Assembly (NCBI RefSeq): GCF_001428545.1
Contig: NZ_LMHZ01000018.1
Coordinates: forward strand, 1,424 to 65,423
Reading direction: 5' to 3'
From: Noviherbaspirillum sp. Root189
Lineage (GTDB): Bacteria; Pseudomonadota; Gammaproteobacteria; Burkholderiales; Burkholderiaceae_D
DNA: 64,000 nt
Positions 1 to 64,000 of this stretch are shown in pieces (positions within the stretch are counted from its first letter, which is position 1; every line of letters begins with the position of its first letter). The translations under genes and the position numbers were made by a program. The notes under the pieces were generated by a model. It searched no databases. It saw nothing but the letters and a program-made list of their open reading frames with translations, and had not been told where the DNA came from.

Positions 1-8
1 GCGCCGGA

Positions 9-443
9 CTAGATGTCATATCGCTCCAGCATAACTTCCGCGTTCAGCGGAATTGCCGGCAACGTGATGCTGGAGATGGGACCAGCGGCATCTTTTCTTC
101 TGCGTTGACCCGTTTTTGGTGTGGCCATCGTCAACAATTGCTGACGGAGTAATCTGGCCAGGGAAATGCGTTTTTGCGACCGGCTCAAGCCAATATGGCT
201 TTGGTACTGAAAGCCGTCTTCAAAAATGATCTGGATCTGGCACTGGCCTTCACCCTTTTCTGGCGCATCCTTGGCCCACCGCTCCAAAACAGCATTTGCC
301 AGGGCCAAACTGCTTACGCGCGCTTGCGCTACCACGCCGTCAATGCGTTCAATCAGAATGCGTGCAATATCTATCTTGTCACACTGTTCAATGACCAATT
401 TCTCATCCTTTGGCGCGTCGTTGCGCCCAGTCTGGTAAGCCAA
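9..443 (-). CDS. Hypothetical protein, about 144 aa, start uncertain
   Basis: An open frame with protein-like composition: an N-terminal helical part (about residues 15-60) and a basic C-terminal part (about 85-120, with RSQKR and GQRRRKD). I recognise no family. No ATG lies near the start. The longest form begins with TTG at 443, directly after an in-frame TAA that ends a 41-codon ORF in the same frame. A TTG at 398 has a better ribosome site (AAGGA about 7 nt upstream). A minus-strand terminator hairpin at 482-513 lies just upstream, so expression may depend on read-through or a promoter inside 400-480. The gene could be real or a decayed 3' part of a longer gene. Confidence 0.5.
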   Translation of the reverse strand: MAYQTGRNDAPKDEKLVIEQCDKIDIARILIERIDGVVAQARVSSLALANAVLERWAKDAPEKGEGQCQIQIIFEDGFQYQSHIGLSRSQKRISLARLLRQQLLTMATPKTGQRRRKDAAGPISSITLPAIPLNAEVMLERYDI

Positions 444-481
444 TTAACGATCCACCAACCTGTACCTGCATCGGTACAAAG

Positions 482-513
482 AAAAAAGCCCGCAGACCTT
501 GCAGAATGCGGGC
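482..513 (-). terminator. Rho-independent terminator hairpin on the minus strand
   Basis: On the minus strand GCCCGCA (513-507) pairs with TGCGGGC (494-488) around a 12-nt loop and is followed by six T. It sits inside a 41-codon ORF (569-444) that has a good ribosome site (AAAGAGGA) and ends immediately before the next gene. The layout is that of an attenuator or of the end of a short minus-strand RNA starting near 570-660. Confidence 0.6.
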
Positions 514-583
514 GAATCCAATTCAAGGAGAGTTGGAGGAGACAAATCCATGATACTGCGGCGCAGCATAAATGTCCTCTTTA

Positions 584-663
584 TTTTAGTTATATAGATA
601 TATTCACAACCCATATAACTAAAAGCAAAATGCCTGTACAGCGCTCGCTGCACAGGCATTTTC
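584..663. repeat. Two adjacent inverted repeats in an intergenic region
   Basis: The first has perfect 12-bp arms TTTTAGTTATAT (584-595) and its complement (613-624), separated by 17 nt. The second is a strong hairpin at about 627-663 with 17-bp arms (one mismatch) and a very short loop, starting AAAATGCCTGT and ending ACAGGCATTTT, so it could act as a terminator in either direction. The first is AT-rich and may be an operator or promoter-proximal dyad. Together with the hairpin at 482-513 they make the 444-739 gap unusually structured. Confidence 0.6.
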
Positions 664-739
664 TGTCTCCGCCACTATCCTTTTGTATGGATTTTCTGAA
701 CAGCGAGTGGATAGTATCCCAGAAAATGGCGATGCAACC

Positions 740-982
740 ATGATGTTGCCATTCCGGCACGAACCGTATTGTGCGTTGGTCGATCCGGGTTCCGTGCTCG
801 CCTTGACCCAACAGCTCGACGCCATGCAAAAAGCGGGCACTGCCGAAGAGCTGCAGTGCCTTGGCAAACTGATCCGTGATTTAACCGGCTACATCAAAAT
901 GGTCGCAGGCGATAAGCCAGACCCGGTGCGCGACGATCTTTTGTTACAGGCGCGGCAGATGACGGAGCAACTCGGCATCTGA
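740..982 (+). CDS. Small hypothetical protein, 80 aa
   Basis: A short helical, acidic protein rich in Leu, Gln and Asp (for example LTQQLDAMQKAG and DDLLLQARQMTEQLGI). It has no signal peptide, no membrane segment and no family that I recognise. The frame is open upstream to a TTG at 683, but the ATG at 740 (followed by another at 743) is preferred because the upstream part overlaps the tail of the 627-663 hairpin region and lacks protein-like character. No strong ribosome site is visible, so the start is uncertain. Confidence 0.5.
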   Translation: MMLPFRHEPYCALVDPGSVLALTQQLDAMQKAGTAEELQCLGKLIRDLTGYIKMVAGDKPDPVRDDLLLQARQMTEQLGI

Positions 983-1321
983 CTGAATGCACCTTCGCCT
1001 GCTACCACAACCAAAGTGAGTGGCTCCACTGCTAAATTGGCGGCATTTTCGTGCTTTCATATGATGCTCTTCTCCGCATTCTCTGTTCGAACGTCCGAAG
1101 ATGACTTGCCAGGGCTAATGCCATCACGGCGACCGTGATATATTGCCGCTGGCCTGTGATATCTGATGTTGCACGATGACGCATCTTAAATCGAAGTAGT
1201 ACAGCAGGAACCATCGACTTCTATGTCAATTTCAGTTCATTAAGAAACATGATGACGGTCCCGTGGCATTGATGTGCCTGCGTGCCGTCCTGTTCACATT
1301 TATTCACCGTTAAAGCTAAGT
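983..1321. other. Intergenic region with no recognised feature
   Basis: About 340 nt between a small hypothetical gene and the first WTxxEW protein. I see no convincing ORF, hairpin or terminator; a 60-codon minus-strand frame at 1032-1214 has basic, low-quality composition and no ribosome site. Confidence 0.5.
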
Positions 1322-2749
1322 ATGGCCAAAAATAATCCCTCTCCCTCCCCTTCCGCGGTCATCAAATGGACTGAGGAGGAATGGGAAATAATTGCAAAAC
1401 AGCTTTATACAACCATGGGACCGGCGCTGTTAACCTCGGAGCGGCTCGATGAAGTCAAGGCAAAAGATGTGTTCCTGGCGCAGGAAAGCGCATTGCCAGA
1501 AAACCGGCACCGTAAGCTGATTTCCATCTCCCAGGGCTTTCAGTCGGTCCGCGAAAAACTCAAAGGAATCTTTGCGAAGGCCGCCGCTGCCATGCGTCAG
1601 AACGACTTGTTTGCCACCGAATCGCACAGTGTAGAGAGGAAATCGCGTACACAACCAAAACCGGTTGCCCCTAGGGCTACGTTGTCCGATTCGTTCGATG
1701 TAGAAGGAGTGAGCACCTCAGGGACGACCAATACTACGGCGCAGGCGCTGCCAGAAATAGCCGCCAGCACCGCCGATGCCTCCCCACCAAATGAAACCCC
1801 GATGAAGCAAGTTGCCGATCAGGGAAGCGCGCCAGACGTCTTAGCTACTGCTGCCGCGAAATCCCAACCGGCTGTTGCGCGTGGTGATTCACCACAAAGT
1901 CCCCGGATCGCGAGGGAAACCATGGAGCCGCAACGGCCGCGACGCGAGACACCCCCTGCGTCGCGTACGCCTGAGCCGGCGACTGATCAGAAAAGGCCAG
2001 GCCAGCAGCCGCCTGCGGCGATGTCAGGTGATTTCAACGCGATGCTGCGCCCATTTATTGCAATGGTGGCCCACGAATTCGCCCAGGCATTGGTCAATGC
2101 GGTCACAAAACCGGAAAACCGGGAAGCGCTGTCGGATATGGTACGAAACTTCACCGGCAATGCCGGTACAGCCAACGCAAGACATGCACATCAGGGACGG
2201 ACACCGGCGCAACATCGATCCGCCGATCACTCGGATCCATTTTTCGTTGCTAATGAAAAGCTGCGATCCGGCAATGATGCAGTTCCGCAGGATGATGATG
2301 AAGATGCTGAGCACGACGTCCAGCCCCTGTTCGACCCCAAGCTTCCGCCGTCAGCCAATAGCAGCAATAAGCCGACGGTAGGCGTGGTCGGTGCCAGTGC
2401 ACATGATTTTGATGAATTGCAGCAGATGTATCCGCAGCTGCAGTTAATCGCAGTAGCTGTCGACGATGTGCCCCATGCGGCAACGCTTGGTCAATGTCAG
2501 CGTGTTATAGGGCTACGTGAAGATGTTCCGGCGCACACTGATGAACAGTTACGCCATGGCTTCCGCAATCGCTATCTGCGCCTGACCGGTGGCATGGGAA
2601 GAGTGCGAGAGCAGTTGGATGCCTGGCTCGACAAGCCGGGTTCGGCTGGGCCCCGCCGTCCGAAATTCAATAAGCCTCGCCACAATAACGGACAGCCTGA
2701 CGGGCAAAAAAAGAAAAGGTTTGGCAATCACCCTCGCAAACCAAACTGA
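1322..2749 (+). CDS. WTxxEW-domain protein of unknown function, paralogue A (475 aa)
   Basis: Three-part architecture. The N-terminal domain (about 10-90) starts with VIKWTEEEWEIIAKQL and includes RLDEVKAKDVFLAQE and RHRKLISISQGF, giving a helical, possibly DNA-binding domain. The middle (about 110-340) is low-complexity, Pro/Ala/Gln-rich and broken by one hydrophobic helix near MLRPFIAMVAHEFAQALV. The C-terminal domain (about 345-450) has alternating strands and helices (VGVVGASAHDFDEL, YPQLQLIAVAV, CQRVIGL, RYLRLTGGMGRVREQL), reminiscent of a Rossmann or receiver-like fold, then a basic tail. The start at 1322 matches the start of the paralogue at 33599-32127. That paralogue shares both end domains. 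The function is unknown; nucleic-acid binding is inferred only. Confidence 0.85.
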   Translation: MAKNNPSPSPSAVIKWTEEEWEIIAKQLYTTMGPALLTSERLDEVKAKDVFLAQESALPENRHRKLISISQGFQSVREKLKGIFAKAAAAMRQNDLFATESHSVERKSRTQPKPVAPRATLSDSFDVEGVSTSGTTNTTAQALPEIAASTADASPPNETPMKQVADQGSAPDVLATAAAKSQPAVARGDSPQSPRIARETMEPQRPRRETPPASRTPEPATDQKRPGQQPPAAMSGDFNAMLRPFIAMVAHEFAQALVNAVTKPENREALSDMVRNFTGNAGTANARHAHQGRTPAQHRSADHSDPFFVANEKLRSGNDAVPQDDDEDAEHDVQPLFDPKLPPSANSSNKPTVGVVGASAHDFDELQQMYPQLQLIAVAVDDVPHAATLGQCQRVIGLREDVPAHTDEQLRHGFRNRYLRLTGGMGRVREQLDAWLDKPGSAGPRRPKFNKPRHNNGQPDGQKKKRFGNHPRKPN

Positions 2750-3341
2750 TCGACGCTGACACACGCTTTTGCAGCTTCACTATCAAAGCGTGCGTCAGTC
2801 TTCCATCACACAATGAACGTATCCATGCGTTATACAGTAGCACTGTAGCGACGCGTGCGCCCTGCCCCTTCGCTGTTGATCACCTTCGTATCGGCCAGCG
2901 TCTTGATCGCAACACGGGCACGCAGGTTCAGCTTGCGCTTGTCGTCTTCGGTCACCATACCAATGGTTTCTAACATTGACCAGCTTACTTTGATGAAGTT
3001 TGATCTGAGTTTAGATTTTAACTACCAGGAAAGCTTACTCCATATCCTGCTGCGAAATGACGTTCTGACGCTGACAGTGTTTTCAGGCGGCTTGCATGTA
3101 CCTGAATCTTCATGCTTTCTCCCATCGTCGCTTGCCTAACGCAATAGGCACTAAATATGTGCGTGCCCATATTTAATGCGCCCATTGGCTCCCGGATCAG
3201 TGCGTCCACAAGCCGATATCCATATCAGTCTTAGAAATTCATAGGTAACGACCGGATGAGTGCACACTAAACTCATTGGCACATCAATTGCTAACAGTGC
3301 TCCTGCGGTCAGGCCAGTCAGACCAGATGGGAGAGTATTAG
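2750..3341. other. Intergenic region carrying a gene remnant
   Basis: About 590 nt between paralogue A and the GntR regulator. It contains a 48-codon minus-strand frame at 2830-2976 that looks like the C-terminal end of a DNA-binding protein (listed separately). No other gene, repeat or terminator stands out. Confidence 0.5.
2830..2976 (-). pseudogene. Remnant or mini-gene with winged-helix-like sequence (48 aa)
   Basis: The frame reads like a compact DNA-binding C-terminus (for example VTEDDKRKLNLRARVAIKTLADTKV and RTRRYSATV): a basic helix, a second helix, then a short beta-like tail ending in TAA. An ATG opens it at 2976, but protein-like sequence continues upstream for about 15 further codons until an in-frame TAG, which suggests truncation at the 5' side. 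The parent family cannot be named. Confidence 0.35.
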
Positions 3342-4016
3342 ATGAGCATGCCGGATATCGCAGCACAATCATTGCAACGCCAGATATTGACCGGTTCCTA
3401 TAAACAAGGAGAGATGCTGCCCGGCCAGCGCGATCTTGCTGAATCGTTAGGCATCAGCCGCGCATCGCTGCGCGAGGCTTTATCTACCCTTGAGGCTCTT
3501 GGCTTTGTTCGTTCGATACCGGGAAAAGGCACGCTGGTCACCTTAGGCCGATGCATCGATACAGCGAAAGAAACAGGCGTATCGTCTTCTGGCGATATCC
3601 GAGCCACGTTCGAACTTAGATTCGCACTCGAACCCACAGCCGCGGCCCTTGCTGCGAGGGCGTCGAATACAAACACAACACCGCGTTTATGGGGCATACA
3701 AGCACGTTTTGAAGCGGCGCTAAATTCCCAGGACCTTGTTACGGCATCTCATGCCGATCTCCAGTTTCATCAATTGGTCGCCGATCTTTCCGGCAATGCG
3801 GCTTTCTCGCAAGTGATGCACGATCTTGAAAATCGGATCATCCACAGTCTAAGACTGCCATTTGCCGATCATGCCCAAATCCATGAACCGGCAGCGGAGC
3901 ATCGCGTCATCGCCGCAGCCATTTCGTCAGGTGACGCGAACGGCGCAAAGCATGCAATGCAAGCGCATTTGCTTAAAACCGCATCGCGTGCGGCTATCGA
4001 ATTCATACCACCGTAA
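3342..4016 (+). CDS. GntR-family transcriptional regulator, FCD subfamily
   Basis: A 224-aa repressor-type regulator. The winged helix-turn-helix spans about residues 5-70 (QRDLAESLGISRASLREAL, then LGFVRSIPGKGTLV as the wing). The FCD ligand domain spans about 85-215 with the acidic and histidine residues that usually hold a metal (FELRFALEP, HADLQFHQLVADLSGN, HRVIAAAISSGD, MQAHL). FCD proteins usually sense small organic acids or amino-acid derivatives. The ATG at 3342 follows a GGGAGAG ribosome site. It lies just upstream of, and in the same direction as, the ABC importer/amidohydrolase cluster at 4086-13679 and is its likely local regulator. Confidence 0.9.
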   Translation: MSMPDIAAQSLQRQILTGSYKQGEMLPGQRDLAESLGISRASLREALSTLEALGFVRSIPGKGTLVTLGRCIDTAKETGVSSSGDIRATFELRFALEPTAAALAARASNTNTTPRLWGIQARFEAALNSQDLVTASHADLQFHQLVADLSGNAAFSQVMHDLENRIIHSLRLPFADHAQIHEPAAEHRVIAAAISSGDANGAKHAMQAHLLKTASRAAIEFIPP

Positions 4017-4085
4017 GAATTTTGTTTTGTCTGTAACTGCTGCACCCCGTAACCCCAATCGTCAAATTTTTAGGAAAAAATCAAA

Positions 4086-5738
4086 ATGAAACTTTCCAAG
4101 GGAAGCGCACTTGCCATGGCCTGCACGCTCTCGCTCGGTCTCCTTGCCGGCGGCAGCGCGCATGCAGAAAAAGTACTACGTATCGCCATGACGGCCGGTG
4201 ATATACCACGCACGCTCGGCCAGCCTGACCAAGGTTTCGAGGGGAACCGGTTCACCGGCATTCCAATGTACGATAGCCTGACGCAGTGGGACTTGAGCAA
4301 ATCCGATCAAGCCAGCACACTGATTCCGGGCCTCGCCTTATCCTGGGCAGTCGACGCAAACGACAAACACAAATGGATATTCAAGCTGCGTCCAGGCGTG
4401 AAGTTCCACGACGGTTCCGCGTTCAACGCCGACTCGGTTGTATGGAATGTCAACAAGGTGCTCGACAAGGAAGCCTTGCATTTCGATCCCAGCCAGGTTG
4501 GCGTCACGGCGTCGCGCATGCCTACTTTGCGCTCGGCGCGGAAGATCGACGACATGACCGTTGAACTGACCACCTCGCAGCCGGACTCCTTCCTGCCTAT
4601 CAACTTGACCAATCTTTTCATGGCTTCGCCCGCGCACTGGGCGAAAAAGGCGGAGGCCGTACCTGCGTCGGTGACCGACAAGGCGGAACGCTCCAAGCAG
4701 GCATGGGCCGCATTTGCCGCAGATGCCGCTGGCACCGGTCCCTTCAAAATGAGCAAATTCGTGGCGAGGGAACGCCTGGAGTTGGCAAAGAACCCCGAGT
4801 ACTGGGATGCAAAGCGCCGTCCGAAGATCGATAAGGTGGTCATGCTCCCCCTTCCCGAAGCAAACTCGCGCACTGCGGCGCTGATGTCGGGTCAGGTCGA
4901 CTGGATCGAAGCACCGGCGCCGGATGCGCTTGAAGCGATCAAGTCGCGCGGTTTCAAGATCTATTCAAATCCGCAGCCGCATGTGTGGCCTTGGCAGCTG
5001 TCATTCGTCCCTGGCTCGCCATGGCTGGATAAACGCGTGCGCCAGGCGGCCAACCTTTGCATTGACCGTACTTCGATGAAGCAGTTGCTGGGCGGTCAGA
5101 TGGCCGAAGCAACAGGCACCGTGGAGCCGGGCCATCCATGGCGGGGCAAGCCCACGTTCCAGATCAAGTACGACCCCGACCAAGCTCGCAAGCTGATGCA
5201 GGAAGCAGGCTTCTCCACTGCGAACCCGGTCAAGGTCAAGGTGCAGATTTCTTCTTCCGGCTCGGGACAGATGCTACCGCTGCCGATGAATGAATTCATG
5301 CAGCAGAACCTGAAAAAATGCTTTTTTGATGTTCAGTTCGATGTGGTCGAATGGAATACCTTGTTTACCAACTGGCGCATAGGTGCGAAGGACCCGAGCG
5401 CCAAGGGCGCACACGCGGTTAACATCAGCTTCGCGGCAATGGACCCGTTCTTCGCGATGGTACGTTTCACCGATACGAAAGCTGCGCCGCCGCTTTCGAA
5501 CAACTGGGGCTTCTACAGCAATCCGGAGGTCGATGCCCTGATCATGAAAGCGCGTACTACTTTTGACGCTACGCGGCGCGACGCCGCGCTGGCTGATCTG
5601 CACGCCAAGATCGTCGATGAAGCGCCGTTCGTGTGGGTGGCGCATGACACAGGGCCGCGGGCGATTTCGTCCAAAGTAAGTGGCGTAGTGCAGCCGCAAA
5701 GCTGGTTCATTGATATTGCAACGATGTCGATGGATTAA
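4086..5738 (+). CDS. ABC transporter substrate-binding protein, family 5 (dipeptide/oligopeptide type)
   Basis: A 550-aa periplasmic binding protein with a Sec signal peptide (MKLSKGSALAMACTLSLGLL, cleavage after about residue 27, AHA/EK). It has family-5 hallmarks: an early SLTQWD region, the conserved PGVKFHDGSAFNADSVVWN segment near residue 100, and AKNPEYWD. It delivers the substrate to the permeases encoded next. The downstream amidohydrolase genes suggest a ureide, amide or hydantoin-derived substrate rather than plain peptides (inference). A hairpin directly after the gene (5748-5769) may give higher expression of this gene than of the permeases. Confidence 0.93.
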   Translation: MKLSKGSALAMACTLSLGLLAGGSAHAEKVLRIAMTAGDIPRTLGQPDQGFEGNRFTGIPMYDSLTQWDLSKSDQASTLIPGLALSWAVDANDKHKWIFKLRPGVKFHDGSAFNADSVVWNVNKVLDKEALHFDPSQVGVTASRMPTLRSARKIDDMTVELTTSQPDSFLPINLTNLFMASPAHWAKKAEAVPASVTDKAERSKQAWAAFAADAAGTGPFKMSKFVARERLELAKNPEYWDAKRRPKIDKVVMLPLPEANSRTAALMSGQVDWIEAPAPDALEAIKSRGFKIYSNPQPHVWPWQLSFVPGSPWLDKRVRQAANLCIDRTSMKQLLGGQMAEATGTVEPGHPWRGKPTFQIKYDPDQARKLMQEAGFSTANPVKVKVQISSSGSGQMLPLPMNEFMQQNLKKCFFDVQFDVVEWNTLFTNWRIGAKDPSAKGAHAVNISFAAMDPFFAMVRFTDTKAAPPLSNNWGFYSNPEVDALIMKARTTFDATRRDAALADLHAKIVDEAPFVWVAHDTGPRAISSKVSGVVQPQSWFIDIATMSMD

Positions 5739-5747
5739 ATCCGGGTT

Positions 5748-5769
5748 CTCTGCCGGAGGACCGGCAGAG
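5748..5769 (+). promoter_or_regulatory. Intercistronic hairpin after the binding-protein gene
   Basis: A perfect 9-bp stem (CTCTGCCGG and complement) with loop AGGA, 10 nt after the stop codon and without a T-tract. Such hairpins after ABC binding-protein genes commonly stabilise the upstream mRNA, so a role in differential expression is likely. Confidence 0.55.
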
Positions 5770-5823
5770 GCTGTCCTCGCAATTAACGCTGTCGCCGAAA
5801 GGCGGCAGTAGCCGGAAGAGCAT

Positions 5824-6777
5824 ATGATTTCCTATTTGACCCGTCGCGTCATGTATGCGTTGCCCATCATGCTCGGCGTCGCATTCCTGTGTTTCATGCT
5901 GGTCCATATCTCGCCGGGGGATCCTTTGGTATCGATCCTGCCACCGGACGCCTCCGTCGACCTGCAGAAGCAGCTGATGGAGCTGTATGGATTCAACCGC
6001 AGCTATCCTGAGCAGTTTCTCAATTGGGTTTGGCGAGCGCTGCACGGTGATCTCGGAAGCTCCATCGCGACCGGAAGACCGGTGGCGCAGGAGGTCTTCA
6101 AGGCAGTTGGCAACACCTTCATGTTGGCGACGCTAGCAACGCTGATTGGTTTCTTTCTCGGTTCGCTATTCGGCTTTGTCGCTGGCTACATGCGCAATTC
6201 GTGGCTAGACAAACTTGCCTCATTCATTTCGGTCATCGGCGTCAGCGTCCCGCATTACTGGCTGGGCATGGTGCTGGTCATCGTATTTTCATCTCAGCTG
6301 ATGTGGCTGCCGGCTACCGGGGCCGGCCCGGGCGGTTCCGGCTCATGGCAATGGGACGCCGAGCATATCAAGTATCTGATCATGCCGGCAGTGACGATGT
6401 CATTCATTCCGATGGGCATCATCGCCCGCACGGTGCGTGCGCTGGTAGCCGACATTTTGGCGCAGGAATTCGTGGTAGGGCTCAAGGCACGCGGCCTCAG
6501 TGAGTATGGCGTATTCATGCATGTGGTCAAGAACTGCGCGCCGACGGCGCTCGCCGTCATGGGTTTGCAGCTTGGCTACCTTCTGGGTGGTTCCATTCTG
6601 ATCGAAACGGTATTTTCCTGGCCCGGTACCGGGTTCCTGCTTAACCAGGCGATCTTCCAGCGAGACCTGCCGCTGTTGCAAGGCACGATTCTGGTGCTTG
6701 CATTGTTCTTTGTCGCACTCAATCTGCTGGTGGACATCCTGCAGACGTTATTTGATCCTCGCATCGAAAGGGGTTGA
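5824..6777 (+). CDS. ABC transporter permease, DppB-like
   Basis: A 317-aa inner-membrane permease with about six hydrophobic segments, beginning MISYLTRRVMYALPIMLGVAF, typical of the DppB/OppB N-terminus (RRxxxxxPxxxGV). The cytoplasmic EAA loop that contacts the ATPases lies around 215-245 (VGLKARGLSEYGVF, VVKNCAP). The C-terminus has the usual LVDILQTLFDPRIERG. The gene follows the binding protein and is separated by 3 nt from the second permease. The ATG at 5824 follows a GGAAGA ribosome site. Confidence 0.93.
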   Translation: MISYLTRRVMYALPIMLGVAFLCFMLVHISPGDPLVSILPPDASVDLQKQLMELYGFNRSYPEQFLNWVWRALHGDLGSSIATGRPVAQEVFKAVGNTFMLATLATLIGFFLGSLFGFVAGYMRNSWLDKLASFISVIGVSVPHYWLGMVLVIVFSSQLMWLPATGAGPGGSGSWQWDAEHIKYLIMPAVTMSFIPMGIIARTVRALVADILAQEFVVGLKARGLSEYGVFMHVVKNCAPTALAVMGLQLGYLLGGSILIETVFSWPGTGFLLNQAIFQRDLPLLQGTILVLALFFVALNLLVDILQTLFDPRIERG

Positions 6778-6780
6778 ACC

Positions 6781-7686
6781 ATGCAAGCTACCGCAATCGC
6801 ACCTGTTGCCATGCCCCTGGACGGCACTTCGCCAGCGTTCCAGCGTTCGCGCGGACACTGGGCCAATGTGGCCCGCCGAATTCTGCGGACACCATCGGCG
6901 ATGATTGCCGCATTCATGGTCGTGGCATTGCTGGTCATGGCACTTACCGCGAACTGGTTGATGCCGGCTGATCCTTTCCAGACATCGATGCTGGCCCGGC
7001 TAAAGCCCGTTGGTACAGAGGGCCACCTTCTCGGTACAGATGAACTGGGCCGCGACATGCTGTCGAGGTTGATTCTTGGCACACGGCTATCGCTTTTCAT
7101 GGGAATCACGCCCGTGCTGCTCGCATTTATGATCGGGGGTGGCATCGGTATTCTGGCGGGTTATGCAGGCGGGCTCCTCAACACTGTCATCATGCGCACG
7201 ATTGACGTGCTGTATGCGTTTCCATCGGTGCTGTTGGCTATCGCTCTCTCTGGAGCGCTGGGCGCGGGCATTTTTAATGCACTGGTTTCGTTGACCATTG
7301 TCTTCATCCCGCAGATCGCCCGCATCGCCGAAAGCGTAACGACCCAAGTCCGTCGCAGCGACTATGTCGATGCTGCGCGTGCATCCGGAGCAGGCGCGTT
7401 TACCATCGTGCGCGCGCATGTCCTTGGCAATGTGCTCGGCCCGATCTTTGTGTATTCCACCAGTCTGATTTCGGTATCAATGATCCTGGCCTCGGGCCTG
7501 TCATTTCTTGGCCTTGGCGTACGACCGCCGGAGCCGGAATGGGGGCTGATGCTCAATACGCTGCGTACCGCAATCTATACGCAGCCATTGATTGCGGCGC
7601 TGCCCGGCGTATTCATTTTCGCTACATCAATTTCATTCAATCTGCTCTCCGACGGTTTGAGGTCGGCAATGGAGGTCAAACAATGA
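6781..7686 (+). CDS. ABC transporter permease, DppC-like
   Basis: A 301-aa inner-membrane permease. After a variable N-terminus and the first transmembrane helix (about 40-60) it shows the DppC-typical LLGTDELGRDMLSRLILGTRLSL segment, four to five further helices, and the EAA loop (DYVDAARASGAGAFTIVRAHVLGN). It also carries the conserved LSFLGLGVRPPEPEWG motif near residue 240. Its stop overlaps the ATG of the next ATPase gene (ATGA at 7683-7686), showing translational coupling. Confidence 0.93.
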   Translation: MQATAIAPVAMPLDGTSPAFQRSRGHWANVARRILRTPSAMIAAFMVVALLVMALTANWLMPADPFQTSMLARLKPVGTEGHLLGTDELGRDMLSRLILGTRLSLFMGITPVLLAFMIGGGIGILAGYAGGLLNTVIMRTIDVLYAFPSVLLAIALSGALGAGIFNALVSLTIVFIPQIARIAESVTTQVRRSDYVDAARASGAGAFTIVRAHVLGNVLGPIFVYSTSLISVSMILASGLSFLGLGVRPPEPEWGLMLNTLRTAIYTQPLIAALPGVFIFATSISFNLLSDGLRSAMEVKQ

Positions 7687-8780
7687 CGCATGAAATCGAA
7701 GCACTGCAGAATGCCGCCGACAAAAGCTCGCGTGACCTTGGTGGACCGCGTCAACCGCTGCTGACAGTACGCAACCTGTTAAAGCATTTCCCGCTGAAGG
7801 GCGAGTTGTTTCAATTCGACAAGTCCAAGCGTAGCGTGGTGCGTGCGGTAGACGACATCAATTTCGATATCCTGAAAGGCGAGACCTTGGGCGTTGTAGG
7901 GGAATCCGGTTGCGGCAAATCCACCACCGCAAGGGTCCTGATGCAATTGATCGAACAGGATAGCGGCGAACTGATATTCGACGGTGAGACGGTCGGATCG
8001 CGGGCGCTGCCTCTGCGCGAATTTCGGCGACAAACGCAAATGGTGTTTCAGGATAGCTATTCGTCGCTCAACCCACGCATGACAATCGAAGATTCGATTG
8101 CCTTTGGTCCGATCGTGCATGGAGTGTCTTCCCGGATTGCGATTACCCGTGCGCGAGATCTGCTGAGCCGTGTCGGCCTGCAGCCCGAGCGTTTTGCAGG
8201 ACGGTATCCGCATGAGCTTTCGGGCGGGCAGCGGCAGCGGGTCAACATTGCGCGTGCGCTTGCGCTCGAACCGCGCCTGGTGATTCTGGACGAAGCCGTG
8301 TCGGCGCTGGACAAGTCGGTCGAAGCGCAGGTATTGAATCTTTTGCAGGAGTTGAAGCAAGAATTCGGGCTGACCTACCTGTTCATCAGCCATGACTTGA
8401 ATGTGGTGCGCTTCGTATCGGATCGCGTACTGGTCATGTATCTTGGGCAGGTGGTGGAAATCGGTTTATCCGCGCAAGTATTCGACCACCCCAAGCATCC
8501 GTACACGCACGCCCTGCTGCAATCCATGCCCAGCATGGACCCTACCCAACGCACAACAGTCGCACCCTTGTCTGGAGATCCGCCGAATCCAATCAATCCT
8601 CCCGGCGGATGCCGTTTCCATACCCGCTGCGTGTATGCCGAGACGATATGCAGCCAGCGTGCGCCGGCATTCGCCGTCGATGATGCTGGCCACGGCGTCG
8701 CCTGCCTGCGTCATGAACCGGACTCGGGCTATCGCGCCGCCAGCGAACTTCCACCTACTTTGAAGGTGTCCCATGTCTGA
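7683..8780 (+). CDS. ABC transporter ATP-binding protein, DppF/OppF-like
   Basis: A 365-aa ATPase. Walker A is GESGCGKST, the signature motif is LSGGQRQR, and Walker B is LVILDEAVSALD. The C-terminal oligopeptide-transporter extension with GCRFHTRC is present. The frame is open back to about 7539, but the ATG at 7683 is chosen because it overlaps the upstream stop by ATGA and starts a normal-length protein. The 3' end overlaps the next ATPase gene by 8 nt. Confidence 0.92.
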   Translation: MTHEIEALQNAADKSSRDLGGPRQPLLTVRNLLKHFPLKGELFQFDKSKRSVVRAVDDINFDILKGETLGVVGESGCGKSTTARVLMQLIEQDSGELIFDGETVGSRALPLREFRRQTQMVFQDSYSSLNPRMTIEDSIAFGPIVHGVSSRIAITRARDLLSRVGLQPERFAGRYPHELSGGQRQRVNIARALALEPRLVILDEAVSALDKSVEAQVLNLLQELKQEFGLTYLFISHDLNVVRFVSDRVLVMYLGQVVEIGLSAQVFDHPKHPYTHALLQSMPSMDPTQRTTVAPLSGDPPNPINPPGGCRFHTRCVYAETICSQRAPAFAVDDAGHGVACLRHEPDSGYRAASELPPTLKVSHV

Positions 8781-9783
8781 GCCAAGCATGGTTGCATTGC
8801 GTGATCTGCATGTGCATTTTAATGCGCCCGGCAAGCTGATCAAGGCGGTCAACGGCGTGAATCTGGAGGTGGGCGAAGGCGAAGTGGTGGCGCTGATCGG
8901 TGAGTCCGGATCGGGGAAAAGCGTCACGCTGCGTACGATCATGCGCCTGCATCCGGCGCGCACGACTACCGTGTCCGGAGGTCTGGATGTGGACGGAAAG
9001 GATGTGCTGAAGCTGTCGCCGCGCGGACTTGCCGATTTTCGGGGAGCCACGGTCGCAATGATCTTCCAGGAGCCGCTACTTGCGCTTGATCCGGTGTATA
9101 CCGTGGGCGACCAGATTTGCGAGACGATACGGCGTCATAAAAAAGTATCGAAGCAGGAAGCTCGCAAGCAGGCGCTTTCCCTTTTCGAGAAAGTGCGCAT
9201 CCCGAGTCCGGAGCGTCGGCTTGATGCGTATCCACATGAGCTGTCCGGCGGCATGCGCCAGCGCGCCATGATTGCGCTGGCGCTTTCATGCCAACCTAAA
9301 CTGTTGCTGGCGGACGAACCGACTACGGCACTGGACGCGACTGTCCAGATCCAGATTCTGCTGTTGCTGCGCGAACTGCAAAAAGAGATGGGCCTGTCGA
9401 TAGTCTTTGTCACGCATGACATTGGCGCGGCAGCCGAAGTGGCTGACAGGATCGCTGTCATGTATGCGGGCAAGATCATCGAGCAGGGCCCTGCGGCGCA
9501 ATTGCTGACCCGCCCCAGGCATCCCTATACGCTGTCTCTGCTCAAAAGCCGCAGCCATGGCGCCATGCAGAAAGGCCAACGTCTTGAGACCATCGGCGGC
9601 GCGCCCCCGGACCTGGCAAACTTGCCGCCCGGCTGCGCATTCGCTGACCGCTGCGCGTATGCGATGCCTGACTGTGCGGTAGCACAGCCGATCGAGGAAA
9701 TAATTGCCGATGGCCATAAGGTGAACTGCTTGCGCGTCCATCAAATCGACACCATGCCGGTGCCAATGTCCAGGCTAGCTTGA
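8773..9783 (+). CDS. ABC transporter ATP-binding protein, DppD/OppD-like
   Basis: A 336-aa ATPase with Walker A GESGSGKSV, signature LSGGMRQR, Walker B LLLADEPTTALD, a switch histidine in VTHDIG, and the C-terminal oligopeptide domain (GCAFADRCAYAMPDC). It pairs with the preceding ATPase to energise the two-permease importer. The 8-nt overlap with the upstream gene shows coupling. Confidence 0.92.
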   Translation: MSEPSMVALRDLHVHFNAPGKLIKAVNGVNLEVGEGEVVALIGESGSGKSVTLRTIMRLHPARTTTVSGGLDVDGKDVLKLSPRGLADFRGATVAMIFQEPLLALDPVYTVGDQICETIRRHKKVSKQEARKQALSLFEKVRIPSPERRLDAYPHELSGGMRQRAMIALALSCQPKLLLADEPTTALDATVQIQILLLLRELQKEMGLSIVFVTHDIGAAAEVADRIAVMYAGKIIEQGPAAQLLTRPRHPYTLSLLKSRSHGAMQKGQRLETIGGAPPDLANLPPGCAFADRCAYAMPDCAVAQPIEEIIADGHKVNCLRVHQIDTMPVPMSRLA

Positions 9784-9825
9784 TGCTTGCCGCTTCAAGG
9801 CATCTTTTTCTAGGAAAACTCTTTT

Positions 9826-11040
9826 ATGTCCCCAGATCAGACGGCAGTACGCTGCTTTGTTCCTTACCCCTCGCCTATCGCCCCTGCCGGAGCCGCACCA
9901 GCAGTTCCTCTGCATGTCGATGGTGCTTTGGCCGGCCTGAGCTTTGCGGTCAAAGACATCTTTGATGTCGCCGGATATCCTACTGGCTGCGGCAATCCCC
10001 ACATGCTGGCGCTGTCCGGCATTAAATCTGATTCGGCTGCTGCAGTGTCGGCGCTTGTGGGGGCACGTGCCACCTTTGTCGGCAAGACATACACCGACGA
10101 GCTGGCTTTTTCAATGAACGGCAAGAACGCGCACTTCGGCACGCCACGCAACGGCGGTGCGCCGAATCGCATTCCCGGAGGATCCAGTTCTGGCTCCGCA
10201 TCCGCAGTTTCCAACGCTCTGGCTGATTTTGCCCTGGGGACCGACACGGGTGGCTCCGTCCGCGCACCGGCCAGCCACTGTGGGCTGATCGGTGCGCGCA
10301 CTACGCACGCCAGGATAAGCCTGCAAGGTGTAATGGATCTTGCTCCCGATTTTGATACCTGTGGCTGGTTTGCCAGAGACATCGAAACTTTTGCGAAGGT
10401 AGGCGATGTATTGCTCGGAGACGAGAGTAACGCGCTGAATGATGCGCCGCAAATCCTGCTAGCGGCGGATGTGCTGGCCCTGTTGAATGAACGGGTGCGA
10501 ACGGTGTTTATGGAAACCTTGCAGCGCCTTGCGCCGACTATCGGAAAGGCCAGTCCCGTCAACGCGGTTGATCGATCATTCGATACCTTGTATTGGGCGT
10601 TCCGCCACATTCAGGGGTACCAGGCATGGCAAAATCATGGCGAGCGCATCCAGAAATACGACTTTCAACTCGGGCCAGGTGTCAAGGAACGCTTTGCCTG
10701 GTCCAGCACCATCACTGACCAGCAGATGCAAGAGCACTGGACGGTTCGGCAAAGCTACCGCGAATTCTTTTTCGAGCTCCTGGGCAGAAACAAGGTCATC
10801 GTGCTACCCACCATGCCGGACGTTGCTCCCTTGCTCACCGAAACGGAAGAGGCATTGGAAGATTATCGCAACCATGCTATTCGCATGCTGTGTCTCGCCG
10901 GTCTGACAGGCTGTCCGCAAATATCGCTTCCGCTGATGTCATTGGATGGTGCGCCCTTGGGTTTCTCCATGATAGGTCCGCGTGGAAGCGATAAATCACT
11001 CATTCGCCTGGCACGAAAGCTGATCAATGAATGCCAATGA
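9826..11040 (+). CDS. Amidase-signature family hydrolase
   Basis: A 404-aa enzyme of the amidase signature family with the Ser-cisSer-Lys triad: lysine in SFAVKDIFDVAG (about residue 44), and the two serines in the glycine-rich stretch PGGSSSGSASAV and GTDTGGSVRAP. It hydrolyses an amide bond to acid plus ammonia. At 404 residues it is shorter than the 450-500-residue amidases and closer to small-molecule amidases. Its position between the importer genes and the ureidoglycolate-lyase-like and carbamoylase genes suggests action on an imported amide or ureide intermediate (inference). Its 3' end overlaps the next gene by 14 nt. Confidence 0.88.
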   Translation: MSPDQTAVRCFVPYPSPIAPAGAAPAVPLHVDGALAGLSFAVKDIFDVAGYPTGCGNPHMLALSGIKSDSAAAVSALVGARATFVGKTYTDELAFSMNGKNAHFGTPRNGGAPNRIPGGSSSGSASAVSNALADFALGTDTGGSVRAPASHCGLIGARTTHARISLQGVMDLAPDFDTCGWFARDIETFAKVGDVLLGDESNALNDAPQILLAADVLALLNERVRTVFMETLQRLAPTIGKASPVNAVDRSFDTLYWAFRHIQGYQAWQNHGERIQKYDFQLGPGVKERFAWSSTITDQQMQEHWTVRQSYREFFFELLGRNKVIVLPTMPDVAPLLTETEEALEDYRNHAIRMLCLAGLTGCPQISLPLMSLDGAPLGFSMIGPRGSDKSLIRLARKLINECQ

Positions 11041-11551
11041 CACGCTGCCACGACATATCGCCGCGCAGCCACTCTCGCATGTCGGCTTTGCCCCCTTTGG
11101 CGATGTGATCATGCCGGGCGGGCAGAATGGAACGCCGATCAACGAACGGACTGCCCAGCGTTTTGACGACCTCACGGTGCTGGATCTTGAGACAGAGGGA
11201 GGATCTGCCTGCCTGACCGTGTTTCGCACACAGGGAGCAACGCCGGGCGGAACGATTCCCTTGCGCGCGTTCGAGCGACATTGCCTGGGCAGCCAGACCT
11301 TTGTACCACTGGGGCAAGGGAGATGTCTTGCCGTAATGACAACGGGGGAGCAGACCCCGGATGAGTCGACGATCCAAGCTTTTATTGTGGAGCCTGGCCA
11401 GGGCATAACTGTGCGACGTGGGGTATGGCATCACCCTCTCATCACGCTGGGGGCCGCAGACGTGCTGGTGCTGGAGCGCAAGGCTGCGCGACCCGACTGT
11501 GAATTGCGCCCCCTTTCTGAACCTGTTGTAGTCACAATTCCAGAAAAATAA
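11027..11551 (+). CDS. Ureidoglycolate lyase-like (AllA family) protein
   Basis: A 174-aa cupin-like protein with the AllA family pattern: FAPFGDVI near the N-terminus, RAFERHCLGSQTFVPL in the middle and RRGVWHHPLITLG near residue 135. AllA releases urea and glyoxylate from ureidoglycolate. Here the partner genes are an amidase, an M20 carbamoylase and a racemase, not allantoinase, so the true substrate may be another ureido acid. The ATG at 11027 lies inside the end of the amidase gene, indicating coupling. Confidence 0.8.
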   Translation: MNANDTLPRHIAAQPLSHVGFAPFGDVIMPGGQNGTPINERTAQRFDDLTVLDLETEGGSACLTVFRTQGATPGGTIPLRAFERHCLGSQTFVPLGQGRCLAVMTTGEQTPDESTIQAFIVEPGQGITVRRGVWHHPLITLGAADVLVLERKAARPDCELRPLSEPVVVTIPEK

Positions 11552-11632
11552 TGGCCCCATATTTGTGAACACTTTTTTGGCATTGCGGACATTTCGGGCA
11601 TTGCGTTCAACTTTAAGGACTCCAAATTCATT

Positions 11633-12910
11633 ATGCGTACTAACCATGATCACACCGCCCTTCGGGTAGACGGACAGCGACTTTGGAATTCATTAATGGA
11701 GCTCGCCAAAATCGGCGCGACTGAGAAGGGAGGCGTATGCCGCCTGGCCCTGACGGATCTTGACCGCCAGGGGCGTGATCTGGTCACCAAGTGGGCGCGG
11801 GCTGATGGGCTGTCTGTCACGGTTGACCAGATCGGCAATATCTTTATGCGCCGCGCTGGCCGCAATGATTCTCTACCACCGGTGGTGACCGGTTCTCATA
11901 TCGACACCCAGCCTACCGGCGGCAAGTTCGATGGCAACTATGGTGTGCTCGCCGGCCTGGAAGTGATCCGCACACTGAATGAACACGGCATGGAAACGGA
12001 AGCACCACTTGAAGTGGTTATCTGGACCAATGAAGAAGGTTCCCGTTTTGTTCCGGTAATGATGGGTTCCGGAGTTTTCTGCGGTGCATTCTCTTTGGAG
12101 CACGCTTATCAGGCGGTCGATTCGAACGGCAAGTCGGTCAAGGAGGAACTGGCCTCCATCGGCTACATTGGCGATGAAGTACCCGGACAACATCCTATAG
12201 GTGCGTATTTCGAGAGTCATATCGAGCAAGGGCCCGTACTGGAACAAGCCGGCCATGTGCTTGGTGTGGTACCGGCTGTTCTGGGGCTGACTTGGTACGA
12301 CTGCACGGTGACCGGATTCGAGTCCCATGCGGGACCGACACCCATGGCGATCAGAAAAGATGCGCTGCAGGTAGCCACGTACATCATGCAAGAAGTGGTG
12401 GCAATTGCGAATCGCTATCCACCTTATGGACGTGGTACGGTGGGAATGGTGCAGGTCACGCCTAATAGCCGCAACGTGATACCGGGCCAGGTCAAGTTCT
12501 CGATCGACTTGCGCAATGTGTCGGAGGATTTTCTATCCCGCATGAACGAAGATCTGTCGACATACGTCAGGGACATGCACAAACAGACCGGACTCAACAT
12601 CCAGTTGCAGCAGGTATCTCATTTTCCCCCTTGTCCGTTTCATTCCGATTGCATCCGCGCGATTCGGGAAGCGGTTGCCTCACTAGGATATTCGTCCATG
12701 GATGTCGTGTCCGGCGCCGGACACGATGCCATATATGCGGCGCGGGTAGCGCCTTCCGGCATGATTTTTGTCCCCTGCAAGGATGGGGTGAGTCATAACG
12801 AAATCGAGGATGCGGAGCCGAGCCATCTGGAGGCCGGCGCAAACGTACTGCTTCAGGCTATGCTAAATGTCGCATCGCCCAGGCTCGGCCAGAAGCGAGA
12901 TGCGGCCTAA
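11633..12910 (+). CDS. M20-family N-carbamoyl-amino-acid / allantoate amidohydrolase-like Zn hydrolase
   Basis: A 425-aa metallohydrolase of the hydantoinase/carbamoylase branch (HyuC, AllC, beta-ureidopropionase). Metal-site motifs are in place: GSHIDTQPTGGKFDGNYGV (His and bridging Asp), WTNEEGSRF (Glu pair), ESHIEQGPVLE (His) and SGAGHDA with GVSHNEIE near the C-terminus. Such enzymes hydrolyse N-carbamoyl groups to CO2, ammonia and the free amino acid. Together with the adjacent racemase this is the downstream half of hydantoin-type catabolism; the ring-opening enzyme is missing. Confidence 0.9.
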   Translation: MRTNHDHTALRVDGQRLWNSLMELAKIGATEKGGVCRLALTDLDRQGRDLVTKWARADGLSVTVDQIGNIFMRRAGRNDSLPPVVTGSHIDTQPTGGKFDGNYGVLAGLEVIRTLNEHGMETEAPLEVVIWTNEEGSRFVPVMMGSGVFCGAFSLEHAYQAVDSNGKSVKEELASIGYIGDEVPGQHPIGAYFESHIEQGPVLEQAGHVLGVVPAVLGLTWYDCTVTGFESHAGPTPMAIRKDALQVATYIMQEVVAIANRYPPYGRGTVGMVQVTPNSRNVIPGQVKFSIDLRNVSEDFLSRMNEDLSTYVRDMHKQTGLNIQLQQVSHFPPCPFHSDCIRAIREAVASLGYSSMDVVSGAGHDAIYAARVAPSGMIFVPCKDGVSHNEIEDAEPSHLEAGANVLLQAMLNVASPRLGQKRDAA

Positions 12911-12947
12911 TGCCCGCAGTTAGATATAAGTCGTATTGAAAGTTTCC

Positions 12948-13679
12948 ATGAAGATCAAAATCATTAATCCCAATACGACCTGGAGCATGACTGAGAAAAT
13001 CGGGGCATGCGCACGCATGGTTGCCGCCACGACAACGGAGATTATTGCTGTAAGCCCTTCCATGGGGCCGGTATCGATCGAAAGCCATTACGACGAAGCG
13101 ATGTGCGTCCCCGGCTTGCTGGAAGAAATTCGCGCGGGCGAAGCGTGTGGTGTCGATGGTTATGTGATCGCATGCTTTGGAGATCCGGGGTTGTACGCTG
13201 CACGGGAGATCGCGCGCGGCCCGGTAATCGGCATAGCGGAAGCAGCAATGCATACTGCAAGCTTTGTAGGTGCAAGCTTCAGTGTGGTGACGACGTTGTC
13301 GCGGACTTGCGGAATGGCCTGGCATTTGGCTGAACGCTACGGCATGCAACGATTTTGCCGCAACGTCCGGGCATGCGATCTGAATGTGCTTGACCTGGAG
13401 CGCAAGGATAGTAATGCGCTGCGCGTCATAACAGAGGAATGCCGTCGGGCGCTTATTCAAGACAAAGCCGACTGTATCGTCCTGGGATGCGCGGGGATGA
13501 CCGATTTGTGCCGGGAAATCAGCAGGGATATCGATGCGCCTGTAATTGACGGAGTAGGTGCCGCCGTTAGAACGGTTGAAGGCATCGTACAGTTGGGGCT
13601 ACGGACAAGCAAACGCGGCGAATGGGCTTACCCGCCGTCGAAAGAATATACCGGCATGCTGCAGGGGTTTTCCCGATGA
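12948..13679 (+). CDS. Aspartate/glutamate/hydantoin racemase family protein
   Basis: A 243-aa cofactor-independent racemase-type protein. The N-terminus KIKIINPNTTWSMT is typical of hydantoin racemases. The two catalytic cysteines lie in IACFGDPG (about residue 80) and VLGCAGM (about 180). It probably interconverts stereoisomers of a hydantoin, an N-carbamoyl amino acid or an amino acid. The ATG at 12948 is preferred over an in-frame TTG at 12936 because the family begins exactly there. It is the last gene of the cluster; its 3' end faces the convergent GntR/ABC operon. Confidence 0.88.
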   Translation: MKIKIINPNTTWSMTEKIGACARMVAATTTEIIAVSPSMGPVSIESHYDEAMCVPGLLEEIRAGEACGVDGYVIACFGDPGLYAAREIARGPVIGIAEAAMHTASFVGASFSVVTTLSRTCGMAWHLAERYGMQRFCRNVRACDLNVLDLERKDSNALRVITEECRRALIQDKADCIVLGCAGMTDLCREISRDIDAPVIDGVGAAVRTVEGIVQLGLRTSKRGEWAYPPSKEYTGMLQGFSR

Positions 13680-13901
13680 CGCAGAAGTTCACTGGGATCA
13701 GGCTTTAACGCTCCCTCTCAAAATTTACTTGTAAGCACCTCGGATTGGCGTTAAATTTTTCGTAGAACCAGCGGATTCATGCTGTGTTAACCCTTTCGCT
13801 CATAGGGGGCCAAACCGCGACGATCGAACTTACGGCTGACAATCACCGTATAACGTTCGAAGTTCTTTCGGGAAAAATCTTGGACTCGTTGCTGCGTCAA
13901 G

Positions 13902-14597
13902 TCAGACGAGTAGCGCCCTCACCAAATCTTTTTGCCGGCCTGTCTCACTATAGTTTGTACGTAACGCCTCCTTGACATGGTCAAGGTGCCGCAACATTAG
14001 ATCGGCCGCCCGGTCCGCATTTCCCGTTTTTGCCGCCTCGATGAATAACTTATGCTCGTCAGATGAACAGGCAGCAGCATGATCCGATTGTGACTGCATT
14101 GCCGCCAGCGCGGTGCGGGCCATCAGTTTTCTGAGAATGTTGAGCAGCACCTGATTGCCAGCAATTTCAGCCAACAAAACATGAAAATCGCCAAGCAGCC
14201 TTGTACGTAGCTGCGTATCGTTGGAAGCAAGTGCCTTGCGCTCCTCTACCAAATGTTCTTCTATCCGCCGGTAATCGGCTTCATCCGCCTTTTCCACAAA
14301 CTCTCTGGCCAGAGCCGCTTCCAGAATGCGTCTCACGGCAAAAATTTCAAGTGCTTCACGTTCACTCAACCTGGACACGCAGGCGCCCTTCTCCGGGATG
14401 ATCTCAATGAGCTCGTCCTTCGATAGCATTAGCAGCGCTGCACGTATCTTTGTGCGACTGACGGAATACAGTCGTGCGAGTGCTTCCTCCTTAAGCTTTG
14501 CGCCGGGAGGCAGTCGTCGTTCCGCAATGGCAGTGGCGATTTCACTGGCAATTTCTTGAGAAGACCTTACGTCGGCAGAGGAAGCAGGATTGGCCAT
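13902..14597 (-). CDS. GntR-family transcriptional regulator, FCD subfamily
   Basis: A 231-aa regulator. The winged helix-turn-helix is at about 14-75 (IASEIATAIAERRLPPGAKL, LARLYSVSRTKIRAALLML, EIIPEKGACVSRL). The FCD domain at about 80-215 has metal or ligand residues in FAVRRILEAALA, LLGDFHVLLAEIAGN and SSDEHKLFIEAAKTGN. It is the last gene of the reverse operon 17552-13902 encoding a polar amino-acid importer, 66 nt after the ATPase gene, and so is a likely autoregulatory controller of that operon. It is distinct from the GntR protein at 3342. Confidence 0.88.
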   Translation of the reverse strand: MANPASSADVRSSQEIASEIATAIAERRLPPGAKLKEEALARLYSVSRTKIRAALLMLSKDELIEIIPEKGACVSRLSEREALEIFAVRRILEAALAREFVEKADEADYRRIEEHLVEERKALASNDTQLRTRLLGDFHVLLAEIAGNQVLLNILRKLMARTALAAMQSQSDHAAACSSDEHKLFIEAAKTGNADRAADLMLRHLDHVKEALRTNYSETGRQKDLVRALLV

Positions 14598-14663
14598 GGG
14601 TGGAAATTTGATTTCTACAGGAGGTTATCGATGAAAATGTATGGCGTTCAACGGAAAAATCAT

Positions 14664-15392
14664 TTAGGAGATCGAGCCGATGAAATTGGCGAGTTCCAGT
14701 GTCGACGGCGCGGTAAATAACGATTTAGGATCACCTTGCTCATGAATTCTGCCGTGATGCATGAACACCAGTTGATCGCCGACTTCTCGTGCAAACCGCA
14801 TTTCATGCGTGACCATAATCAGGGTCATTCCGTCTTCCGCAAGTTTTCGTACTACCGCTAATACCTCACTCACCAACTCTGGATCAAGAGCGGACGTAAT
14901 TTCGTCGCACAGTAACACCTTGGGAAACATTGCCAGCGATCTTGCAATAGCAACACGCTGCTGCTGTCCGCCTGACAATTGATCCGGATAGTAATCAAAC
15001 CGGTCCGCCAAACCAACCTTCGCCATCATGTCACGCGCAATTGCTTCCGCTTCCTGTTTGCCTGTCTTCTTCACCACTGTGGGCGACAGCATCACGTTTT
15101 TCCCGGCCGTCAGGTGTGGGTAGAGATTGAACTGTTGGAATACCATGCCGACTTTCAAACGCAACTGGCGCAAGTCAGTGCGACCGACACTGAGACGTTC
15201 GCCGTCAACCTCAATACTGCCAGCGTCGAAGCTTTCGAGTCCATTGATAGTACGCAGCAAGGTGCTTTTTCCAGAACCACTGCGTCCTATGATCGCGGTA
15301 ACTTCGCCTTCCTTAACGGCGAGATCAATGCCTTTGAGAACGTGCACGTCACCAAATCGCTTGTGCAAGCCATGGATATTAACGAGTGACAT
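14664..15392 (-). CDS. Polar amino-acid ABC transporter ATP-binding protein (GlnQ-like)
   Basis: A 242-aa ATPase with Walker A GRSGSGKST, signature LSGGQQQR, Walker B VLLCDEITSALD and switch histidine MVTHEM. The short length and VGMVFQQFNLYPHLT segment are typical of the GlnQ/HisP family. Its 5' end overlaps the preceding permease by 14 nt. Confidence 0.93.
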   Translation of the reverse strand: MSLVNIHGLHKRFGDVHVLKGIDLAVKEGEVTAIIGRSGSGKSTLLRTINGLESFDAGSIEVDGERLSVGRTDLRQLRLKVGMVFQQFNLYPHLTAGKNVMLSPTVVKKTGKQEAEAIARDMMAKVGLADRFDYYPDQLSGGQQQRVAIARSLAMFPKVLLCDEITSALDPELVSEVLAVVRKLAEDGMTLIMVTHEMRFAREVGDQLVFMHHGRIHEQGDPKSLFTAPSTLELANFIGSIS

Positions 15393-16029
15393 TCATTTTC
15401 CTTTCCAAACGACTTGCATAGAGCGAAAGCGGGAAACACAGGCAAAAGTACATCAGTGCCACCAGACCAAATACGGTGAACGGGGCAAATGTTGCATTGG
15501 TAATCATCGAACCGGCCTTGGTTAATTCGACGAATCCGATGATTGAAGTGACTGCCGTTCCCTTAACAACCTGCACCGAGAATCCGACGGTGGGTGCTAT
15601 TGCGATCCGAAGAGCCTGCGGGAGGATTACATACCGCATCTGCTCGAAGTAGTTCATCGCGAGGCTCGATGACGCCTCCCACTGACCGCGTGAAATCGCT
15701 TCAACACAGCCACGCCAAATCTCGGCTAGATAAGCGCTGCTGAATAGCGTCAAGGCCAGACCGGCCGCAATCCAGGGCGACACGTCAATACCGAGCAAGG
15801 CGATCCCAAAGAACAGCAGGAACAACTGCATCAATAATGGCGTTCCCTGAAACACTTCGATATAGGCATGCGCAATCACTCGCAGTGCCCGCTTCTTCGA
15901 CGTGCGCATCAGCAGCAGCGCGAGTCCGGCCAACCCGCCACAGGCAAAGGCGACGATTGACAGCACTACCGTCCAACGTGCCGCCAGCAGCAGGTTGCGG
16001 ATGATGTCCCACGTACTAAAATCACTCAT
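15379..16029 (-). CDS. Polar amino-acid ABC transporter permease
   Basis: A 216-aa HisMQ-type inner-membrane permease with about five transmembrane helices. It has the early FQGTPLLMQLF motif (about 58-68) and the EAA-type loop EAISRGQWEASSSLAMN (about 110-125). It forms a heterodimer with the next upstream permease; the two genes overlap by 4 nt. Confidence 0.92.
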   Translation of the reverse strand: MSDFSTWDIIRNLLLAARWTVVLSIVAFACGGLAGLALLLMRTSKKRALRVIAHAYIEVFQGTPLLMQLFLLFFGIALLGIDVSPWIAAGLALTLFSSAYLAEIWRGCVEAISRGQWEASSSLAMNYFEQMRYVILPQALRIAIAPTVGFSVQVVKGTAVTSIIGFVELTKAGSMITNATFAPFTVFGLVALMYFCLCFPLSLYASRLERKMNVTR

Positions 16030-16694
16030 GGCGCCCTCCTTGTCAAAACACGGCGGCCGATCGAGGCCAGCAGCTGACGTAGCGCCATCGCCATCATCAA
16101 GTACAGCGCCGTGGAGATGAAGTAGACCTCAAACGCACGGAAGTTACGGGACTGAATAAAGTTGGCGCCGAATGTCAGTTCTTCCGCTGAAATCTGTGAG
16201 CACACTGCCGAGCCCAGCATCACGATCACGATCTGGCTCGATAGTGCTGGCCAGATTTTGATTAGCGCTTGCCGTAGCACCACATGATAGAAAATCTGGA
16301 GGCGTGACATCGACAGTGCCAGCGCGGCTTCGATTTGTCCTTTTGGGATAGCGTCGATACCAGCGCGGATTATCTCGGTGCTGTAGGCGCCAAGGTTAAT
16401 TACCATAGCAATCGTTGCAGCCTGCCATTCCGTGAGCTGCACACCGAGACTAGGCAAACCGAAAAACACGAAGAATAACTGCACGATGAATGGCGTATTG
16501 CGGATTAGCTCCACATAGCCAGTGTAAATCTGTGCAAGTCCAGGTATTTTCCAAGCCCGGGCGACTGCGCCAAGGATGCCGATGCCCAAGCCGAATACCG
16601 TACCGACGGCTGTCAGGCGTATCGTACCGACCACGCCGTTGACCAGATATTCCCGGTATTCCCAGATGCTGCTGAAGTCGAATGTGTAATCCAT
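16026..16694 (-). CDS. Polar amino-acid ABC transporter permease
   Basis: A 222-aa HisMQ-type permease with the family motif ELIRNTPFIVQLFFVFFGLP (about 62-82) and the cytoplasmic loop AGIDAIPKGQIEAALALSMS (about 112-131), then a C-terminal helix. It overlaps the second permease by 4 nt and lies downstream of the binding-protein gene. Confidence 0.92.
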   Translation of the reverse strand: MDYTFDFSSIWEYREYLVNGVVGTIRLTAVGTVFGLGIGILGAVARAWKIPGLAQIYTGYVELIRNTPFIVQLFFVFFGLPSLGVQLTEWQAATIAMVINLGAYSTEIIRAGIDAIPKGQIEAALALSMSRLQIFYHVVLRQALIKIWPALSSQIVIVMLGSAVCSQISAEELTFGANFIQSRNFRAFEVYFISTALYLMMAMALRQLLASIGRRVLTRRAP

Positions 16695-16769
16695 GGCATG
16701 GCCTTGCTGAGCATAGCGGTGGCGGCACGAGCCGCAACCCGTGTGCTTTTCATTAATCGCTATAGCCGC

Positions 16770-17552
16770 TTACAAGTCTGCCGGCAGCGGCGCCTTCAGC
16801 CATTTGTCGGCAATGCGATTGAGGCTGCCGTCCTTCTTGGCCTTGGCAATAATTATGTTGACACGCTCCAGCAGCCTTGTTTCGTTCTTGTTAAGACCAA
16901 TATGACAAGGGGAATTCTTGATCAGGAATTTGACTTCCGGCTTCTTGTTCGGCTGTTTCTCCGAAATGCTGGCTGCTACGACATTGCCAGTTGCAACGAG
17001 AGGAACCTGGCCGGCTAAAAATGCTGAAATGGTCGTGTTATTGTCCTCAAAGCGCTTGATCGTCACGCCGGTGGGGGCAATCTTTGTCAGTTCCAAGTCC
17101 TCAATGGCACCGCGTGTGACGCCCACAGTCTTTCCGACTAAGTCGTCCACCTTGGTGACTTTCTGGTTAGCGAGGCCAAACACGCCATTGAAGAATGGCG
17201 CGTATGCGTCACTAAAATCGATAACCTTTTCACGTTCGGCATTCTTGCCAAGACTGGAAATTACCAAATCGACCTTTTTTGTGCTCAGGTACGGAATACG
17301 GTTCGCACTGGTGACGGGCACGATCTCGACGACGACCCCAAGCTGGCTCGCAATTAACTTAGCCACATCGATATCGTAACCAACTGGCTTCAGATCGACG
17401 CCGACCGAACCAAACGGCGGAAAGTCCTGCGGCACGGCGACACGAAGCGTTTTATTCTTGATAACGTCATCCAGCACGTCAGCATGCGCGATGGTGGAGG
17501 CCAGTGCGATAACACTAACAATAAGGGTGGACAGGACAGTACGGCGATTCAT
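16770..17552 (-). CDS. Polar amino-acid ABC transporter substrate-binding protein (family 3)
   Basis: A 260-aa periplasmic protein with a signal peptide (MNRRTVLSTLIVSVIALAST, cleavage near AHA/D). Family-3 features are VAVPQDFPPFG, PVGYDIDVAKLIASQLG, DLVISSLGKNAEREKVIDFS and GKTVGVTRG. The frame continues upstream to 17810, but the ATG at 17552 is chosen because an AAGGAG site precedes it and it starts the signal peptide. It is the first gene of the four-gene transporter operon plus GntR regulator. The substrate is probably an amino acid or a related small polar compound. Confidence 0.9.
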   Translation of the reverse strand: MNRRTVLSTLIVSVIALASTIAHADVLDDVIKNKTLRVAVPQDFPPFGSVGVDLKPVGYDIDVAKLIASQLGVVVEIVPVTSANRIPYLSTKKVDLVISSLGKNAEREKVIDFSDAYAPFFNGVFGLANQKVTKVDDLVGKTVGVTRGAIEDLELTKIAPTGVTIKRFEDNNTTISAFLAGQVPLVATGNVVAASISEKQPNKKPEVKFLIKNSPCHIGLNKNETRLLERVNIIIAKAKKDGSLNRIADKWLKAPLPADL

Positions 17553-18053
17553 CGACAACTCCTTTAATAGCACTTGAAGAACTTTCATCTTGTTCATCGG
17601 GATGTTGCGTGCTATCAAGCAGGTTCTATGCCTGCGCACAAGCCTTGTCGACCATTTTTGTGTACTAAAAGCGCGCCATAATGATGCGCCAAGTGCAAAG
17701 GATGCACCATGATTGCGCCTCTTAGAAGGCATCTCTGAAACGACCTTACGCAGGCGCCGGCGCAGAGGCGAAGACACGCATCCTGCTGAATGCAGATCAA
17801 CCAAGGGCATCCATTGCTGCGGCGGCCATGGCGTGCGGCATCAACGCTAACCTCCTCGCTTACAAGCGGCACGCCCAAGCCCCTGGGGGAAGGACATCGG
17901 AGCGACTATGGATAGGGCCACTTCATTTCCGTTCCGATGCTCGCTCAGAGTCATGAACCCCGGGACCGAAAAAAGCCGACACGAATTATCTGTCAGAGTC
18001 GATTAAATTCAGGAAGATTTGTGTCACACCGACACCTGGTGCAGTAATCACAC
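17553..18053. other. Upstream region of the amino-acid importer, with an IS remnant
   Basis: About 500 nt that should hold the promoter of the reverse operon. The only coding signal is a degraded IS66-type fragment on the plus strand (17726-17956), listed separately. I cannot identify the promoter with confidence. Confidence 0.45.
17726..17956 (+). pseudogene. Degraded IS66-type TnpA (accessory protein) fragment
   Basis: The frame contains KRPYAG, then ADQPRASIAAAAMACGINAN followed by LLAYKRHAQ. This resembles the IS66 TnpA helix-turn-helix core, in which SIAAVALAHGxNANLLxxW is typical. The usual Trp after NANLL is replaced, the N-terminal part is scrambled, an in-frame TAG lies just upstream and there is no start codon. 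No inverted repeats or partner genes (tnpB, tnpC) are nearby, so this is an old remnant of an insertion. Confidence 0.5.
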
Positions 18054-18548
18054 TCAAGTGTAGGCAAGCAGTCGACCGCATGAGATGACGGCAATCCATA
18101 TCACAAGCGACAGCATAGCCTGGGCCCGTGCCAGCTTTGGTGCTGTTACCAGTGCATTCCAGTTGGCGACGTGACGATAGACACCCAAATGGAACAGCAC
18201 TGCATTGATTCCAGCTAACCCAATGAGCGTTAGCTTAAGCAGAAAAATCTTATTGGCAATGAAGTCGCCGGGATGCGCTGTAAACATCATGATTCCAGCA
18301 GGGATCACGAAAAGTAGGCTGAGTAACGACCAGCGCACGAAATGGCGTGCCATCGCGGTCACCGGAATGTCTTTCGACAAACCAAGTATCCGCAGATCGA
18401 ACATGACAATAGAACCTACCAACACTGAAAATCCGATGATGTGGAAAATTTCCACAATGGGATACATCCAGAGACTTCCTCGCATTGCCGCGCCCAAAAC
18501 ACTTGTCTCGAGCCACCCCAGGGCACCGCCGATTGCGGTCGTCTGCAT
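18054..18548 (-). CDS. Membrane protein, DUF6644-like
   Basis: A 164-aa protein with four to five hydrophobic helices (about 30-52, 72-92, 98-118, 142-162). The conserved-looking MYPIVEIFHIIGFSVLVGSI near the start and histidines in HIIGF, ARHFVRW and TAHPGD suggest a heme- or metal-associated membrane protein, but this is inference. It is directly coupled to a DUF6152-like exported protein, a pairing I know from other proteobacteria. Function unknown. Confidence 0.8.
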   Translation of the reverse strand: MQTTAIGGALGWLETSVLGAAMRGSLWMYPIVEIFHIIGFSVLVGSIVMFDLRILGLSKDIPVTAMARHFVRWSLLSLLFVIPAGIMMFTAHPGDFIANKIFLLKLTLIGLAGINAVLFHLGVYRHVANWNALVTAPKLARAQAMLSLVIWIAVISCGRLLAYT

Positions 18549-18886
18549 TAACGTAATTCTGTCGTCTTGCTGCCAACAATGATGCGTTCAGCACGCATCT
18601 CCTCGGGCTTGTTGCGATTCGGATAGCCAACAACAGTAACGCTGCTTCCTGGCTTGATCATTTCCTGGCTAAGTCCTCGGTTTTCCATACGTGTTGGCGG
18701 CGCCAGCACAACCAGCCATGATTTTTCTGCCGTTTTAAGACGCAGAAATCCATGAGGATGAGAATATCCTGAATCCTCAATTTGCCCTGTCAATTGCAGC
18801 GTAGAACCAGAATCGTATTCACTCCAGCCATGGTGCGCAAACGCACTTACACTTACCATAAACGTGAATGCGGCGAGGTACTTCAT
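18548..18886 (-). CDS. Exported small protein, DUF6152-like
   Basis: A 112-aa protein with a signal peptide (MKYLAAFTFMVSVSAFA/H) and a mature N-terminus beginning HHGWSEYD. It contains the family-like TGQIEDSGYSHPHGFLRL and APPTRMENRG segments, then a beta-rich end. The His-rich motifs suggest metal binding. Its stop overlaps the start of the DUF6644-like membrane protein (shared position 18548), so the pair is co-translated and probably works together in the envelope. Confidence 0.82.
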   Translation of the reverse strand: MKYLAAFTFMVSVSAFAHHGWSEYDSGSTLQLTGQIEDSGYSHPHGFLRLKTAEKSWLVVLAPPTRMENRGLSQEMIKPGSSVTVVGYPNRNKPEEMRAERIIVGSKTTELR

Positions 18887-19434
18887 GACACACTCCTTAA
18901 TGAGTAGAAAAAAATCCGCAGATCAATTCGCATTCGAAGCATGGCTCTTGGTATGGCAGTGCCGCTGCCGTCCGAACATTATATAAGAGCGCACTGGATC
19001 GGTTTGGCGAGCTTAGTCGCAGGGATCAGTACCTTTCGCATCGTCGTTTTGCTTTGTTTAATCCAGTGATTTTTAGACTGGCTTTACGAAGTAAACATGT
19101 TTATTTGAAAATGCTAGTCGCCTTGGAGTTTCCGAAGGTCTCAAATTGCTAACCGCGGTCTGACGATATAGGAACTATCTCTGCCCTGAATAAGGCAATA
19201 TTTCCGCACGTACTGTCCCGGTGCCTATCTTTGTTCAAGGCGTGGGTACCCGCTTGCCGATCAGGCGGGACCTCCTCATCAGATTGTTACTACATTTGCA
19301 CCTCGGAAACAATATTGATGTTATGATAAATCGCTTCCTGAAGTGCTTTCTCAAGATACAAGTCTAGTGCCTTGATTTGAAAGCCGCATTCGCGTTGTCA
19401 ATTTTTCATCATGCGTACAAATTAAGCGCAAACT
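18887..19434. other. Intergenic region with no recognised gene
   Basis: About 550 nt between divergent transcription units: the DUF6152 pair to the left, the HDOD kinase operon to the right. It must hold both promoters. I see no clear ORF, repeat or terminator. Confidence 0.5.
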
Positions 19435-21582
19435 ATGGAGACTCCGGTTCTCGACATCCAGCGTCGCCTGATGGCTGCCAGCCTGCCTGCGTTACCGCAG
19501 GTGCTGGTGCAGCTGATCAGCCATTGCGAGTCCGAGGAAGGCGGTATGGCAACGCTTGCCGAACTGCTTTCCAAGGATGCAGCACTCGCCACGAAAGTGC
19601 TGCGCGTTGCGGCCAGTCCCGTCTATCGCCGCGGCCCGGTGCCGGCCAATCTTGAGCAGGCACTGACGGCTATCGGCATCGACATGGTGCGCACCCTGCT
19701 CCTCACCGAATCGGTCTACCAGACCTTCAACGGCTTTGCTACCACGCGCGGCATTGACCTTCGACCCTTCTGGGTGCATGCCATCGCCACCGCGATCTCT
19801 GCGCGTGCCATCGCCGAAAAGCTCGGTTATGTACAGCTCGACGAAGCCTATCTCGCCGGCCTGCTCCACGATATCGGCCGGCTGGCGCTGGTCACCATCG
19901 CACCGGACGAGTACGCGGCCAATTTCCATGCGGAAGACGACGACGCACTGTGTGCGACGGAAGAACGCACGTTGGAAATCACGCACCCTGAGGCGGGCGC
20001 ACTGCTCATCGAAGGATTGGCACTGGACTCCTTCCTCGCCGACAGTATCCGATATCACCACGAACCGCTGGAACGGTTGCAGACAGCGCATCCCCTGGTG
20101 CGCCTGACCGCCCTTGCGGATGCCTTCGCGACGCACGCCGGCACTGTGGACGGGATCCCGCCCACGGTGGCGCGCATTGCCGGCTTCTCGCAGGAAGAGG
20201 CGCGCGAACACGCACGGACGCTTGGCGAGCAGATAGCGCATCTGGCGGCCTCGCTGGGCATCGACATCCCGAAGGAAATACGTTCGGCATTGCCTGTCTG
20301 GCGCACCGGCCTGGCGACACCATCGATCTTTGGCGGCGACCAGCTCAACGAAAAGGTGCGCGATCTCATCCTGGTGTCGAAAACGGCGGAGGAGCTCCGC
20401 AAGTTCCACGACGCGAACGCGTGCACCCGCGCCATTGTGAAGTCGTCGGTCGTCCTATTCGGCTTCTCCGACGCAATCGTGCTGTCCGCATCGGCCGGCA
20501 GCGATGTGCTTACGCCCGCTGCGCTGGAAGACGACCGGATGCGCCTGTCCGGGTTGTCGCTGCCGCTGGACGAAGGCAACATTGCCGGCGTGGCAGCCCT
20601 GCATGGCATGGCGGCCTTCCATATTCCCCCGCGCGTGGCTTCGGTGGTCGAGGATCAGCTGCTCCGCTTTTTCAAGACGGATGCACTCGTTGCGCTGCGC
20701 CTTTCTTCCTCGACGGATAAGTCAGTGGTCCTGCTTGGCGCGATGAGCGCGGGACAGGCGCAGCTCTTGCGGAACCGACAGCATCTGCTCGGCGACTTCG
20801 GCCGTCAGTCAGGCGCCATCCTCGGCCAGACGATGCAGCATAACGAGAAAGCCGGTGTTCCGGATGCGGCCCTCGCCAGTGAATTCCAGCTTGCCGCGCG
20901 GCGTGTTGCGCATGAAGTCAACAACCCGCTGTCGATTATTAAAAACTATCTCACGTTGTTGGACCGCAAAGTCGACAGTGGACAAGCGATTGGCGGCGAT
21001 TTATCGGTCGTGGCCGAGGAGGTCGACAGGGTGGCGCAAATCGTTAACGACTTCGCCCAGGAACACCAGTCGCAGCAGGCGCAACCGGATGACAGTGCCG
21101 ATGTCAATGGGACGCTGGCGCACGCCGCGCGCATGTTTTCCGACAGCGGTTCGTTGCATCCGGAGGTACGCATCGCGCATCACGCCTCGCGTGAACCGGT
21201 CCGCGCCGCCATCGATTCGCGCGTCCTCAACCAGATCCTGGTCAACCTGGTGAAGAATGCCAATGAAGCAATGGCCAACGGCGGACGGATCGATTTGCGC
21301 AATGCCGGACTGGTTCCGCGTGACGGCCGGCACTGGATCGCCGTCAGCGTGATCGACACCGGCCCCGGCATTCCGGACACCTTGATGCCTCGGCTGTTCT
21401 CGCAGATGGTCAGTGCGAAAGACGGCCCCAACCGCGGCCTCGGCCTGTCCATCGTGCACGACCTGCTGACCAAGGCGGGCGGGAAGATCAGTTGCCGCAG
21501 CAGCAATGCCGGCACGGTGTTCGACATTCTCCTGCGCCCCGCGCCCTTTCATGCCCACCCCGAACCCGGAGAACGCGGATGA
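19435..21582 (+). CDS. HDOD-domain sensor histidine kinase
   Basis: A 715-aa soluble signalling protein. An HDOD domain (about 10-210) starts LPALPQVLVQLISHCES and keeps an HD pair in GLLHDIGRLAL. A GAF-like region spans about 300-450. The kinase core follows: H-box RRVAHEVNNPLSIIKNYL (about 487-505), N-box ILVNLVKNANEAM, G1 VIDTGPGIP and G2 NRGLGLSIVHDLL. It lacks transmembrane helices. It overlaps the response-regulator gene by ATGA, so its phosphotransfer partner is probably that receiver-PAS-GGDEF-EAL protein. HDOD fused to a kinase suggests input from a cytoplasmic state. Confidence 0.92.
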   Translation: METPVLDIQRRLMAASLPALPQVLVQLISHCESEEGGMATLAELLSKDAALATKVLRVAASPVYRRGPVPANLEQALTAIGIDMVRTLLLTESVYQTFNGFATTRGIDLRPFWVHAIATAISARAIAEKLGYVQLDEAYLAGLLHDIGRLALVTIAPDEYAANFHAEDDDALCATEERTLEITHPEAGALLIEGLALDSFLADSIRYHHEPLERLQTAHPLVRLTALADAFATHAGTVDGIPPTVARIAGFSQEEAREHARTLGEQIAHLAASLGIDIPKEIRSALPVWRTGLATPSIFGGDQLNEKVRDLILVSKTAEELRKFHDANACTRAIVKSSVVLFGFSDAIVLSASAGSDVLTPAALEDDRMRLSGLSLPLDEGNIAGVAALHGMAAFHIPPRVASVVEDQLLRFFKTDALVALRLSSSTDKSVVLLGAMSAGQAQLLRNRQHLLGDFGRQSGAILGQTMQHNEKAGVPDAALASEFQLAARRVAHEVNNPLSIIKNYLTLLDRKVDSGQAIGGDLSVVAEEVDRVAQIVNDFAQEHQSQQAQPDDSADVNGTLAHAARMFSDSGSLHPEVRIAHHASREPVRAAIDSRVLNQILVNLVKNANEAMANGGRIDLRNAGLVPRDGRHWIAVSVIDTGPGIPDTLMPRLFSQMVSAKDGPNRGLGLSIVHDLLTKAGGKISCRSSNAGTVFDILLRPAPFHAHPEPGERG

Positions 21583-23789
21583 ACGTACAGAACGCACCGA
21601 TATTCGTTCCCGATTTCACCGGCCGGAATGATACGCCGGCCATCACACCCGCCGCACCGCGCTTGCTGCTGGTGGACGACGAACCGCGTCTCCTGTCCAG
21701 CCTGGCCGATCTGCTCGACGGCAACGGCTACGAACTGACCACCGTCGGCGGCGGGCACGAGGCGATCACCATGCTCGCACGCCTGCATTTCGATCTTGTG
21801 CTGCTTGATCTGCGCATGCCCGGCGTGAGCGGCCACGACGTCATGGACTTCATCAACGAGCGCGGCATCGACACCGATGTCATCGTGCTGAGCGGGGACA
21901 GCGGGATCGAAGCGGCAATCGGGGCCATCAACCGCCGCGCCTACGGCTACCTGCGTAAGCCATACCGGCACGATGAACTGCTCAGCCTCGTCGGCAACTC
22001 GCTTGAGCGCCGCCGACTGGCTGCGGAAAACCACGACTTCGCCTGGCGGCTCGAATGTTCGGAAAAGCTGTACCGCTTCCTCATTGACAGCTCTCCCGAC
22101 ATTATCTATACCCTTGACCCTGAAGGCCGCTTCACGTACATCAATCGTCGTGTGACGGAGCTGCTCGGTTTCGACCGTAATGAATTGATCGGGGCCTCGT
22201 ATACCACCATCGTGCATGACGACGACCTCGAGCGCGCACGCTACGTCTTCAACGAACGCCGGGTCGGAGAGCGCGCCACGCGCAACGTGGAACTGCAGCT
22301 GAAATGCGCGGACCCGTTGAAGGCACGTACTTTCGAAACCTCGCTGCGCACCATCTCGTTCAACTCCATCGGCATGTACCTGAACAACGGCAAGCAGGGT
22401 ACGAGCGAATACACCGGTACTTACGGCATCGCGCGTGATGTCACGGAAAAGCGCCGCACCGAAGAGGTCATCGCCTATCAGGCTTACCACGACATCCTGA
22501 CAGACCTCCCGAATCGGGCGCTGTTCCGCGATCGGCTGGAGCTGGCCATCGTCCAGGCCCGGCGCAAGGAGGAGGAACTTGCCCTGATGTTCGTCGATCT
22601 CGACCGCTTCAAGACGGTGAACGATTCGCTCGGCCATCTGAAGGGGGACGAACTCCTGCGGCAAGTCGCCGTGCGCCTGAAGAGCTGCATTCGCAAGGGC
22701 GATACCCTGGCACGCATCGGCGGCGACGAATTCGTTGTGCTCATGCCGGAGTTGCGCGAACGTTCGTCCGCCTCCGTGGTTGCACAAAAATTCCTGCAGG
22801 TGCTGTCAGCGCCGTTCATTCTCGATAACACGACGCTCCATATTTCCGCCAGCATCGGCATCGCGGTGTTCCCCGAGGACGGCGACAAGATCGACGACCT
22901 GATTCGTCACGCGGACATGGCGATGTACAAGATCAAAGGAGAAGGAAAGAACGGGTTCAGCTTCTACGACCGTTCACTGCTCGACGCCGCGCATGACAAG
23001 GTCCTGCTGGAGCAGGACCTGCGACGCGGCTTCAAGGCTGGCGAACTCGAAATGTATTACCAGCCGCAGATCGATGCCAGGACCGGCGCGGTGGTCGGCG
23101 CCGAGGCCGTCATGCGCTGGAATCATCCCCGGCGCGGCGTGCTTCCCGCAGGCGAATTCCTGCCGCTGGCCGAAGAAGCGGGCTTGATGGTGCCGTTCAG
23201 CGACTGGATGGTGGACAGCGTGTGCCGCGACCTGCGGCGCCTGCGTGATGAAGGCAAGGAGGCCGTGCGGGTGTCGATCAACCTGTCACCGACCTGTCTC
23301 ATGCGGGACAACTTCTTCCGGACCTTGGCGAGCGCGCTTGACACGTACCGGATACCCGCGACGCAACTGGAAGTCGAGATCACCGAAAACATCTGCATCC
23401 GCGATCCTGAAACCGCCATCAAGCATCTGAAAAAACTGAGCAGCTTCGGTGTGCGCATTGCGATCGACGATTTCGGCACCGGCTATTCCTCGCTGGCCTA
23501 TCTGCAGCGCTTCCCCGTCAACACGCTCAAGATCGACCAAGCGTTCATCCGTGAGATCGGCCATGCCGACGGCCATTTCCCTGTGGTGCTCGCCGTCATT
23601 GCCATTGCGCGGGGGCTGAAGCTCGATCTGATTGCGGAGGGCGTGGAATCGGAGTTGCAGGCACGCTATCTCGAACAGGCCGGATGCAAGATCATGCAGG
23701 GCTTCCTGTACCACAAGCCGCTTCCGCTGGAACGGTTCAGTGAACTGCTGCATGTGCAGGCGCCCACGCGCAGGATAGGAGCGGGATGA
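21579..23789 (+). CDS. Response regulator with receiver-PAS-GGDEF-EAL domains (c-di-GMP turnover)
   Basis: A 736-aa protein. The receiver domain (about 25-140) has LLLVDDEP, phospho-acceptor Asp in LLDLRMPG and Lys in YLRKPY. PAS is at about 165-285 (RFLIDSSPDIIYTLDPEGRF). GGDEF is at about 305-465 with an intact GGDEF motif and the RxxD inhibition site five residues before it (RKGD). EAL is at about 485-730: the signature reads EAV, but the catalytic set appears complete (INLSP, EVEITE, IDDFGTGYSS, LKIDQAFI, AEGVES, QGF). Both synthesis and hydrolysis of c-di-GMP are possible. The ATG at 21579 overlaps the kinase stop. Confidence 0.93.
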   Translation: MNVQNAPIFVPDFTGRNDTPAITPAAPRLLLVDDEPRLLSSLADLLDGNGYELTTVGGGHEAITMLARLHFDLVLLDLRMPGVSGHDVMDFINERGIDTDVIVLSGDSGIEAAIGAINRRAYGYLRKPYRHDELLSLVGNSLERRRLAAENHDFAWRLECSEKLYRFLIDSSPDIIYTLDPEGRFTYINRRVTELLGFDRNELIGASYTTIVHDDDLERARYVFNERRVGERATRNVELQLKCADPLKARTFETSLRTISFNSIGMYLNNGKQGTSEYTGTYGIARDVTEKRRTEEVIAYQAYHDILTDLPNRALFRDRLELAIVQARRKEEELALMFVDLDRFKTVNDSLGHLKGDELLRQVAVRLKSCIRKGDTLARIGGDEFVVLMPELRERSSASVVAQKFLQVLSAPFILDNTTLHISASIGIAVFPEDGDKIDDLIRHADMAMYKIKGEGKNGFSFYDRSLLDAAHDKVLLEQDLRRGFKAGELEMYYQPQIDARTGAVVGAEAVMRWNHPRRGVLPAGEFLPLAEEAGLMVPFSDWMVDSVCRDLRRLRDEGKEAVRVSINLSPTCLMRDNFFRTLASALDTYRIPATQLEVEITENICIRDPETAIKHLKKLSSFGVRIAIDDFGTGYSSLAYLQRFPVNTLKIDQAFIREIGHADGHFPVVLAVIAIARGLKLDLIAEGVESELQARYLEQAGCKIMQGFLYHKPLPLERFSELLHVQAPTRRIGAG

Positions 23790-25054
23790 TGGAAGCCGTG
23801 GCGACAACTGACCGGGTCGAGGCTTCGGCGCAGAACGGTACGCCGGAAGCGCAGTTCGCGCTCGCGCTCATGTACCTGATCGGGCGCGGCGTGCCGCGCG
23901 ACGAGAAACAGGGCGCCGCATGGCTGGAGAAAGCTGCCGCACAAGGCCACGCAGAGGCGCAGTTTCATCTCGGTGCACGCCATGCGACCGGCCAGGGCAT
24001 TCAAGACATCAAACAAGACTTCGACAAGGCCATCGACTGGTACCGCAAGTCCGCGGCTCAAGGACACGCCAAGGCGCAGTACAACCTCGGCCTGCTGCTG
24101 TATGGCCGGAAAGTCGCGAAGGCCGAAGAGAAACAGGAGGCCATCGACTGGTTTGAGAAAGCAGCGAGCGGCGGTCACGCCGGCGCGCAGAACAACTTGG
24201 GCCTGATCTACGCGAATGGCGTCGAGGCGCCCCGCGACTACCGCAAGGCGATCGACTTGTTCGCCCGGGCCGCGGCACAGGGCGACGCGGCCGGACAGAA
24301 CAACCTTGGCATCATGTACAGCACCGGCAAAGGCGTAGCGCAGAATCCTATGCAAGCCGCCGGCTGGTACGCGAAGGCGGCAGCCCTCGGTCACGCCGCC
24401 GCCCAGTACAACCTGGCGAACTTGTATGAAACAGGGAAAGGTGTCGGCCAGAATATGGACGTCGCAGCCAGGTGGTATCGTAAGGCAGCCGAACAAGGCT
24501 ACCTGAAGGCCCAGCTCAGCCTGGCACAAATCCTGGCTAGGGGTGGCGACCTTCCGAAGGACTTGGCTGAAGCCCTGTTCTGGTACCGCAAGGCGGCCGA
24601 GCGGGGCCATGCGCAGGCTCAGTTGCAAGTGGCGAAGATCCTGGATGCAGGTGACGGCATCGAAAGGGACACTCGGGAAGCACTGCGTTTCTACGAACTC
24701 GCCGCGCACCAGGATATGGTAGAAGCTCAGTTCCGTCTCGGGATGTTCTACGACTGCGGCGTCGATGTTGAAAAAAATGACGAAATGGCCTTGCACTGGT
24801 ACGGCAAGGCAGCCGAGCAGGGCATCGCGCGCGCGCAATATAACCTTGGGCTGATGCTTGCCTATGGGCAGGGGGTGCCGGCCGATCCGGTGAAGGCTTG
24901 GCAATGGCTGAACCTCGCCGAAGCGGCCGGACTGCAGCGAGCGGCTCGCCATCGCCGCGCAGTTGAAACACGTATTTCAACACAGGAACTTGCTGCGGCA
25001 AAGAGCGCGGTGGCCGAGTGGATGCCTCGGCAAAAAAGGCGCCTTGAGCGCTGA
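23786..25054 (+). CDS. Sel1-like repeat protein
   Basis: A 422-aa protein made almost wholly of about ten 36-residue Sel1/TPR-like repeats of the type AAxQGHAxAQYNLGxxYxxGxGV. It has no signal peptide. The ATG at 23786 overlaps the stop of the GGDEF-EAL gene (ATGA), making a three-gene translationally coupled set. Sel1 repeats are protein-interaction scaffolds, so it may link the kinase/c-di-GMP pair to an output complex (inference). The C-terminal 50 residues (AVETRISTQELAAAKSAVAE) resemble the usual Sel1 C-cap. No terminator is evident downstream. Confidence 0.9.
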   Translation: MMEAVATTDRVEASAQNGTPEAQFALALMYLIGRGVPRDEKQGAAWLEKAAAQGHAEAQFHLGARHATGQGIQDIKQDFDKAIDWYRKSAAQGHAKAQYNLGLLLYGRKVAKAEEKQEAIDWFEKAASGGHAGAQNNLGLIYANGVEAPRDYRKAIDLFARAAAQGDAAGQNNLGIMYSTGKGVAQNPMQAAGWYAKAAALGHAAAQYNLANLYETGKGVGQNMDVAARWYRKAAEQGYLKAQLSLAQILARGGDLPKDLAEALFWYRKAAERGHAQAQLQVAKILDAGDGIERDTREALRFYELAAHQDMVEAQFRLGMFYDCGVDVEKNDEMALHWYGKAAEQGIARAQYNLGLMLAYGQGVPADPVKAWQWLNLAEAAGLQRAARHRRAVETRISTQELAAAKSAVAEWMPRQKRRLER

Positions 25055-25456
25055 GTAGAAAATTTAATCCGGGGCGCATCGACTATCCTCGGTGTAAAAG
25101 TACCATTGCGACATCCAATTCTCTTGCCTGCCCTGCGGCAATCCACCTCGCACGCCATAAAGCAAAACGACATGTCGCAGTTCCGGTTGCTTGCGACAAT
25201 ACCTCCCTAAAATTCGGGAATATGCATTGCCGCCCACCAAATTGTTGGCGTCCCCCGAACCTTATGCAAAATTAGCAATTTTATAATCCTATTTTTATGG
25301 GCTAAATATTGCGACGTTCCGGCATTGGAATTTGCATCCCCACTCTACAAACTACTTTTTACTTAAACGCACAAATGATTTGATTAAATCGTTCATTTGT
25401 CGCATTTCTTTACACATATACTTTCATTCAATTTTTAAGATCAGAATCGGGCTTTA
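25055..25456. promoter_or_regulatory. AT-rich intergenic region with a dyad upstream of the dehalogenase
   Basis: About 400 nt, clearly richer in A+T than the flanking genes. A dyad ACAAATGA (25371-25378) and TCATTTGT (25393-25400) with a 14-nt AT-rich centre lies about 57 nt before the haloacid-dehalogenase ATG. It could be an operator for that gene or for the dehalogenase-glcB unit. No gene is seen here. Confidence 0.4.
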
Positions 25457-26143
25457 ATGGCTGTTCAGGCAGTAGTCTTCGATGCGTATGGCACCCTGTT
25501 CGACGTGTATTCGATCAGTGCGCTCGCCGAAAAGCTTTTTCGCGGTAATGGCGAAAAGCTTGCTGCATTGTGGCGCCGCAAGCAGATCGAATACACGCAG
25601 TTGCGTACGCTGTGCTCAACCTACAAGCCATTTTGGGAGGTTACTCAAGATGCGCTGGTGTATTCGTGCCGCTCTCTTGGACTCGATCTCGATCTGAAGG
25701 CGCAGCATGCGTTGATGTCGCAATACGCAAGGCTCGAGCCATTTGCGGAATGTGCTGGCGTACTTGAACAATTGAAGAGCCAGGACCTCAAACTCGCAGT
25801 GCTGTCAAACGGTAATCCAGAAATGCTCACGACCGTTGTCAAGGCTGCCGGCATGCAGGCTCTATTCAGTCACCTCTTGTCCGTCGACAGCGTAAGAAAA
25901 TTCAAGACAGCGCCCGAAGCGTATCAATTGGGGCCGGACATTTTTGGCCTGCCGCCCAAGAACATGCTGTTCGTTTCGAGCAATTGCTGGGATATCTGCG
26001 GTGCCAGCTGGTTCGGCTACAAGACCTTCTGGGTCAATCGCGCAGCGGCCCCTATCGAAGAACTCGGCGTCGTGCCAAATGGAGAGGGGCGTTCACTCCG
26101 CGACTTGCTGCCATTCCTCCATGAAAGTGGCGCTCCGGGATAG
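25457..26143 (+). CDS. L-2-haloacid dehalogenase (HAD type II)
   Basis: A 228-aa HAD enzyme that aligns by eye with L-2-haloacid dehalogenases. The nucleophile is Asp9 in VFDAYGTLFD with Thr13; Arg40 (ALWRRKQ), Ser117/Asn118 (LSNGNP), Lys150, Tyr156 and the SSNCWD motif (Ser174, Asn176, Asp179) fill every catalytic position known from the family. It converts L-2-haloalkanoates to D-2-hydroxy acids, for example haloacetate to glycolate. The next gene is malate synthase G, which would use glyoxylate made from glycolate, so a C2 route from haloacetates is plausible (inference). Cytoplasmic. Confidence 0.9.
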   Translation: MAVQAVVFDAYGTLFDVYSISALAEKLFRGNGEKLAALWRRKQIEYTQLRTLCSTYKPFWEVTQDALVYSCRSLGLDLDLKAQHALMSQYARLEPFAECAGVLEQLKSQDLKLAVLSNGNPEMLTTVVKAAGMQALFSHLLSVDSVRKFKTAPEAYQLGPDIFGLPPKNMLFVSSNCWDICGASWFGYKTFWVNRAAAPIEELGVVPNGEGRSLRDLLPFLHESGAPG

Positions 26144-26221
26144 ATTGCGAACACTATTTCTTTTGCTAGACTGTTTTTCATTTGCTTTTATTTATACCTA
26201 AAACATAAGAGGTCTCACACA

Positions 26222-28453
26222 ATGACTAACCGCACTCCCTGCAATCGGCTTCAGGTCGCCACCGTGCTGTATCGCTTCATTGAAGACAAGGTCTTGCCGG
26301 GCACCGGCATTGACAGCGCCACCTTCTGGAAAGGCTTTGGCGCAATCGCCCACGATCTCGCGCCCAAGAACGCCGCATTGCTGGCCGAACGCGATCGCAT
26401 CCAGACGGAAATGGACAAATGGCATAGTGCCCACCCGGGTCCGATCGCCGATATGAGCGCATACCGCGCGTTTCTCGAATCGATCGGATATCTCGTCCCG
26501 CAGCCAAAAGACGTCAAGGCAAGCACGACCAACGTCGATGCGGAACTCGCCTTGCAGGCCGGCCCGCAATTAGTCGTGCCAATCCTGAACGCACGCTATG
26601 CGCTGAATGCTGCAAATGCACGCTGGGGTTCGCTGTACGATGCGCTGTACGGCACCGATGCGATTCCCGAAACCGATGGCGCAACTAAGGCGGGCCCGAA
26701 TGGTGAAGCCTATAACCCGGCACGCGGCGCGAAAGTCGTTGCCTTTGCCCGTAACTTCCTCGACCAGTCCGCGCCTCTGGCAAAGGGTTCCCATCGCGAC
26801 GCCGTAAGCTACCAGGTCGTCGATGGCAAGCTCACGGTCAAGCTGCTGGACGGCAGCGTGACGGGTCTCGCCGACGAAAGCAAATTTATCGGTTATCAGG
26901 GTCAGGCATCGGAGCCGACATCGGTACTGCTGAAGAACAATGGCTTGCATATCGATATCCAGATCGATCGTGGAACACGTATCGGCAAGGACGATGCGGC
27001 TGGTGTGGCGGATGTCGTCATCGAAGCGGCACTGTCGACCATTCTCGACCTCGAAGATTCGGTTGCCGCAGTGGACGCCAATGACAAGGTCCAGGCATAT
27101 AACAATTGGCTCGGCATTCTGCAGGCCACGCTTGCAGAAAGTGTCTCCAAGGGCGGCAAGACCTTTACCCGCAGCCTGAATGCCGACCGCAAGTACACCG
27201 CGGGCGCCGGCGCGACGGATGCTAAAGACGGCGTGGTGACGCTGCATGGCCGTTCCCTCCTCTTCCTGCGTAACGTTGGACACCTGATGACCAACCCGGC
27301 GATCCTGCTCGAGAACGGCCAGGAAATCCCGGAAGGCATCATGGATGCGGTGGTCACCGTCACCATCGCGTTGCATGACCTCAAGCGCAAACAAGGCCAG
27401 GAAATCGGCAACTCCCGCACCGGTTCAGTCTATATCGTCAAGCCGAAGATGCACGGTCCGGCAGAAGTCGCTTTTGCCGCGGAATTGTTCGGCCGTGTCG
27501 AAGGTCTGCTCGGCTTGCCCGCCAACACAGTCAAGCTCGGCATCATGGATGAAGAGCGTCGTACCAGCGTCAACCTCAAGGCCTGTATCAGCGAAGCAGG
27601 TGCGCGCGTAGCGTTCATCAATACCGGCTTCCTCGACCGCACTGGCGATGAAATGCATACCGCAATGCGCGCAGGTCCGATGATGCGCAAAGGCGACATG
27701 AAGACCAGCGCCTGGCTGACTGCCTATGAGCGCAGCAATGTGCTGGTGGGATTATCCTGTGGCCTGCGCGGACGTGCGCAAATCGGTAAGGGCATGTGGG
27801 CAATGCCGGACCTGATGGCCGCCATGCTGGAGCAGAAAATCAATCATCCCAAGGCTGGAGCCAATACGGCATGGGTACCGTCGCCGACCGCCGCAACCCT
27901 ACACGCGCTGCACTATCATCAGGTCAACGTCTCCCAGATCCAGCAAGAGCTTGAGAAAATCGATGCTGCAACCGAGACCGAGCGTCTTCTGAATGATTTG
28001 CTGAAGGTACCCGTCGTCGCCGAAGCCAAGTGGTCGGCTGCCGAGATCCAGCAGGAACTCGATAACAACGCGCAAGGCATTCTCGGCTACGTGGTGCGCT
28101 GGGTGGACCAGGGCGTGGGCTGCTCGAAGGTGCCGGACATCCACAACGTCGGCCTGATGGAAGATCGTGCGACGCTGCGCATCTCCAGCCAGCATATTGC
28201 CAACTGGCTGTTGCATGGCATCGTGACGGAAGCCCAAGTGACCGAGACCATGCAACGCATGGCCAAGGTCGTCGACGCGCAGAACGACAACGATCCGTTC
28301 TACACGCCAATGGCACCGAACTTCGAGTCGTCTTATGCCTATCGCGCTGCGCGTGACCTGGTGTTCAAGGGCCTCGAACAGCCCAGCGGTTACACCGAGC
28401 CGCTGCTGCACGCATGGCGCCTGAAGGTGAAGTCCGAAGCGCCGGGCAAGTAA
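26222..28453 (+). CDS. glcB: Malate synthase G
   Basis: A 743-aa enzyme at the normal length of malate synthase G (about 720-745), which condenses glyoxylate with acetyl-CoA to malate. Diagnostic stretches are [60 protein letters not shown], and near the C-terminus [20 protein letters not shown], which holds the catalytic aspartate. Monomeric, cytoplasmic. It follows the haloacid dehalogenase gene by 78 nt and is followed by two strong hairpins. The glycolate oxidase genes that often accompany glcB are not nearby. Confidence 0.97.
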
Positions 28454-28469
28454 GCCGGCTGCGTCCGGC

Positions 28470-28497
28470 AAGGCGGCTTCCTGACTGAAGCCGCCTT
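28470..28497 (+). terminator. Hairpin terminator after glcB
   Basis: An 11-bp perfect stem (AAGGCGGCTTC and complement) with a 6-nt loop, 17 nt past the glcB stop, followed by CATTCGTTTC. The T-tract is weak, but the position between convergent genes supports a terminator. Confidence 0.6.
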
Positions 28498-28521
28498 CAT
28501 TCGTTTCATTTGCCGCATTTA

Positions 28522-28543
28522 TCCGGCGGCCAGACCCGCCGGA
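28522..28543. terminator. Second hairpin between glcB and the Lrp gene
   Basis: An 8-bp stem TCCGGCGG / CCGCCGGA with a 6-nt loop, followed by CGTCTTTAT on the plus strand. It sits between convergent genes and may act as a back-up terminator. Confidence 0.45.
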
Positions 28544-28608
28544 CGTCTTTATATCCGCCGAAAACCTTGTGTATCCACCTTGTTCAGGCGCGACTGTAAC
28601 TTCCGACC

Positions 28609-29127
28609 CTATTTCGACAGAACCAGTTTGCGGGTCGTCTCCGTTGGCTGCAGCAAATGCCCCATAGGCAGGACATGGGTCTGCTTGATCCGCTTGAGAG
28701 TGATATTGGATTTGACGTTCACCACACCGGGCGCCCGCAGCAGGCTGCTCATCAGGAACGCTGAAAACGATTCCAGGTCGGGCACCACGATTCGCAGGAT
28801 ATAGTCGGCCTCGCCAGTCACGGACAGGCACTCGAGGACTTCCGGCATATCCGCGACCGCTCGTTCGAAGGTGTCGCTGCGCGCATCACCGTGACGCTCG
28901 AGTGTCACCGAAGTGAAGGCCATCACACTCAGACCGACAATATCCGGGTCCAGCATCGCCGCATAATGATTGATCACCTTGCTCTCCTCCAGGCGCTGGA
29001 TGCGGCGGCTTACCTGGGAAGTCGAGAGATGGATTTTTTCTCCTAGGACACTATTGGTAGTCCTGCCATCCCGTTGCAATTCGTTCAGGATATCAAGGTC
29101 AAACCTGTCAACTTGAATGAGAGACAT
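28609..29127 (-). CDS. Lrp/AsnC-family transcriptional regulator
   Basis: A 172-aa regulator. The helix-turn-helix is at about 8-65 (DRFDLDILNELQRDGRTTNS, LSTSQVSRRIQRLEESKVI). The RAM ligand domain is at about 70-155 (CLSVTGEADYILRIVVPDLE, APGVVNVKSNITLKRIK). It is divergent from hpd, with about 210 nt of AT-rich DNA between, the usual arrangement for an Lrp-type activator of tyrosine/phenylalanine catabolic genes. The likely effector is an aromatic amino acid (inference). Confidence 0.92.
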   Translation of the reverse strand: MSLIQVDRFDLDILNELQRDGRTTNSVLGEKIHLSTSQVSRRIQRLEESKVINHYAAMLDPDIVGLSVMAFTSVTLERHGDARSDTFERAVADMPEVLECLSVTGEADYILRIVVPDLESFSAFLMSSLLRAPGVVNVKSNITLKRIKQTHVLPMGHLLQPTETTRKLVLSK

Positions 29128-29337
29128 AATATTTTCACATTGAAGGGGATAAACGCACTAAATGTGCACATCTAGGTGAAAATCCTACCTTAAACGCGCA
29201 CATATTGCACCTTCAGCGCATTAAACTTCGCATATTAATGTGGTGATGCATACTGCAATGGCACCCGGCCAAATATTGCCCTGCCCCGCCACATCGCGTA
29301 AAGCACCTTCCCTTTGTCTCTCGTTCAGGAAACCACC
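29128..29337. promoter_or_regulatory. Divergent promoter region between the Lrp regulator and hpd
   Basis: About 210 nt that must carry both promoters. Short repeated blocks AAACGC(A/G)C and TGTGCACAT / GCGCACATAT occur at about 29150-29215, compatible with degenerate Lrp-type sites. No exact promoter can be assigned. Confidence 0.4.
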
Positions 29338-30414
29338 ATGTCTGATCTTTTTGAAAATCCGATGGGCCTTATGGGCTTTGAATTCGTCGAATTCGCTTCG
29401 CCCACTCCGGGCGTGCTTGAACCGGTATTCGAGGCAATGGGATTTACCAAGGTTGCCCGTCATCGCTCCAAAGATGTCGTCCTGTATCGCCAGGGCGAAA
29501 TCAACTTCATCATCAACAACGAACCGAACAGCATCGCCTCTTACTTCGCTGCCGAACACGGTCCATCAGCCTGCGGCATGGCCTTCCGCGTGAAGGATGC
29601 GCACAAAGCCTACGCGCGCGCGCTTGAACTTGGCGCGCAACCGGTGGAAATCCCGACCGGCCCGATGGAACTGCGCCTGCCGGCAATCAAGGGGATTGGC
29701 GGCGCCCCGCTCTACCTGATTGACCGTTTTGAAGAAGGCAAGTCCATCTATGACATCGACTTCGAATTCATCGACGGCATGGACCGCAATCCCAAGGGTG
29801 CCGGCCTGAAACTGATCGATCACTTGACACACAACGTCTATCGCGGCCGCATGGCGTACTGGGCGGGATTCTACGAGCGCCTGTTCAACTTCCGCGAGAT
29901 TCGCTACTTTGATATCCAGGGCGAATATACCGGCCTGACATCCAAGGCAATGACGGCGCCGGATGGCAAGATCCGTATTCCGCTCAATGAAGAATCGTCT
30001 AAAGGGTCGGGCCAGATTGAAGAATTTCTGATGCAGTTCAACGGCGAAGGCATCCAGCACATCGCCCTCTACACCGACGACCTGATCAGCACACTGGACC
30101 AGTTGAAGATGGCCGGCGTGGAATTCATGCCGTCGCCGCCCGAAACCTATTACGAGATGCTGGCTGATCGCTTGCCAGGTCATGGTGAGCGTGTTCCTGA
30201 ATTGCAGACGCGCGGCATCCTGCTCGACGGCAAAACCGACGGCGGCGAAAAACGCCTGCTGCTGCAGATCTTCTCGAAGACCGTCTTCGGTCCGGTGTTC
30301 TTTGAGTTCATCCAGCGCAAGGGTGATGACGGTTTCGGCGAAGGCAACTTCAAGGCGTTGTTCGAATCCATCGAACGCGATCAGGTACGTCGCGGCGTTT
30401 TGCAAACAGCCTGA
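29338..30414 (+). CDS. hpd: 4-hydroxyphenylpyruvate dioxygenase
   Basis: A 358-aa non-heme iron enzyme that converts 4-hydroxyphenylpyruvate to homogentisate. Two VOC domains are present. The iron-binding triad is visible as His in [14 protein letters not shown] (about 162), His in [12 protein letters not shown] (about 240) and Glu in the C-terminal FFEFIQRKG. Family signatures [20 protein letters not shown] and [20 protein letters not shown] are intact. The ATG at 29338 is chosen over an in-frame TTG at 29314. It lies upstream of fahA, with a gene remnant between. Cytoplasmic. Confidence 0.97.
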
Positions 30415-30434
30415 TCAGGGAGCCGGCATCATGA

Positions 30435-30602
30435 AGATCGAAGAGTCATCTGGAAAAGAATGGTGTCGACATACTGCGAGTGACCGATCACGGTGTTTTC
30501 CATTCAATTTATTTCTTCGATCCGAATGGTCATCGTGTGGAACTCGCCTGTCCCGATCCTGAGAAGGACGCACAGCTCAAGCAACTGGACGCAGTGAAGT
30601 GA
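30435..30602 (+). pseudogene. Remnant of a VOC/glyoxalase-family gene (C-terminal 55 codons)
   Basis: After an in-frame TGA at 30432-30434 an open frame without a start codon reads LEKNGVDILRVTDHGVFHSI, then YFFDPNGHRVELACPDPEKD, ending in TGA. DHGxFxSIYFxDPNGHRxELA is the C-terminal signature of small VOC (glyoxalase/dioxygenase) proteins. The N-terminal half is missing, so the gene was truncated by deletion. An overlapping ATG frame at 30431 does not give protein-like sequence. It lies between hpd and fahA. Confidence 0.7.
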
Positions 30603-30695
30603 GCTATGCTGGAGGAATGTTCTAAAACGGAGCGTGTCCCAAGGCACGCTGCCTTCCTGCATGAACGCATCCCTGCCAACCACTGACACCACACC

Positions 30696-31973
30696 ATGAC
30701 TGCTACCCTAGACGATACCCACGACCCTGCCCTGCAAAGCTGGGTTGAATCCGCCAATGATCAAGCGACTGATTTTCCAATTCAGAACCTGCCGTTCGGC
30801 CGCTTCCGCTCGCCGGGCAGCGTTGAGTGGCACATTGGCGTTGCCATTGGTGACAAGGTGCTTGATCTCAACAAAACGCAACTCGTCGATACCAATGACA
30901 TGAACCGTTTGATGTCGGCAGGTGCCGACGCACGCCGGGGTCTGCGCCAAAAGATTTCCGCGGGCTTGCGACGCGGAAGCGACCAGCAGGCGAGCTTGCA
31001 AGGTGCGCTCTATTCGCAGTCAGAAGTCGAGATGGGCTTGCCCTGCCAGATCGGCGATTACACTGATTTCTATACCGGCATCCACCATGCGACGACGGTC
31101 GGTAAGCTGTTCCGCCCTGACAACCCACTGATGCCTAATTACAAGTGGGTACCGATCGGCTATCACGGCCGTGCCTCGTCGATTGGTGTCAGCGGACAAA
31201 CCTTTCGCCGTCCTAGCGGACAGACCAAGGGACCCGACGATCCCGCACCGAAGCTGTCGCCGTCCCGCCGGATGGATTACGAACTGGAACTTGGCATTTT
31301 TGTCGGCAAAGAGAATACGCTTGGCGAACCCGTATCGATGGCAGCGGCGGAAGAGCATGTTTTTGGTCTTGCATTGCTCAACGACTGGAGTGCACGTGAC
31401 ATCCAGGCCTGGGAATACCAGCCGCTGGGCCCCTTCCTTGCGAAGAACTTTGCATCGACGGTCTCCCCATGGATCGTCACCATGGAAGCGCTGCAACCTT
31501 TCCGCATTCCCTTCCAGCGGCCGGAGGATGACCCTCAGCCCCTGCCCTATCTGGATTCTCCGATGAACCGCGAAAGTGGCGGCGTCGATATCAAGCTTGA
31601 AGTCTGGCTGCAGACAGAAGGTATGCGTAAGGCTGGCTTGCCGGCACAGCGATTAAGCTATTCGAACTTCAGCGATGCATACTGGACCGTGTCCCAGCTT
31701 ATCGCGCATCACACCGTGAATGGCTGCAATCTGCAGCCTGGCGACTTGCTGGGCTCCGGAACGATTTCGGGTGCTGCGGGTGAACAGGGTGGTTCTTTGC
31801 TCGAATTGACGATGGGCGGCAAGCAAGTCATTACGCTATCGAATGGTGAAACGCGTACATTCCTTGAAGATGGCGATACGGTGATTCTCCGCGCCTATTG
31901 TGAAAAGCCCGGCGCGCGGCGGATCGGATTCGGCGAATGCAAAGGTACTTTGCTGGCTGCCAGGCAGCAGTAG
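30696..31973 (+). CDS. fahA: Fumarylacetoacetase
   Basis: A 425-aa hydrolase for the last step of tyrosine breakdown, fumarylacetoacetate to fumarate plus acetoacetate. The N-terminal SH3-like domain spans about 1-120 (FPIQNLPFGRFRSPG). The catalytic FAH domain has DYTDFYTGIHHATTVGKLFR (catalytic His), RRMDYELELGIFVGKEN (metal-binding Glu pair), LLNDWSARDIQAWEYQPLGP and GDLLGSGTISG. It lies downstream of hpd; homogentisate dioxygenase and maleylacetoacetate isomerase are absent here. A hairpin follows at 31981-32009. Confidence 0.96.
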   Translation: MTATLDDTHDPALQSWVESANDQATDFPIQNLPFGRFRSPGSVEWHIGVAIGDKVLDLNKTQLVDTNDMNRLMSAGADARRGLRQKISAGLRRGSDQQASLQGALYSQSEVEMGLPCQIGDYTDFYTGIHHATTVGKLFRPDNPLMPNYKWVPIGYHGRASSIGVSGQTFRRPSGQTKGPDDPAPKLSPSRRMDYELELGIFVGKENTLGEPVSMAAAEEHVFGLALLNDWSARDIQAWEYQPLGPFLAKNFASTVSPWIVTMEALQPFRIPFQRPEDDPQPLPYLDSPMNRESGGVDIKLEVWLQTEGMRKAGLPAQRLSYSNFSDAYWTVSQLIAHHTVNGCNLQPGDLLGSGTISGAAGEQGGSLLELTMGGKQVITLSNGETRTFLEDGDTVILRAYCEKPGARRIGFGECKGTLLAARQQ

Positions 31974-31980
31974 CAAAACG

Positions 31981-32009
31981 TTAAAGGGTGCGCACGGCGT
32001 ACCCTTTAT
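31981..32009 (+). terminator. Hairpin after fahA
   Basis: Stem TAAAGGGTGCGC with GCGTACCCTTTA (mostly paired, short loop), 8 nt after the fahA stop, followed by TCTTCAC. The T-tract is poor. It lies between convergent genes. Confidence 0.45.
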
Positions 32010-32126
32010 CTTCACACAAACACGTTGATTACACGCGGACGCAAACGCGGATCTACCCTGCGTTCCGTCGCATGTGCGATGCCAGAGTGCTTTCGTCCTG
32101 ACTGGGTCAGCGACGATCCTGCGACA

Positions 32127-33599
32127 TCAGCTAACCGGTCCGGGCCGGCGGTGCTTGCCCTTGTGCTGACCCCTATCCTTGAATTTCTTCCCGTTGCGAT
32201 TATGCTGGCCCTGATTACGCGGTCCTGCATTGATTGAACCGGGCTTGTCGAGCCAGTGATTCAATTGTTCCTTGACCCGATCAATGCCTCCCGTGAGGCG
32301 TATGTAGCGCGGTGCCAGTGAGCGGCGCAAAAGTTCATCGGTACCCGGCGGCATCTCGTCGCTCAAACCGATAATGCGCTGGCATTGCCTGAACACGTTG
32401 CCACTGCGAATTGCATCAACCGGAACGACCGTCAGCATCAGTTGCGGATAACGCTGACGCAAGTCGTCAAACTGGTCCGAGCTGGTACCTACGATACCAA
32501 TGTTCGGCTTGAACTCGCTATCCGCCGACGGTGGCAATTTCGGATCGAAGAGTGGCTGGACATCGCCGGGATGCACACCCTCGTCTTCCAGCGCATCAGC
32601 ATGGCCTGAGGCGATAGCCTGTTCTGGCTCAACGGCCTGACGCATGACTTGTGCGGGTTTGTTGAATGTCTGCTGTTGCGGTGCGCGCGCAGCGTTCCTT
32701 GCACCGGAGGTCCCGGACGACTGCATCGACGATACCTGCGCGGCAGTCGTTTCAACGAAGGAGCGTAGTACGTCACTCGATCCCTTGTCGGACAACGCGT
32801 TGACGAACGCCCGGGCCAGTTCCTGGCATACCATCGCGACGAAGGGGCGAGCTGCCTCAACCAGGTTTGCGTCAGGCACCGCAGTGGCTTGCGGGCCGCG
32901 GGGCTGGTTGCGATTCTGCATAGATTGCTCGCGGCGCTGGGCCTGAGCCTGCCTGAAATCCTGATCGGCTTGTGCCCGCGCCGCGCGCCTGTCCTCGTGC
33001 GCTTGCCGGCCATGGGGAGCCGGTGCGGCTTCTGCCTCGGCACTGCGAGCCGGAAGGGCCGGCGCTGATGCGCCGGTTTGACCCGCATTGGACTCTGACC
33101 CGATGGCTGCAGGCGTATTTTCCGCAGGCTGCCCTGTCGCTATCGCGTTGCCGATGTCCTCTTTTCCGGAGGCTTGTTGCGTGTCGACCGCTGTAGGTGT
33201 CGTGTCAATGGATTCCGCCACTGGCTCATGTCCGCTTGCTGCTTGTGAAGCAGAGGCGTTGCCACTTTTATTTCCCATGCTTTCGTCGGCAACGCGGCTT
33301 CCAGCTTCTTGGCGAAACAGATCGTTCTGACGCGCCTGTCCCAGCCTTTGAAAAATGGGGCGCAGCTTCTCACGTATACCTTCGAAGCCCTGTGCAATCG
33401 AGACGAGTTTGCGGTGACGGTCCTCAGGAAATAATTCCTGGGCATTGAATACGTCTTTTGCCTTGATTTCTTCAAGACGTTTTGAGGAAAGCAGACTATC
33501 CCCCTTTTCCAGGAGAAGTTGATTGGCGATTTTCACCCATTCGTCGTCGGTCCACTTGATCGGGGCGGTACGTGATGACTGGTCAGCTTTATTCGGCAT
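32127..33599 (-). CDS. WTxxEW-domain protein of unknown function, paralogue B (490 aa)
   Basis: A paralogue of the protein at 1322-2749. The N-terminal domain PIKWTDDEWVKIANQLL, RLEEIKAKDVFNAQE and RHRKLVSIAQGFEGIREKL matches it closely, as does the C-terminal domain VQPLFDPKLPPSA, NIGIVGTSSDQFDDLRQRYP, FRQCQRIIGL, PRYIRLTGGIDRVKEQL and WLDKPGS. The central 200 residues are Ala/Gln/Arg-rich, diverged and probably disordered, around a hydrophobic helix (VEAARPFVAMVCQELARAFV). The tail is strongly basic. The start at 33599 (MPNKAD) is preferred over 33665 because it matches the paralogue's N-terminus in length. Function unknown. Confidence 0.85.
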   Translation of the reverse strand: MPNKADQSSRTAPIKWTDDEWVKIANQLLLEKGDSLLSSKRLEEIKAKDVFNAQELFPEDRHRKLVSIAQGFEGIREKLRPIFQRLGQARQNDLFRQEAGSRVADESMGNKSGNASASQAASGHEPVAESIDTTPTAVDTQQASGKEDIGNAIATGQPAENTPAAIGSESNAGQTGASAPALPARSAEAEAAPAPHGRQAHEDRRAARAQADQDFRQAQAQRREQSMQNRNQPRGPQATAVPDANLVEAARPFVAMVCQELARAFVNALSDKGSSDVLRSFVETTAAQVSSMQSSGTSGARNAARAPQQQTFNKPAQVMRQAVEPEQAIASGHADALEDEGVHPGDVQPLFDPKLPPSADSEFKPNIGIVGTSSDQFDDLRQRYPQLMLTVVPVDAIRSGNVFRQCQRIIGLSDEMPPGTDELLRRSLAPRYIRLTGGIDRVKEQLNHWLDKPGSINAGPRNQGQHNRNGKKFKDRGQHKGKHRRPGPVS

Positions 33600-34002
33600 A
33601 AGTCTTGTTGTCGTTAGTCGTGTTTGACCCGTTCTTTCCAGAACCGGATCAGTATGAGAGGTCACAAATCGATATAAACCACTTGTGAATTAAGCGCATC
33701 TATCGTCTTCAGGAAGCGGTCGACGCAGCATTTTAACGGTTAAACTTAAGATACCCGCCCTGGCCCGGCTGGACCATACCGAGACGGTTCTGGATTCGCG
33801 GCCAAGCCCGCCGTTTTGAAAAAAGGCATCCTGCTGGTCTGTAAGAAACGTTTTTAATCAGCTTTTGGGCGAAGGCCTTGCGCTCCTGCCGTCAAGGTTC
33901 AGGCCTGACGCGTTGGCGCTAAGTATAATCCTTTTATTTGCAACAGCAGCTGTCACAAATATCAGGCTACATTATCACATACAGGATTAAGCGTGCACCG
34001 AA
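33600..34002. other. Intergenic region with no recognised feature
   Basis: About 400 nt between the divergent paralogue B gene and a small membrane-protein gene. No ORF, repeat or clear terminator is seen; it must contain the promoters of both genes. Confidence 0.45.
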
Positions 34003-34365
34003 ATGTTGATTGAATCAGTTTTAATCAAGTTTGAATTCTGGGCATTGGTGCTGACTTCACTGACGCTCCCTGTCGTTATCATCTGGCATCTGTTGCGGAT
34101 CATTCGCATATCCCGCACAGTTCTGATTGCCTATGCCTGCATGCTCATTGCACTGGCAGGTCTTGATGTGGTGGTAATCACCTATGTCGCGAGTCTGGCG
34201 AAGGCAACAAGAGGAATTGCTGACGACCAAGTATTCCGCTCCGAGTATACGCTGGCACTTTATCTGCTGCCACTGATCTCCGCAGGAGTCGGCATCAATC
34301 TTCTTTCATTCGCCATCACACAGCATCTGAAGGTGCAATCGCCGACTGATCTAACGCCGCGATAA
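34003..34365 (+). CDS. Small membrane protein of unknown function, 120 aa
   Basis: Three hydrophobic helices: about 10-33 (EFWALVLTSLTLPVVIIWHL), 38-62 (VLIAYACMLIALAGLDVVVI) and 85-108 (YTLALYLLPLISAGVGINLL), joined by a basic loop (RIIRISRT) and a polar loop (AKATRGIADDQVFRSE). There is no signal peptide beyond the first helix and no family that I recognise. It is a single gene with non-coding gaps on both sides. Confidence 0.7.
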   Translation: MLIESVLIKFEFWALVLTSLTLPVVIIWHLLRIIRISRTVLIAYACMLIALAGLDVVVITYVASLAKATRGIADDQVFRSEYTLALYLLPLISAGVGINLLSFAITQHLKVQSPTDLTPR

Positions 34366-34666
34366 AAATAGTTTACGTTTGCAAGCGACGTATAAAGTGA
34401 GCCATCCGCGGACAATCAATAAAGCCACGCTCGTTCTCCTCCAGGGATAGAGAGTCAGAAGGCAATCGTGTGAACCCATCGCCATTTGGCTCTGCTGCGT
34501 TGTCAATGCGGTAATTCATTGGCCTTTACATTACTCACTATTAGTAACAATTCACGCATGTTTACTTGTCAAAACGCGTATTGATAGACCGGAAATGACG
34601 TGTTGAAATGCGTTTCCGTTCACTTTCGTCGCCCCAGCTTGCGCATGGGTGTGCCTCAAAATTCTA
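34366..34666. other. Intergenic region upstream of the beta-helix lipoprotein
   Basis: About 300 nt, AT-rich towards its right half (34520-34570). No ORF or repeat is recognised; it probably carries the promoter of the next gene. Confidence 0.4.
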
Positions 34667-36535
34667 ATGCCATATGACACGATTCCATTTCCGCTAAAGC
34701 GCATGACGCTGGCACTGTCACTCACCATCGGCCTCGCCGCATGCGGAGGTGGTTCATCTTCTCCGGAAGCGCAATCGAGCGTCGCCCTGCAAGACAGCCT
34801 CAGCGCTTCGACGGCAACGCCCACGCATACGCAGCTTGCTACAGATACACAGTTAGAGGGCATGTCGCAACTTCCGGCATCGACTACCGTCACACCGCCA
34901 ACTGAGTCCGGCGTTACGGATACCCAGGTCGGCAGTGATAGTCCAACACCCGTCGCGCCAAGTACTGCCCTGCCGGTTCTTGCCATGCCATCCGCAGTCA
35001 GTGATAACACTGTCGTGGACTTGCAGTGCGGGAGGACCTATCAGGGTACGCTTGACCTCAAAGGGAAATCGAATGTAACGGTCAGGACCATGGGAACGTG
35101 TGGCAATGCGATCCTTACGCCGGGACAGTCGCTTAGCGGATGGACTCAATTCCAAGGCAATATTTATTCGGCGCCGGTATCCTTCGCGGTGGCTCAGGTC
35201 ATTGTTGATGGCGCACCTGTGAGTGCTGCCCACTGGCCGACGCGCACACAGACCTGGGCCAAGGCCAGCAGTTCCAGTACCGGCAGCCTGACTTATGCCA
35301 TGCCGAACGCCGACCTCACGGACGCCACGCTAGTGTTTAAGCCTTACGAATGGGCGGTCGAAGCGCGAAAGATCACTGGTTACTCCGGATCCACCATGGC
35401 GGTAGCGTCCACCGGCAACATCAACTTCGACGGCTACGCGCTTGGCGGGCAGGTCGACTTCTATGTGGAAGGTAAATTGTGGATGCTTGATGAGCCGGGT
35501 GAATGGGCCGTGAGCAATGGTCGCCTGTATGTGTGGACACCTGATGGTCAGTCACCCGAAGGACGCATTTGGGCTTCTCCGGACAAGGATGCCATCGACG
35601 CAAGCAGTTCGCGTAATGTCACAGTTCAGAATGTCAGCATCTTTGGTGCAGCCAATGGCATCAACGGGCTCAACGCGAGCACGCTCAGCGCACATGCGGT
35701 GCGCATTGAAAACTCGTCGGGCAACGGCATCCTTTACTCCGGCGGAACCGGGCTGACCGTGGATGGCGCCATCATCCGCAACTCCAAGCATGATGCAATT
35801 GCGGTTAAATGGGGTGGCGGTGGCGAAATTATCGGCAATTCGCTCATCGATGCATCGGGCACGGTCAGCATGCCGACCAATGCACATGCGGCAATCAACC
35901 TGACCGGCGGCAGCGGCGCAGTCGTCCAGAATAATCGAGTAACCAATTCTGGCTATATCGGCATACGCGTATTCCGCAATGCGCGTGTCAGCGGAAACAC
36001 GGTGGATGGTGCTTGCAAGGTATTGACGGATTGCGGCGGTATCTTTACGTCCGCACCCGACAAGCTTGCGTTGAATACGACAATTGAGAATAACGTCATT
36101 CGGAATGTCGCAGTCAATCAGCGCCTCGCATGGGGCATCTACCTGGGGGATTTTGCAAACGGTACTACGGTCAGCGGTAATCATGTGAGCGCCAACGCTA
36201 ACGGTATGGAAATCCTGAACGGTTTTGACAACGTCATCAAAGACAATACTTTTACCCAAAGCACACAGGCGCATGTGCAGATTGTCGAGGCCGGCACGGC
36301 AGCCGTGGTGAAGAACAACGCGTTTTCGGGTAATAACTTTTCCACATCCGGAAAACAAGAAAACTATCGTATCAGCAGCGACCTTGGTACTAGCGCGGTG
36401 ACCCGCTTTGGAAGCTATTCAGCGAATGCTTATACAAGTTCCTCATCGATCTTTGCCAATTTCAATGGCGAAGCCTTGAACTTCACGCAGTGGAAGACAA
36501 GAACAGGCCAGGACAGCAACTCCACGCTTAACTGA
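34667..36535 (+). CDS. Right-handed parallel beta-helix lipoprotein
   Basis: A 622-aa exported protein. A lipoprotein signal (KRMTLALSLTIGLAAC) gives a lipid-bearing Cys followed by GGGSSS. A Ser/Thr/Pro-rich linker runs to about 110. From about 310 the chain has many beta-helix coils with N-x-x-V/I ladders (SRNVTVQNVSIFGAANGING, VDGAIIRNSKHDAIAVK, AVVQNNRVTNSGYIGIRVF, TTVSGNHVSANANGMEILNG), as in polysaccharide lyases and C5-epimerase-like proteins. A role in surface polysaccharide binding or cleavage is possible but unproven. The start could be 34667 or 34703. A terminator follows at 36634-36665. Confidence 0.85.
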   Translation: MPYDTIPFPLKRMTLALSLTIGLAACGGGSSSPEAQSSVALQDSLSASTATPTHTQLATDTQLEGMSQLPASTTVTPPTESGVTDTQVGSDSPTPVAPSTALPVLAMPSAVSDNTVVDLQCGRTYQGTLDLKGKSNVTVRTMGTCGNAILTPGQSLSGWTQFQGNIYSAPVSFAVAQVIVDGAPVSAAHWPTRTQTWAKASSSSTGSLTYAMPNADLTDATLVFKPYEWAVEARKITGYSGSTMAVASTGNINFDGYALGGQVDFYVEGKLWMLDEPGEWAVSNGRLYVWTPDGQSPEGRIWASPDKDAIDASSSRNVTVQNVSIFGAANGINGLNASTLSAHAVRIENSSGNGILYSGGTGLTVDGAIIRNSKHDAIAVKWGGGGEIIGNSLIDASGTVSMPTNAHAAINLTGGSGAVVQNNRVTNSGYIGIRVFRNARVSGNTVDGACKVLTDCGGIFTSAPDKLALNTTIENNVIRNVAVNQRLAWGIYLGDFANGTTVSGNHVSANANGMEILNGFDNVIKDNTFTQSTQAHVQIVEAGTAAVVKNNAFSGNNFSTSGKQENYRISSDLGTSAVTRFGSYSANAYTSSSSIFANFNGEALNFTQWKTRTGQDSNSTLN

Positions 36536-36633
36536 CCACCCCGGCTCTCAGCCTGGCGAATATGTCGTGTACCCTGTGGCATAGTGACCGCCAGGTTGTT
36601 TTTCGAAATGTGTGTTCGAATGGATAACTTAAT

Positions 36634-36665
36634 AAACGCATGCTGTCGGCATGCGTTTTTTGTTT
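36634..36665 (+). terminator. Rho-independent terminator
   Basis: Stem AAACGCATGC / GCATGCGTTT with loop TGTCG, then a run of T (TTTTTTGTTTT). It lies about 100 nt after the beta-helix gene and is the clearest terminator in the window. Confidence 0.85.
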
Positions 36666-36887
36666 TAGACCGGATGATTTTGAACGGTCGCCCATCCTGG
36701 CATTCATAAGATGTTTTCTCAGTACAATATCCTCTTCCAGATTGCGCTTCAGTCCTCAGGCTCATCGTAACAACCGCGTTGGCCGTTATCGATTGCCTGG
36801 CGACGAACCAATCTCTCGGGACGAGGTCGTCTCTGGTATCCAGATGCACCTGCGTTTGACTACGTGCACGGCACAGTTACTACATCA

Positions 36888-38048
36888 ATGACAGATTCAA
36901 TCAGGCAAGCCACCTCAGTTTCAACATACGATTCCTTAATCCGCCGCTGTGCATTGCCAGCATTGTTCATGCTGCTTGGTGTTACCTATGCCACCTGGGC
37001 TTCGCGTATCCCGGCAGTAAGAGACAGTTTGCAGCTGAATCCGGCCGAGCTTGGGATTGTCCTGCTTGGCGCAGGCATCGGCGCGGTGATGTCGTTTCCC
37101 GTAGCGGCATGGTTGATACGTCATAGGGGTGGACGACATGCAGCGATGATTACGGGAATCGCATTGTTGCTCGGCTTGCCCTTGCTTGCGAAGGCGCCAG
37201 ATTTTTCGCTGCTCGTTGCTGCAGCGCTGCTGTATGGCGGGGCGTCAAGTTCCTTTGATGTGGCCATCAATGCCATTGGCGCTGAAGCTGAAAAACGCGC
37301 AGACCGGTCCATCATGTCGGCATTGCATGCGTGGTTTTGCGTCGGGACTGTATCAGGAGCGTTGGCAGGCAGCGCGCTGGCCGCCGCAGGCGTGTCGGTA
37401 TCGGCCCATTTCGTCGGCGTCGCGCTCGTACTGTCGATGATCTTGTGGGCCAGCTACACAAGCCTGCCCCATGACCGCCCCGATCCGCAGGCCAATGGCA
37501 AGAGCTTTGCAATTCCGCATGGGCCGGCAGTGATGCTTGGCGTGATCTGTTTTTGCGGCGCCGTAGCCGAAGGTTCGGTTGCCGACTGGAGCGGTGTGTT
37601 CATGAAAGACAAGCTCGGCGTCGGCGATGGCGTTGCGCCCCTCGGTTTTGCCGCGTTTTCTGCAATGATGCTCGCCGCACGTCTGGGCGCGGATCGCTTG
37701 AAGGATCGGTTTGGCGCGCGACGTGTCGTCGCCACCGGCACCTTGATTGCCGCTGTCGGAATATTCCTAGCCGTGCCGGCGGTAAATACAGTCACTACCA
37801 TCCTCGGCTTTGCCCTGGCGGGCGCTGGACTGGCTTCGCTTTTCCCTTTCGTTTACAGCGCAGCAGGGCGGCATGGCTCGACAGCATTGGCCGCAGTCGC
37901 GACATTCGGCTATAGCGGCAATCTGATCGGGCCTCCGATCATTGGGTTCGTGGCCAACGGCTGGGGTCTGCAGGCAGCGATTGGCGTACTCGGCGTTGCC
38001 TGTGTTTTTATTGCAGCGGCAGCTTATGTCGCACGGACACTGGACTGA
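36888..38048 (+). CDS. MFS transporter
   Basis: A 386-aa inner-membrane transporter with about twelve hydrophobic segments. It starts the first helix with ALPALFMLLGVTYATWASRI and has the MFS-type cytoplasmic motif after helix 2 (AWLIRHRGGRHAAM) and its partner in the second half (AARLGADRLKDRFGARRVVA). It resembles the YbjJ-like group. The ATG at 36888 is used; an in-frame GTG at 36864 is less likely. The substrate is unknown. The region after it holds the palindrome at 38119, which belongs to the next cluster. Confidence 0.88.
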   Translation: MTDSIRQATSVSTYDSLIRRCALPALFMLLGVTYATWASRIPAVRDSLQLNPAELGIVLLGAGIGAVMSFPVAAWLIRHRGGRHAAMITGIALLLGLPLLAKAPDFSLLVAAALLYGGASSSFDVAINAIGAEAEKRADRSIMSALHAWFCVGTVSGALAGSALAAAGVSVSAHFVGVALVLSMILWASYTSLPHDRPDPQANGKSFAIPHGPAVMLGVICFCGAVAEGSVADWSGVFMKDKLGVGDGVAPLGFAAFSAMMLAARLGADRLKDRFGARRVVATGTLIAAVGIFLAVPAVNTVTTILGFALAGAGLASLFPFVYSAAGRHGSTALAAVATFGYSGNLIGPPIIGFVANGWGLQAAIGVLGVACVFIAAAAYVARTLD

Positions 38049-38331
38049 CTCTCGTCAGCGCAATTTGCGCACGTCCTAATTTCATCCAAGAATCGGAGGA
38101 CTGTCGTTCATCCGTGCCTTGTTTCGCACAGCGAAACAATGTTTTAAAGGTATTGACCGCTTTTTGTCGTTCCGTTAAGTTGACCGTCAAAATGGGTACG
38201 CGTGTTTGCGCTTTAATCGCCACGGAAATGGTCATTTTTTGCTGGAGAATCGACTACAGACAAAGCCTTCAGCAATGGCGTCGGCATGATGAAACATGCA
38301 TTCAAAACAAAGCAAAAAGAGGAGACAAACC
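38049..38331. other. Intergenic region with a regulatory palindrome
   Basis: About 280 nt between the MFS gene and the cyclase cluster. It carries the 21-bp perfect palindrome at 38119-38139 and a good ribosome site (AGAGGAG) just before the cyclase ATG. No gene is seen. Confidence 0.55.
38119..38139. promoter_or_regulatory. Perfect 9-3-9 palindrome, candidate IclR-family operator
   Basis: Half-site TTGTTTCGC, spacer ACA, then the exact complement. Because ACA and TGT are complementary, the same motif reads TTGTTTCGC-TGT on the other strand. Near-copies occur at 55741-55761 (19 of 21 positions) and 55867-55887 (17 of 21), beside a liv operon, a Bug receptor and an IclR regulator. The site is 193 nt upstream of the cyclase start, so it is a candidate operator for the 38332-41682 cluster. 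Confidence 0.65.
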
Positions 38332-39381
38332 ATGCGCTGGAAGAACCGTCCGCAAGGGGCTAACTGGGGCGACTTCGGCCCTGATGACCAGTTAGGCCGC
38401 GTCAACCTGATCGGCCGGGAACAGATCCTGAAAGGAGCCGCCGAAGTCCGCGAGGGGCGCAGCTTTTGCCTATCGCTTCCGCTCAACCTCCCGGGAGGAA
38501 ACCTGCTCAATACACGCAGGCATCCGCCACGGCTTGAACCTACTTATCGCGAAGGCAAACCTGTCGTCAACTTCCCCATGGCGAGAATAGACCGGGACAG
38601 TATCGATATCGTATCTGACGACCAGGTACTGATTTGCCTGCAGTATTCGACACAGTGGGATTCACTCGCGCATGTAGGCGCACGTTTTGATGCGGATGGC
38701 GATGGTGTAGAAGAGACCGTGTACTACAACGGTTTTCGCGCCGATGAGCATATCAAGGGGCCCATGCATTACGGCCAGGGAGAAGAGGAAAGCGGCTGCG
38801 GCTGCGATGGGCCGAATCTCTCTTTCGCGGAAGCTCTGGGCATCGAAAACATGGCGGTCCACGGCATGCAGGGCCGTGGTGTGCTGGTCGATCTCGCACG
38901 TCATTTCGGAGACGAACGCAAACTGATCGGCTTCGACGAATTGCAGGAAGTCATGCAGGCCGACGGCGTCACTGTCGAAAGGGGAGACTTCCTGGTGCTG
39001 CGTACCGGCTTTGCAGAGGCGGTCGTACGAATGGATGGCAAGCCGGATCCGGATGTCCTGCATCACACCTGCAGCGTCATGAACGGGCGCGACGCTCGCT
39101 TGCTGGAATGGATCAGCGATTCCGGCATTGCCGCAATCTGCGCTGACAACTATGCGGTTGAGGCTTATCCCGCAACTGAAATGCACGGCAAAAAATCCAT
39201 TCTTCCGCTGCACCACCATTGTCTTTTCAAGCTCGGCATACCACTCGGCGAGCTGTGGTATCTGCACGACCTTGCGGAGTGGCTCCATCAGCATGGCCGG
39301 CATCGATTTATGCTCACCGCTCCACCGCTTCGCCTGCCGGGTGCAGTGGGCTCACCGGTAACACCGATCGCGACTGTCTGA
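38332..39381 (+). CDS. Cyclase-family (COG1878) hydrolase
   Basis: A 349-aa metal-dependent hydrolase of the kynurenine formamidase / isatin hydrolase / cyclase superfamily. The metal-binding region is YSTQWDSLAHVGARFDADGD (about 115-135), with HGMQGRGVLVDLARH and RGDFLVLRTGFAEA downstream, and a histidine cluster EMHGKKSILPLHHHCLFKLG near 280-305. Such enzymes open amide or lactam rings. The ATG at 38332 has an AGAGGAG site. It leads a cluster with two orphan periplasmic receptors, probably for the same compound or its precursor. Confidence 0.85.
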   Translation: MRWKNRPQGANWGDFGPDDQLGRVNLIGREQILKGAAEVREGRSFCLSLPLNLPGGNLLNTRRHPPRLEPTYREGKPVVNFPMARIDRDSIDIVSDDQVLICLQYSTQWDSLAHVGARFDADGDGVEETVYYNGFRADEHIKGPMHYGQGEEESGCGCDGPNLSFAEALGIENMAVHGMQGRGVLVDLARHFGDERKLIGFDELQEVMQADGVTVERGDFLVLRTGFAEAVVRMDGKPDPDVLHHTCSVMNGRDARLLEWISDSGIAAICADNYAVEAYPATEMHGKKSILPLHHHCLFKLGIPLGELWYLHDLAEWLHQHGRHRFMLTAPPLRLPGAVGSPVTPIATV

Positions 39382-39430
39382 ATAAAACATAAAAAAACGT
39401 TGGCAACACCGATTCAATACGGAGACAACA

Positions 39431-40648
39431 ATGAAGAAACGACTCGTTGCAGCAAGCTTCACGTTATTGTTTTCCGCCGCCGCACATGCGCAGACGGCTC
39501 CCGGCATTTCCGATGATGCGGTCCGCATCGGACTACTCCTCGACATGTCCAGCCTGTACGCTGACATTACCGGCACCGGAAGCGTCACGGCAGCCCAAAT
39601 GGCGATCGACGACTTCGGCGGCAAGGTACTGGGCAAACCCATCCAGCTGGTCTATGCCGATCACCAGAACAAGGCCGATATCGCCGCAAATAAGGCCCGT
39701 GAATGGTTCGATCGGGACAAGGTGGATGCGATTCTTGATGTGGCTGCATCCGGCCCTGCCCTGGCGGTCGCTCCGATTGCAAAAGAGAAAAACAAAATCG
39801 CCGTATTCAGCGGTCCCGGCTCGGTACGGCTGACCAACGATGCATGTAGCGCGGTAACGGTGCACTATGCCTACGATACCTATGCGCTGGCCAATTCCAC
39901 CGCCCGCGCAGTTGTCGCCAAGGGCGGGGACAGTTGGTTTTTCCTGACGGCTGACTATACCTTTGGCTCGACGCTGGAAAAGGATGCAACCGACGTCATT
40001 ACATCAAACGGGGGCAAGGTAATCGGCGCGGTCCGCCATCCTCTCAATGCATCGGATTTCTCATCGTTTTTATTGCGTGCGCAATCGTCCGGCGCCAAAG
40101 TAGTCGGACTGGCTAATGCCGGAGGCGACACCATCAATGCCGTCAAGGGCGCGCAGGAATTCAAACTGACTGCTGATGGCAAGCAACGCCTTGCCGGTTT
40201 GCTGGTGTACATCAACGATGTCAATACGCTAGGCCTGGAGGCGGCACAAGGCATGTTGCTGACTACCGGGTTCTACTGGGACCGTGACGACGATACGCGC
40301 AAATGGGCCCGCCGCTTCTTTGAAAAAACCAAGAAGATGCCCAACATGAGCCAGGCCGGCCTGTATTCGTCCGTCATGCACTACCTCAAGGCAGTCCAGG
40401 CAAGCGGAACGGATGAAACCGCGGCCGTTATGACTAAAATGAAGCAGACACCAATCAACGATTTCTTTGCAAAGAACGGCCGCATCCGTGAAGATGGCCG
40501 TATGGTCCATGATATGTATCTATTCGAAGTCAAGAAGCCTTCCGAATCACGCTATCCCTGGGACTATTACAAGGAAGTGTCGGTCGTGCCAGCCGACAAG
40601 GCATTCCAGCCGCTGTCGGCTTCCACATGCCCGCTAGTCAGGAAATAA
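39431..40648 (+). CDS. ABC transporter substrate-binding protein, LivK-type (orphan)
   Basis: A 405-aa periplasmic binding protein with a signal peptide ([21 protein letters not shown]) and LivJ/LivK-like Leu/Ile/Val fold hallmarks ([20 protein letters not shown] region, [33 protein letters not shown]). No permease or ATPase gene is adjacent. The nearest liv permease set is at 52277-55619, which carries its own binding protein and shares the palindromic operator motif, so this receptor may feed that transporter (inference). The Bug gene follows, overlapping only in an upstream extension. Confidence 0.88.
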
Positions 40649-40683
40649 ATTTACCGAACTATTCTTTTGAGGATGAATTAACT

Positions 40684-41682
40684 ATGAACCCCCGCATAAT
40701 GCGTCGCCTCTGCGCGGCAGTTTTTACTACGCTGGCCTTTGCCGCCGGTAGCGCCTCCGCACAAAACTATCCGACCAAGCCGATTACGATCGTCGTGCCG
40801 TTTGCACCGGGCGGCACCACCGACATTCTTGCTCGTGCAGTCGGTGCGGAGTTGACCAAATCACTGGGTCAGCAAGTGATCATTGATAACCGTCCGGGTG
40901 CTGGCGGCAATATCGGGACCCAACTGGTCGCGCATGCGGCACCGGACGGTTATACCTTGCTGATGGGAACAGTCGGTACACATGGCATCAATCAGTCACT
41001 TTATCCGAAACTTCCGTACGACCCGATCAAGGACTTTGCCCCTGTCACCCTGGTGGCAGCGGTGCCGAATGTTCTTGTCTTGAATAAAGCCTTCGCTGAA
41101 AAGAACCAGATCACCGACGTCAAGAGCTTTTTAAGCTATGCCAAAGCGCATCCGGGAAAACTCAATATGGCATCGTCCGGCAATGGCACATCGATTCACC
41201 TGGCCGGTGAATTGTTCAAGACGCAGACCAAGACTTTCATGGTGCACGTTCCGTACCGTGGATCATCGCCTGCGATTGCCGACCTCATTGGCGGTCAGGC
41301 GGACCTGATGTTCGACAACCTCCCATCGGCCATTGGACATATCAAGTCCGGTCGCCTCGTAGCCCTTGGCGTGACGAGCAGCAAGCCATCTGCGGCACTG
41401 CCGAACGTCCCACCCATTGCGCAGACCGGTGGTGATCTTACCGGCTACGAAGCCAGTTCTTGGTTCGGCATTCTAGCGCCGGCGGCCACGCCTAAAGAAA
41501 TCGTCGCCAAGTTGCAGCAGGAAATCAGCAAGTCTCTCGCCTCCCCGGCAGTGAAGGAGAAAATGGTAGCGCAAGGCGCAGAGCCGGTTGGCAATACACC
41601 GGAGCAATTTGCCGCTCATATCCAGGCCGAAACCAAGAAGTGGGCGAAAGTCGTGAAGGACTCTGGCGCCAAGGTTGATTAA
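40684..41682 (+). CDS. Bug-family (TctC-type) extracytoplasmic solute receptor
   Basis: A 332-aa periplasmic protein with a signal peptide ([22 protein letters not shown]), then the Bug signature [20 protein letters not shown] and RPGAGGNIG, then [20 protein letters not shown]. It binds small carboxylates or related anions; no TctA/TctB membrane partner is nearby. It is closely similar to the Bug protein at 55965 (shared [18 protein letters not shown] / [19 protein letters not shown]). The frame opens at 40627, but the ATG at 40684 is preferred. Confidence 0.9.
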
Positions 41683-41702
41683 GCCGTTTTGCCAGTTGGT
41701 CG

Positions 41703-41735
41703 GCGGTGCCTGCAACTAACACAAATCGGCACCGC
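41703..41735. terminator. Hairpin between convergent genes
   Basis: Arms GCGGTGCC (41703-41710) and GGCACCGC (41728-41735) with a 17-nt loop, 20 nt after the Bug gene and 31 nt before the end of the convergent small exported protein. There is no T-tract, so terminator function is uncertain. Confidence 0.3.
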
Positions 41736-41765
41736 TATCCGCACGATCTGACGTAATCCCCATGC

Positions 41766-42074
41766 TTACTTGTCTGGGCCCGGGCTATTCGATTTGTTGG
41801 TGGTCGAGCCGGTATGTCCGCCTGTCGCTGCGGGCCCACCTGTCTCCCCGGCGGCGCTTCCGGCGTCTGGTGTGGCCGGCCGAGCTTTGTCCATCGTTGT
41901 CTTGTCATTTTTATTGGGATGCGGCGCCTTCGATTTTGCAGTCGTATGCCCCGACTGCTTCGACCTCTTCGCCTTATCCGCAGCGCTCGCTTCATCAGGC
42001 GCCGCCGTGTGACTTGCCGCCATGGCACCGCCTGAAAGAGTAAGTACGCAAAGAAAAATAAATAGGCTTTTCAT
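41766..42074 (-). CDS. Small exported Ala/Lys/Thr-rich protein, 102 aa
   Basis: A signal peptide (MKSLFIFLCVLTLSGGAMA/A) followed by a low-complexity polar chain (KRSKQSGHTTAKSKAPHPNK, GGPAATGGHTGSTTN). No domain is recognised. The ATG at 42074 is chosen because an AGGAAAGGA site precedes it and it starts the signal peptide. In style it resembles the Ser-rich exported protein at 58996-59481. Confidence 0.65.
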   Translation of the reverse strand: MKSLFIFLCVLTLSGGAMAASHTAAPDEASAADKAKRSKQSGHTTAKSKAPHPNKNDKTTMDKARPATPDAGSAAGETGGPAATGGHTGSTTNKSNSPGPDK

Positions 42075-42394
42075 TGGTATCCTTTCCTGTCCTGGTCGAC
42101 GCGCATGCACAGTACATGCCACAGCTTATTCAGCACGACTATCGCTTACTGTGTGACGACGCCGTTATCGAGTTGTTCCAGCAGACGAAGGAAATCATTG
42201 ATGATGGACGTAATCTATGCGTCGAAATGCATTAGCTTCAGAAATCGCAATGAAATTACACTTCTTTCCCCCTCATTCTCGTCATTCCCGCCCTATCGCA
42301 ACCCTCATGTCGCAACACTGTCCTATCGTGAGTGATCTGTAACGCACCACGGCACCCACCTCGGTCGCGGTGCAGTTTAAATAAAGGCGACTCA

Positions 42395-42553
42395 ATGAAG
42401 AAAATCAGCAATAAAGCAGCTGCAGTCCTTTTGCTGCTTCTAGTACCCTTTGTTAGCGGCTGCGGCGGCTATGCACGTACGGGAAATAGCGGTTCCGGCG
42501 TACAGGTGTATGGCACCATCGATGCTGGTGTACAACATCAACGTTCGCATTGA
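42395..42553 (+). CDS. Small lipoprotein, 52 aa
   Basis: A 52-residue ORF with a lipoprotein signal: MKKISNKAAAVLLLLLVPFV, then SGC as the lipobox, followed by GGYARTGNSGSGVQVYGTID. A good ribosome site (AAAGGCGA) precedes the ATG. The mature part is only about 30 residues with no known domain. It lies before the BON-domain lipoprotein gene. Confidence 0.65.
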   Translation: MKKISNKAAAVLLLLLVPFVSGCGGYARTGNSGSGVQVYGTIDAGVQHQRSH

Positions 42554-42662
42554 AGAAGCAAAACTTTTGCATGCCGTCATGCACGTCTGAAGAGTCTACG
42601 GTAAATTAACGGTCGGCTCCGTCTCAAGACGGGCAATCACTCACTACTTTCAGGAGACGCTA

Positions 42663-43001
42663 ATGAAAATCTTTCTGCTGCCCGGCATGCTTATTTCCGC
42701 TGTGCTGATCGCTGGATGTGCCAGCATGGGTAATAGCGCGACATCTGCATCGCCTGCACAGGCTGCAGCTTCCGCGACGAACACGGATGCGACGATCACG
42801 CAAAAGGTGAAAGACAGTTTGCAGGGGGACCCCGATACGGCCGGACAGAAATACAATGTCGATACCGCCCAAGGCAAGGTCACCCTCAAAGGCGAGGTAA
42901 AGTCCGTTGCCGCATACCGCAAGGCTCCAGTCGTCGCCAAAACGGTTCCTGGCGTTGTTGCAGTGGACAACCAGCTCGTCGTCTGCCTGACCTGCAAGTA
43001 A
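42663..43001 (+). CDS. BON-domain lipoprotein
   Basis: A 112-aa lipoprotein: signal MKIFLLPGMLISAVLIAGC with the lipid Cys at 19, an Ala/Ser-rich linker, then a BON domain (about 42-110: DATITQKVKDSLQGDPDT, VDTAQGKVTLKGEVKSVAAY, VPGVVAVDNQLVV). BON domains bind phospholipid or outer-membrane components and occur in OsmY-like stress proteins. Likely in the periplasm or outer membrane. AGGAGA precedes the ATG. A hairpin follows at 43029-43059. Confidence 0.85.
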   Translation: MKIFLLPGMLISAVLIAGCASMGNSATSASPAQAAASATNTDATITQKVKDSLQGDPDTAGQKYNVDTAQGKVTLKGEVKSVAAYRKAPVVAKTVPGVVAVDNQLVVCLTCK

Positions 43002-43028
43002 AACTTTTCGCCTGACATGCCTCGGGAG

Positions 43029-43059
43029 GCCAGTCGACGCCGCTTCGGCGACGACTGGC
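43029..43059 (+). terminator. Hairpin after the BON lipoprotein gene
   Basis: Outer arms GCCAGTCG / CGACTGGC and inner arms CGCCG / CGGCG around CTT give a long, stable stem 28 nt after the stop. The T-tract is poor (TTGTCATTCTTTT begins about 10 nt later), so this is a probable rather than classic terminator. Confidence 0.5.
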
Positions 43060-43270
43060 AGGCATTGCGTTGTCATTCTTTTATCATTTACCCCAATCGC
43101 TTTAGATTTGGACGGCAACGCCCACAAGCCTCTATAATTGCGCCGCAGAAGGTCTTTCTTATGGGCATGAAACATGCATGAGATAAGCGCCTCCTGAAAA
43201 CTGGCAACTTATAACTGACGTAGATTACGTTCCCTTACCATCCCGGTGCATTGGCTTGGCTATAGCTCTT

Positions 43271-43630
43271 GTGCCCGAACCGCGCTTTAAAAGCATGCGT
43301 GACGAACTTGAGCGAAGACTGATCACAAGAACGCCGCTGCGGCTGCCGGCTAGGCTACTGGTATCCAGTGACCACCCGTTCGATGTGGAAACGATTGACG
43401 TATCAGTGGGCGGTGCTTGCGTGCTGGTCAACCAGGCCCTGCCGCTCGGCACGGGTTGTGCAATTGCTTTCGAGGTACAAATGCCGGAAGGTACGCGACG
43501 CATCAACGCTTGGGGAGCGGTCGTCTACGACTATGCCGACTCGGAGAATGTCCAACATCGTATCGGTATTGCTTTTGTCGACATGGATGCGTATAGCCGA
43601 CATTTGCTCCAACGCTTGGGGCAACAATAA
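43271..43630 (+). CDS. Single-domain PilZ protein (c-di-GMP receptor)
   Basis: About 119 aa. The PilZ features are an Arg-rich N-terminal segment (RRLITRTPLRLPARL) and the DxSxxG motif as IDVSVGG, then RRINAWGAVVYDY and HRIGIAFVDMDAYSR. The RxxxR switch appears as RRLITR, one residue longer than usual, so binding should be checked. The start could be TTG 43256, GTG 43271 or ATG 43295; none has a clear ribosome site. It shares RRINAWG.VVY and DMD.YS with the PilZ protein at 61916, so the two are paralogues. Confidence 0.8.
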   Translation: MPEPRFKSMRDELERRLITRTPLRLPARLLVSSDHPFDVETIDVSVGGACVLVNQALPLGTGCAIAFEVQMPEGTRRINAWGAVVYDYADSENVQHRIGIAFVDMDAYSRHLLQRLGQQ

Positions 43631-43749
43631 CTGACGGCTTTGGGGTATTACGTGCTTACCTGGATCGGCAAGCAGTGCTTTTACAGCCTCTCCCGTTTTT
43701 AATCCCGAGATGGTGCTAAAATCTTTGGCTTTCCCTTAAAGCCGTTCAA

Positions 43750-43995
43750 ATGTTGTTGATCTTATTATGGGCAGCGCTGGCAGTGCTCGCTCTTACTGGC
43801 GCCGGTTACTCGCATTACCGATATCGCGTCATCCATAACCGCTATTACGCCCGCCTTTTTGGACGCGATAATGAAACGCGCGTGTCTGACACATCTTCCT
43901 CCTCCAGGTATCAGGCTCCAGGACGTTCTGTCTTTCTGCCGCTTGCTACGCTGGCGCTGCTGTGCCTTCTCGTGCCCATGGCATTAATCATCTGA
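43750..43995 (+). CDS. Small membrane protein with two hydrophobic helices, 81 aa
   Basis: An N-terminal helix (MLLILLWAALAVLALTGAGY), a basic Tyr-rich loop (HYRYRVIHNRYYARLFGRDN), then a second helix at about 60-81 (FLPLATLALLCLLVPMALII) ending at the stop. No family is recognised. The open frame, hydrophobic pattern and lack of a competing ORF support a real gene. Confidence 0.6.
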   Translation: MLLILLWAALAVLALTGAGYSHYRYRVIHNRYYARLFGRDNETRVSDTSSSSRYQAPGRSVFLPLATLALLCLLVPMALII

Positions 43996-44077
43996 TCAGT
44001 ATCAACCGCATGCGGGGGCTTGTACCCATGCATGCGATGATCAAAAAACTGTCGGATCACCGACCAAGGAGCCAAAC

Positions 44078-44278
44078 ATGGCAAAGAAGGAAACCCTCGA
44101 CCCGGAAACCCTGGCATTAATACAGTGGTGTACCGAAGTAGAGAAATATCTCGTTGCCGGCGGGGCTACGCTGGCCCAGGCACAGGAACATATTGAAGAA
44201 CAGGTCGAATGGTTCACCGACCAGTTTTATGACGGTCTGACCCCGGAAGAAGCGGCAAAAGCTGCGCTGAACGATTAA
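44078..44278 (+). CDS. Small acidic protein of unknown function, 66 aa
   Basis: A helical, acidic protein (LALIQWCTEVEKYLVAGGAT, LAQAQEHIEEQVEWFTDQFY, LTPEEAAKAALND). It lacks a signal peptide. The ATG at 44078 follows AAGGAG with good spacing, so expression is likely. No family name is known to me. Confidence 0.75.
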   Translation: MAKKETLDPETLALIQWCTEVEKYLVAGGATLAQAQEHIEEQVEWFTDQFYDGLTPEEAAKAALND

Positions 44279-44408
44279 TCCTGAAACGTAGTCGGTTCAA
44301 TTTGCTGCATCACGTCACTATCATCGGTTTGCAAAATATCGCAAGACGGTCTGCGCATGGGAGAGCCGAGGAGTATAGTGGCAGCGATTCCATTCCATCG
44401 AGGTCATC

Positions 44409-44756
44409 ATGCAGGAAGTCAATGCGCAAATGGCGCTGAGGTTGCACCAGATCACCGGAGAGCCGCTGGCCCATTGCAGTTATCTGCTTGATCAGACCAA
44501 AGGCGATTACGAAACCGCGCTCAAGATACTTGAACGGATCCTGGAGCAACGCAAGACAGGTTCGAGTGGTTCCGACGCACCGATCGTGGAAACGGCGCCC
44601 GGACTGACGGCGACGACAGCCTCGGATCTCGAACTACGGGTGCAACGCCTGGAAAGTCAATTAGGACTTCTTGCTCAGACACTGGACGCGGTGAGCAGCA
44701 AGTTAACGCTGCTGCTCGACAAGTTATCCGACGGTCCGGACCAGAAGGCGGACTAA
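44409..44756 (+). CDS. Small protein with a UBA/TS-N-like domain and a coiled coil, 115 aa
   Basis: The N-terminal 40 residues (MALRLHQITGEPLAHCSYLL, then DQTKGDYETALKILERI) resemble the UBA-like domain at the start of elongation factor Ts (LRxxTGxxxxxCKxAL, then GDxxxAxxxL). The C-terminal half (about 72-108) is a predicted coiled coil (LELRVQRLESQLGLLAQTLD). There is no EF-Ts dimerisation domain, so it is not an EF-Ts. It might bind the translation machinery or another partner (inference). The stop codon overlaps the left arm of an inverted repeat (44756-44859). Confidence 0.7.
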   Translation: MQEVNAQMALRLHQITGEPLAHCSYLLDQTKGDYETALKILERILEQRKTGSSGSDAPIVETAPGLTATTASDLELRVQRLESQLGLLAQTLDAVSSKLTLLLDKLSDGPDQKAD

Positions 44757-44859
44757 TACCAATTCCAACCCATAACTATTGTCTCCGTCTCCGCCTGCGC
44801 CTTGCCAGTCACAAAAATCCATCGATCCCATTCGTTACGTTACAGGTTGGAATTGGTAT
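44756..44859. mobile_element. Candidate MITE: 104 bp with perfect 15-bp terminal inverted repeats
   Basis: ATACCAATTCCAACC (44756-44770) and its exact reverse complement (44845-44859) flank a 74-bp non-coding centre. The arms are too far apart for a normal terminator and there is no T-tract. The left arm begins inside the stop codon of the upstream gene. No other copy was noticed in this window. A miniature inverted-repeat element or a REP-like unit is the likely meaning; a long-loop terminator between convergent genes is the alternative. Confidence 0.45.
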
Positions 44860-44894
44860 AAGGCCGACAAGACCGTCGTTGCACAGAAACCCCG

Positions 44895-47147
44895 CTAGCC
44901 GCCGACATGCGCCGCCTGACCGCCATAGTCTTGTTCGGCTGCTTCTTCCTGCAAGCGAAGGTAACGTGACAATGCATCATCGAGAGGAGGCAACGCAATG
45001 CCCTTCTCGCTTTGCAACGCACTATACTTCGGCCTCGGCGCAGCATAATTCATCTGCGCGCAGGCCATCGGCTCCAGGCGACTCGTATCGATGCCTGCCA
45101 TCGTGCCGGCCCTGTGCGCCAGATCGGCCCAGGTGATCGGCTCCGCGTTAGTCAGGTGCCAGATCCCCTTTTCCTTGTCGATCAGCAGGTCGAGGCAAGC
45201 ATGCACGAGATCCGGGACATAGGTCGGAGACACCTTCATGTCATTCGCCGCGACGAATGGCAATCCGGCACGCAAGGATTTCAAAGCCTGCGCAACAAAA
45301 TTGTGACTGTCCCACGGACCGAAAAATGCGCTGGTGCGGATCACTAGTGCTTCCGGCAGCATGTCCAGCACCTTGCGTTCCGCTTCGACCTTGCTACGAC
45401 CATAAATGTTAAGCGGCGCCACGTTGTCGCCTTCGATATATGGCGATTGCTGACGACCGTCGAAAACAAGGTCGCTCGAAAATGTCATCAGTTGAACCTG
45501 ATGCCGCACGCAAGCGATGGCCAGCACAGACGGTCCAAGCGTGTTTTCCCGAAAGCAGCGCTCACTGTCCGTCTCGGCGTCATCGACGCGCACGTAGCCA
45601 CCCGCATTGATGATTGCCCAAGGGCGGTAACGCACGATGATACTTTCGACAGAAGCTGGGTCGGCAATATCCATCTCTTGCCGGCTCACGATTCGATAGG
45701 CAAGGCTGCGTGCTTCGCAAATGCGCGCAAACGCACTCCCCAGCGTTCCAGAGGCACCCGTAATCAGTATTGGTTGTGCATCCCCCGGGCGACCATGCAG
45801 ACGCTCGGAGGAAAATGAGGCAACCGCTGCGCTGGTGGCGACAGGAGGACACAGGAACCGCCCGGGCCGATGCCACCAGCCCAGCCCTTGCAATACCGGA
45901 TGCGACAACGGGCGGCCTGCGGATAGTTCGCGCATCAGGGATGCGACTGCGGTAGGACGCGGATGCCCCGAGCGGACATCAAACGGGCCAGGCTCGTAAT
46001 AGCCGCGGCACTCGGTTACGAGGCAATTCCAGTCATACGATCCAAGCAGAGCCCAAACGGTGACTGCGCGCACGTCGACGCCGTTGCACCGTACCTGCTG
46101 GGCGGCTTCCCAGATTTCCAGCAGCCAGCGCAGTTGGTCTTCACGGTTGGCATCAATGTGCGCCTCGGTGATCGCGATTGGCAAGCCGTAACGACCCCAG
46201 GCCTCCTGCAACAAGGGACCAATGCCTGGCGTCGGTGTGGCCAGTGCACGCGGCGTTTCGATATCGGCATGATGAAAATTCCGGTACGTTCCGACGTAAC
46301 GCTCGGGATAGCGGTCCACACGATGGTCGAGCCACCGTTCGCTCGTAATGTAGTAATTCACGCCGATAATATCCGGGGGGCATGGATTATCTTTAAACCA
46401 GAGCAATTCGGAAGTCTCAACGCCTGTACTGCTAAGGTATTCCCACAGCGCATGGTTCTCATCGACCTTGCCGCACAACAGGTCCCAGGAAAGCCAGCGA
46501 CGTTCGTTATAGAAGGTCGTCAGTTCAGCCATCTCCGAGGTGCTGTAGGTTTTCCCCAGATCATCTGTCTGCACAAGTTTCGCATTGGGATTGACTTCGC
46601 GTATCGCACGCATCGACAACACCACGGCGCGGCACTGATTGACAAGCGCCTGTATGAAGCTGCGTTCATCCCTGCCGTGCGGATACCACACGCCGTAGAG
46701 TCCGCTGAAGCGTGCCGTGGTGAGCGGTTCGTTGACCGGTGTGTAGTATTCAATCCATGGATAACGTCTTGCCACTGCGCCCGCAAATTCGGCGAGCCCC
46801 TCCGCGAAACCAGGGTCGATCAGGCTCGTGTGTCGCGGCCCGCTGCCATGGTGAACGAGGCCGACGATGGGCGTCACACCAAGCTTTTGCAGCGCAGGCA
46901 GCCTTTCGTCGGGCCATGACCAGTCCGCAGTATCAAGCCCGTCCGGCGCGGTGCGTTCCCACAGTACCGGATAACGAATCGCACGAATTCCCAACGACGC
47001 AAATCGTTCAAGATCGTCAGTGCGCGCCGCATGGCCGTTCCGTTCCATCTGGCTGAAATACTGGTCCAGCACCCGATTGACGGTGCATTCAAGCCCGCCC
47101 CATAAGTCGATTTCTGAATTCATATTTTTGTGTGCTTGTTTAATCAT
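44895..47147 (-). CDS. Fusion protein: GH1-like glycosidase plus RmlD-like sugar-nucleotide reductase
   Basis: A 750-aa two-domain protein. The first half (about 12-410) is glycoside hydrolase family 1-like with acid/base Glu140 in YTPVNEP and nucleophile Glu328 in AITEAH. The second half (about 457-735) is a short-chain dehydrogenase of the dTDP-4-dehydrorhamnose reductase type, with LITGASGTLG (nucleotide-binding glycines at 464-470), INAGGYVRVDDAE, FSSDLVFDG and YGRSK (Tyr582, Lys586). It may couple glycan processing with deoxysugar synthesis. The start is uncertain: 47147 or 47123, neither with a strong ribosome site. A glycosyltransferase gene lies upstream in the same direction. Confidence 0.9.
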   Translation of the reverse strand: MIKQAHKNMNSEIDLWGGLECTVNRVLDQYFSQMERNGHAARTDDLERFASLGIRAIRYPVLWERTAPDGLDTADWSWPDERLPALQKLGVTPIVGLVHHGSGPRHTSLIDPGFAEGLAEFAGAVARRYPWIEYYTPVNEPLTTARFSGLYGVWYPHGRDERSFIQALVNQCRAVVLSMRAIREVNPNAKLVQTDDLGKTYSTSEMAELTTFYNERRWLSWDLLCGKVDENHALWEYLSSTGVETSELLWFKDNPCPPDIIGVNYYITSERWLDHRVDRYPERYVGTYRNFHHADIETPRALATPTPGIGPLLQEAWGRYGLPIAITEAHIDANREDQLRWLLEIWEAAQQVRCNGVDVRAVTVWALLGSYDWNCLVTECRGYYEPGPFDVRSGHPRPTAVASLMRELSAGRPLSHPVLQGLGWWHRPGRFLCPPVATSAAVASFSSERLHGRPGDAQPILITGASGTLGSAFARICEARSLAYRIVSRQEMDIADPASVESIIVRYRPWAIINAGGYVRVDDAETDSERCFRENTLGPSVLAIACVRHQVQLMTFSSDLVFDGRQQSPYIEGDNVAPLNIYGRSKVEAERKVLDMLPEALVIRTSAFFGPWDSHNFVAQALKSLRAGLPFVAANDMKVSPTYVPDLVHACLDLLIDKEKGIWHLTNAEPITWADLAHRAGTMAGIDTSRLEPMACAQMNYAAPRPKYSALQSEKGIALPPLDDALSRYLRLQEEAAEQDYGGQAAHVGG

Positions 47148-47329
47148 GCGTCTTTACTTGCTTGTCCTGAAAACGGCAATGCGCTGCCCTGCGGATCATC
47201 CCGCCAGACTTCACATAGAAGATGAAAATATAAAAATTGATGAAGCAAACAGGGAGAACGGCGTACACCCATTCCTCCTGCTATCTGCAGTCGGCTGCAA
47301 AGCCGGCTTCGCCGTATCTCCTGGTTCGC

Positions 47330-48505
47330 TTATTTGCGCACGCTCTTTGCCCGTGTCGCGTCGGATGCTTTCGCGGCGACGGCAAATCGCGCGGCATTCT
47401 CTGCCACGTCCTGTTCGTCAAGCTGCTCCAGCAGCGTGTACATGGACTCCGCCGTGACAGTCCAGGACGTCCGGGACAACTTGTCGCGCATCATGCGGAT
47501 CATCTTCAGCTTTTCATCCGCGGCCATGTTCAATGCTCTTTCACATGCTGCGATGAACTCGGCCGGCGTAGAGGCAATCGTCACCACGTCGCTATGCAGG
47601 TCCACCACATCCTTGACCGGCGTACTGACAATTGGCAGTTCCGCCGCCATGTATTCAAGCGACTTGGTCGGGCTGATGAATTTTGTCGATTCATTCATCG
47701 CGAACGGCATCAGGCATACGTCCCAGGCCGCAAGGAATTGCGGTAACACCGTATACGACTGCTGCCCCATGTAGCTGATATTTGCGCGCTGAGGTAAGGT
47801 TTCGGGGTCAATCTTAACGACAGGTCCCACCAGCACAATCTGCCATTCAGGATGGACCTCCGCCATCTGCCGCACAATCTCCGGATCGAAACGCTCGTCA
47901 ATGACGCCATAAAAGCCGAGGCGAGGCTGGCCAAGTTGCTTTTGCGAAGGCAATGCGATGTTCCGGTCGAGCGCCTGGCGAAAATGGATGATGTCGACGC
48001 TGCTTGGGAAGCAATGGACGTTCGGATTGCGGTGCTTCTTGGCCTGAAACAGGCTTGGTCCGCCTGTAAACACGATGTCGGCGCGTTTGAGCAAAGCGTC
48101 TTCCCGCTCGAGCAAATGGGTGGGCGGATTTTTGAAGGCGCTCAGTTCGTCCATGCAGTCATAGATGACGCGTCGTGGTTGCAGTTCTTCCAGTAAGGGA
48201 AGTGCCATCGGTGTATAAAACCAGACATAAGGGTCTTCATGCTCGTCACCCAATTCCCTGACCATTTGCCGCAGGTAGGGAAGTTGGTCATCGTGAAACC
48301 CAGGCTTGTCAACGGGTGTGACGGGACGGCAGACAGTCAGATTGGGCAAAGGTCTTGATGTCTTGATCGCGGCCGGACCTTCACGAAATTCAGGCTCTTC
48401 GAAGAACACGATCCGGTATTTATCGGCTAATCTGGAAAGTAGATGCTGAGGCCGCTGGTAAACAAAATCCCAACGCAAATGTGAAAATACGATTATTGAA
48501 TTCAT
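47330..48505 (-). CDS. Glycosyltransferase (GT-B fold, family 1/4-like)
   Basis: A 391-aa protein. The N-terminal domain starts IIVFSHLRWDFVYQRPQHLL and has YDCMDELSAFKN. The C-terminal donor-binding domain runs from LGFYGVIDERFDPEIVRQMA to SPTKSLEYMAAELPIVSTPV, with the ExxE-type glutamates of GT-B retaining enzymes. No membrane segment is evident; it probably works at the membrane surface. The GH1-RmlD fusion follows it about 180 nt downstream, so the pair may make or remodel a surface polysaccharide. Confidence 0.88.
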   Translation of the reverse strand: MNSIIVFSHLRWDFVYQRPQHLLSRLADKYRIVFFEEPEFREGPAAIKTSRPLPNLTVCRPVTPVDKPGFHDDQLPYLRQMVRELGDEHEDPYVWFYTPMALPLLEELQPRRVIYDCMDELSAFKNPPTHLLEREDALLKRADIVFTGGPSLFQAKKHRNPNVHCFPSSVDIIHFRQALDRNIALPSQKQLGQPRLGFYGVIDERFDPEIVRQMAEVHPEWQIVLVGPVVKIDPETLPQRANISYMGQQSYTVLPQFLAAWDVCLMPFAMNESTKFISPTKSLEYMAAELPIVSTPVKDVVDLHSDVVTIASTPAEFIAACERALNMAADEKLKMIRMMRDKLSRTSWTVTAESMYTLLEQLDEQDVAENAARFAVAAKASDATRAKSVRK

Positions 48506-49078
48506 GCAAGCTCCGCCTTCATATCAGACTCCTGGTAAATAGTTCTTTCATTGCAAGCCCCCGCCCTCGGGATTGGTACGCAAAGTCTTTCGCAACATGG
48601 GATGGACAGTTGGAAATTTGATTCGACGCACCATATAAAACAGACAACGCTACGCCGATAAAATTCGTTACACTTTTTAAGCCCTTGCGGCGTCGCAACG
48701 AATTCCCTTTTGAAAATCTTGTAGGTAGTCGTTGGGATGGCATGGACAACGCGTCTTGCCCGATTTGGTCTTGAAGGACTTGTGCTTGTCCCATTTCGCG
48801 ATGAGCCACGATGCGCTTGATCGTGGTGACGATAGAAGTGCTGAAAGACCTTGGGCGGATCGCGCCGACAGGCCTTAACTGGCCATGGCGTGAAAATTTG
48901 TGAGGGTGAGGATTTGCCATTGCTGAAATCCTCACCGACTTCACCTCCCGGTACCGTCTGCTAACAGACATAGAGAGAAGCAAAGGTAATAGGAATTAAC
49001 AATCCATGTTGTATATCAAGCAAAGGCTGATTAGCAGGAACTAAATGTAAAGCGGTGAAACTGCCACTCGATAAGACA

Positions 49079-49102
49079 GTGCCGGCTGAATTCAGCCGGC
49101 AC
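49079..49102 (-). terminator. Perfect 24-bp palindrome, probable terminator of the repeat lipoprotein gene
   Basis: GTGCCGGCTGAA followed by its exact complement, with no spacer (centre GAATTC). It lies about 85 nt past the end of the minus-strand gene at 49187 and is followed on that strand by TGTCTTATC. It may be a terminator or a protein-binding palindrome. Confidence 0.45.
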
Positions 49103-49120
49103 TCACTGTTAGCCACACAC

Positions 49121-49152
49121 AGCGTAGCTTTCCAGCAGCGTAGCTTTCCAGC
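49121..49152. repeat. Tandem direct repeat, 2 x 16 bp
   Basis: The 16-bp unit AGCGTAGCTTTCCAGC occurs twice in exact head-to-tail order. It is non-coding and next to the palindrome at 49079-49102. It may reflect slippage or mark a protein-binding region. Confidence 0.7.
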
Positions 49153-49186
49153 CATCCAAGGCGGAAAAGCTTACTGCCCAAATATC

Positions 49187-50353
49187 TTAATACCTCACGT
49201 CCCACTGGCGTGCGGGCATGGCAATGATTTCGCTTGCTCCAGGTTGCCCTGCCGCGACGTTGAATGCGCTGATGCGCGCGTTCAATACACCTGCTGGCAA
49301 GGTGGAGGTCTCTACCTCAAGCCATGCAAACTTCCGGTCGAATGAAATTTCAAAAACGCCAAGCCGAGGCGTATAGCTGCTGGCCGGTAAAAGCTCCACA
49401 TTTTGCAGGCCGCTGCCACGCACTTCAAGACGAATACGGCCGCTGATAATCGACCCATGCGGCGGAGCCATCGTCACCATTGCGGTAAACGGCACATCTG
49501 AGGGCTGAACCGAGCCATTCTGAATATTCCAGCGTCGCGCCGGCATGACGACGATTTCGCTTGCACCGGGTTGACCCTGTGTCACGTTATAGGCACTGAT
49601 CCTGAAATCCTTTACACCGTCCGGCAACGATCGGCTATCAAAATCCAGCCATGCCATGGTCCGGTCAGCCGATACATTAAACGTACCGTAGGTCGGCGCA
49701 TAGCCGCTCGCAGGCAGCAACTCGGCGTTCGCAATGCCGCTGCCCCGCAATTCCAGCCGGGTGATGCCACTGATCGTTCCGCCGTCAGCCGGCGCAGAAG
49801 TTAGTGTCGCCGAAAACATGCCTGATGGTGGCACGGGATTATTGATATTCCAGGTACGCGCCGACATGGCGACGATCTCAAGCGCGCCTGGCTGGCCTGC
49901 CGGAACGTTGAATGCGCTGGCACGTACATTGAACGGGCCGTTTGGCAACGAGCTTGTATCAAGATCGAGCCATGCACGTGTCTTGTCCCCAGTGATATTG
50001 AAAATTCCGAAGCGTGGCATATACCCTGAAGCAGGTAACAGCTCGGCATTGGCAATTTCATTGCCATTGATTTCTATTCGCACAATTCCACTTACTGTGG
50101 CACCGTTTGCCGGTGCTGCATTGGCTCCTGCAAAGAATGGCGCATAGGGATTGCCGGAACAAGCCGGACTCAGGCTACAGCTATTAAAAACTCTGCCTTC
50201 AGACGTATAGACCGTCGGGCGGAGTTGCGTCGACGATCCGCCAGCGCCATTAGCACCATTGGATGAAGCTATGTCATTGACGTCACCACCGCCACATGCG
50301 GCCAGCATCAGCACAATGCCTAATGCTGAGAGGTACTTCACACTTCCAACCAT
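49187..50353 (-). CDS. Lipoprotein with three tandem 105-aa repeats, 388 aa
   Basis: A lipoprotein signal (MVGSVKYLSALGIVLMLAAC, lipid Cys20), then a short Gly/Ser linker and three repeats of about 105 residues (about 72-178, 180-283, 284-388). Each repeat carries NGATVSGIVRIEINGNEIAN-like, ELLPASGY.P..G.F.I, .AWL..D..SLP.G, R.SAFNV..GQPGA.EI and MPARxWxI patterns. The predicted fold is beta-rich and Ig-like. A role in surface binding or adhesion is plausible but not shown. The ATG at 50353 has a GGAGAA site and begins the signal. No close family is recognised. Confidence 0.78.
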   Translation of the reverse strand: MVGSVKYLSALGIVLMLAACGGGDVNDIASSNGANGAGGSSTQLRPTVYTSEGRVFNSCSLSPACSGNPYAPFFAGANAAPANGATVSGIVRIEINGNEIANAELLPASGYMPRFGIFNITGDKTRAWLDLDTSSLPNGPFNVRASAFNVPAGQPGALEIVAMSARTWNINNPVPPSGMFSATLTSAPADGGTISGITRLELRGSGIANAELLPASGYAPTYGTFNVSADRTMAWLDFDSRSLPDGVKDFRISAYNVTQGQPGASEIVVMPARRWNIQNGSVQPSDVPFTAMVTMAPPHGSIISGRIRLEVRGSGLQNVELLPASSYTPRLGVFEISFDRKFAWLEVETSTLPAGVLNARISAFNVAAGQPGASEIIAMPARQWDVRY

Positions 50354-50433
50354 GATATCTATTCTCCAAAACGAAAGATCAACACGTCCTTGAGGAGAGC
50401 TGAGGTCTACATGCGGCAAGGTGCGTGAAGCGA

Positions 50434-50583
50434 ATGAACAGCTCCCTGAATTTCTCTCCGGATTACTGTGACGCCGAGATTCGCGAACAGATGTTTAGTG
50501 TTGTCTGTGCCCGATGCGCAATGCTTGATGTGTCTCAAGCGCGAGAGGTTGAGCGCCGGCGAAATGCGCGCAAGTCGACTTGA
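50434..50583 (+). CDS. Possible small ORF, 49 aa
   Basis: An ORF reading MNSSLNFSPDYCDAEIREQM, then FSVVCARCAMLDVSQAREVE. The composition is protein-like, with a CxxC-type pair (CARC), but there is no strong ribosome site. It is antisense to nothing known and lies divergent to the repeat lipoprotein. It may be a small gene or the stump of a longer one. Confidence 0.3.
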   Translation: MNSSLNFSPDYCDAEIREQMFSVVCARCAMLDVSQAREVERRRNARKST

Positions 50584-50751
50584 CGTTGTAGGCGAACCAC
50601 GAGGAGGAGGAAATGGTGATTCATCTTTTGCAAAGCCACCAGGCACGCCCGGCACCGTACATTGACCACAAGGCTGGAGACAGAAGGCAGAGGGCAGAAG
50701 GCAGCACGCGCAGAAAACCGATGGGCTTCAATCTAATGCGTTGATATAACG

Positions 50752-50916
50752 CTATCGACGGCGAAGGCTCCAGACGACATTGCCTGTGATGCCGGGACCG
50801 CGCTGTGCGGTCATCTCAACATTGCAAGGAAAGTTGAGATACCAGAAGCGCCGGACAAGGTCGATGTCTGACTTCTTCAGTGCGTGCTTTTGAACCTGGC
50901 TTGATTGATGCCACAA
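50752..50916 (-). pseudogene. Possible gene remnant, about 54 codons
   Basis: The frame reads QVQKHALKKSDIDLVRRFWY, then LNFPCNVEMTAQRGPGITGN and ends in TAG. The composition is protein-like, but there is no ATG, only a TTG at 50916. It lies past the liv terminator (50942-50983), so it has no obvious promoter. Probably a fragment of a lost gene; the family is not recognised. Confidence 0.25.
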
Positions 50917-50941
50917 ACGAAATATTGAACTGGTTCAATTG

Positions 50942-50983
50942 AAAAACGGCATGGACTGCGGGGAGCAGTTCATGCCGTTTTTT
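50942..50983. terminator. Bidirectional rho-independent terminator closing the liv operon
   Basis: AAAAACGGCATG (50942-50953) and CATGCCGTTTTTT (50971-50983) form a 12-bp stem with a 17-nt loop, with T-tracts on both strands. It is 41 nt past the stop of the binding-protein gene at 51024. Confidence 0.8.
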
Positions 50984-51023
50984 AGTCAGGAAGAGACTTC
51001 GCCAGCAAGTCCAATCCGGTTAC

Positions 51024-52199
51024 TTACTTATTCTCCGCCAGGCTGCGCAGATTCAAGGCCTTGACCTTGCCGCCTTCAATCGTAGCGACGTAGGTATTAG
51101 CCAGCGAGCCGCCAACCTCATTCACCCCGTCGATATCGTTGGGGTTGTACTCGGCTGGCAGCGTCTTGAATGCCTTGTTCATCTGGGCGCGAATCGCTAC
51201 TGGATCGGTCACTGAATTTGCCAGCTTCATGGCATTGGCGGCGGCGTGTACTGCCGTGTAGTTCAGCGACACTTCGGAGCTTGGGTCGCGACCCGGATTC
51301 AATTTGCGGAAACGATCGACAAAACCCTTGGCATCCGGCCGTGTGTCTTCTACCAGCGGCAACACGCCGATCGAACCCTCCAGCGGACCATAGCCACCGA
51401 TGACCTTTGCCATTTCATCCATCTTCGCTTGGTCGATGATAATGAAGCCGCCCTTGAAACCAAGTTCCCGTGCCTGTTTGGCGACCAGTGCGGTCGGCTC
51501 GGACGCGCCGCCAATGAAAAGTACATCCGGTTTGGCCTGCAGTACACGCGACACGCCGCTGTAGAAGTCGGTGGCCTTGTTATAGGACATCGGATTCTCC
51601 GCAACGATCTTGCCGCCAGCGGCTTCCCAGGCGGGCTTGAAGGCGGCAGTCCATGCCTTGGCATAATCGTGGTCCGCGTTGGCAATGGCTGCGTTCTTGC
51701 CATACTTCGTCATGGTGGTCTTGACGAAGGGGTCGATGTAGCCGGTGAATTCCGGTGGGATACGGATCGTCAGCTTGTTCCCGCGCGCGGTGACTTGCGG
51801 CAGGCTGGTATAAGCGAGTAGCAGGACATTCGATTTTTCATTGAATGCCTGTACTGCAAAGATTCCGCCCGAGTGCGGGACGAGCACTGCAGGCGTCTTG
51901 TGCTGCTGGATCAGGCGCTGAACGTTGATGCCGGTCTGGCTGGGGTTGTACTGATCGTCCAGCGACACAATTTCAAGCTTGTATTTTTTGCCGCCGACTT
52001 CGAAGCCCTTGGCATTGATCTCGTTAACAGCCATCTCCATGCCGGACAGAACGTTCTTGCCATAGAGTGCGGCACCTCCGCTCAGTGGACCGGAATAGCC
52101 GATCTTGACGACTTCCTGCGCGAAAGCGACGGTACTCATCGCAAGGCCCATGGCCATGGACGCAAATAGTCGGGTAAGCTTGCCTGGTTGCTTGATCAT
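51024..52199 (-). CDS. Branched-chain amino-acid-type ABC transporter substrate-binding protein (LivK-like)
   Basis: A 391-aa periplasmic binding protein. Signal peptide: KLTRLFASMAMGLAMSTVAF/AQ. The periplasmic LivK fold starts VVKIGYSGPLSGGAALYGKN and has GINVQRLIQQHKTPAVLVPH and KPDVLFIGGASEPTALVAKQ. GGAGACA precedes the ATG. It is the last gene of the reverse liv operon, 78 nt from livF. LivK-type proteins also bind aromatic acids, amides and urea, so the substrate need not be Leu/Ile/Val. Confidence 0.92.
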   Translation of the reverse strand: MIKQPGKLTRLFASMAMGLAMSTVAFAQEVVKIGYSGPLSGGAALYGKNVLSGMEMAVNEINAKGFEVGGKKYKLEIVSLDDQYNPSQTGINVQRLIQQHKTPAVLVPHSGGIFAVQAFNEKSNVLLLAYTSLPQVTARGNKLTIRIPPEFTGYIDPFVKTTMTKYGKNAAIANADHDYAKAWTAAFKPAWEAAGGKIVAENPMSYNKATDFYSGVSRVLQAKPDVLFIGGASEPTALVAKQARELGFKGGFIIIDQAKMDEMAKVIGGYGPLEGSIGVLPLVEDTRPDAKGFVDRFRKLNPGRDPSSEVSLNYTAVHAAANAMKLANSVTDPVAIRAQMNKAFKTLPAEYNPNDIDGVNEVGGSLANTYVATIEGGKVKALNLRSLAENK

Positions 52200-52276
52200 T
52201 GCTTGTCTCCTGTTCAGTAAGGGTGTTGGTCTGCTCTCTGTGTTACTGTGTTTCCTGTAGTTCTGTTTAAATCTAT

Positions 52277-52984
52277 TTATGCTCCGATGTATGCCTTGCG
52301 AACCTGTTCATTGTTGAGCAATTCATCACGGTCACCTTCCATCACAATGCGTCCGCTTTCGATGACATAGGCTCGGCTGGCAATCTTGAGCGCGGCATAG
52401 GCGTTTTGTTCCGCCAGCAGAACGGTGGTGCCCGCCTGATTGATCTTCTGGATCACTTCGAATACCTGCTTGACCACCAACGGTGCGAGTCCGAGCGAGG
52501 GTTCGTCGAGCAACAGCGCTTTGGGGCGTCCCATCAACGCACGTCCTATGGCGACCATTTGCTGTTGCCCGCCTGAGAGCGAACCGGCATTCACCTCGCG
52601 CTTCTCATGCAGAATCGGAAATAGCGAGAACACTTCTTCCAGCGTCCGATTGACGCCTGCCTTGTCGGCACGATGTACATAAGCGCCCAGAAGCAAGTTT
52701 TTGAGCACGGACATGCCGGGAAAAAGCTTGCGACCTTCAGGGCAATGCACGACGCCGTCATGCACGATGCTGGACGGCTTCATGCCGACCAGCTCCTTGC
52801 CGCCGAAACGGATGCTCCCGGTGGATGCCTTGTTCAACCCACTGATGGTCAGGAAGATCGAGCTCTTGCCGGCACCATTGGCGCCAAGCAGCACCACTAA
52901 CTCACCCTCTTTCGCATGGATACTGACATTGTCGAGCGCGCGGAACCCGCCGTAGTTCACGGAGATATTATCAAGCTGCAGCAT
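52277..52984 (-). CDS. livF: ABC transporter ATP-binding protein LivF
   Basis: A 235-aa ATPase starting [20 protein letters not shown]. Walker [10 protein letters not shown], signature LSGGQQQM, Walker [13 protein letters not shown]. The start at 52984 overlaps the livG stop by 14 nt and matches the family N-terminus; a longer frame runs upstream to 53092 but is shadow sequence. It works with LivG on the LivHM permease. Confidence 0.94.
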
Positions 52985-53735
52985 GTTCGCTCCCGAGATA
53001 AGCTTCGATGACGACCGGATTGGAACGGATTTCATCCGGCGTGCCTTCGGCAATCTTCTCGCCGTAGCTAAGGACCATGATCTTGTCCGCAATGCTCATG
53101 ATCATGTTCATCTTGTGTTCGATGAGGCAGACCGTCAGGCCGCTTTTTACCATCTTGCGGATCAGGTCGGACAGACCGACGGTTTCCTCTGGATTGACGC
53201 CGCCGGCAGGCTCGTCGAGCAGGACCAGCGTCGGATCGGTGGACAAGGCGAGTGCGAACGCGACCCGTTTGCGCTCTTCTTGAGAAATATCGCCGGCGAT
53301 GCGATGCGCCACATGCGACAAGCCGACGAAATCAAGCGCGTCACGGGCTTTCTCGCGGCATCGCGCCTCTTCCTCCTTTAAACGGCGCGTACCCAGCAAG
53401 ACATCGGCCAGTGTGGATCGGGTGCGCAATCGGTGGCCAACGATCAGGTTGTCCAACACAGTGGCACGATCAAACAGACTGGTACTCTGGAACGTCCGGG
53501 CAATGCCAAGACATGCCATTTGGTCCGCACGCAAGCGTGTGACATCTTCGCCGTTAAAGATAATGCGCCCCGAAGTCGGCGGCATTGCGCCGCTGACGAG
53601 GTTGAAGAAGGTCGTCTTGCCCGCACCGTTCGGGCCGATGATCGCGTTGATCTTGCCTTTCTCGACGGTCGTGGAGACATCATGTACTGCGGTCAGGCCG
53701 CCGAAACGCTTGGTCAGGGATTCAATCTTAAGCAT
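52971..53735 (-). CDS. livG: ABC transporter ATP-binding protein LivG
   Basis: A 254-aa ATPase starting [20 protein letters not shown]. Walker [10 protein letters not shown], a signature in the ISQEERKR position (a LivG-type variant), Walker [13 protein letters not shown]. The start at 53735 overlaps the end of livM by 8 nt; a longer upstream frame to 53840 is unlikely. It pairs with LivF. Confidence 0.94.
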
Positions 53736-54753
53736 GGGACGTGCCCTCCCGCTTTGTTGGCGCACCGGCCGCCGTTGGCCGCGTCGACGTGGCAAGTGCG
53801 TCCGCCTTGCGCGATGCGTTGCGCGTTTTCCAGGCCACATAGGAGCCTACGATGCCGTTAGGCAAGAAAATCACCAGCAATACCAGGATCGGACCGAAGA
53901 CAATGAAACGGTAATCCTGCAGGAACTGCAGGTACTGGGTGAGCCATGGCATGGAGATCGACCCGAGCAGGGGGCCGAACAGGGTGCCAATGCCGCCGAT
54001 CAGCATGAACATGGTCATATCAAAAGTATGTTCAACACCGGCGAGGCCAGGACCGAGAAAGCGCACCGAGCCGGCATACAAGCCGCCGGCAAGGCCTGCG
54101 TAGAACACCGACAGCATGAAGGCCAGCAGTTTGTTGCGCATCAGGTTGATGCCGAGCGCTTCCGCCAGATCATCACTGTTGCGAACCGCCATGAAGGTGC
54201 GCCCAAGCAAGGAAGTAACGATACGCTGCATTACCCAGACGCTCAGCACGAGAAAGAACAACACCAGATAGTACTGCGCACGCGGCGTCTCGAAATCAAT
54301 GCCGGCGATCGACTCGGGAGCCGGAATGCCGATAATCCCGACGGTTCCATGGGTCAGGCTCTCCCATTTTTCGATCAGCAGATACATGATGTACCCGACG
54401 CACAGCGTAAAGATGGAAAAGAAGTGCCCTTTCAGCCTGAGCGAAACGAGTCCGACAAAAAAGCCGAGCGCGGTCGCTACGAAACCCGACAGCGCAAAAG
54501 CGATCCAGAATGGAACGTGGTGATCCACGGTGAGAATGCCGACGGTATATGCACCCACCGCCATGAACCCGGCGTGGGCCAGATTGAACTGGCCGGTATA
54601 ACCGGTAATCAGGTTCAGGCCGATCGTGGCGATGGCGTAGATGTAGGCGAGCGACATCACGGTAAGCAGATAATCATTGCCTGCGAACACAGGGAATAGC
54701 AGTGCGAGGACAAGCAGCAGTGTCCAGCCGATTTTTCCTTCAATGAATTTCAT
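53728..54753 (-). CDS. livM: ABC transporter permease LivM
   Basis: A 341-aa inner-membrane permease with about nine hydrophobic helices. It shows LivM-type motifs LNLITGYTGQFNLAHAGFMA near 45-65, GYIMYLLIEKWESLTHG, and RTFMAVRNSDDLAEALGINL in the cytoplasmic loop. The C-terminus is Thr/Ala/Arg-rich and disordered. The start is 2 nt after the livH stop, so the two permeases are co-translated. Confidence 0.94.
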   Translation of the reverse strand: MKFIEGKIGWTLLLVLALLFPVFAGNDYLLTVMSLAYIYAIATIGLNLITGYTGQFNLAHAGFMAVGAYTVGILTVDHHVPFWIAFALSGFVATALGFFVGLVSLRLKGHFFSIFTLCVGYIMYLLIEKWESLTHGTVGIIGIPAPESIAGIDFETPRAQYYLVLFFLVLSVWVMQRIVTSLLGRTFMAVRNSDDLAEALGINLMRNKLLAFMLSVFYAGLAGGLYAGSVRFLGPGLAGVEHTFDMTMFMLIGGIGTLFGPLLGSISMPWLTQYLQFLQDYRFIVFGPILVLLVIFLPNGIVGSYVAWKTRNASRKADALATSTRPTAAGAPTKREGTSHA

Positions 54754-54755
54754 GT

Positions 54756-55619
54756 TTATCGCACTCCTTTAGTGAACAGGCCTTCCGGTCGTACCGAGAG
54801 AATGACCACCAACAGCACGAAGGCGATAATGTCCTTGTAGTCGGTCGAGATGTAGAAGGCGCCAAAGGCCTCCGCAAAACCGATGATGAGACCCCCGACT
54901 ATGGCGCCGGGAACGCTGCCCATGCCGCCAAGCACGATGATCACGAAAGCCTTGGTAATCACCAGGTTGCCCATTGCCGGATACACCAGATTGATCGGTG
55001 CATAAAGGGTTGCCGCAACTGCGGCGAGAATGCCGGAAATCGCAAACGTCAGCATGGCTACACGGTTTGGATCGATGCCGACCAGGGCGGCACCATCGCG
55101 GTTCTGCGCCATCGCAATGATGGTTGAGCCGGTAATGGTTTTTTTCAGGAACAGATGCAACGCCACCATCAATCCGAAGGCAGCAACGACGATCAGCATG
55201 CGCTGGACCGGCATGATCAGGCCCGAAAACTCCATGATGCCGGTATAAGGTGTTTGCATGCGCTGAAAGTCAGCCCCGAAAAGTGCTTGTGCGCCTGACT
55301 CCAGGAACAGCAGGATACCGATCGCGGCGATCATGTGATGCAGGCCGGGAGCATTTCGCAGCGGGTGAAATACCAGGCGTTCCGCTATCACAGCCAGAAT
55401 CGCCACAACCCCCGCAGCGCCCACCATGGCAAGCCAGTAGTTGAGTCCCAGCTTGCCCATCAGAATGAACGCCGCGTAGGCACCAACCATGTAGAAGGCG
55501 CCATGTGCAAAGTTGGGTACGTGAAGAATGCCGTAGACCAGTGTCAGTCCCAGCGCCACCAGGCTATAGACGCCGCCAAGCGTTAGTCCGTTAAGGACCT
55601 GTTGAAAAAGCAAATCCAA
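54756..55619 (-). CDS. livH: ABC transporter permease LivH
   Basis: A 287-aa permease of the LivH type: LLFQQVLNGLTLGGVYSLVA at the N-terminus, VPNFAHGAFYMVGAYAAFIL, the cytoplasmic loop IIAMAQNRDGAALVGIDPNR and the conserved AFVIIVLGGMGSVPGAIVGG. The start is a TTG at 55619 with an AAGGAG site about 8 nt upstream; an ATG-like extension to 55727 would reach into the operator motif and is rejected. It is the first gene of the liv operon, with a candidate IclR-type operator about 120 nt upstream. Confidence 0.9.
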   Translation of the reverse strand: MDLLFQQVLNGLTLGGVYSLVALGLTLVYGILHVPNFAHGAFYMVGAYAAFILMGKLGLNYWLAMVGAAGVVAILAVIAERLVFHPLRNAPGLHHMIAAIGILLFLESGAQALFGADFQRMQTPYTGIMEFSGLIMPVQRMLIVVAAFGLMVALHLFLKKTITGSTIIAMAQNRDGAALVGIDPNRVAMLTFAISGILAAVAATLYAPINLVYPAMGNLVITKAFVIIVLGGMGSVPGAIVGGLIIGFAEAFGAFYISTDYKDIIAFVLLVVILSVRPEGLFTKGVR

Positions 55620-55740
55620 AACCTTGTCTCCTTGTAGGTGATTGCCGCTGCTTGGCGACAATGCATGGTTCACAGTCTGTGCCGTGTTGGTTGTTGCAAC
55701 GCTAATCAAAACGGCCGACGGTGTCAACGCTTTTGGAACG

Positions 55741-55761
55741 TTGTTCCGCTGTGCGAAACAT
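55741..55761. promoter_or_regulatory. Candidate IclR-family operator, livH side
   Basis: TTGTTCCGC-TGT-GCGAAACAT, matching 19 of 21 positions of the perfect palindrome at 38119-38139 read on the opposite strand. It lies 122 nt upstream of the livH start. IclR family members commonly bind such dyads. Confidence 0.6.
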
Positions 55762-55866
55762 AAATCACGTTGCCTTGACCTATCACAACGCTTGCAGAGG
55801 CCGGCTTTCGCTGGCAGGATGCGATTGAGACCGTAGGGCTAATTCCTGGAACGCCGGTGCAGAATA

Positions 55867-55887
55867 CTGTTTCGCTGTGAAAAACAC
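55867..55887. promoter_or_regulatory. Candidate IclR-family operator, Bug side
   Basis: CTGTTTCGC-TGT-GAAAAACAC, matching 17 of 21 positions of the same motif, with the left half almost perfect. It lies 78 nt upstream of the Bug start codon. Confidence 0.5.
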
Positions 55888-55964
55888 AGCGTTCCCGGTT
55901 GCCGATCAAGACATGGAGAAAGTGCATCGCAAGTTGTGTATAAATAACTCACTAAGGAGACAAC

Positions 55965-56957
55965 ATGATTACCCGTTTCTTTTCTCGCCTGGCTCCAGTT
56001 GCTGCTGCCGCACTGCTAGCTGTCGCTTCGAACGCAGCGAACGCGCAGTCGCCAGCTCAGACCTATCCAAACAAGCCGATCCACATCATCGTGACCTTTA
56101 CGCCGGGTGGCGCCCCGGATATCATCGGGCGCATGCTGGCAGACCGGCTCTCCGCTGCCTGGGGCCAACCGGTGGTCGTGGACAATAAGCCGGGCGCGGG
56201 CGGCAATATCGGTGCCGATGTCGTGGCAAAGGCACCGCCTGATGGCTACAACCTGGTGGTCGGCACAGTAGGTACGCATGCGATCAACGGCGCGCTATAC
56301 CAGAAGATGCCTTACGATATGGTCAAGGACTTTACGCCGATCAGCCTGCTCGCAACGACGCCGAACATGCTGGTAGTGCACAACAACGTGCCGGTCAAAA
56401 ATTTGAAGGAATTCATTGAACTCGGCAAGAAAGAAGGCAAGATGACATTTGCTTCTTCCGGTTCGGGCACGTCCATCCATGTCTCAGGGGAGTTGTTCAA
56501 GACGCAAACCGGAATCGACATGCAGCATGTGCCCTATAAGGGCCGTGCCAGTGCGATTCCTGACCTCCTCGGCGGAAGGGTTACCATGATGTTCGACAAC
56601 ATGCCCTCCAGCCTGCCCTTGGTCCGTGAAGGTAAGCTGAAAGCGCTTGGCGTGACCAGCGCAAAGCGTTCACCGGCGGCGCCGGATATTCCGACCATTG
56701 CTGAAGGCGGCCTGCCGGGGTTTGAGGCAGTGTCGTGGTTTGCGCTGTTTGCGGCACCCGGTGTCCCCAAACCCATCGTCGACAAATTGCAGGCAGAGGT
56801 CAGCAAGATTCTGAAGTCGCCGGACGCATCGAAACGTCTGCTCGACATTGGCCTGGAACCGATTGGTTCGACACCGGAAGAATTGGCGACCTACCAGCGC
56901 AGCGAAATTGCCAAGTGGAGTAAGGTGGTTAAAGATTCCGGGGCAAAGGCCGAATAA
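55965..56957 (+). CDS. Bug-family (TctC-type) extracytoplasmic solute receptor
   Basis: A 330-aa periplasmic binding protein. The signal peptide (APVAAAALLAVASNAANA/Q) precedes the Bug core: [60 protein letters not shown] and FASSGSGTSIHVSGELFKTQ. A strong AAGGAG precedes the ATG. It resembles the Bug protein at 40684. It is divergent from the liv operon and upstream of the IclR gene; a hairpin at 56980-57019 separates it from that gene. Confidence 0.92.
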   Translation: MITRFFSRLAPVAAAALLAVASNAANAQSPAQTYPNKPIHIIVTFTPGGAPDIIGRMLADRLSAAWGQPVVVDNKPGAGGNIGADVVAKAPPDGYNLVVGTVGTHAINGALYQKMPYDMVKDFTPISLLATTPNMLVVHNNVPVKNLKEFIELGKKEGKMTFASSGSGTSIHVSGELFKTQTGIDMQHVPYKGRASAIPDLLGGRVTMMFDNMPSSLPLVREGKLKALGVTSAKRSPAAPDIPTIAEGGLPGFEAVSWFALFAAPGVPKPIVDKLQAEVSKILKSPDASKRLLDIGLEPIGSTPEELATYQRSEIAKWSKVVKDSGAKAE

Positions 56958-56979
56958 TCTGAATACGTTTTAAATTAAC

Positions 56980-57019
56980 CCGTATGTACCGGCGTTTTGC
57001 TACGCGCCGGCACATACGG
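56980..57019 (+). terminator. Stable hairpin after the Bug gene
   Basis: A 15-bp stem with one mismatch (CCGTATGT-a-CCGGCG pairing with CGCCGG-c-ACATACGG) and a 10-nt loop, about 20 nt after the stop. There is no T-tract, so it is either an imperfect terminator or an mRNA-stabilising hairpin. Confidence 0.5.
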
Positions 57020-57100
57020 CAAAGGTAAAGTTTGGCTCCTTGATCAGGGTATTGCTGCCCTGCCCGCGCACCTGCGCACGATGCGTATTTTCGATATCAC

Positions 57101-57913
57101 ATGACTGCTTCCGACGGCAACGCTCTGCCCGCTCCAGATGAAGGCAAATCTGCGGAGGATCGATATTTCATTACCGCGCTGGCACGTGGACTCGACGTGC
57201 TTGCCTGCTTCCGGTCGGGCGATACCTCTCTCAGTAATCAGCAAATCTCCGAGCGCTGTGGCCTGCCGAAATCGACTGTCACGCGAATTGCCTACACTCT
57301 GTCGAAGCGGGGTTATCTGACACAGGTCGAGCCGGGCGGTCGCTACGCTTTGGGCACCGCCACACTGGCACTGGGCAGTTCCATGCTGGCGCGGATGGAC
57401 ATTCGGCAATATGCGCGCCCCCTGATGCAGGAACTTGCCGATCAGGCCAAGGCCACGCTGGCGCTGGGTGTACGCGATCGCTTATCGGTGATTTATACGG
57501 AAGTCGCGCGCAGCACCGCCACGCTTGCCCTGACGATGCAGGTCGGTTCACGGATCCCGCTGGCAACTTCGGCGATTGGACGCGCCTATTTGGCAAGCGC
57601 TTCGGAGCAGGAACGCAATGCCATTCTAAAGCTGGCCCACGAACTGGATGATTCCGCCGCCGACGCGATACGTCAGGGCATCGCGCGCGGTGTCGAAGAT
57701 TTCATGCAATACGGCTGTACCACCTCGTTCGGCGAATGGCAGAAGGACGTCAACGGCATTGCCGTTGCTTTCCGTACAGCGGGCACGATACCGACCATGG
57801 TGATGAACTGTGGCGGTCCGTCCTTTAGTCTCACGAAAGAATATCTGCTCATGGAAGTGCGGCCCAAGCTCCTGGCGATGGCCAGGAAGCTGGAGTCTTC
57901 ATCTTTCTCGTGA
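57101..57913 (+). CDS. IclR-family transcriptional regulator
   Basis: A 270-aa regulator. The winged helix-turn-helix is at about 15-85 (FITALARGLDVLACFRSGDT, LSNQQISERCGLPKSTVTRI, TLSKRGYLTQVEPGGRYALG). The IclR effector domain is at about 95-265 (ARPLMQELADQAKATLALGV, PLATSAIGRAYLASAS, FGEWQKDVNGIAVAFR). It lies beside the liv operon and Bug receptor, whose shared intergenic region carries palindromes like the one before the cyclase cluster at 38 kb, so it is the prime candidate regulator for both loci (inference). Confidence 0.92.
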   Translation: MTASDGNALPAPDEGKSAEDRYFITALARGLDVLACFRSGDTSLSNQQISERCGLPKSTVTRIAYTLSKRGYLTQVEPGGRYALGTATLALGSSMLARMDIRQYARPLMQELADQAKATLALGVRDRLSVIYTEVARSTATLALTMQVGSRIPLATSAIGRAYLASASEQERNAILKLAHELDDSAADAIRQGIARGVEDFMQYGCTTSFGEWQKDVNGIAVAFRTAGTIPTMVMNCGGPSFSLTKEYLLMEVRPKLLAMARKLESSSFS

Positions 57914-57973
57914 GCGGGTGCCGGTCAGGAAAAGCCGCGTCACTTAGCTTTATCACCTGTTCCAAGGCGCCGC

Positions 57974-58477
57974 TCAAGGCGTGGAGTGATGCCGACCCAG
58001 CTGCAGATACATTCCGCTGGCGATCATGCCGAACAACAGGTGCCCCATCACGGCAGCCCAGCCTCGCATCTCGGCGAACCACGGGAACACACCCACCATC
58101 ACAAAGAAGTTGAACAGATAAAGTATCAGTCCAAATACGCCACCCGCAAACAATACTGTTCCCGGACTCGTATCCCAACCGAACGATTCAATGAGGGCGG
58201 CTATGATAATTGCGAAGACGACTCCGAGGATGTAATGGGTAATCAATGCGACAGTTACGATGCCGACATTAAATTCGGACGATTGCAACACGCCGCTTCC
58301 CATACTGATAGCAGCGATCTTATGAGACATCGCCCAAGGCGAAGAACCGAGCGAAGTCATTGACCAGAACAGCTCGAGCACCATAAGGGCAGCACCGGCA
58401 ACCAGGCCGGACGCGATCGCTGCGCGCCAGTCAGGCGCGTGAGCACGCCATCTATGCAGTGGAAGATGCAATTGCAT
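57974..58477 (-). CDS. Membrane protein of unknown function, about four helices, 167 aa
   Basis: Hydrophobic segments at about 18-38 (AAIASGLVAGAALMVLELFW), 70-95 (NVGIVTVALITHYILGVVFA), 108-130 (GTVLFAGGVFGLILYLFNFF) and 138-158 (GWAAVMGHLLFGMIASGMYL). Histidines in MSHKI, THYIL and MGHLLF recur along the helices. The ATG at 58477 follows a strong AAGGAGGTAATC. I recognise no named family. The gene stands alone. Confidence 0.75.
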   Translation of the reverse strand: MQLHLPLHRWRAHAPDWRAAIASGLVAGAALMVLELFWSMTSLGSSPWAMSHKIAAISMGSGVLQSSEFNVGIVTVALITHYILGVVFAIIIAALIESFGWDTSPGTVLFAGGVFGLILYLFNFFVMVGVFPWFAEMRGWAAVMGHLLFGMIASGMYLQLGRHHSTP

Positions 58478-58995
58478 GATTACCTCCTTGGAAATGACCG
58501 CACCCAACCCCGGTCCATGCCTGATTAAATCTGCTTATCACTGATCAATTAGCGATCACATTTCATTCATTATCGGACGATGACGAGTTAATCTCGCCTT
58601 AAGGAAACAAACGGCTCATGGAAAGATCGGCACGCCGGGTGTCTCGCCGGCGAAGCGCATTTCATCAAGTGCACGGCGTGCGCTGTCGATATCCGGAAGC
58701 AGATAGTAAAGATGATGTCGCATGGTGTGCTCCTTCACGCGGACAATCTGTTCCCTCAGTATAGGCATTATCAACTGGCTTGCAATCATCCTCTTGTTGC
58801 CGCTCCCGCCCCTGTGGTAGCAGCGGTGTATAAACTTTTCCGTACAGTCGTTTCGTAGCGCGTAAATATTGCATTAGCCGCTCCTGTCTGTCGTGAAAGC
58901 CTCTGGCGCAAATCTTGCGAGAGATATAACGGCATGCTTTTCCGGAGTGCCCTACTTCAACAACTTAACCCCTTTACGTTCCAAGGAGACATGAC
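58478..58995. other. Intergenic region with a gene stump
   Basis: About 520 nt. A truncated 35-codon gene with a good ribosome site is on the minus strand at 58616-58723 (listed separately). The remainder has no recognised feature apart from the AAGGAG before the next ATG. Confidence 0.5.
58616..58723 (-). pseudogene. Truncated N-terminus of a small stress/membrane-type protein (35 codons)
   Basis: A good ribosome site (GAAGGAG) precedes ATG and the reading MRHHLYYLLPDIDSARRALD followed by EM. This resembles the start of a Burkholderiales family (DUF1269-like) that begins M+RxLYFLLPDVxSARRxxDxLLLARI. After about 22 residues the sequence turns to an unrelated tail (RFAGETPGVPIFP) and stops, so the rest of the gene has been deleted. 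Confidence 0.45.
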
Positions 58996-59481
58996 ATGCA
59001 AACGAAACTACTTTCCCTCGCGGTATCCGCATTCCTTCTTTCCATGGGGACTGCATCGGTCCAGGCGCAAACTTCAAGCTCCAGCGGCGCAGCGGATGCG
59101 ACCACCAAGAGCGCAGGCGGAAAGACTGATGCCAATCGCGCTGGCCAGATGAGCCCGACAGGTGAAAATGAGACGACCAGTGCCACCAAGAAGCCGTCGG
59201 CCAGCGGTTCTTCCGGCAGCGACTCCACTTCTGGCAAATCGATGTCCGGTAAATCTCACTCAAGCAAATCGCATTCGAGCAAATCCTCAGACAGCGGCAT
59301 GTCCTCGGGCAGCAGCAATTCATCGAGCGGCAGCATGTCCTCGGGAGCGAGCGGTGGCGGTGAGGCAAACACCAAGAGTGCCAGTGGCAAAACCAGTTCC
59401 AATCGCAGTGGAAAGATGAGCCCGACAGGTGAAAACGAAACCACCAGCGCTACACCCAAGGCCGGGAACAAGAGCCAGTAA
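58996..59481 (+). CDS. Exported Ser/Gly/Lys-rich protein with an internal duplication, 161 aa
   Basis: Signal peptide LLSLAVSAFLLSMGTASVQA/Q, then a low-complexity chain. A 28-residue unit is present twice (about 37-64 and 126-153), containing TKSAxGKT, NR.G and the block MSPTGENETTSAT, identical in both copies. The middle (about 66-118) is Ser-rich with SGKS and SHSSKS tandems. No enzyme domain is recognised. It may be a desiccation, osmotic or surface-associated disordered protein (inference). AAGGAGACATGAC precedes the ATG. Confidence 0.75.
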   Translation: MQTKLLSLAVSAFLLSMGTASVQAQTSSSSGAADATTKSAGGKTDANRAGQMSPTGENETTSATKKPSASGSSGSDSTSGKSMSGKSHSSKSHSSKSSDSGMSSGSSNSSSGSMSSGASGGGEANTKSASGKTSSNRSGKMSPTGENETTSATPKAGNKSQ

Positions 59482-59703
59482 TCAGTATCCCGGCAGCGGA
59501 ACCGTCAACAGGAGAAGCGAAGAAGGAAGTAAGAGTTAGCGACGCTATGTGGTCAGCTTATTTCTGTTGACGGGCAATACCGCTTCGGCGCATGCAATAA
59601 ATTCACCCAAGAAATCCGTACACTACAGTGAACGTTTTGTCGTTCCTGAAGGTCAGTGCATCTGATCCAAAAACTTGATAAACGATGCACGACCGGAGCC
59701 TTA

Positions 59704-60042
59704 ATGAGTGACCAGAGCAACAGTAACGGAACGCAGGACGATCACCGGAAACACAGTCCTGCAGGTAACCCCACGGCAACGACTTACGACCCAAACCGCC
59801 TCCTGGATTCGCTGATCGACAGACTGCAACTGAAGAACGATGCCGCCCTGTCGCGGACGCTGGAGGTCGCCCCTCCTGTCATCAGCAAGATCCGACATAA
59901 ACGCGTGCCGGTACGCGCGTCCTTGCTGATTCGCATGCATGAGGTAACGAACCTGAGTATTCGCGAATTACGTGACTTGATGGGTGATCGGCGCCAGAAA
60001 TATCGGATCAGCGATTCATTCATTCATGTAAGGCCTTTATGA
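59704..60042 (+). CDS. Small HTH (XRE/Cro-like) DNA-binding protein, 112 aa
   Basis: After a polar N-terminus (about 1-28), a lambda-repressor-like helix-turn-helix covers about 30-100: RLLDSLIDRLQLKNDAALSR, TLEVAPPVISKIRHKRVPVR, LLIRMHEVTNLSIRELRDLM. No ligand domain is present. The ATG at 59704 is preferred over a longer frame at 59656. It is a possible regulator of neighbouring small genes, target unknown. Confidence 0.78.
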   Translation: MSDQSNSNGTQDDHRKHSPAGNPTATTYDPNRLLDSLIDRLQLKNDAALSRTLEVAPPVISKIRHKRVPVRASLLIRMHEVTNLSIRELRDLMGDRRQKYRISDSFIHVRPL

Positions 60043-60530
60043 ATAAATGATCGCAGTGATGTGTTGGAACAGGCCATGGCAACCGGCAGGATGACGAGTG
60101 CCGGTGTACGTCGTCGATGTAACCAACGGCGTTGAGGGGTGAACGCGAGATTATGCCTGATGCTTCCCGAGTGTTTCCCTGAGTTCTTCGATGCATTTCT
60201 GCATTGTGAAGGCACGTACGGATTCACGCGCATCGTCACCAGCAATATCCGCGACATCGATACTGGATTCCCAACGCTGGAGAAGATTTTCCAGTTCATC
60301 GACAGGTACGGCTTGCGCGGTATAGGACATTCAGTTTCCTTATGGATGCAGTAAGAGTGGTGATTGAATTGATTTGCGGAGACGCAAACCGACAGCGGGT
60401 GCTTCAGTAGTGTGACAAACGCCGTCAGACAAAGTTTGTAAAGGGCCATACATTTTTTCCGGCTGGGTGCCACGCTACCTGCACCGTCGGCGTACCGGTC
60501 AACCCGTGTGGAAAGTCCAGCGGAGCCAGC
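60043..60530. other. Gap containing a small gene
   Basis: About 490 nt between the HTH gene and the transporter at 60531. It holds the 59-aa minus-strand gene at 60151-60330. The remaining sequence, including 60331-60530, shows no clear hairpin or ORF. Confidence 0.5.
60151..60330 (-). CDS. Small acidic protein of unknown function, 59 aa
   Basis: An ORF reading MSYTAQAVPVDELENLLQRW, ESSIDVADIAGDDARESVRA, FTMQKCIEELRETLGKHQA. It is strongly helical and acidic with a good ribosome site (AAGGAA) 7 nt before the ATG. It is not antisense to any credible gene, so it is probably real. No family is recognised; the composition suits a small regulatory or adaptor protein. Confidence 0.6.
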   Translation of the reverse strand: MSYTAQAVPVDELENLLQRWESSIDVADIAGDDARESVRAFTMQKCIEELRETLGKHQA

Positions 60531-61787
60531 ATGAAACATTTGTCCTCGAAGTCCGACGACCCGGAGGGATTGCGCACGGTCCTGCACCACGAATGGCTCC
60601 GTACTGGCTACGCCGTCCTTGCCTTCTTTCTCCTGCTATGTAGCTACACCATGCTGCGTCCGGTGCGCGATGATATGGCCGTACGCTTCGGCGCCGACCG
60701 CCTGCATTGGCTTTTCACCGGAACCTTTCTGTGCACGCTCGCGGTGATACCCTTGTTTGGCGCCGTTGTCCATCATGCGCGCCGTAACGCCATACTGCCA
60801 GTATGTTACGGGTTCCTTGTCCTGAACCTGCTTGGGTTCTGCGCGGCGTTCAGAGCCGAAGGCAATGCATGGACGGCCGCGGCTTTTTTCATTTGGCTCA
60901 GTGTCTTTAATCTTTTTGTCGTTTCCCTTTTCTGGAGCAACGTAAGCGATGCGTTTAATGCGCAGGAAGCGCAGCGTCGCTATGGCATGATCGCCGCCGG
61001 CGGCACAGTGGGAGCGATGGCCGGGCCGGCAATAACCGCGCTTGTTGCCCGCTACGTGAGTACATCCACTTTGCTGGCGACTTCTGCCGGGTTGATCTTT
61101 CTGGCGACGATATGCATGATGGCGTTACGAAACGCATCCCCGGGAGATAACGGGACAAGCTTGCGGCCAGTGGGCGGGTCCATCGTCGCAGGCGTGCCGC
61201 TGACGCTGAAATTGCCGGAGTTGCGCGGAATTGCGCTGCTCGTCATTTGCCTGACTACGGTCTCAACCGTCCTCTATGTTGAAATTATTAGTCTGGCCGG
61301 CCAACACTACGCCAGTTCCGGTGAGCGCAAGACCTTCTTCGCCTCGGTGGACCTTGCAGTCAATCTCCTTGCCTTTGGCCTGCAGCTCGCGGGAACCCGC
61401 TTTGTCGTCAGGCATGCAGGACTTGCCCTGGCCCTAAGTATTGCGCCAGTCCTGATGCTGGCTGGACTTGTTGTGTTGGGTATCCGGCCGACCCTGATCG
61501 GATTTGCGGCAATACAAATACTGCACAGGGCAAGTGAATACGCGTTTGGAAAACCTGGGCGCGAAATGATTTACACGACTATCGGACCCGAAGGCCGCTT
61601 CAAGGCCAAGAATTTTATCGATACCACCGTCTACCGGGCAAATGACGCGGCCAGTGCATGGCTAATCAATCTTGTTCGCGGTGCCGGATGGAGCGCAGTG
61701 CTGCTGGTTGGGCTCCCCGCCGTGCTGGTATGGCTTGTCGCCGCGTTCCGTACCGGCATACGCTTCGACCGCCGAACTGACAAATAG
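60531..61787 (+). CDS. MFS-like transporter, related to NTP/NDP exchange (TLC-like) proteins
   Basis: A 418-aa inner-membrane protein with about twelve helices. The N-terminal LLLCSYTMLRPVRDDMAVRF, with FVVSLFWSNVSDAFNAQEAQ, RRYGMIAAGGTVGAMAGPA and FGKPGREMIYTTIGPEGRFK in the second half, matches a bacterial branch distantly related to ATP/ADP translocases, usually annotated as MFS. Nucleotide exchange is not established for this branch. The ATG at 60531 is a good fit to the N-terminus. Single gene. Confidence 0.85.
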   Translation: MKHLSSKSDDPEGLRTVLHHEWLRTGYAVLAFFLLLCSYTMLRPVRDDMAVRFGADRLHWLFTGTFLCTLAVIPLFGAVVHHARRNAILPVCYGFLVLNLLGFCAAFRAEGNAWTAAAFFIWLSVFNLFVVSLFWSNVSDAFNAQEAQRRYGMIAAGGTVGAMAGPAITALVARYVSTSTLLATSAGLIFLATICMMALRNASPGDNGTSLRPVGGSIVAGVPLTLKLPELRGIALLVICLTTVSTVLYVEIISLAGQHYASSGERKTFFASVDLAVNLLAFGLQLAGTRFVVRHAGLALALSIAPVLMLAGLVVLGIRPTLIGFAAIQILHRASEYAFGKPGREMIYTTIGPEGRFKAKNFIDTTVYRANDAASAWLINLVRGAGWSAVLLVGLPAVLVWLVAAFRTGIRFDRRTDK

Positions 61788-61915
61788 ATAACTCTGAGAT
61801 AACGCTGGACTGGGGACACCGGTTGATTCTGCTAAAACACGTCAAGTGTTGACGGGTATCAATCACGACTGGGGTCAAGCGACTATATTTCCCGCTGGAA
61901 ATCAGGAGTTGCCCA

Positions 61916-62269
61916 GTGTCCTTTATCGCTTTCGAACGCCGCAGTCATACCAGAAAACCCGCCCTTTTTAGCGCAAGGCTATTGCTCGACCACACCTCGT
62001 CGCCCTACATGACCATTGATTTGTCCATGGGAGGCATAGCCATCCTTGGCGCACAAGCGCTCCCTGTGCTGAAAAACCATGCCCTAGCAGTCGACGTGCC
62101 ACATAGCCGGCGCCGGATTAATGCCTGGGGTACGGTCGTGTACAGTGTACCGACAGACCGGGGTCTGTTCCGCAGCGGCATACGGTTTATCGACATGGAT
62201 ACCTATAGCGAAGCTTGTATCGCCGAATTTCTTAGCATGCCCGAACCGGTGCTCGCACAGCACCGCTGA
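61916..62269 (+). CDS. Single-domain PilZ protein (c-di-GMP receptor)
   Basis: A 117-aa protein with a GTG start preceded by CAGGAG. The c-di-GMP motifs are present: RRSHTR at about 8-13 (an RxxxR-type pair) and DLSMGG at about 35-40, then RRINAWGTVVYSV and RSGIRFIDMDTYSEA. It is a paralogue of the PilZ protein at 43271. It may act as a receptor for c-di-GMP made or degraded by the GGDEF-EAL protein at 21579 (inference). Confidence 0.85.
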   Translation: MSFIAFERRSHTRKPALFSARLLLDHTSSPYMTIDLSMGGIAILGAQALPVLKNHALAVDVPHSRRRINAWGTVVYSVPTDRGLFRSGIRFIDMDTYSEACIAEFLSMPEPVLAQHR

Positions 62270-62845
62270 TCAGGCAGCGTCGCGGTCGAGGCCGAGGGGT
62301 AATTCCAGCAAGACGCCGTCGTCACCTGCCTCCACCGTTTTACCGACCTTCGACCATGCTTTTCGACGAAGCGCAGCAGTAAACAGCATGGCATTTTCCG
62401 CCGCTTTCAGTCGCCCGAGGTCAAATCTTTGCAGCTGCTGCACCACGATCTGGTTAATCGCCATGGTGGCCTGCATCATCAGCAGGTCCGCGCTCGATCC
62501 GACGGCATCCACTTGCGGCGGCGGGATGAATGGCACAGTGCTGTCATCGTCGCCCCTCGTGAGGCACTGATAAATATCCGCGAGTGAAATCGAATGAGGC
62601 GGATGCGGGCATATCCATGTATCGGAACGGGAAGGATGCGGCTGGAGCAGACCGCCGGCACTCAGGATCCGCAACAGCTTACGTAGATGGCGCGACGATA
62701 ATTCCATCGATTCCGACATTTGCTGCGCGCTGGGCGGGCGTGAAACGTTGCAAATCAGATGGGTCATCACGGCAAGCGCAGTCGATAGCTGCAAATGCAG
62801 ACTTGAATTTCCAAGCAAGTACTCATTACTCTTAGGTTGGGACAT
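62270..62845 (-). CDS. Rrf2-family transcriptional regulator
   Basis: A 191-aa regulator. The winged helix-turn-helix is at about 20-85 (STALAVMTHLICNVSRPPSA, QQMSESMELSSRHLRKLLRI, LSAGGLLQPHPSRSDTWICP). The dimerisation helix and tail follow. The Fe-S-ligating cysteines of IscR are absent, so it is not an iron-sulfur sensor of that type. It is divergent from the GbsR/MarR-like gene; a 14-bp perfect inverted repeat lies in the shared upstream region at 62908-62941. Confidence 0.78.
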   Translation of the reverse strand: MSQPKSNEYLLGNSSLHLQLSTALAVMTHLICNVSRPPSAQQMSESMELSSRHLRKLLRILSAGGLLQPHPSRSDTWICPHPPHSISLADIYQCLTRGDDDSTVPFIPPPQVDAVGSSADLLMMQATMAINQIVVQQLQRFDLGRLKAAENAMLFTAALRRKAWSKVGKTVEAGDDGVLLELPLGLDRDAA

Positions 62846-62907
62846 GTTGATCTCGTTAGCGGAAAGACAATGCCGCAGCGTAGGCGAACGCAGTGCAGCA
62901 AATCCAA

Positions 62908-62941
62908 TGCCTTATCCGCATGAAACTATGCGGATAAGGCA
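62908..62941. promoter_or_regulatory. Perfect 14-bp inverted repeat in the Rrf2/GbsR divergent region
   Basis: TGCCTTATCCGCAT (62908-62921), a 6-nt loop, then the exact complement (62928-62941). It lies 62 nt upstream of the Rrf2-like gene start and could be an operator for it, or an RNA hairpin. There is no T-tract. Confidence 0.5.
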
Positions 62942-63035
62942 TAAGTAGCGATTATTCGTACGGATTCGGACGGGTATGGCAAAGCGCTTTGGGCACTTTG
63001 GCGTAAAAACATTGACGACGGACGCTATATCGCCT

Positions 63036-63061
63036 TTAATTTCTGTAATGACAGAAATTAA
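63036..63061. promoter_or_regulatory. Palindromic operator candidate before the GbsR/MarR-like gene
   Basis: TTAATTTCTGT and its exact complement, 11-bp arms with a 4-nt spacer. The core TTTCTGTnnnnACAGAAA is a symmetric AT-rich site such as MarR/GbsR-type proteins bind. It ends 20 nt before the preferred start at 63082, so autoregulation is likely. Confidence 0.6.
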
Positions 63062-63081
63062 TGAAAAGAGAGAATATCCTT

Positions 63082-63624
63082 ATGCACCTAAGCCCGACCA
63101 TGCAAAAGTACATCCTTCATTGGGGCGAAATGGGTACCCGATGGGGTGTCAACCGCACTGTCGCCCAGATCCATGCTTTACTTTTCCTTGCCAACCAGCC
63201 TTTGCCGGCTGAAGACATTGCGGAAACCCTTGGCGTGGCCCGATCGAATGTCAGCACCAGCCTCAAGGAATTACAGAGCTGGGGTCTGGTACGCATTAGC
63301 CACCTTGCCGGAGACCGGCGCGATCACTTTGTGGCGCTCCAGGACGTTTGGGAAATCTTCCGGGTCATCATGGAAGAACGTAAGCGCCGCGAAATTGACC
63401 CTACGCTGACCGTCCTGCGTGATTGCGCGATGAATGCCAACAACGATGTCGACCTGGAAGCAGCCACGCGCGCAAAGATGGAACAGGTACTCGCTTTCAT
63501 GGAAATGCTCTCGGCTACTTACGAAGACTACAAACGACTGCCCCCTGCAACACTCAAGCGCTTGCTGAAAATGGGCGGAACAGTGGCCAGATTTCTTGGT
63601 ACGGACGACAAGGACGGAAATTAA
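63082..63624 (+). CDS. GbsR/MarR-like transcriptional regulator
   Basis: A 180-aa regulator. The N-terminus LSPTMQKYILHWGEMGTRWG followed by VNRTVAQIHALLFLANQPLP is typical of the GbsR-like family. The winged helix-turn-helix is at about 38-95 (AEDIAETLGVARSNVSTSLK, ELQSWGLVRISHLAGDRRDH), with a C-terminal helical dimer domain. The ATG at 63082 is chosen over 63061, which lies inside the palindrome at 63036-63061. An epimerase gene follows in the same direction, probably under its control. Confidence 0.85.
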   Translation: MHLSPTMQKYILHWGEMGTRWGVNRTVAQIHALLFLANQPLPAEDIAETLGVARSNVSTSLKELQSWGLVRISHLAGDRRDHFVALQDVWEIFRVIMEERKRREIDPTLTVLRDCAMNANNDVDLEAATRAKMEQVLAFMEMLSATYEDYKRLPPATLKRLLKMGGTVARFLGTDDKDGN

Positions 63625-63742
63625 TAAGATTCACATATTCAATCGCCCTTCTCCCTGGACAGGCAGGAAAGCTTGTAACCTGGCCCGATAGGGAAAGGGC
63701 GCATTCGATCACCTCAATCAGTTTGTCCCATGGGAGAAAGTT

Positions 63743-64000
63743 ATGCCAGCGATTCATTTCGGCGATCGTCCTGAAACAGTTCTGGTCACCGGTGCCACCG
63801 GATTTATCGGCCAGTTGCTGGTGCCTGCACTGCTCGCGGACGGTCACCACGTATTTATCCTGAGCCGCGATCCGAAAAAAGCGGCGTGGATGTTCAATAA
63901 CCAGGTGACTTGCATTGCCAGCATGGGCGAAGTGCCGGTTACGCAGGCCATCGATGTGATGATCAATCTGGCCGGTGCGCGTATCCTTGGCCGACGCTGG
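63743..64000 (+). CDS. NAD-dependent epimerase (TIGR01777/YfcH-like), truncated by the window end
   Basis: The first 86 codons only. The nucleotide-binding start VLVTGATGFIGQLLVPALLA (GxxGxxG) begins about residue 12; LSRDPKKAAWMF and DVMINLAGARILGRRW follow. These are typical of the YfcH/TIGR01777 group of SDR-like epimerases. GGGAGAAAG precedes the ATG. The rest of the gene lies outside the window. It follows the GbsR-like regulator by about 120 nt. Confidence 0.85.
   Translation, partial: MPAIHFGDRPETVLVTGATGFIGQLLVPALLADGHHVFILSRDPKKAAWMFNNQVTCIASMGEVPVTQAIDVMINLAGARILGRRW

Follow-up and report, generated by a model that had tools for sequence, protein, structure and literature searches.

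The genome of Noviherbaspirillum sp. Root189 returns 53 EAL-domain matches, and how bacteria keep so many signals of this kind apart is an open question. In this study, we analysed a window of 64,000 nucleotides from this genome, in which a conserved operon brings one putatively kinase-controlled c-di-GMP enzyme together with a solenoid protein of its own and thereby offers a genetically clean example in which to study local signalling. This operon lies at positions 19435-25054 of the window and comprises three open reading frames, which like all features below are on the + strand: 19435-21582 (715 aa), 21579-23789 (736 aa from its own ATG) and 23786-25054 (422 aa). Their products are, in this order, an HDOD-(GAF)-HisKA-HATPase protein, a REC-PAS-GGDEF-EAL protein and a Sel1-repeat protein. 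We propose, with a probability of roughly 0.6, that they form a two-component system of the cytoplasm in which a bifunctional c-di-GMP enzyme is switched and the Sel1 protein is a dedicated scaffold or partner. Among the literature matches listed, from a coverage that leaves out most subscription literature, we recognised no paper treating this gene trio.

Orthologous genes were located by tblastn and profile searches. We found that the regulator gene adjoins the kinase gene in all 122 relatives' loci, from 121 genomes (82/82, then 40/40), as in a cognate two-component gene pair. The Sel1 gene comes next in 93 of these loci (93/104 in the family of the window genome, 0/18 outside it) and adjoins in none of the other 29; the counts take in 84 of the 97 further genomes of the family in which a match was obtained and 15 of 17 other genomes. 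The first-pass annotation had held that absence of the gene order from relatives would refute the module. On this point, the kinase-regulator order survives in every locus compared, but the Sel1 part of the order is missing outside the family. The kinase-regulator pair is the core of the operon and the Sel1 gene is a family-level addition. On a tree of 83 rows, Sel1 linkage needs three changes, in a quick LG+G4 reconstruction with a midpoint root and long branches among distant rows. This pattern may reflect perhaps one gain followed by later losses rather than many independent gains, and such inheritance would inflate the linkage counts. The ten genes flanking the operon in the window are not kept in place beside it in the first 22 loci, and for this reason we rejected the idea that the operon is part of a larger conserved block. 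Three loci (L048, L051 and L053) share an upstream gene among themselves, so that part of the linkage in them may simply come from a gene neighbourhood that has been kept. A scan of genome contigs returned 10 loci, 3 of them orthologues.

Sequence reading confirms the ATGA overlaps previously described at each junction, at 21579-21582 between kinase and regulator and at 23786-23789 between regulator and Sel1 gene. The claim built on them, of a constant ratio between the three products, was rejected because the 4-nt overlap is present in at most 20/83 kinase/regulator and at most 12/54 regulator/Sel1 junctions, upper limits in that a start giving this overlap was preferred wherever one exists. 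In addition, the second and third genes are each preceded by a Shine-Dalgarno-like sequence, a GGAG at 21568-21571 (7 nt 5' of the regulator ATG) and an AGGAG at 23777-23781 before the Sel1 gene. Spacing falls between -4 and +60 nt in 78/83 and 53/54 loci, respectively. Upstream of the operon, alignment with four close relatives delimits a conserved promoter-like block at 19293-19331, good alignability starting only at about 19293. It includes an extended -10-like element, TGTTATGAT, at 19319-19327, approximately 107 nt 5' of the kinase start. A sigma-70 consensus scan did not report this block and found 1 site, against a shuffle mean of 2.1; a terminator scan found 3, against a shuffle mean of 6.5, and an Rfam search of the operon gave no gathering-level match. 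Compared with the four relatives, dN/dS is 0.09-0.12 for the regulator, 0.16-0.23 for the kinase and 0.17-0.18 for the Sel1 gene, showing that all three genes are under purifying selection between close relatives.

The first gene codes for a soluble sensor histidine kinase, HDOD-(GAF)-HisKA-HATPase_c (19435-21582; ORF call and Pfam), whose core combines HisKA (residues 489-540) and HATPase_c (594-701) at 20899-21537 (Pfam). Residue counts were taken over 83 aligned rows, 54 of which are Sel1-bearing loci. The phospho-acceptor H493 is kept in 82/83 kinases, and in the N and G boxes of the alignment N608 is kept in 83/83 and D641 in 82/83. The second gene encodes the response regulator (21579-23789; ORF call and Pfam), with a receiver domain at residues 30-137 (Response_reg in Pfam, 21666-21989) and D77 as phospho-acceptor. 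Its residues D33 (81), D34 (79), D77 (81), S105 (83) and K127 (83) are kept to a similar extent in the 83 rows. In one regulator alignment, the L048 protein was shortened by hand since its called start fell on a non-start codon. Hence, the HisKA and receiver residues of a two-component system are kept in at least 79/83, as are those of c-di-GMP catalysis, and the view of kinase and receiver protein as a fixed pair is borne out in 122/122 loci. Moreover, the H-E-x-x-N box of the kinase suggests that it may also dephosphorylate the regulator.

We know of no HDOD domain or Sel1 protein in the Lpl0330-Lpl0329 system of Legionella pneumophila. There, a kinase reportedly likewise controls a bifunctional cyclase/phosphodiesterase response regulator (PMC4823724; PMC11841396). 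Publications on PdeK-PdeR of Xanthomonas oryzae and on RavA and RavS-RavR of X. campestris also describe a histidine kinase next to a receiver protein with GGDEF/EAL, and a third protein (FimX or TriP) that is bound or that governs where the system is located or how active it is (PMC6637768; PMC11656802; PMC6707612); PdeK-PdeR is reported to act locally with FimX (PMC11656802). The word HDOD is absent from PMC6637768, on PdeK-PdeR. RavR differs in that its GGDEF and EAL domains are described as N-terminal, with D496 as acceptor and a GSDEM motif (PMC6707612). Thus, the operon regulator departs from the RavR/PdeR type, for which the RavR description gives an acceptor Asp at the C-terminus and a GGDEF that is degenerate: its REC is N-terminal and its GGDEF intact, it has a PAS domain, and the next gene encodes a Sel1 protein. 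ArrS-ArrR of Aeromonas veronii likewise couples a kinase to a receiver-EAL protein, whose phosphorylation hinders the phosphodiesterase; however, ArrS is a BvgS-like kinase with periplasmic PBP2 domains and ArrR is described as REC-EAL, with neither GGDEF, PAS nor Sel1 (PMC11841396).

The regulator continues, in Pfam, with a PAS domain (residues 164-234; 22068-22280), a GGDEF domain with intact motif and an RKGD I-site (302-458; 22482-22952) and an EAL domain (479-714; 23013-23720). The earlier reading of a GGDEF motif, an RxxD I-site and an EAV form of EAL was correct in every detail. The D, E and F of GGDEF are found in 83/83 rows, the I-site R in 80/83 and the I-site D in 82/83, while E509, N568, E600, E603, D630, D631, K651, E687 and Q707 of the EAL domain are each present in 81-83 of 83; we take the latter to be catalytic and the GGDEF and I-site residues to have their usual roles. 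These motifs predict a bifunctional GGDEF-EAL activity, and the regulator probably both makes and breaks c-di-GMP. The presence of both domains, intact, in the same protein does not tell which of the two activities prevails. It is possible, with the odds somewhat against it, that the regulator is a net phosphodiesterase whose GGDEF is mainly a GTP-binding regulatory domain, phosphorylation tuning c-di-GMP breakdown. The closest solved chains, from the GGDEF-EAL 'Motility regulator' (4rnh/4rnf), agree with such a role, as do the best NCBIfam match (phosphodiesterase DibA, 456 bits, under its cut-off of 980) and the description of PdeR and ArrR as kinase-controlled phosphodiesterases (PMC6637768; PMC11841396). 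The conservation of the GGDEF residues and of the I-site arginine, in contrast to the degenerate GSDEM reported for RavR (PMC6707612), argues against it. Net phosphodiesterase activity would conflict neither with the two-component system nor with the Sel1 scaffold that we favour.

The third gene encodes a Sel1-repeat protein (23786-25054; Pfam, model and hydropathy). About ten repeats had been claimed, and Pfam delimits 10 stretches (296.6 bits). The structure model contains 23 helices with a mean pLDDT of 90.7 and Sel1 proteins are its nearest folds in a fold search, predicting a helical solenoid. We found no signal-peptide-like or membrane segment in the protein, and no strongly hydrophobic stretch in the 54 Sel1-bearing loci, where the highest 19-residue mean is 1.19 on simple hydropathy. 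The protein is thus predicted to be cytoplasmic. A secreted or envelope protein of the AlgK, ExoR or MotX type, which would carry a signal peptide or lipoprotein N-terminus, was discarded on this hydropathy result; the NCBIfam scores are also under their cut-offs.

A separate issue is whether the Sel1 protein belongs to the signalling unit. It could be a passenger that shares the transcript but serves another process, such as the general assembly of proteins, the pair being the whole unit. The 29/122 loci without an adjoining Sel1 gene, where the pair presumably works without it, count in favour of a passenger and against a switch with a scaffold. The three changes on the tree are consistent with a single arrival and a linkage inherited by chance, and the upstream gene of L048, L051 and L053 is likewise common to them. 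We nevertheless consider a passenger unlikely: the linkage holds in 93/104 family loci, at -4 to +60 nt in 53/54 and beside flanking genes that are not kept in the first 22 loci, the Sel1 gene is constrained according to its dN/dS, and Sel1 proteins are rare, the genome of 6.1 Mb having a single further ORF positive for Sel1 as against the abundance of EAL matches. A precedent for such a partner is RcbA of Vibrio vulnificus, a TPR protein encoded with the cyclase RcbB, which reportedly binds the enzyme, alters its activity by de-repression and can anchor it at the pole (PMC12282931). In RcbA-RcbB, as there described, the repeats are TPR and not Sel1, RcbB carries TPRs and only a GGDEF domain, and there is no two-component pair (PMC12282931).

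In the two-component switch with a Sel1 partner that we favour, phosphotransfer, the direction of control, the ligand and the binding partner of the Sel1 protein are elements that we infer. The soluble HDOD-GAF-histidine kinase would perceive an internal cue through the HDOD pocket (a metal or small ligand) and the GAF domain, autophosphorylate on H493 and hand the phosphoryl group on to the regulator, at D77. Phosphorylation, a second input at the PAS domain and c-di-GMP feedback at the I-site would then set the balance between synthesis by GGDEF and breakdown by EAL. The Sel1 protein, added in the bacterial family of the window genome, likely organises kinase and regulator; acting in the cytoplasm, either as a scaffold or allosterically, it could put the regulator, one of many EAL proteins in the cell, at a particular site or target. 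Two PilZ genes of the window (at 43271 and 61916) had been put forward as candidate receptors; we rejected them as special partners, as they are only two of seven PilZ genes in the genome and lie about 18 and 37 kb away, not specially linked to the operon.

The kinase begins with an HDOD domain (residues 17-211; 19483-20067; Pfam), which matches PF08668 with 156.2 bits (cut-off 22.9) and is found in 23/23 orthologues at E<=0.01. Between HDOD and HisKA, the kinase probably has a GAF domain, at about residues 305-470 (20347-20844, limits approximate), according to Pfam matches at E<=0.01 in 12/23 kinase orthologues, the window protein itself having no match. The AlphaFold model of HDOD-GAF, from a four-row alignment, has a pLDDT of 40.6. 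Against the proposed sensing of a cue stand a metal-type site in HDOD that is not kept across the orthologues and a GAF domain for which no ligand emerged. The intact HD pair highlighted in the first-pass annotation does exist in the window, where the metal-ligand-type set H115/H145-D146/H184/H208-H209/D229 is complete (D229 just past the domain) and has identical, aligned counterparts in 3hc1, an HDOD protein of solved structure. As a key feature, it fails across the orthologues: D146 is found in only 35/83, with N there in 41/83, and H115 in 35/83, with no H there in 48/83. Therefore, hydrolysis of the HD type cannot be what these kinases have in common, and a catalytic HD pair was ruled out as the shared key. 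A GYP motif, which follows the HH pair in HD-GYP phosphodiesterases, is absent from HDOD in the window kinase. HDOD domains likewise occur in c-di-GMP or motility control in GsmR, ZpdA and I2285; as described, the domain is a response regulator output, fused to EAL or beside a phosphodiesterase, respectively, and not a histidine kinase input (PMC4114195; PMC12607878; PMC9040570). That HDOD is an active metal-dependent phosphohydrolase, linked to the kinase through what it hydrolyses or releases, is very improbable: the window HDOD keeps every ligand-type residue and also matches Pfam HD at 41 bits, but many orthologues with an unchanged gene order lack D146 or H115, as counted above, GsmR reportedly lacks both phosphatase/phosphodiesterase activity and the active-site His (PMC4114195), and three histidines of I2285 are described as dispensable for its phenotypes (PMC9040570).

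The split at D146 has a counterpart in the Sel1 protein. Sensor chemistry and scaffold length may have changed together on approximately one branch, where the solenoid went to exactly 13 repeats in place of 9-10 and has remained at that number, with the Sel1 protein binding or gauging the kinase-regulator assembly by a fixed-length interface and HDOD serving as a ligand or metal switch, not an enzyme; we regard this extension as quite doubtful. If the co-change were causal, it would point to a Sel1-measured c-di-GMP signalling particle. The natural split from HD to HN with its change in repeat number could be used to test HDOD domains as sensors versus enzymes and the relevance of solenoid length. 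Repeat numbers come from a profile made of seven repeats of the window protein; by this count, Sel1-linked kinases reading HN rather than HD were accompanied by a Sel1 protein with 13 repeats in 36/36 loci and then in 39/40 held-out loci; the remaining 18 Sel1-bearing loci have 5-10 repeats. On the HN branch, the HD aspartate is lost and H115 mostly lost, and a five-histidine cluster is kept.

The three open reading frames of the operon (19435-25054, forward strand) and both ATGA overlaps were recovered exactly as the first-pass annotation had given them. Pfam assigns HDOD, HisKA and HATPase_c to the first protein, a kinase (19435-21582), and Response_reg, PAS, GGDEF and EAL to the second, a regulator (21579-23789). 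The third protein (23786-25054) had been credited with about ten Sel1 repeats, and Pfam finds 10 Sel1 stretches in it. Between its HDOD and HisKA domains the kinase probably also contains a GAF domain: Pfam matches GAF at E<=0.01 in 12/23 kinase orthologues, and yields no GAF match at this threshold in the window kinase itself. The surrounding genome comprises 6.1 Mb, and the best-identified relatives of the kinase belong to Noviherbaspirillum malthae (85% identity) and N. aerium (84%).

We fetched 122 loci (22, 60 and 40 held out) from 121 relatives' genomes, each with a kinase match across most of its length. Since these loci were picked by the kinase match alone, adjacency of the regulator was not built into the sample. 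We found that the regulator gene follows the kinase gene, on the same strand and at most 260 nt away, in 82/82 loci, and also follows it in 40/40 held-out loci. A Sel1-repeat gene comes after the regulator in 53/82 loci and in all 40 held-out ones. Hence, the gene order expected in relatives is directly observed for kinase and regulator in 122/122 loci, whereas the Sel1 gene is linked in 93/104 loci of the window's family and in 0/18 outside it (groups by the tool's group codes). The kinase was matched in 117/294 genomes of the family search (E<=1e-70) and in 18/369 of the class search (E<=1e-60), own genome included in both, and the full kinase is absent from 4/14 other genomes of the genus. 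One Sel1 gene (locus L055) is truncated by a contig end, and another (L193) is divided between two ORFs, in each of which 7 repeats were counted; it is the sole split case among the held-out loci. In some genomes of one genus (G511, G565 and G595) the kinase is matched twice; the two copies of G511 (L128 and L129) lie about 16 kb apart, each with an adjacent regulator and neither with Sel1.

Across the first 22 loci, of which some are cut by contig ends, none of the window's ten flanking genes is found again in its position. Among these loci, the Lrp and HPPD genes recur only in one genome (G010), on the opposite side of the module, which indicates that the module or its surroundings moved. 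These genes, 86-93% identical, lie downstream in the window and upstream in G010 (locus L039, about the first 1600 bases). Two flanking transporter genes have weak matches in relatives (25-28%). Three other relatives (loci L048, L051 and L053) have an upstream gene in common with one another, which means that the surroundings of the module vary more freely in some relatives than in others. Good alignment of the upstream DNA with four close relatives begins only at about 19293, and this well-alignable region includes an extended -10-like sequence, TGTTATGAT, some 107 nt upstream of the kinase start on the forward strand. The kinase-regulator junction measures from -4 to +60 nt in 78/83 cases, as does the regulator-Sel1 junction in 53/54. 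An overlap of exactly 4 nt is seen in no more than 20/83 and 12/54 junctions, respectively, these counts being upper bounds because the script favours an overlapping start wherever present. Thus, tight packing is conserved and the 4-nt overlap is not. In addition, the regulator and Sel1 genes each have their own Shine-Dalgarno-like sequence, and the proposal that the overlaps fix the proportion of the proteins is not borne out.

Residue conservation was counted in 83 sequences, window included. In the kinase, H493 (82/83), N608 (83/83) and D641 (82/83) are kept, as are D33 (81/83), D34 (79/83), D77 (81/83), S105 and K127 (both 83/83) in the receiver. The GGDEF motif retains D, E and F in 83/83 each, the first G in 82/83 and the second in 80/83, and the I-site retains R in 80/83 and D in 82/83. 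In the EAL domain, E509, R513, N568, E600, E603, D630, K651 and Q707 are invariant, and D631 and E687 are found in 81/83; the A of EAL is replaced by G in 39/83, so many orthologues read EGL. The pattern E/D-x-x-N/T is associated with phosphatase-competent kinases, and the kinase motif H-E-V-N-N fits it.

The HDOD domain is more variable. H145, H184, H208 and H209 are each retained in 76 or 77 of 83 sequences, compared with 35 for D146 (N in 41), 35 for H115 and 9 for D229. The ligand-type residues of the window HDOD align with the same residues of 3hc1. In one relative (L057, genome G006), nearly all of these positions are altered, only H145 being kept; Sel1 is absent, and kinase and regulator are still adjacent. 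On a tree of 83 rows built from kinase and regulator, root not inferred, Sel1 presence requires 3 changes, consistent with a single gain plus two losses. Those loci that carry Sel1 and have N in place of D146 (HN) form a single group of 36 rows with support 100, in which H145, H184, H208, H209 and H229 are kept in 36/36 and position 115 is N in 12, S in 12, G in 6, H in 3, Q in 2 and T in 1. All 36 HN loci have 13 counted repeats, a number found in no other of the 54 Sel1-bearing loci; the remaining 18 have 10 (7 loci), 9 (9 loci), 7 (one, contig-cut) or 5. Among the 40 held-out family loci, N occupies D146 in 40 and 13 repeats are counted in 39; in one locus (L195), position 145 is Y. As these loci are probably members of that same group, they confirm that the pattern is constant and do not stand for a second, independent event. 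The shift from HD to HN and the change in repeat number fall together on about one branch, a coincidence that is only suggestive of a link between them.

In none of the 54 Sel1 ORFs is any stretch of 19 residues strongly hydrophobic (the highest mean is 1.19), so the protein is predicted to be cytoplasmic; from their domains, kinase and regulator are likewise predicted to be so. The Sel1 model comprises 23 helices (mean pLDDT 90.7), and a Foldseek search with this predicted fold places Sel1 proteins, 4bwr and 6ok3 among them, at the top. Comparison of the window with four relatives gives dN/dS values of 0.17-0.18 (Sel1), 0.16-0.23 (kinase) and 0.09-0.12 (regulator). Elsewhere in the genome there is a single further Sel1-positive ORF, of 170 aa, against 53 EAL matches, some of them fragments, and 7 PilZ matches. 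Both PilZ proteins of the window (43271 and 61916) are real matches; having been put forward as receptors, they are two among seven, and nothing seen links them to the operon.

These data are best read as a soluble two-component system, in which HDOD and GAF of the kinase would sense an internal cue, a putative ligand, and H493 would phosphorylate D77 of the regulator. Phosphorylation and PAS input may then set cyclase against phosphodiesterase activity, and the Sel1 protein may bind as a cytoplasmic partner dedicated to this system, affecting its location or activity. Reports on RcbA-RcbB (PMC12282931) and on PdeK-PdeR with FimX (PMC11656802) show that partners of this kind can act in such a manner; neither system is in the same family as this one. 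Kinases controlling GGDEF/EAL regulators are already known, as other reports describe (PMC11841396, PMC4823724, PMC6707612, PMC6637768). Neither an HDOD-GAF kinase as input to such a regulator nor a Sel1 gene in the same operon was found among the papers listed, mainly from non-subscription literature.

Elsewhere in the window, positions 481-544 (reverse strand) match the Rfam Betaproteobacteria toxic small RNA (RF02278) with 51.8 bits against a gathering score of 50. Finally, a 750-aa ORF at 44895-47147 (reverse strand) appears, by eye, to combine a glycosidase-like N-terminal half with an RmlD-like reductase C-terminal half.
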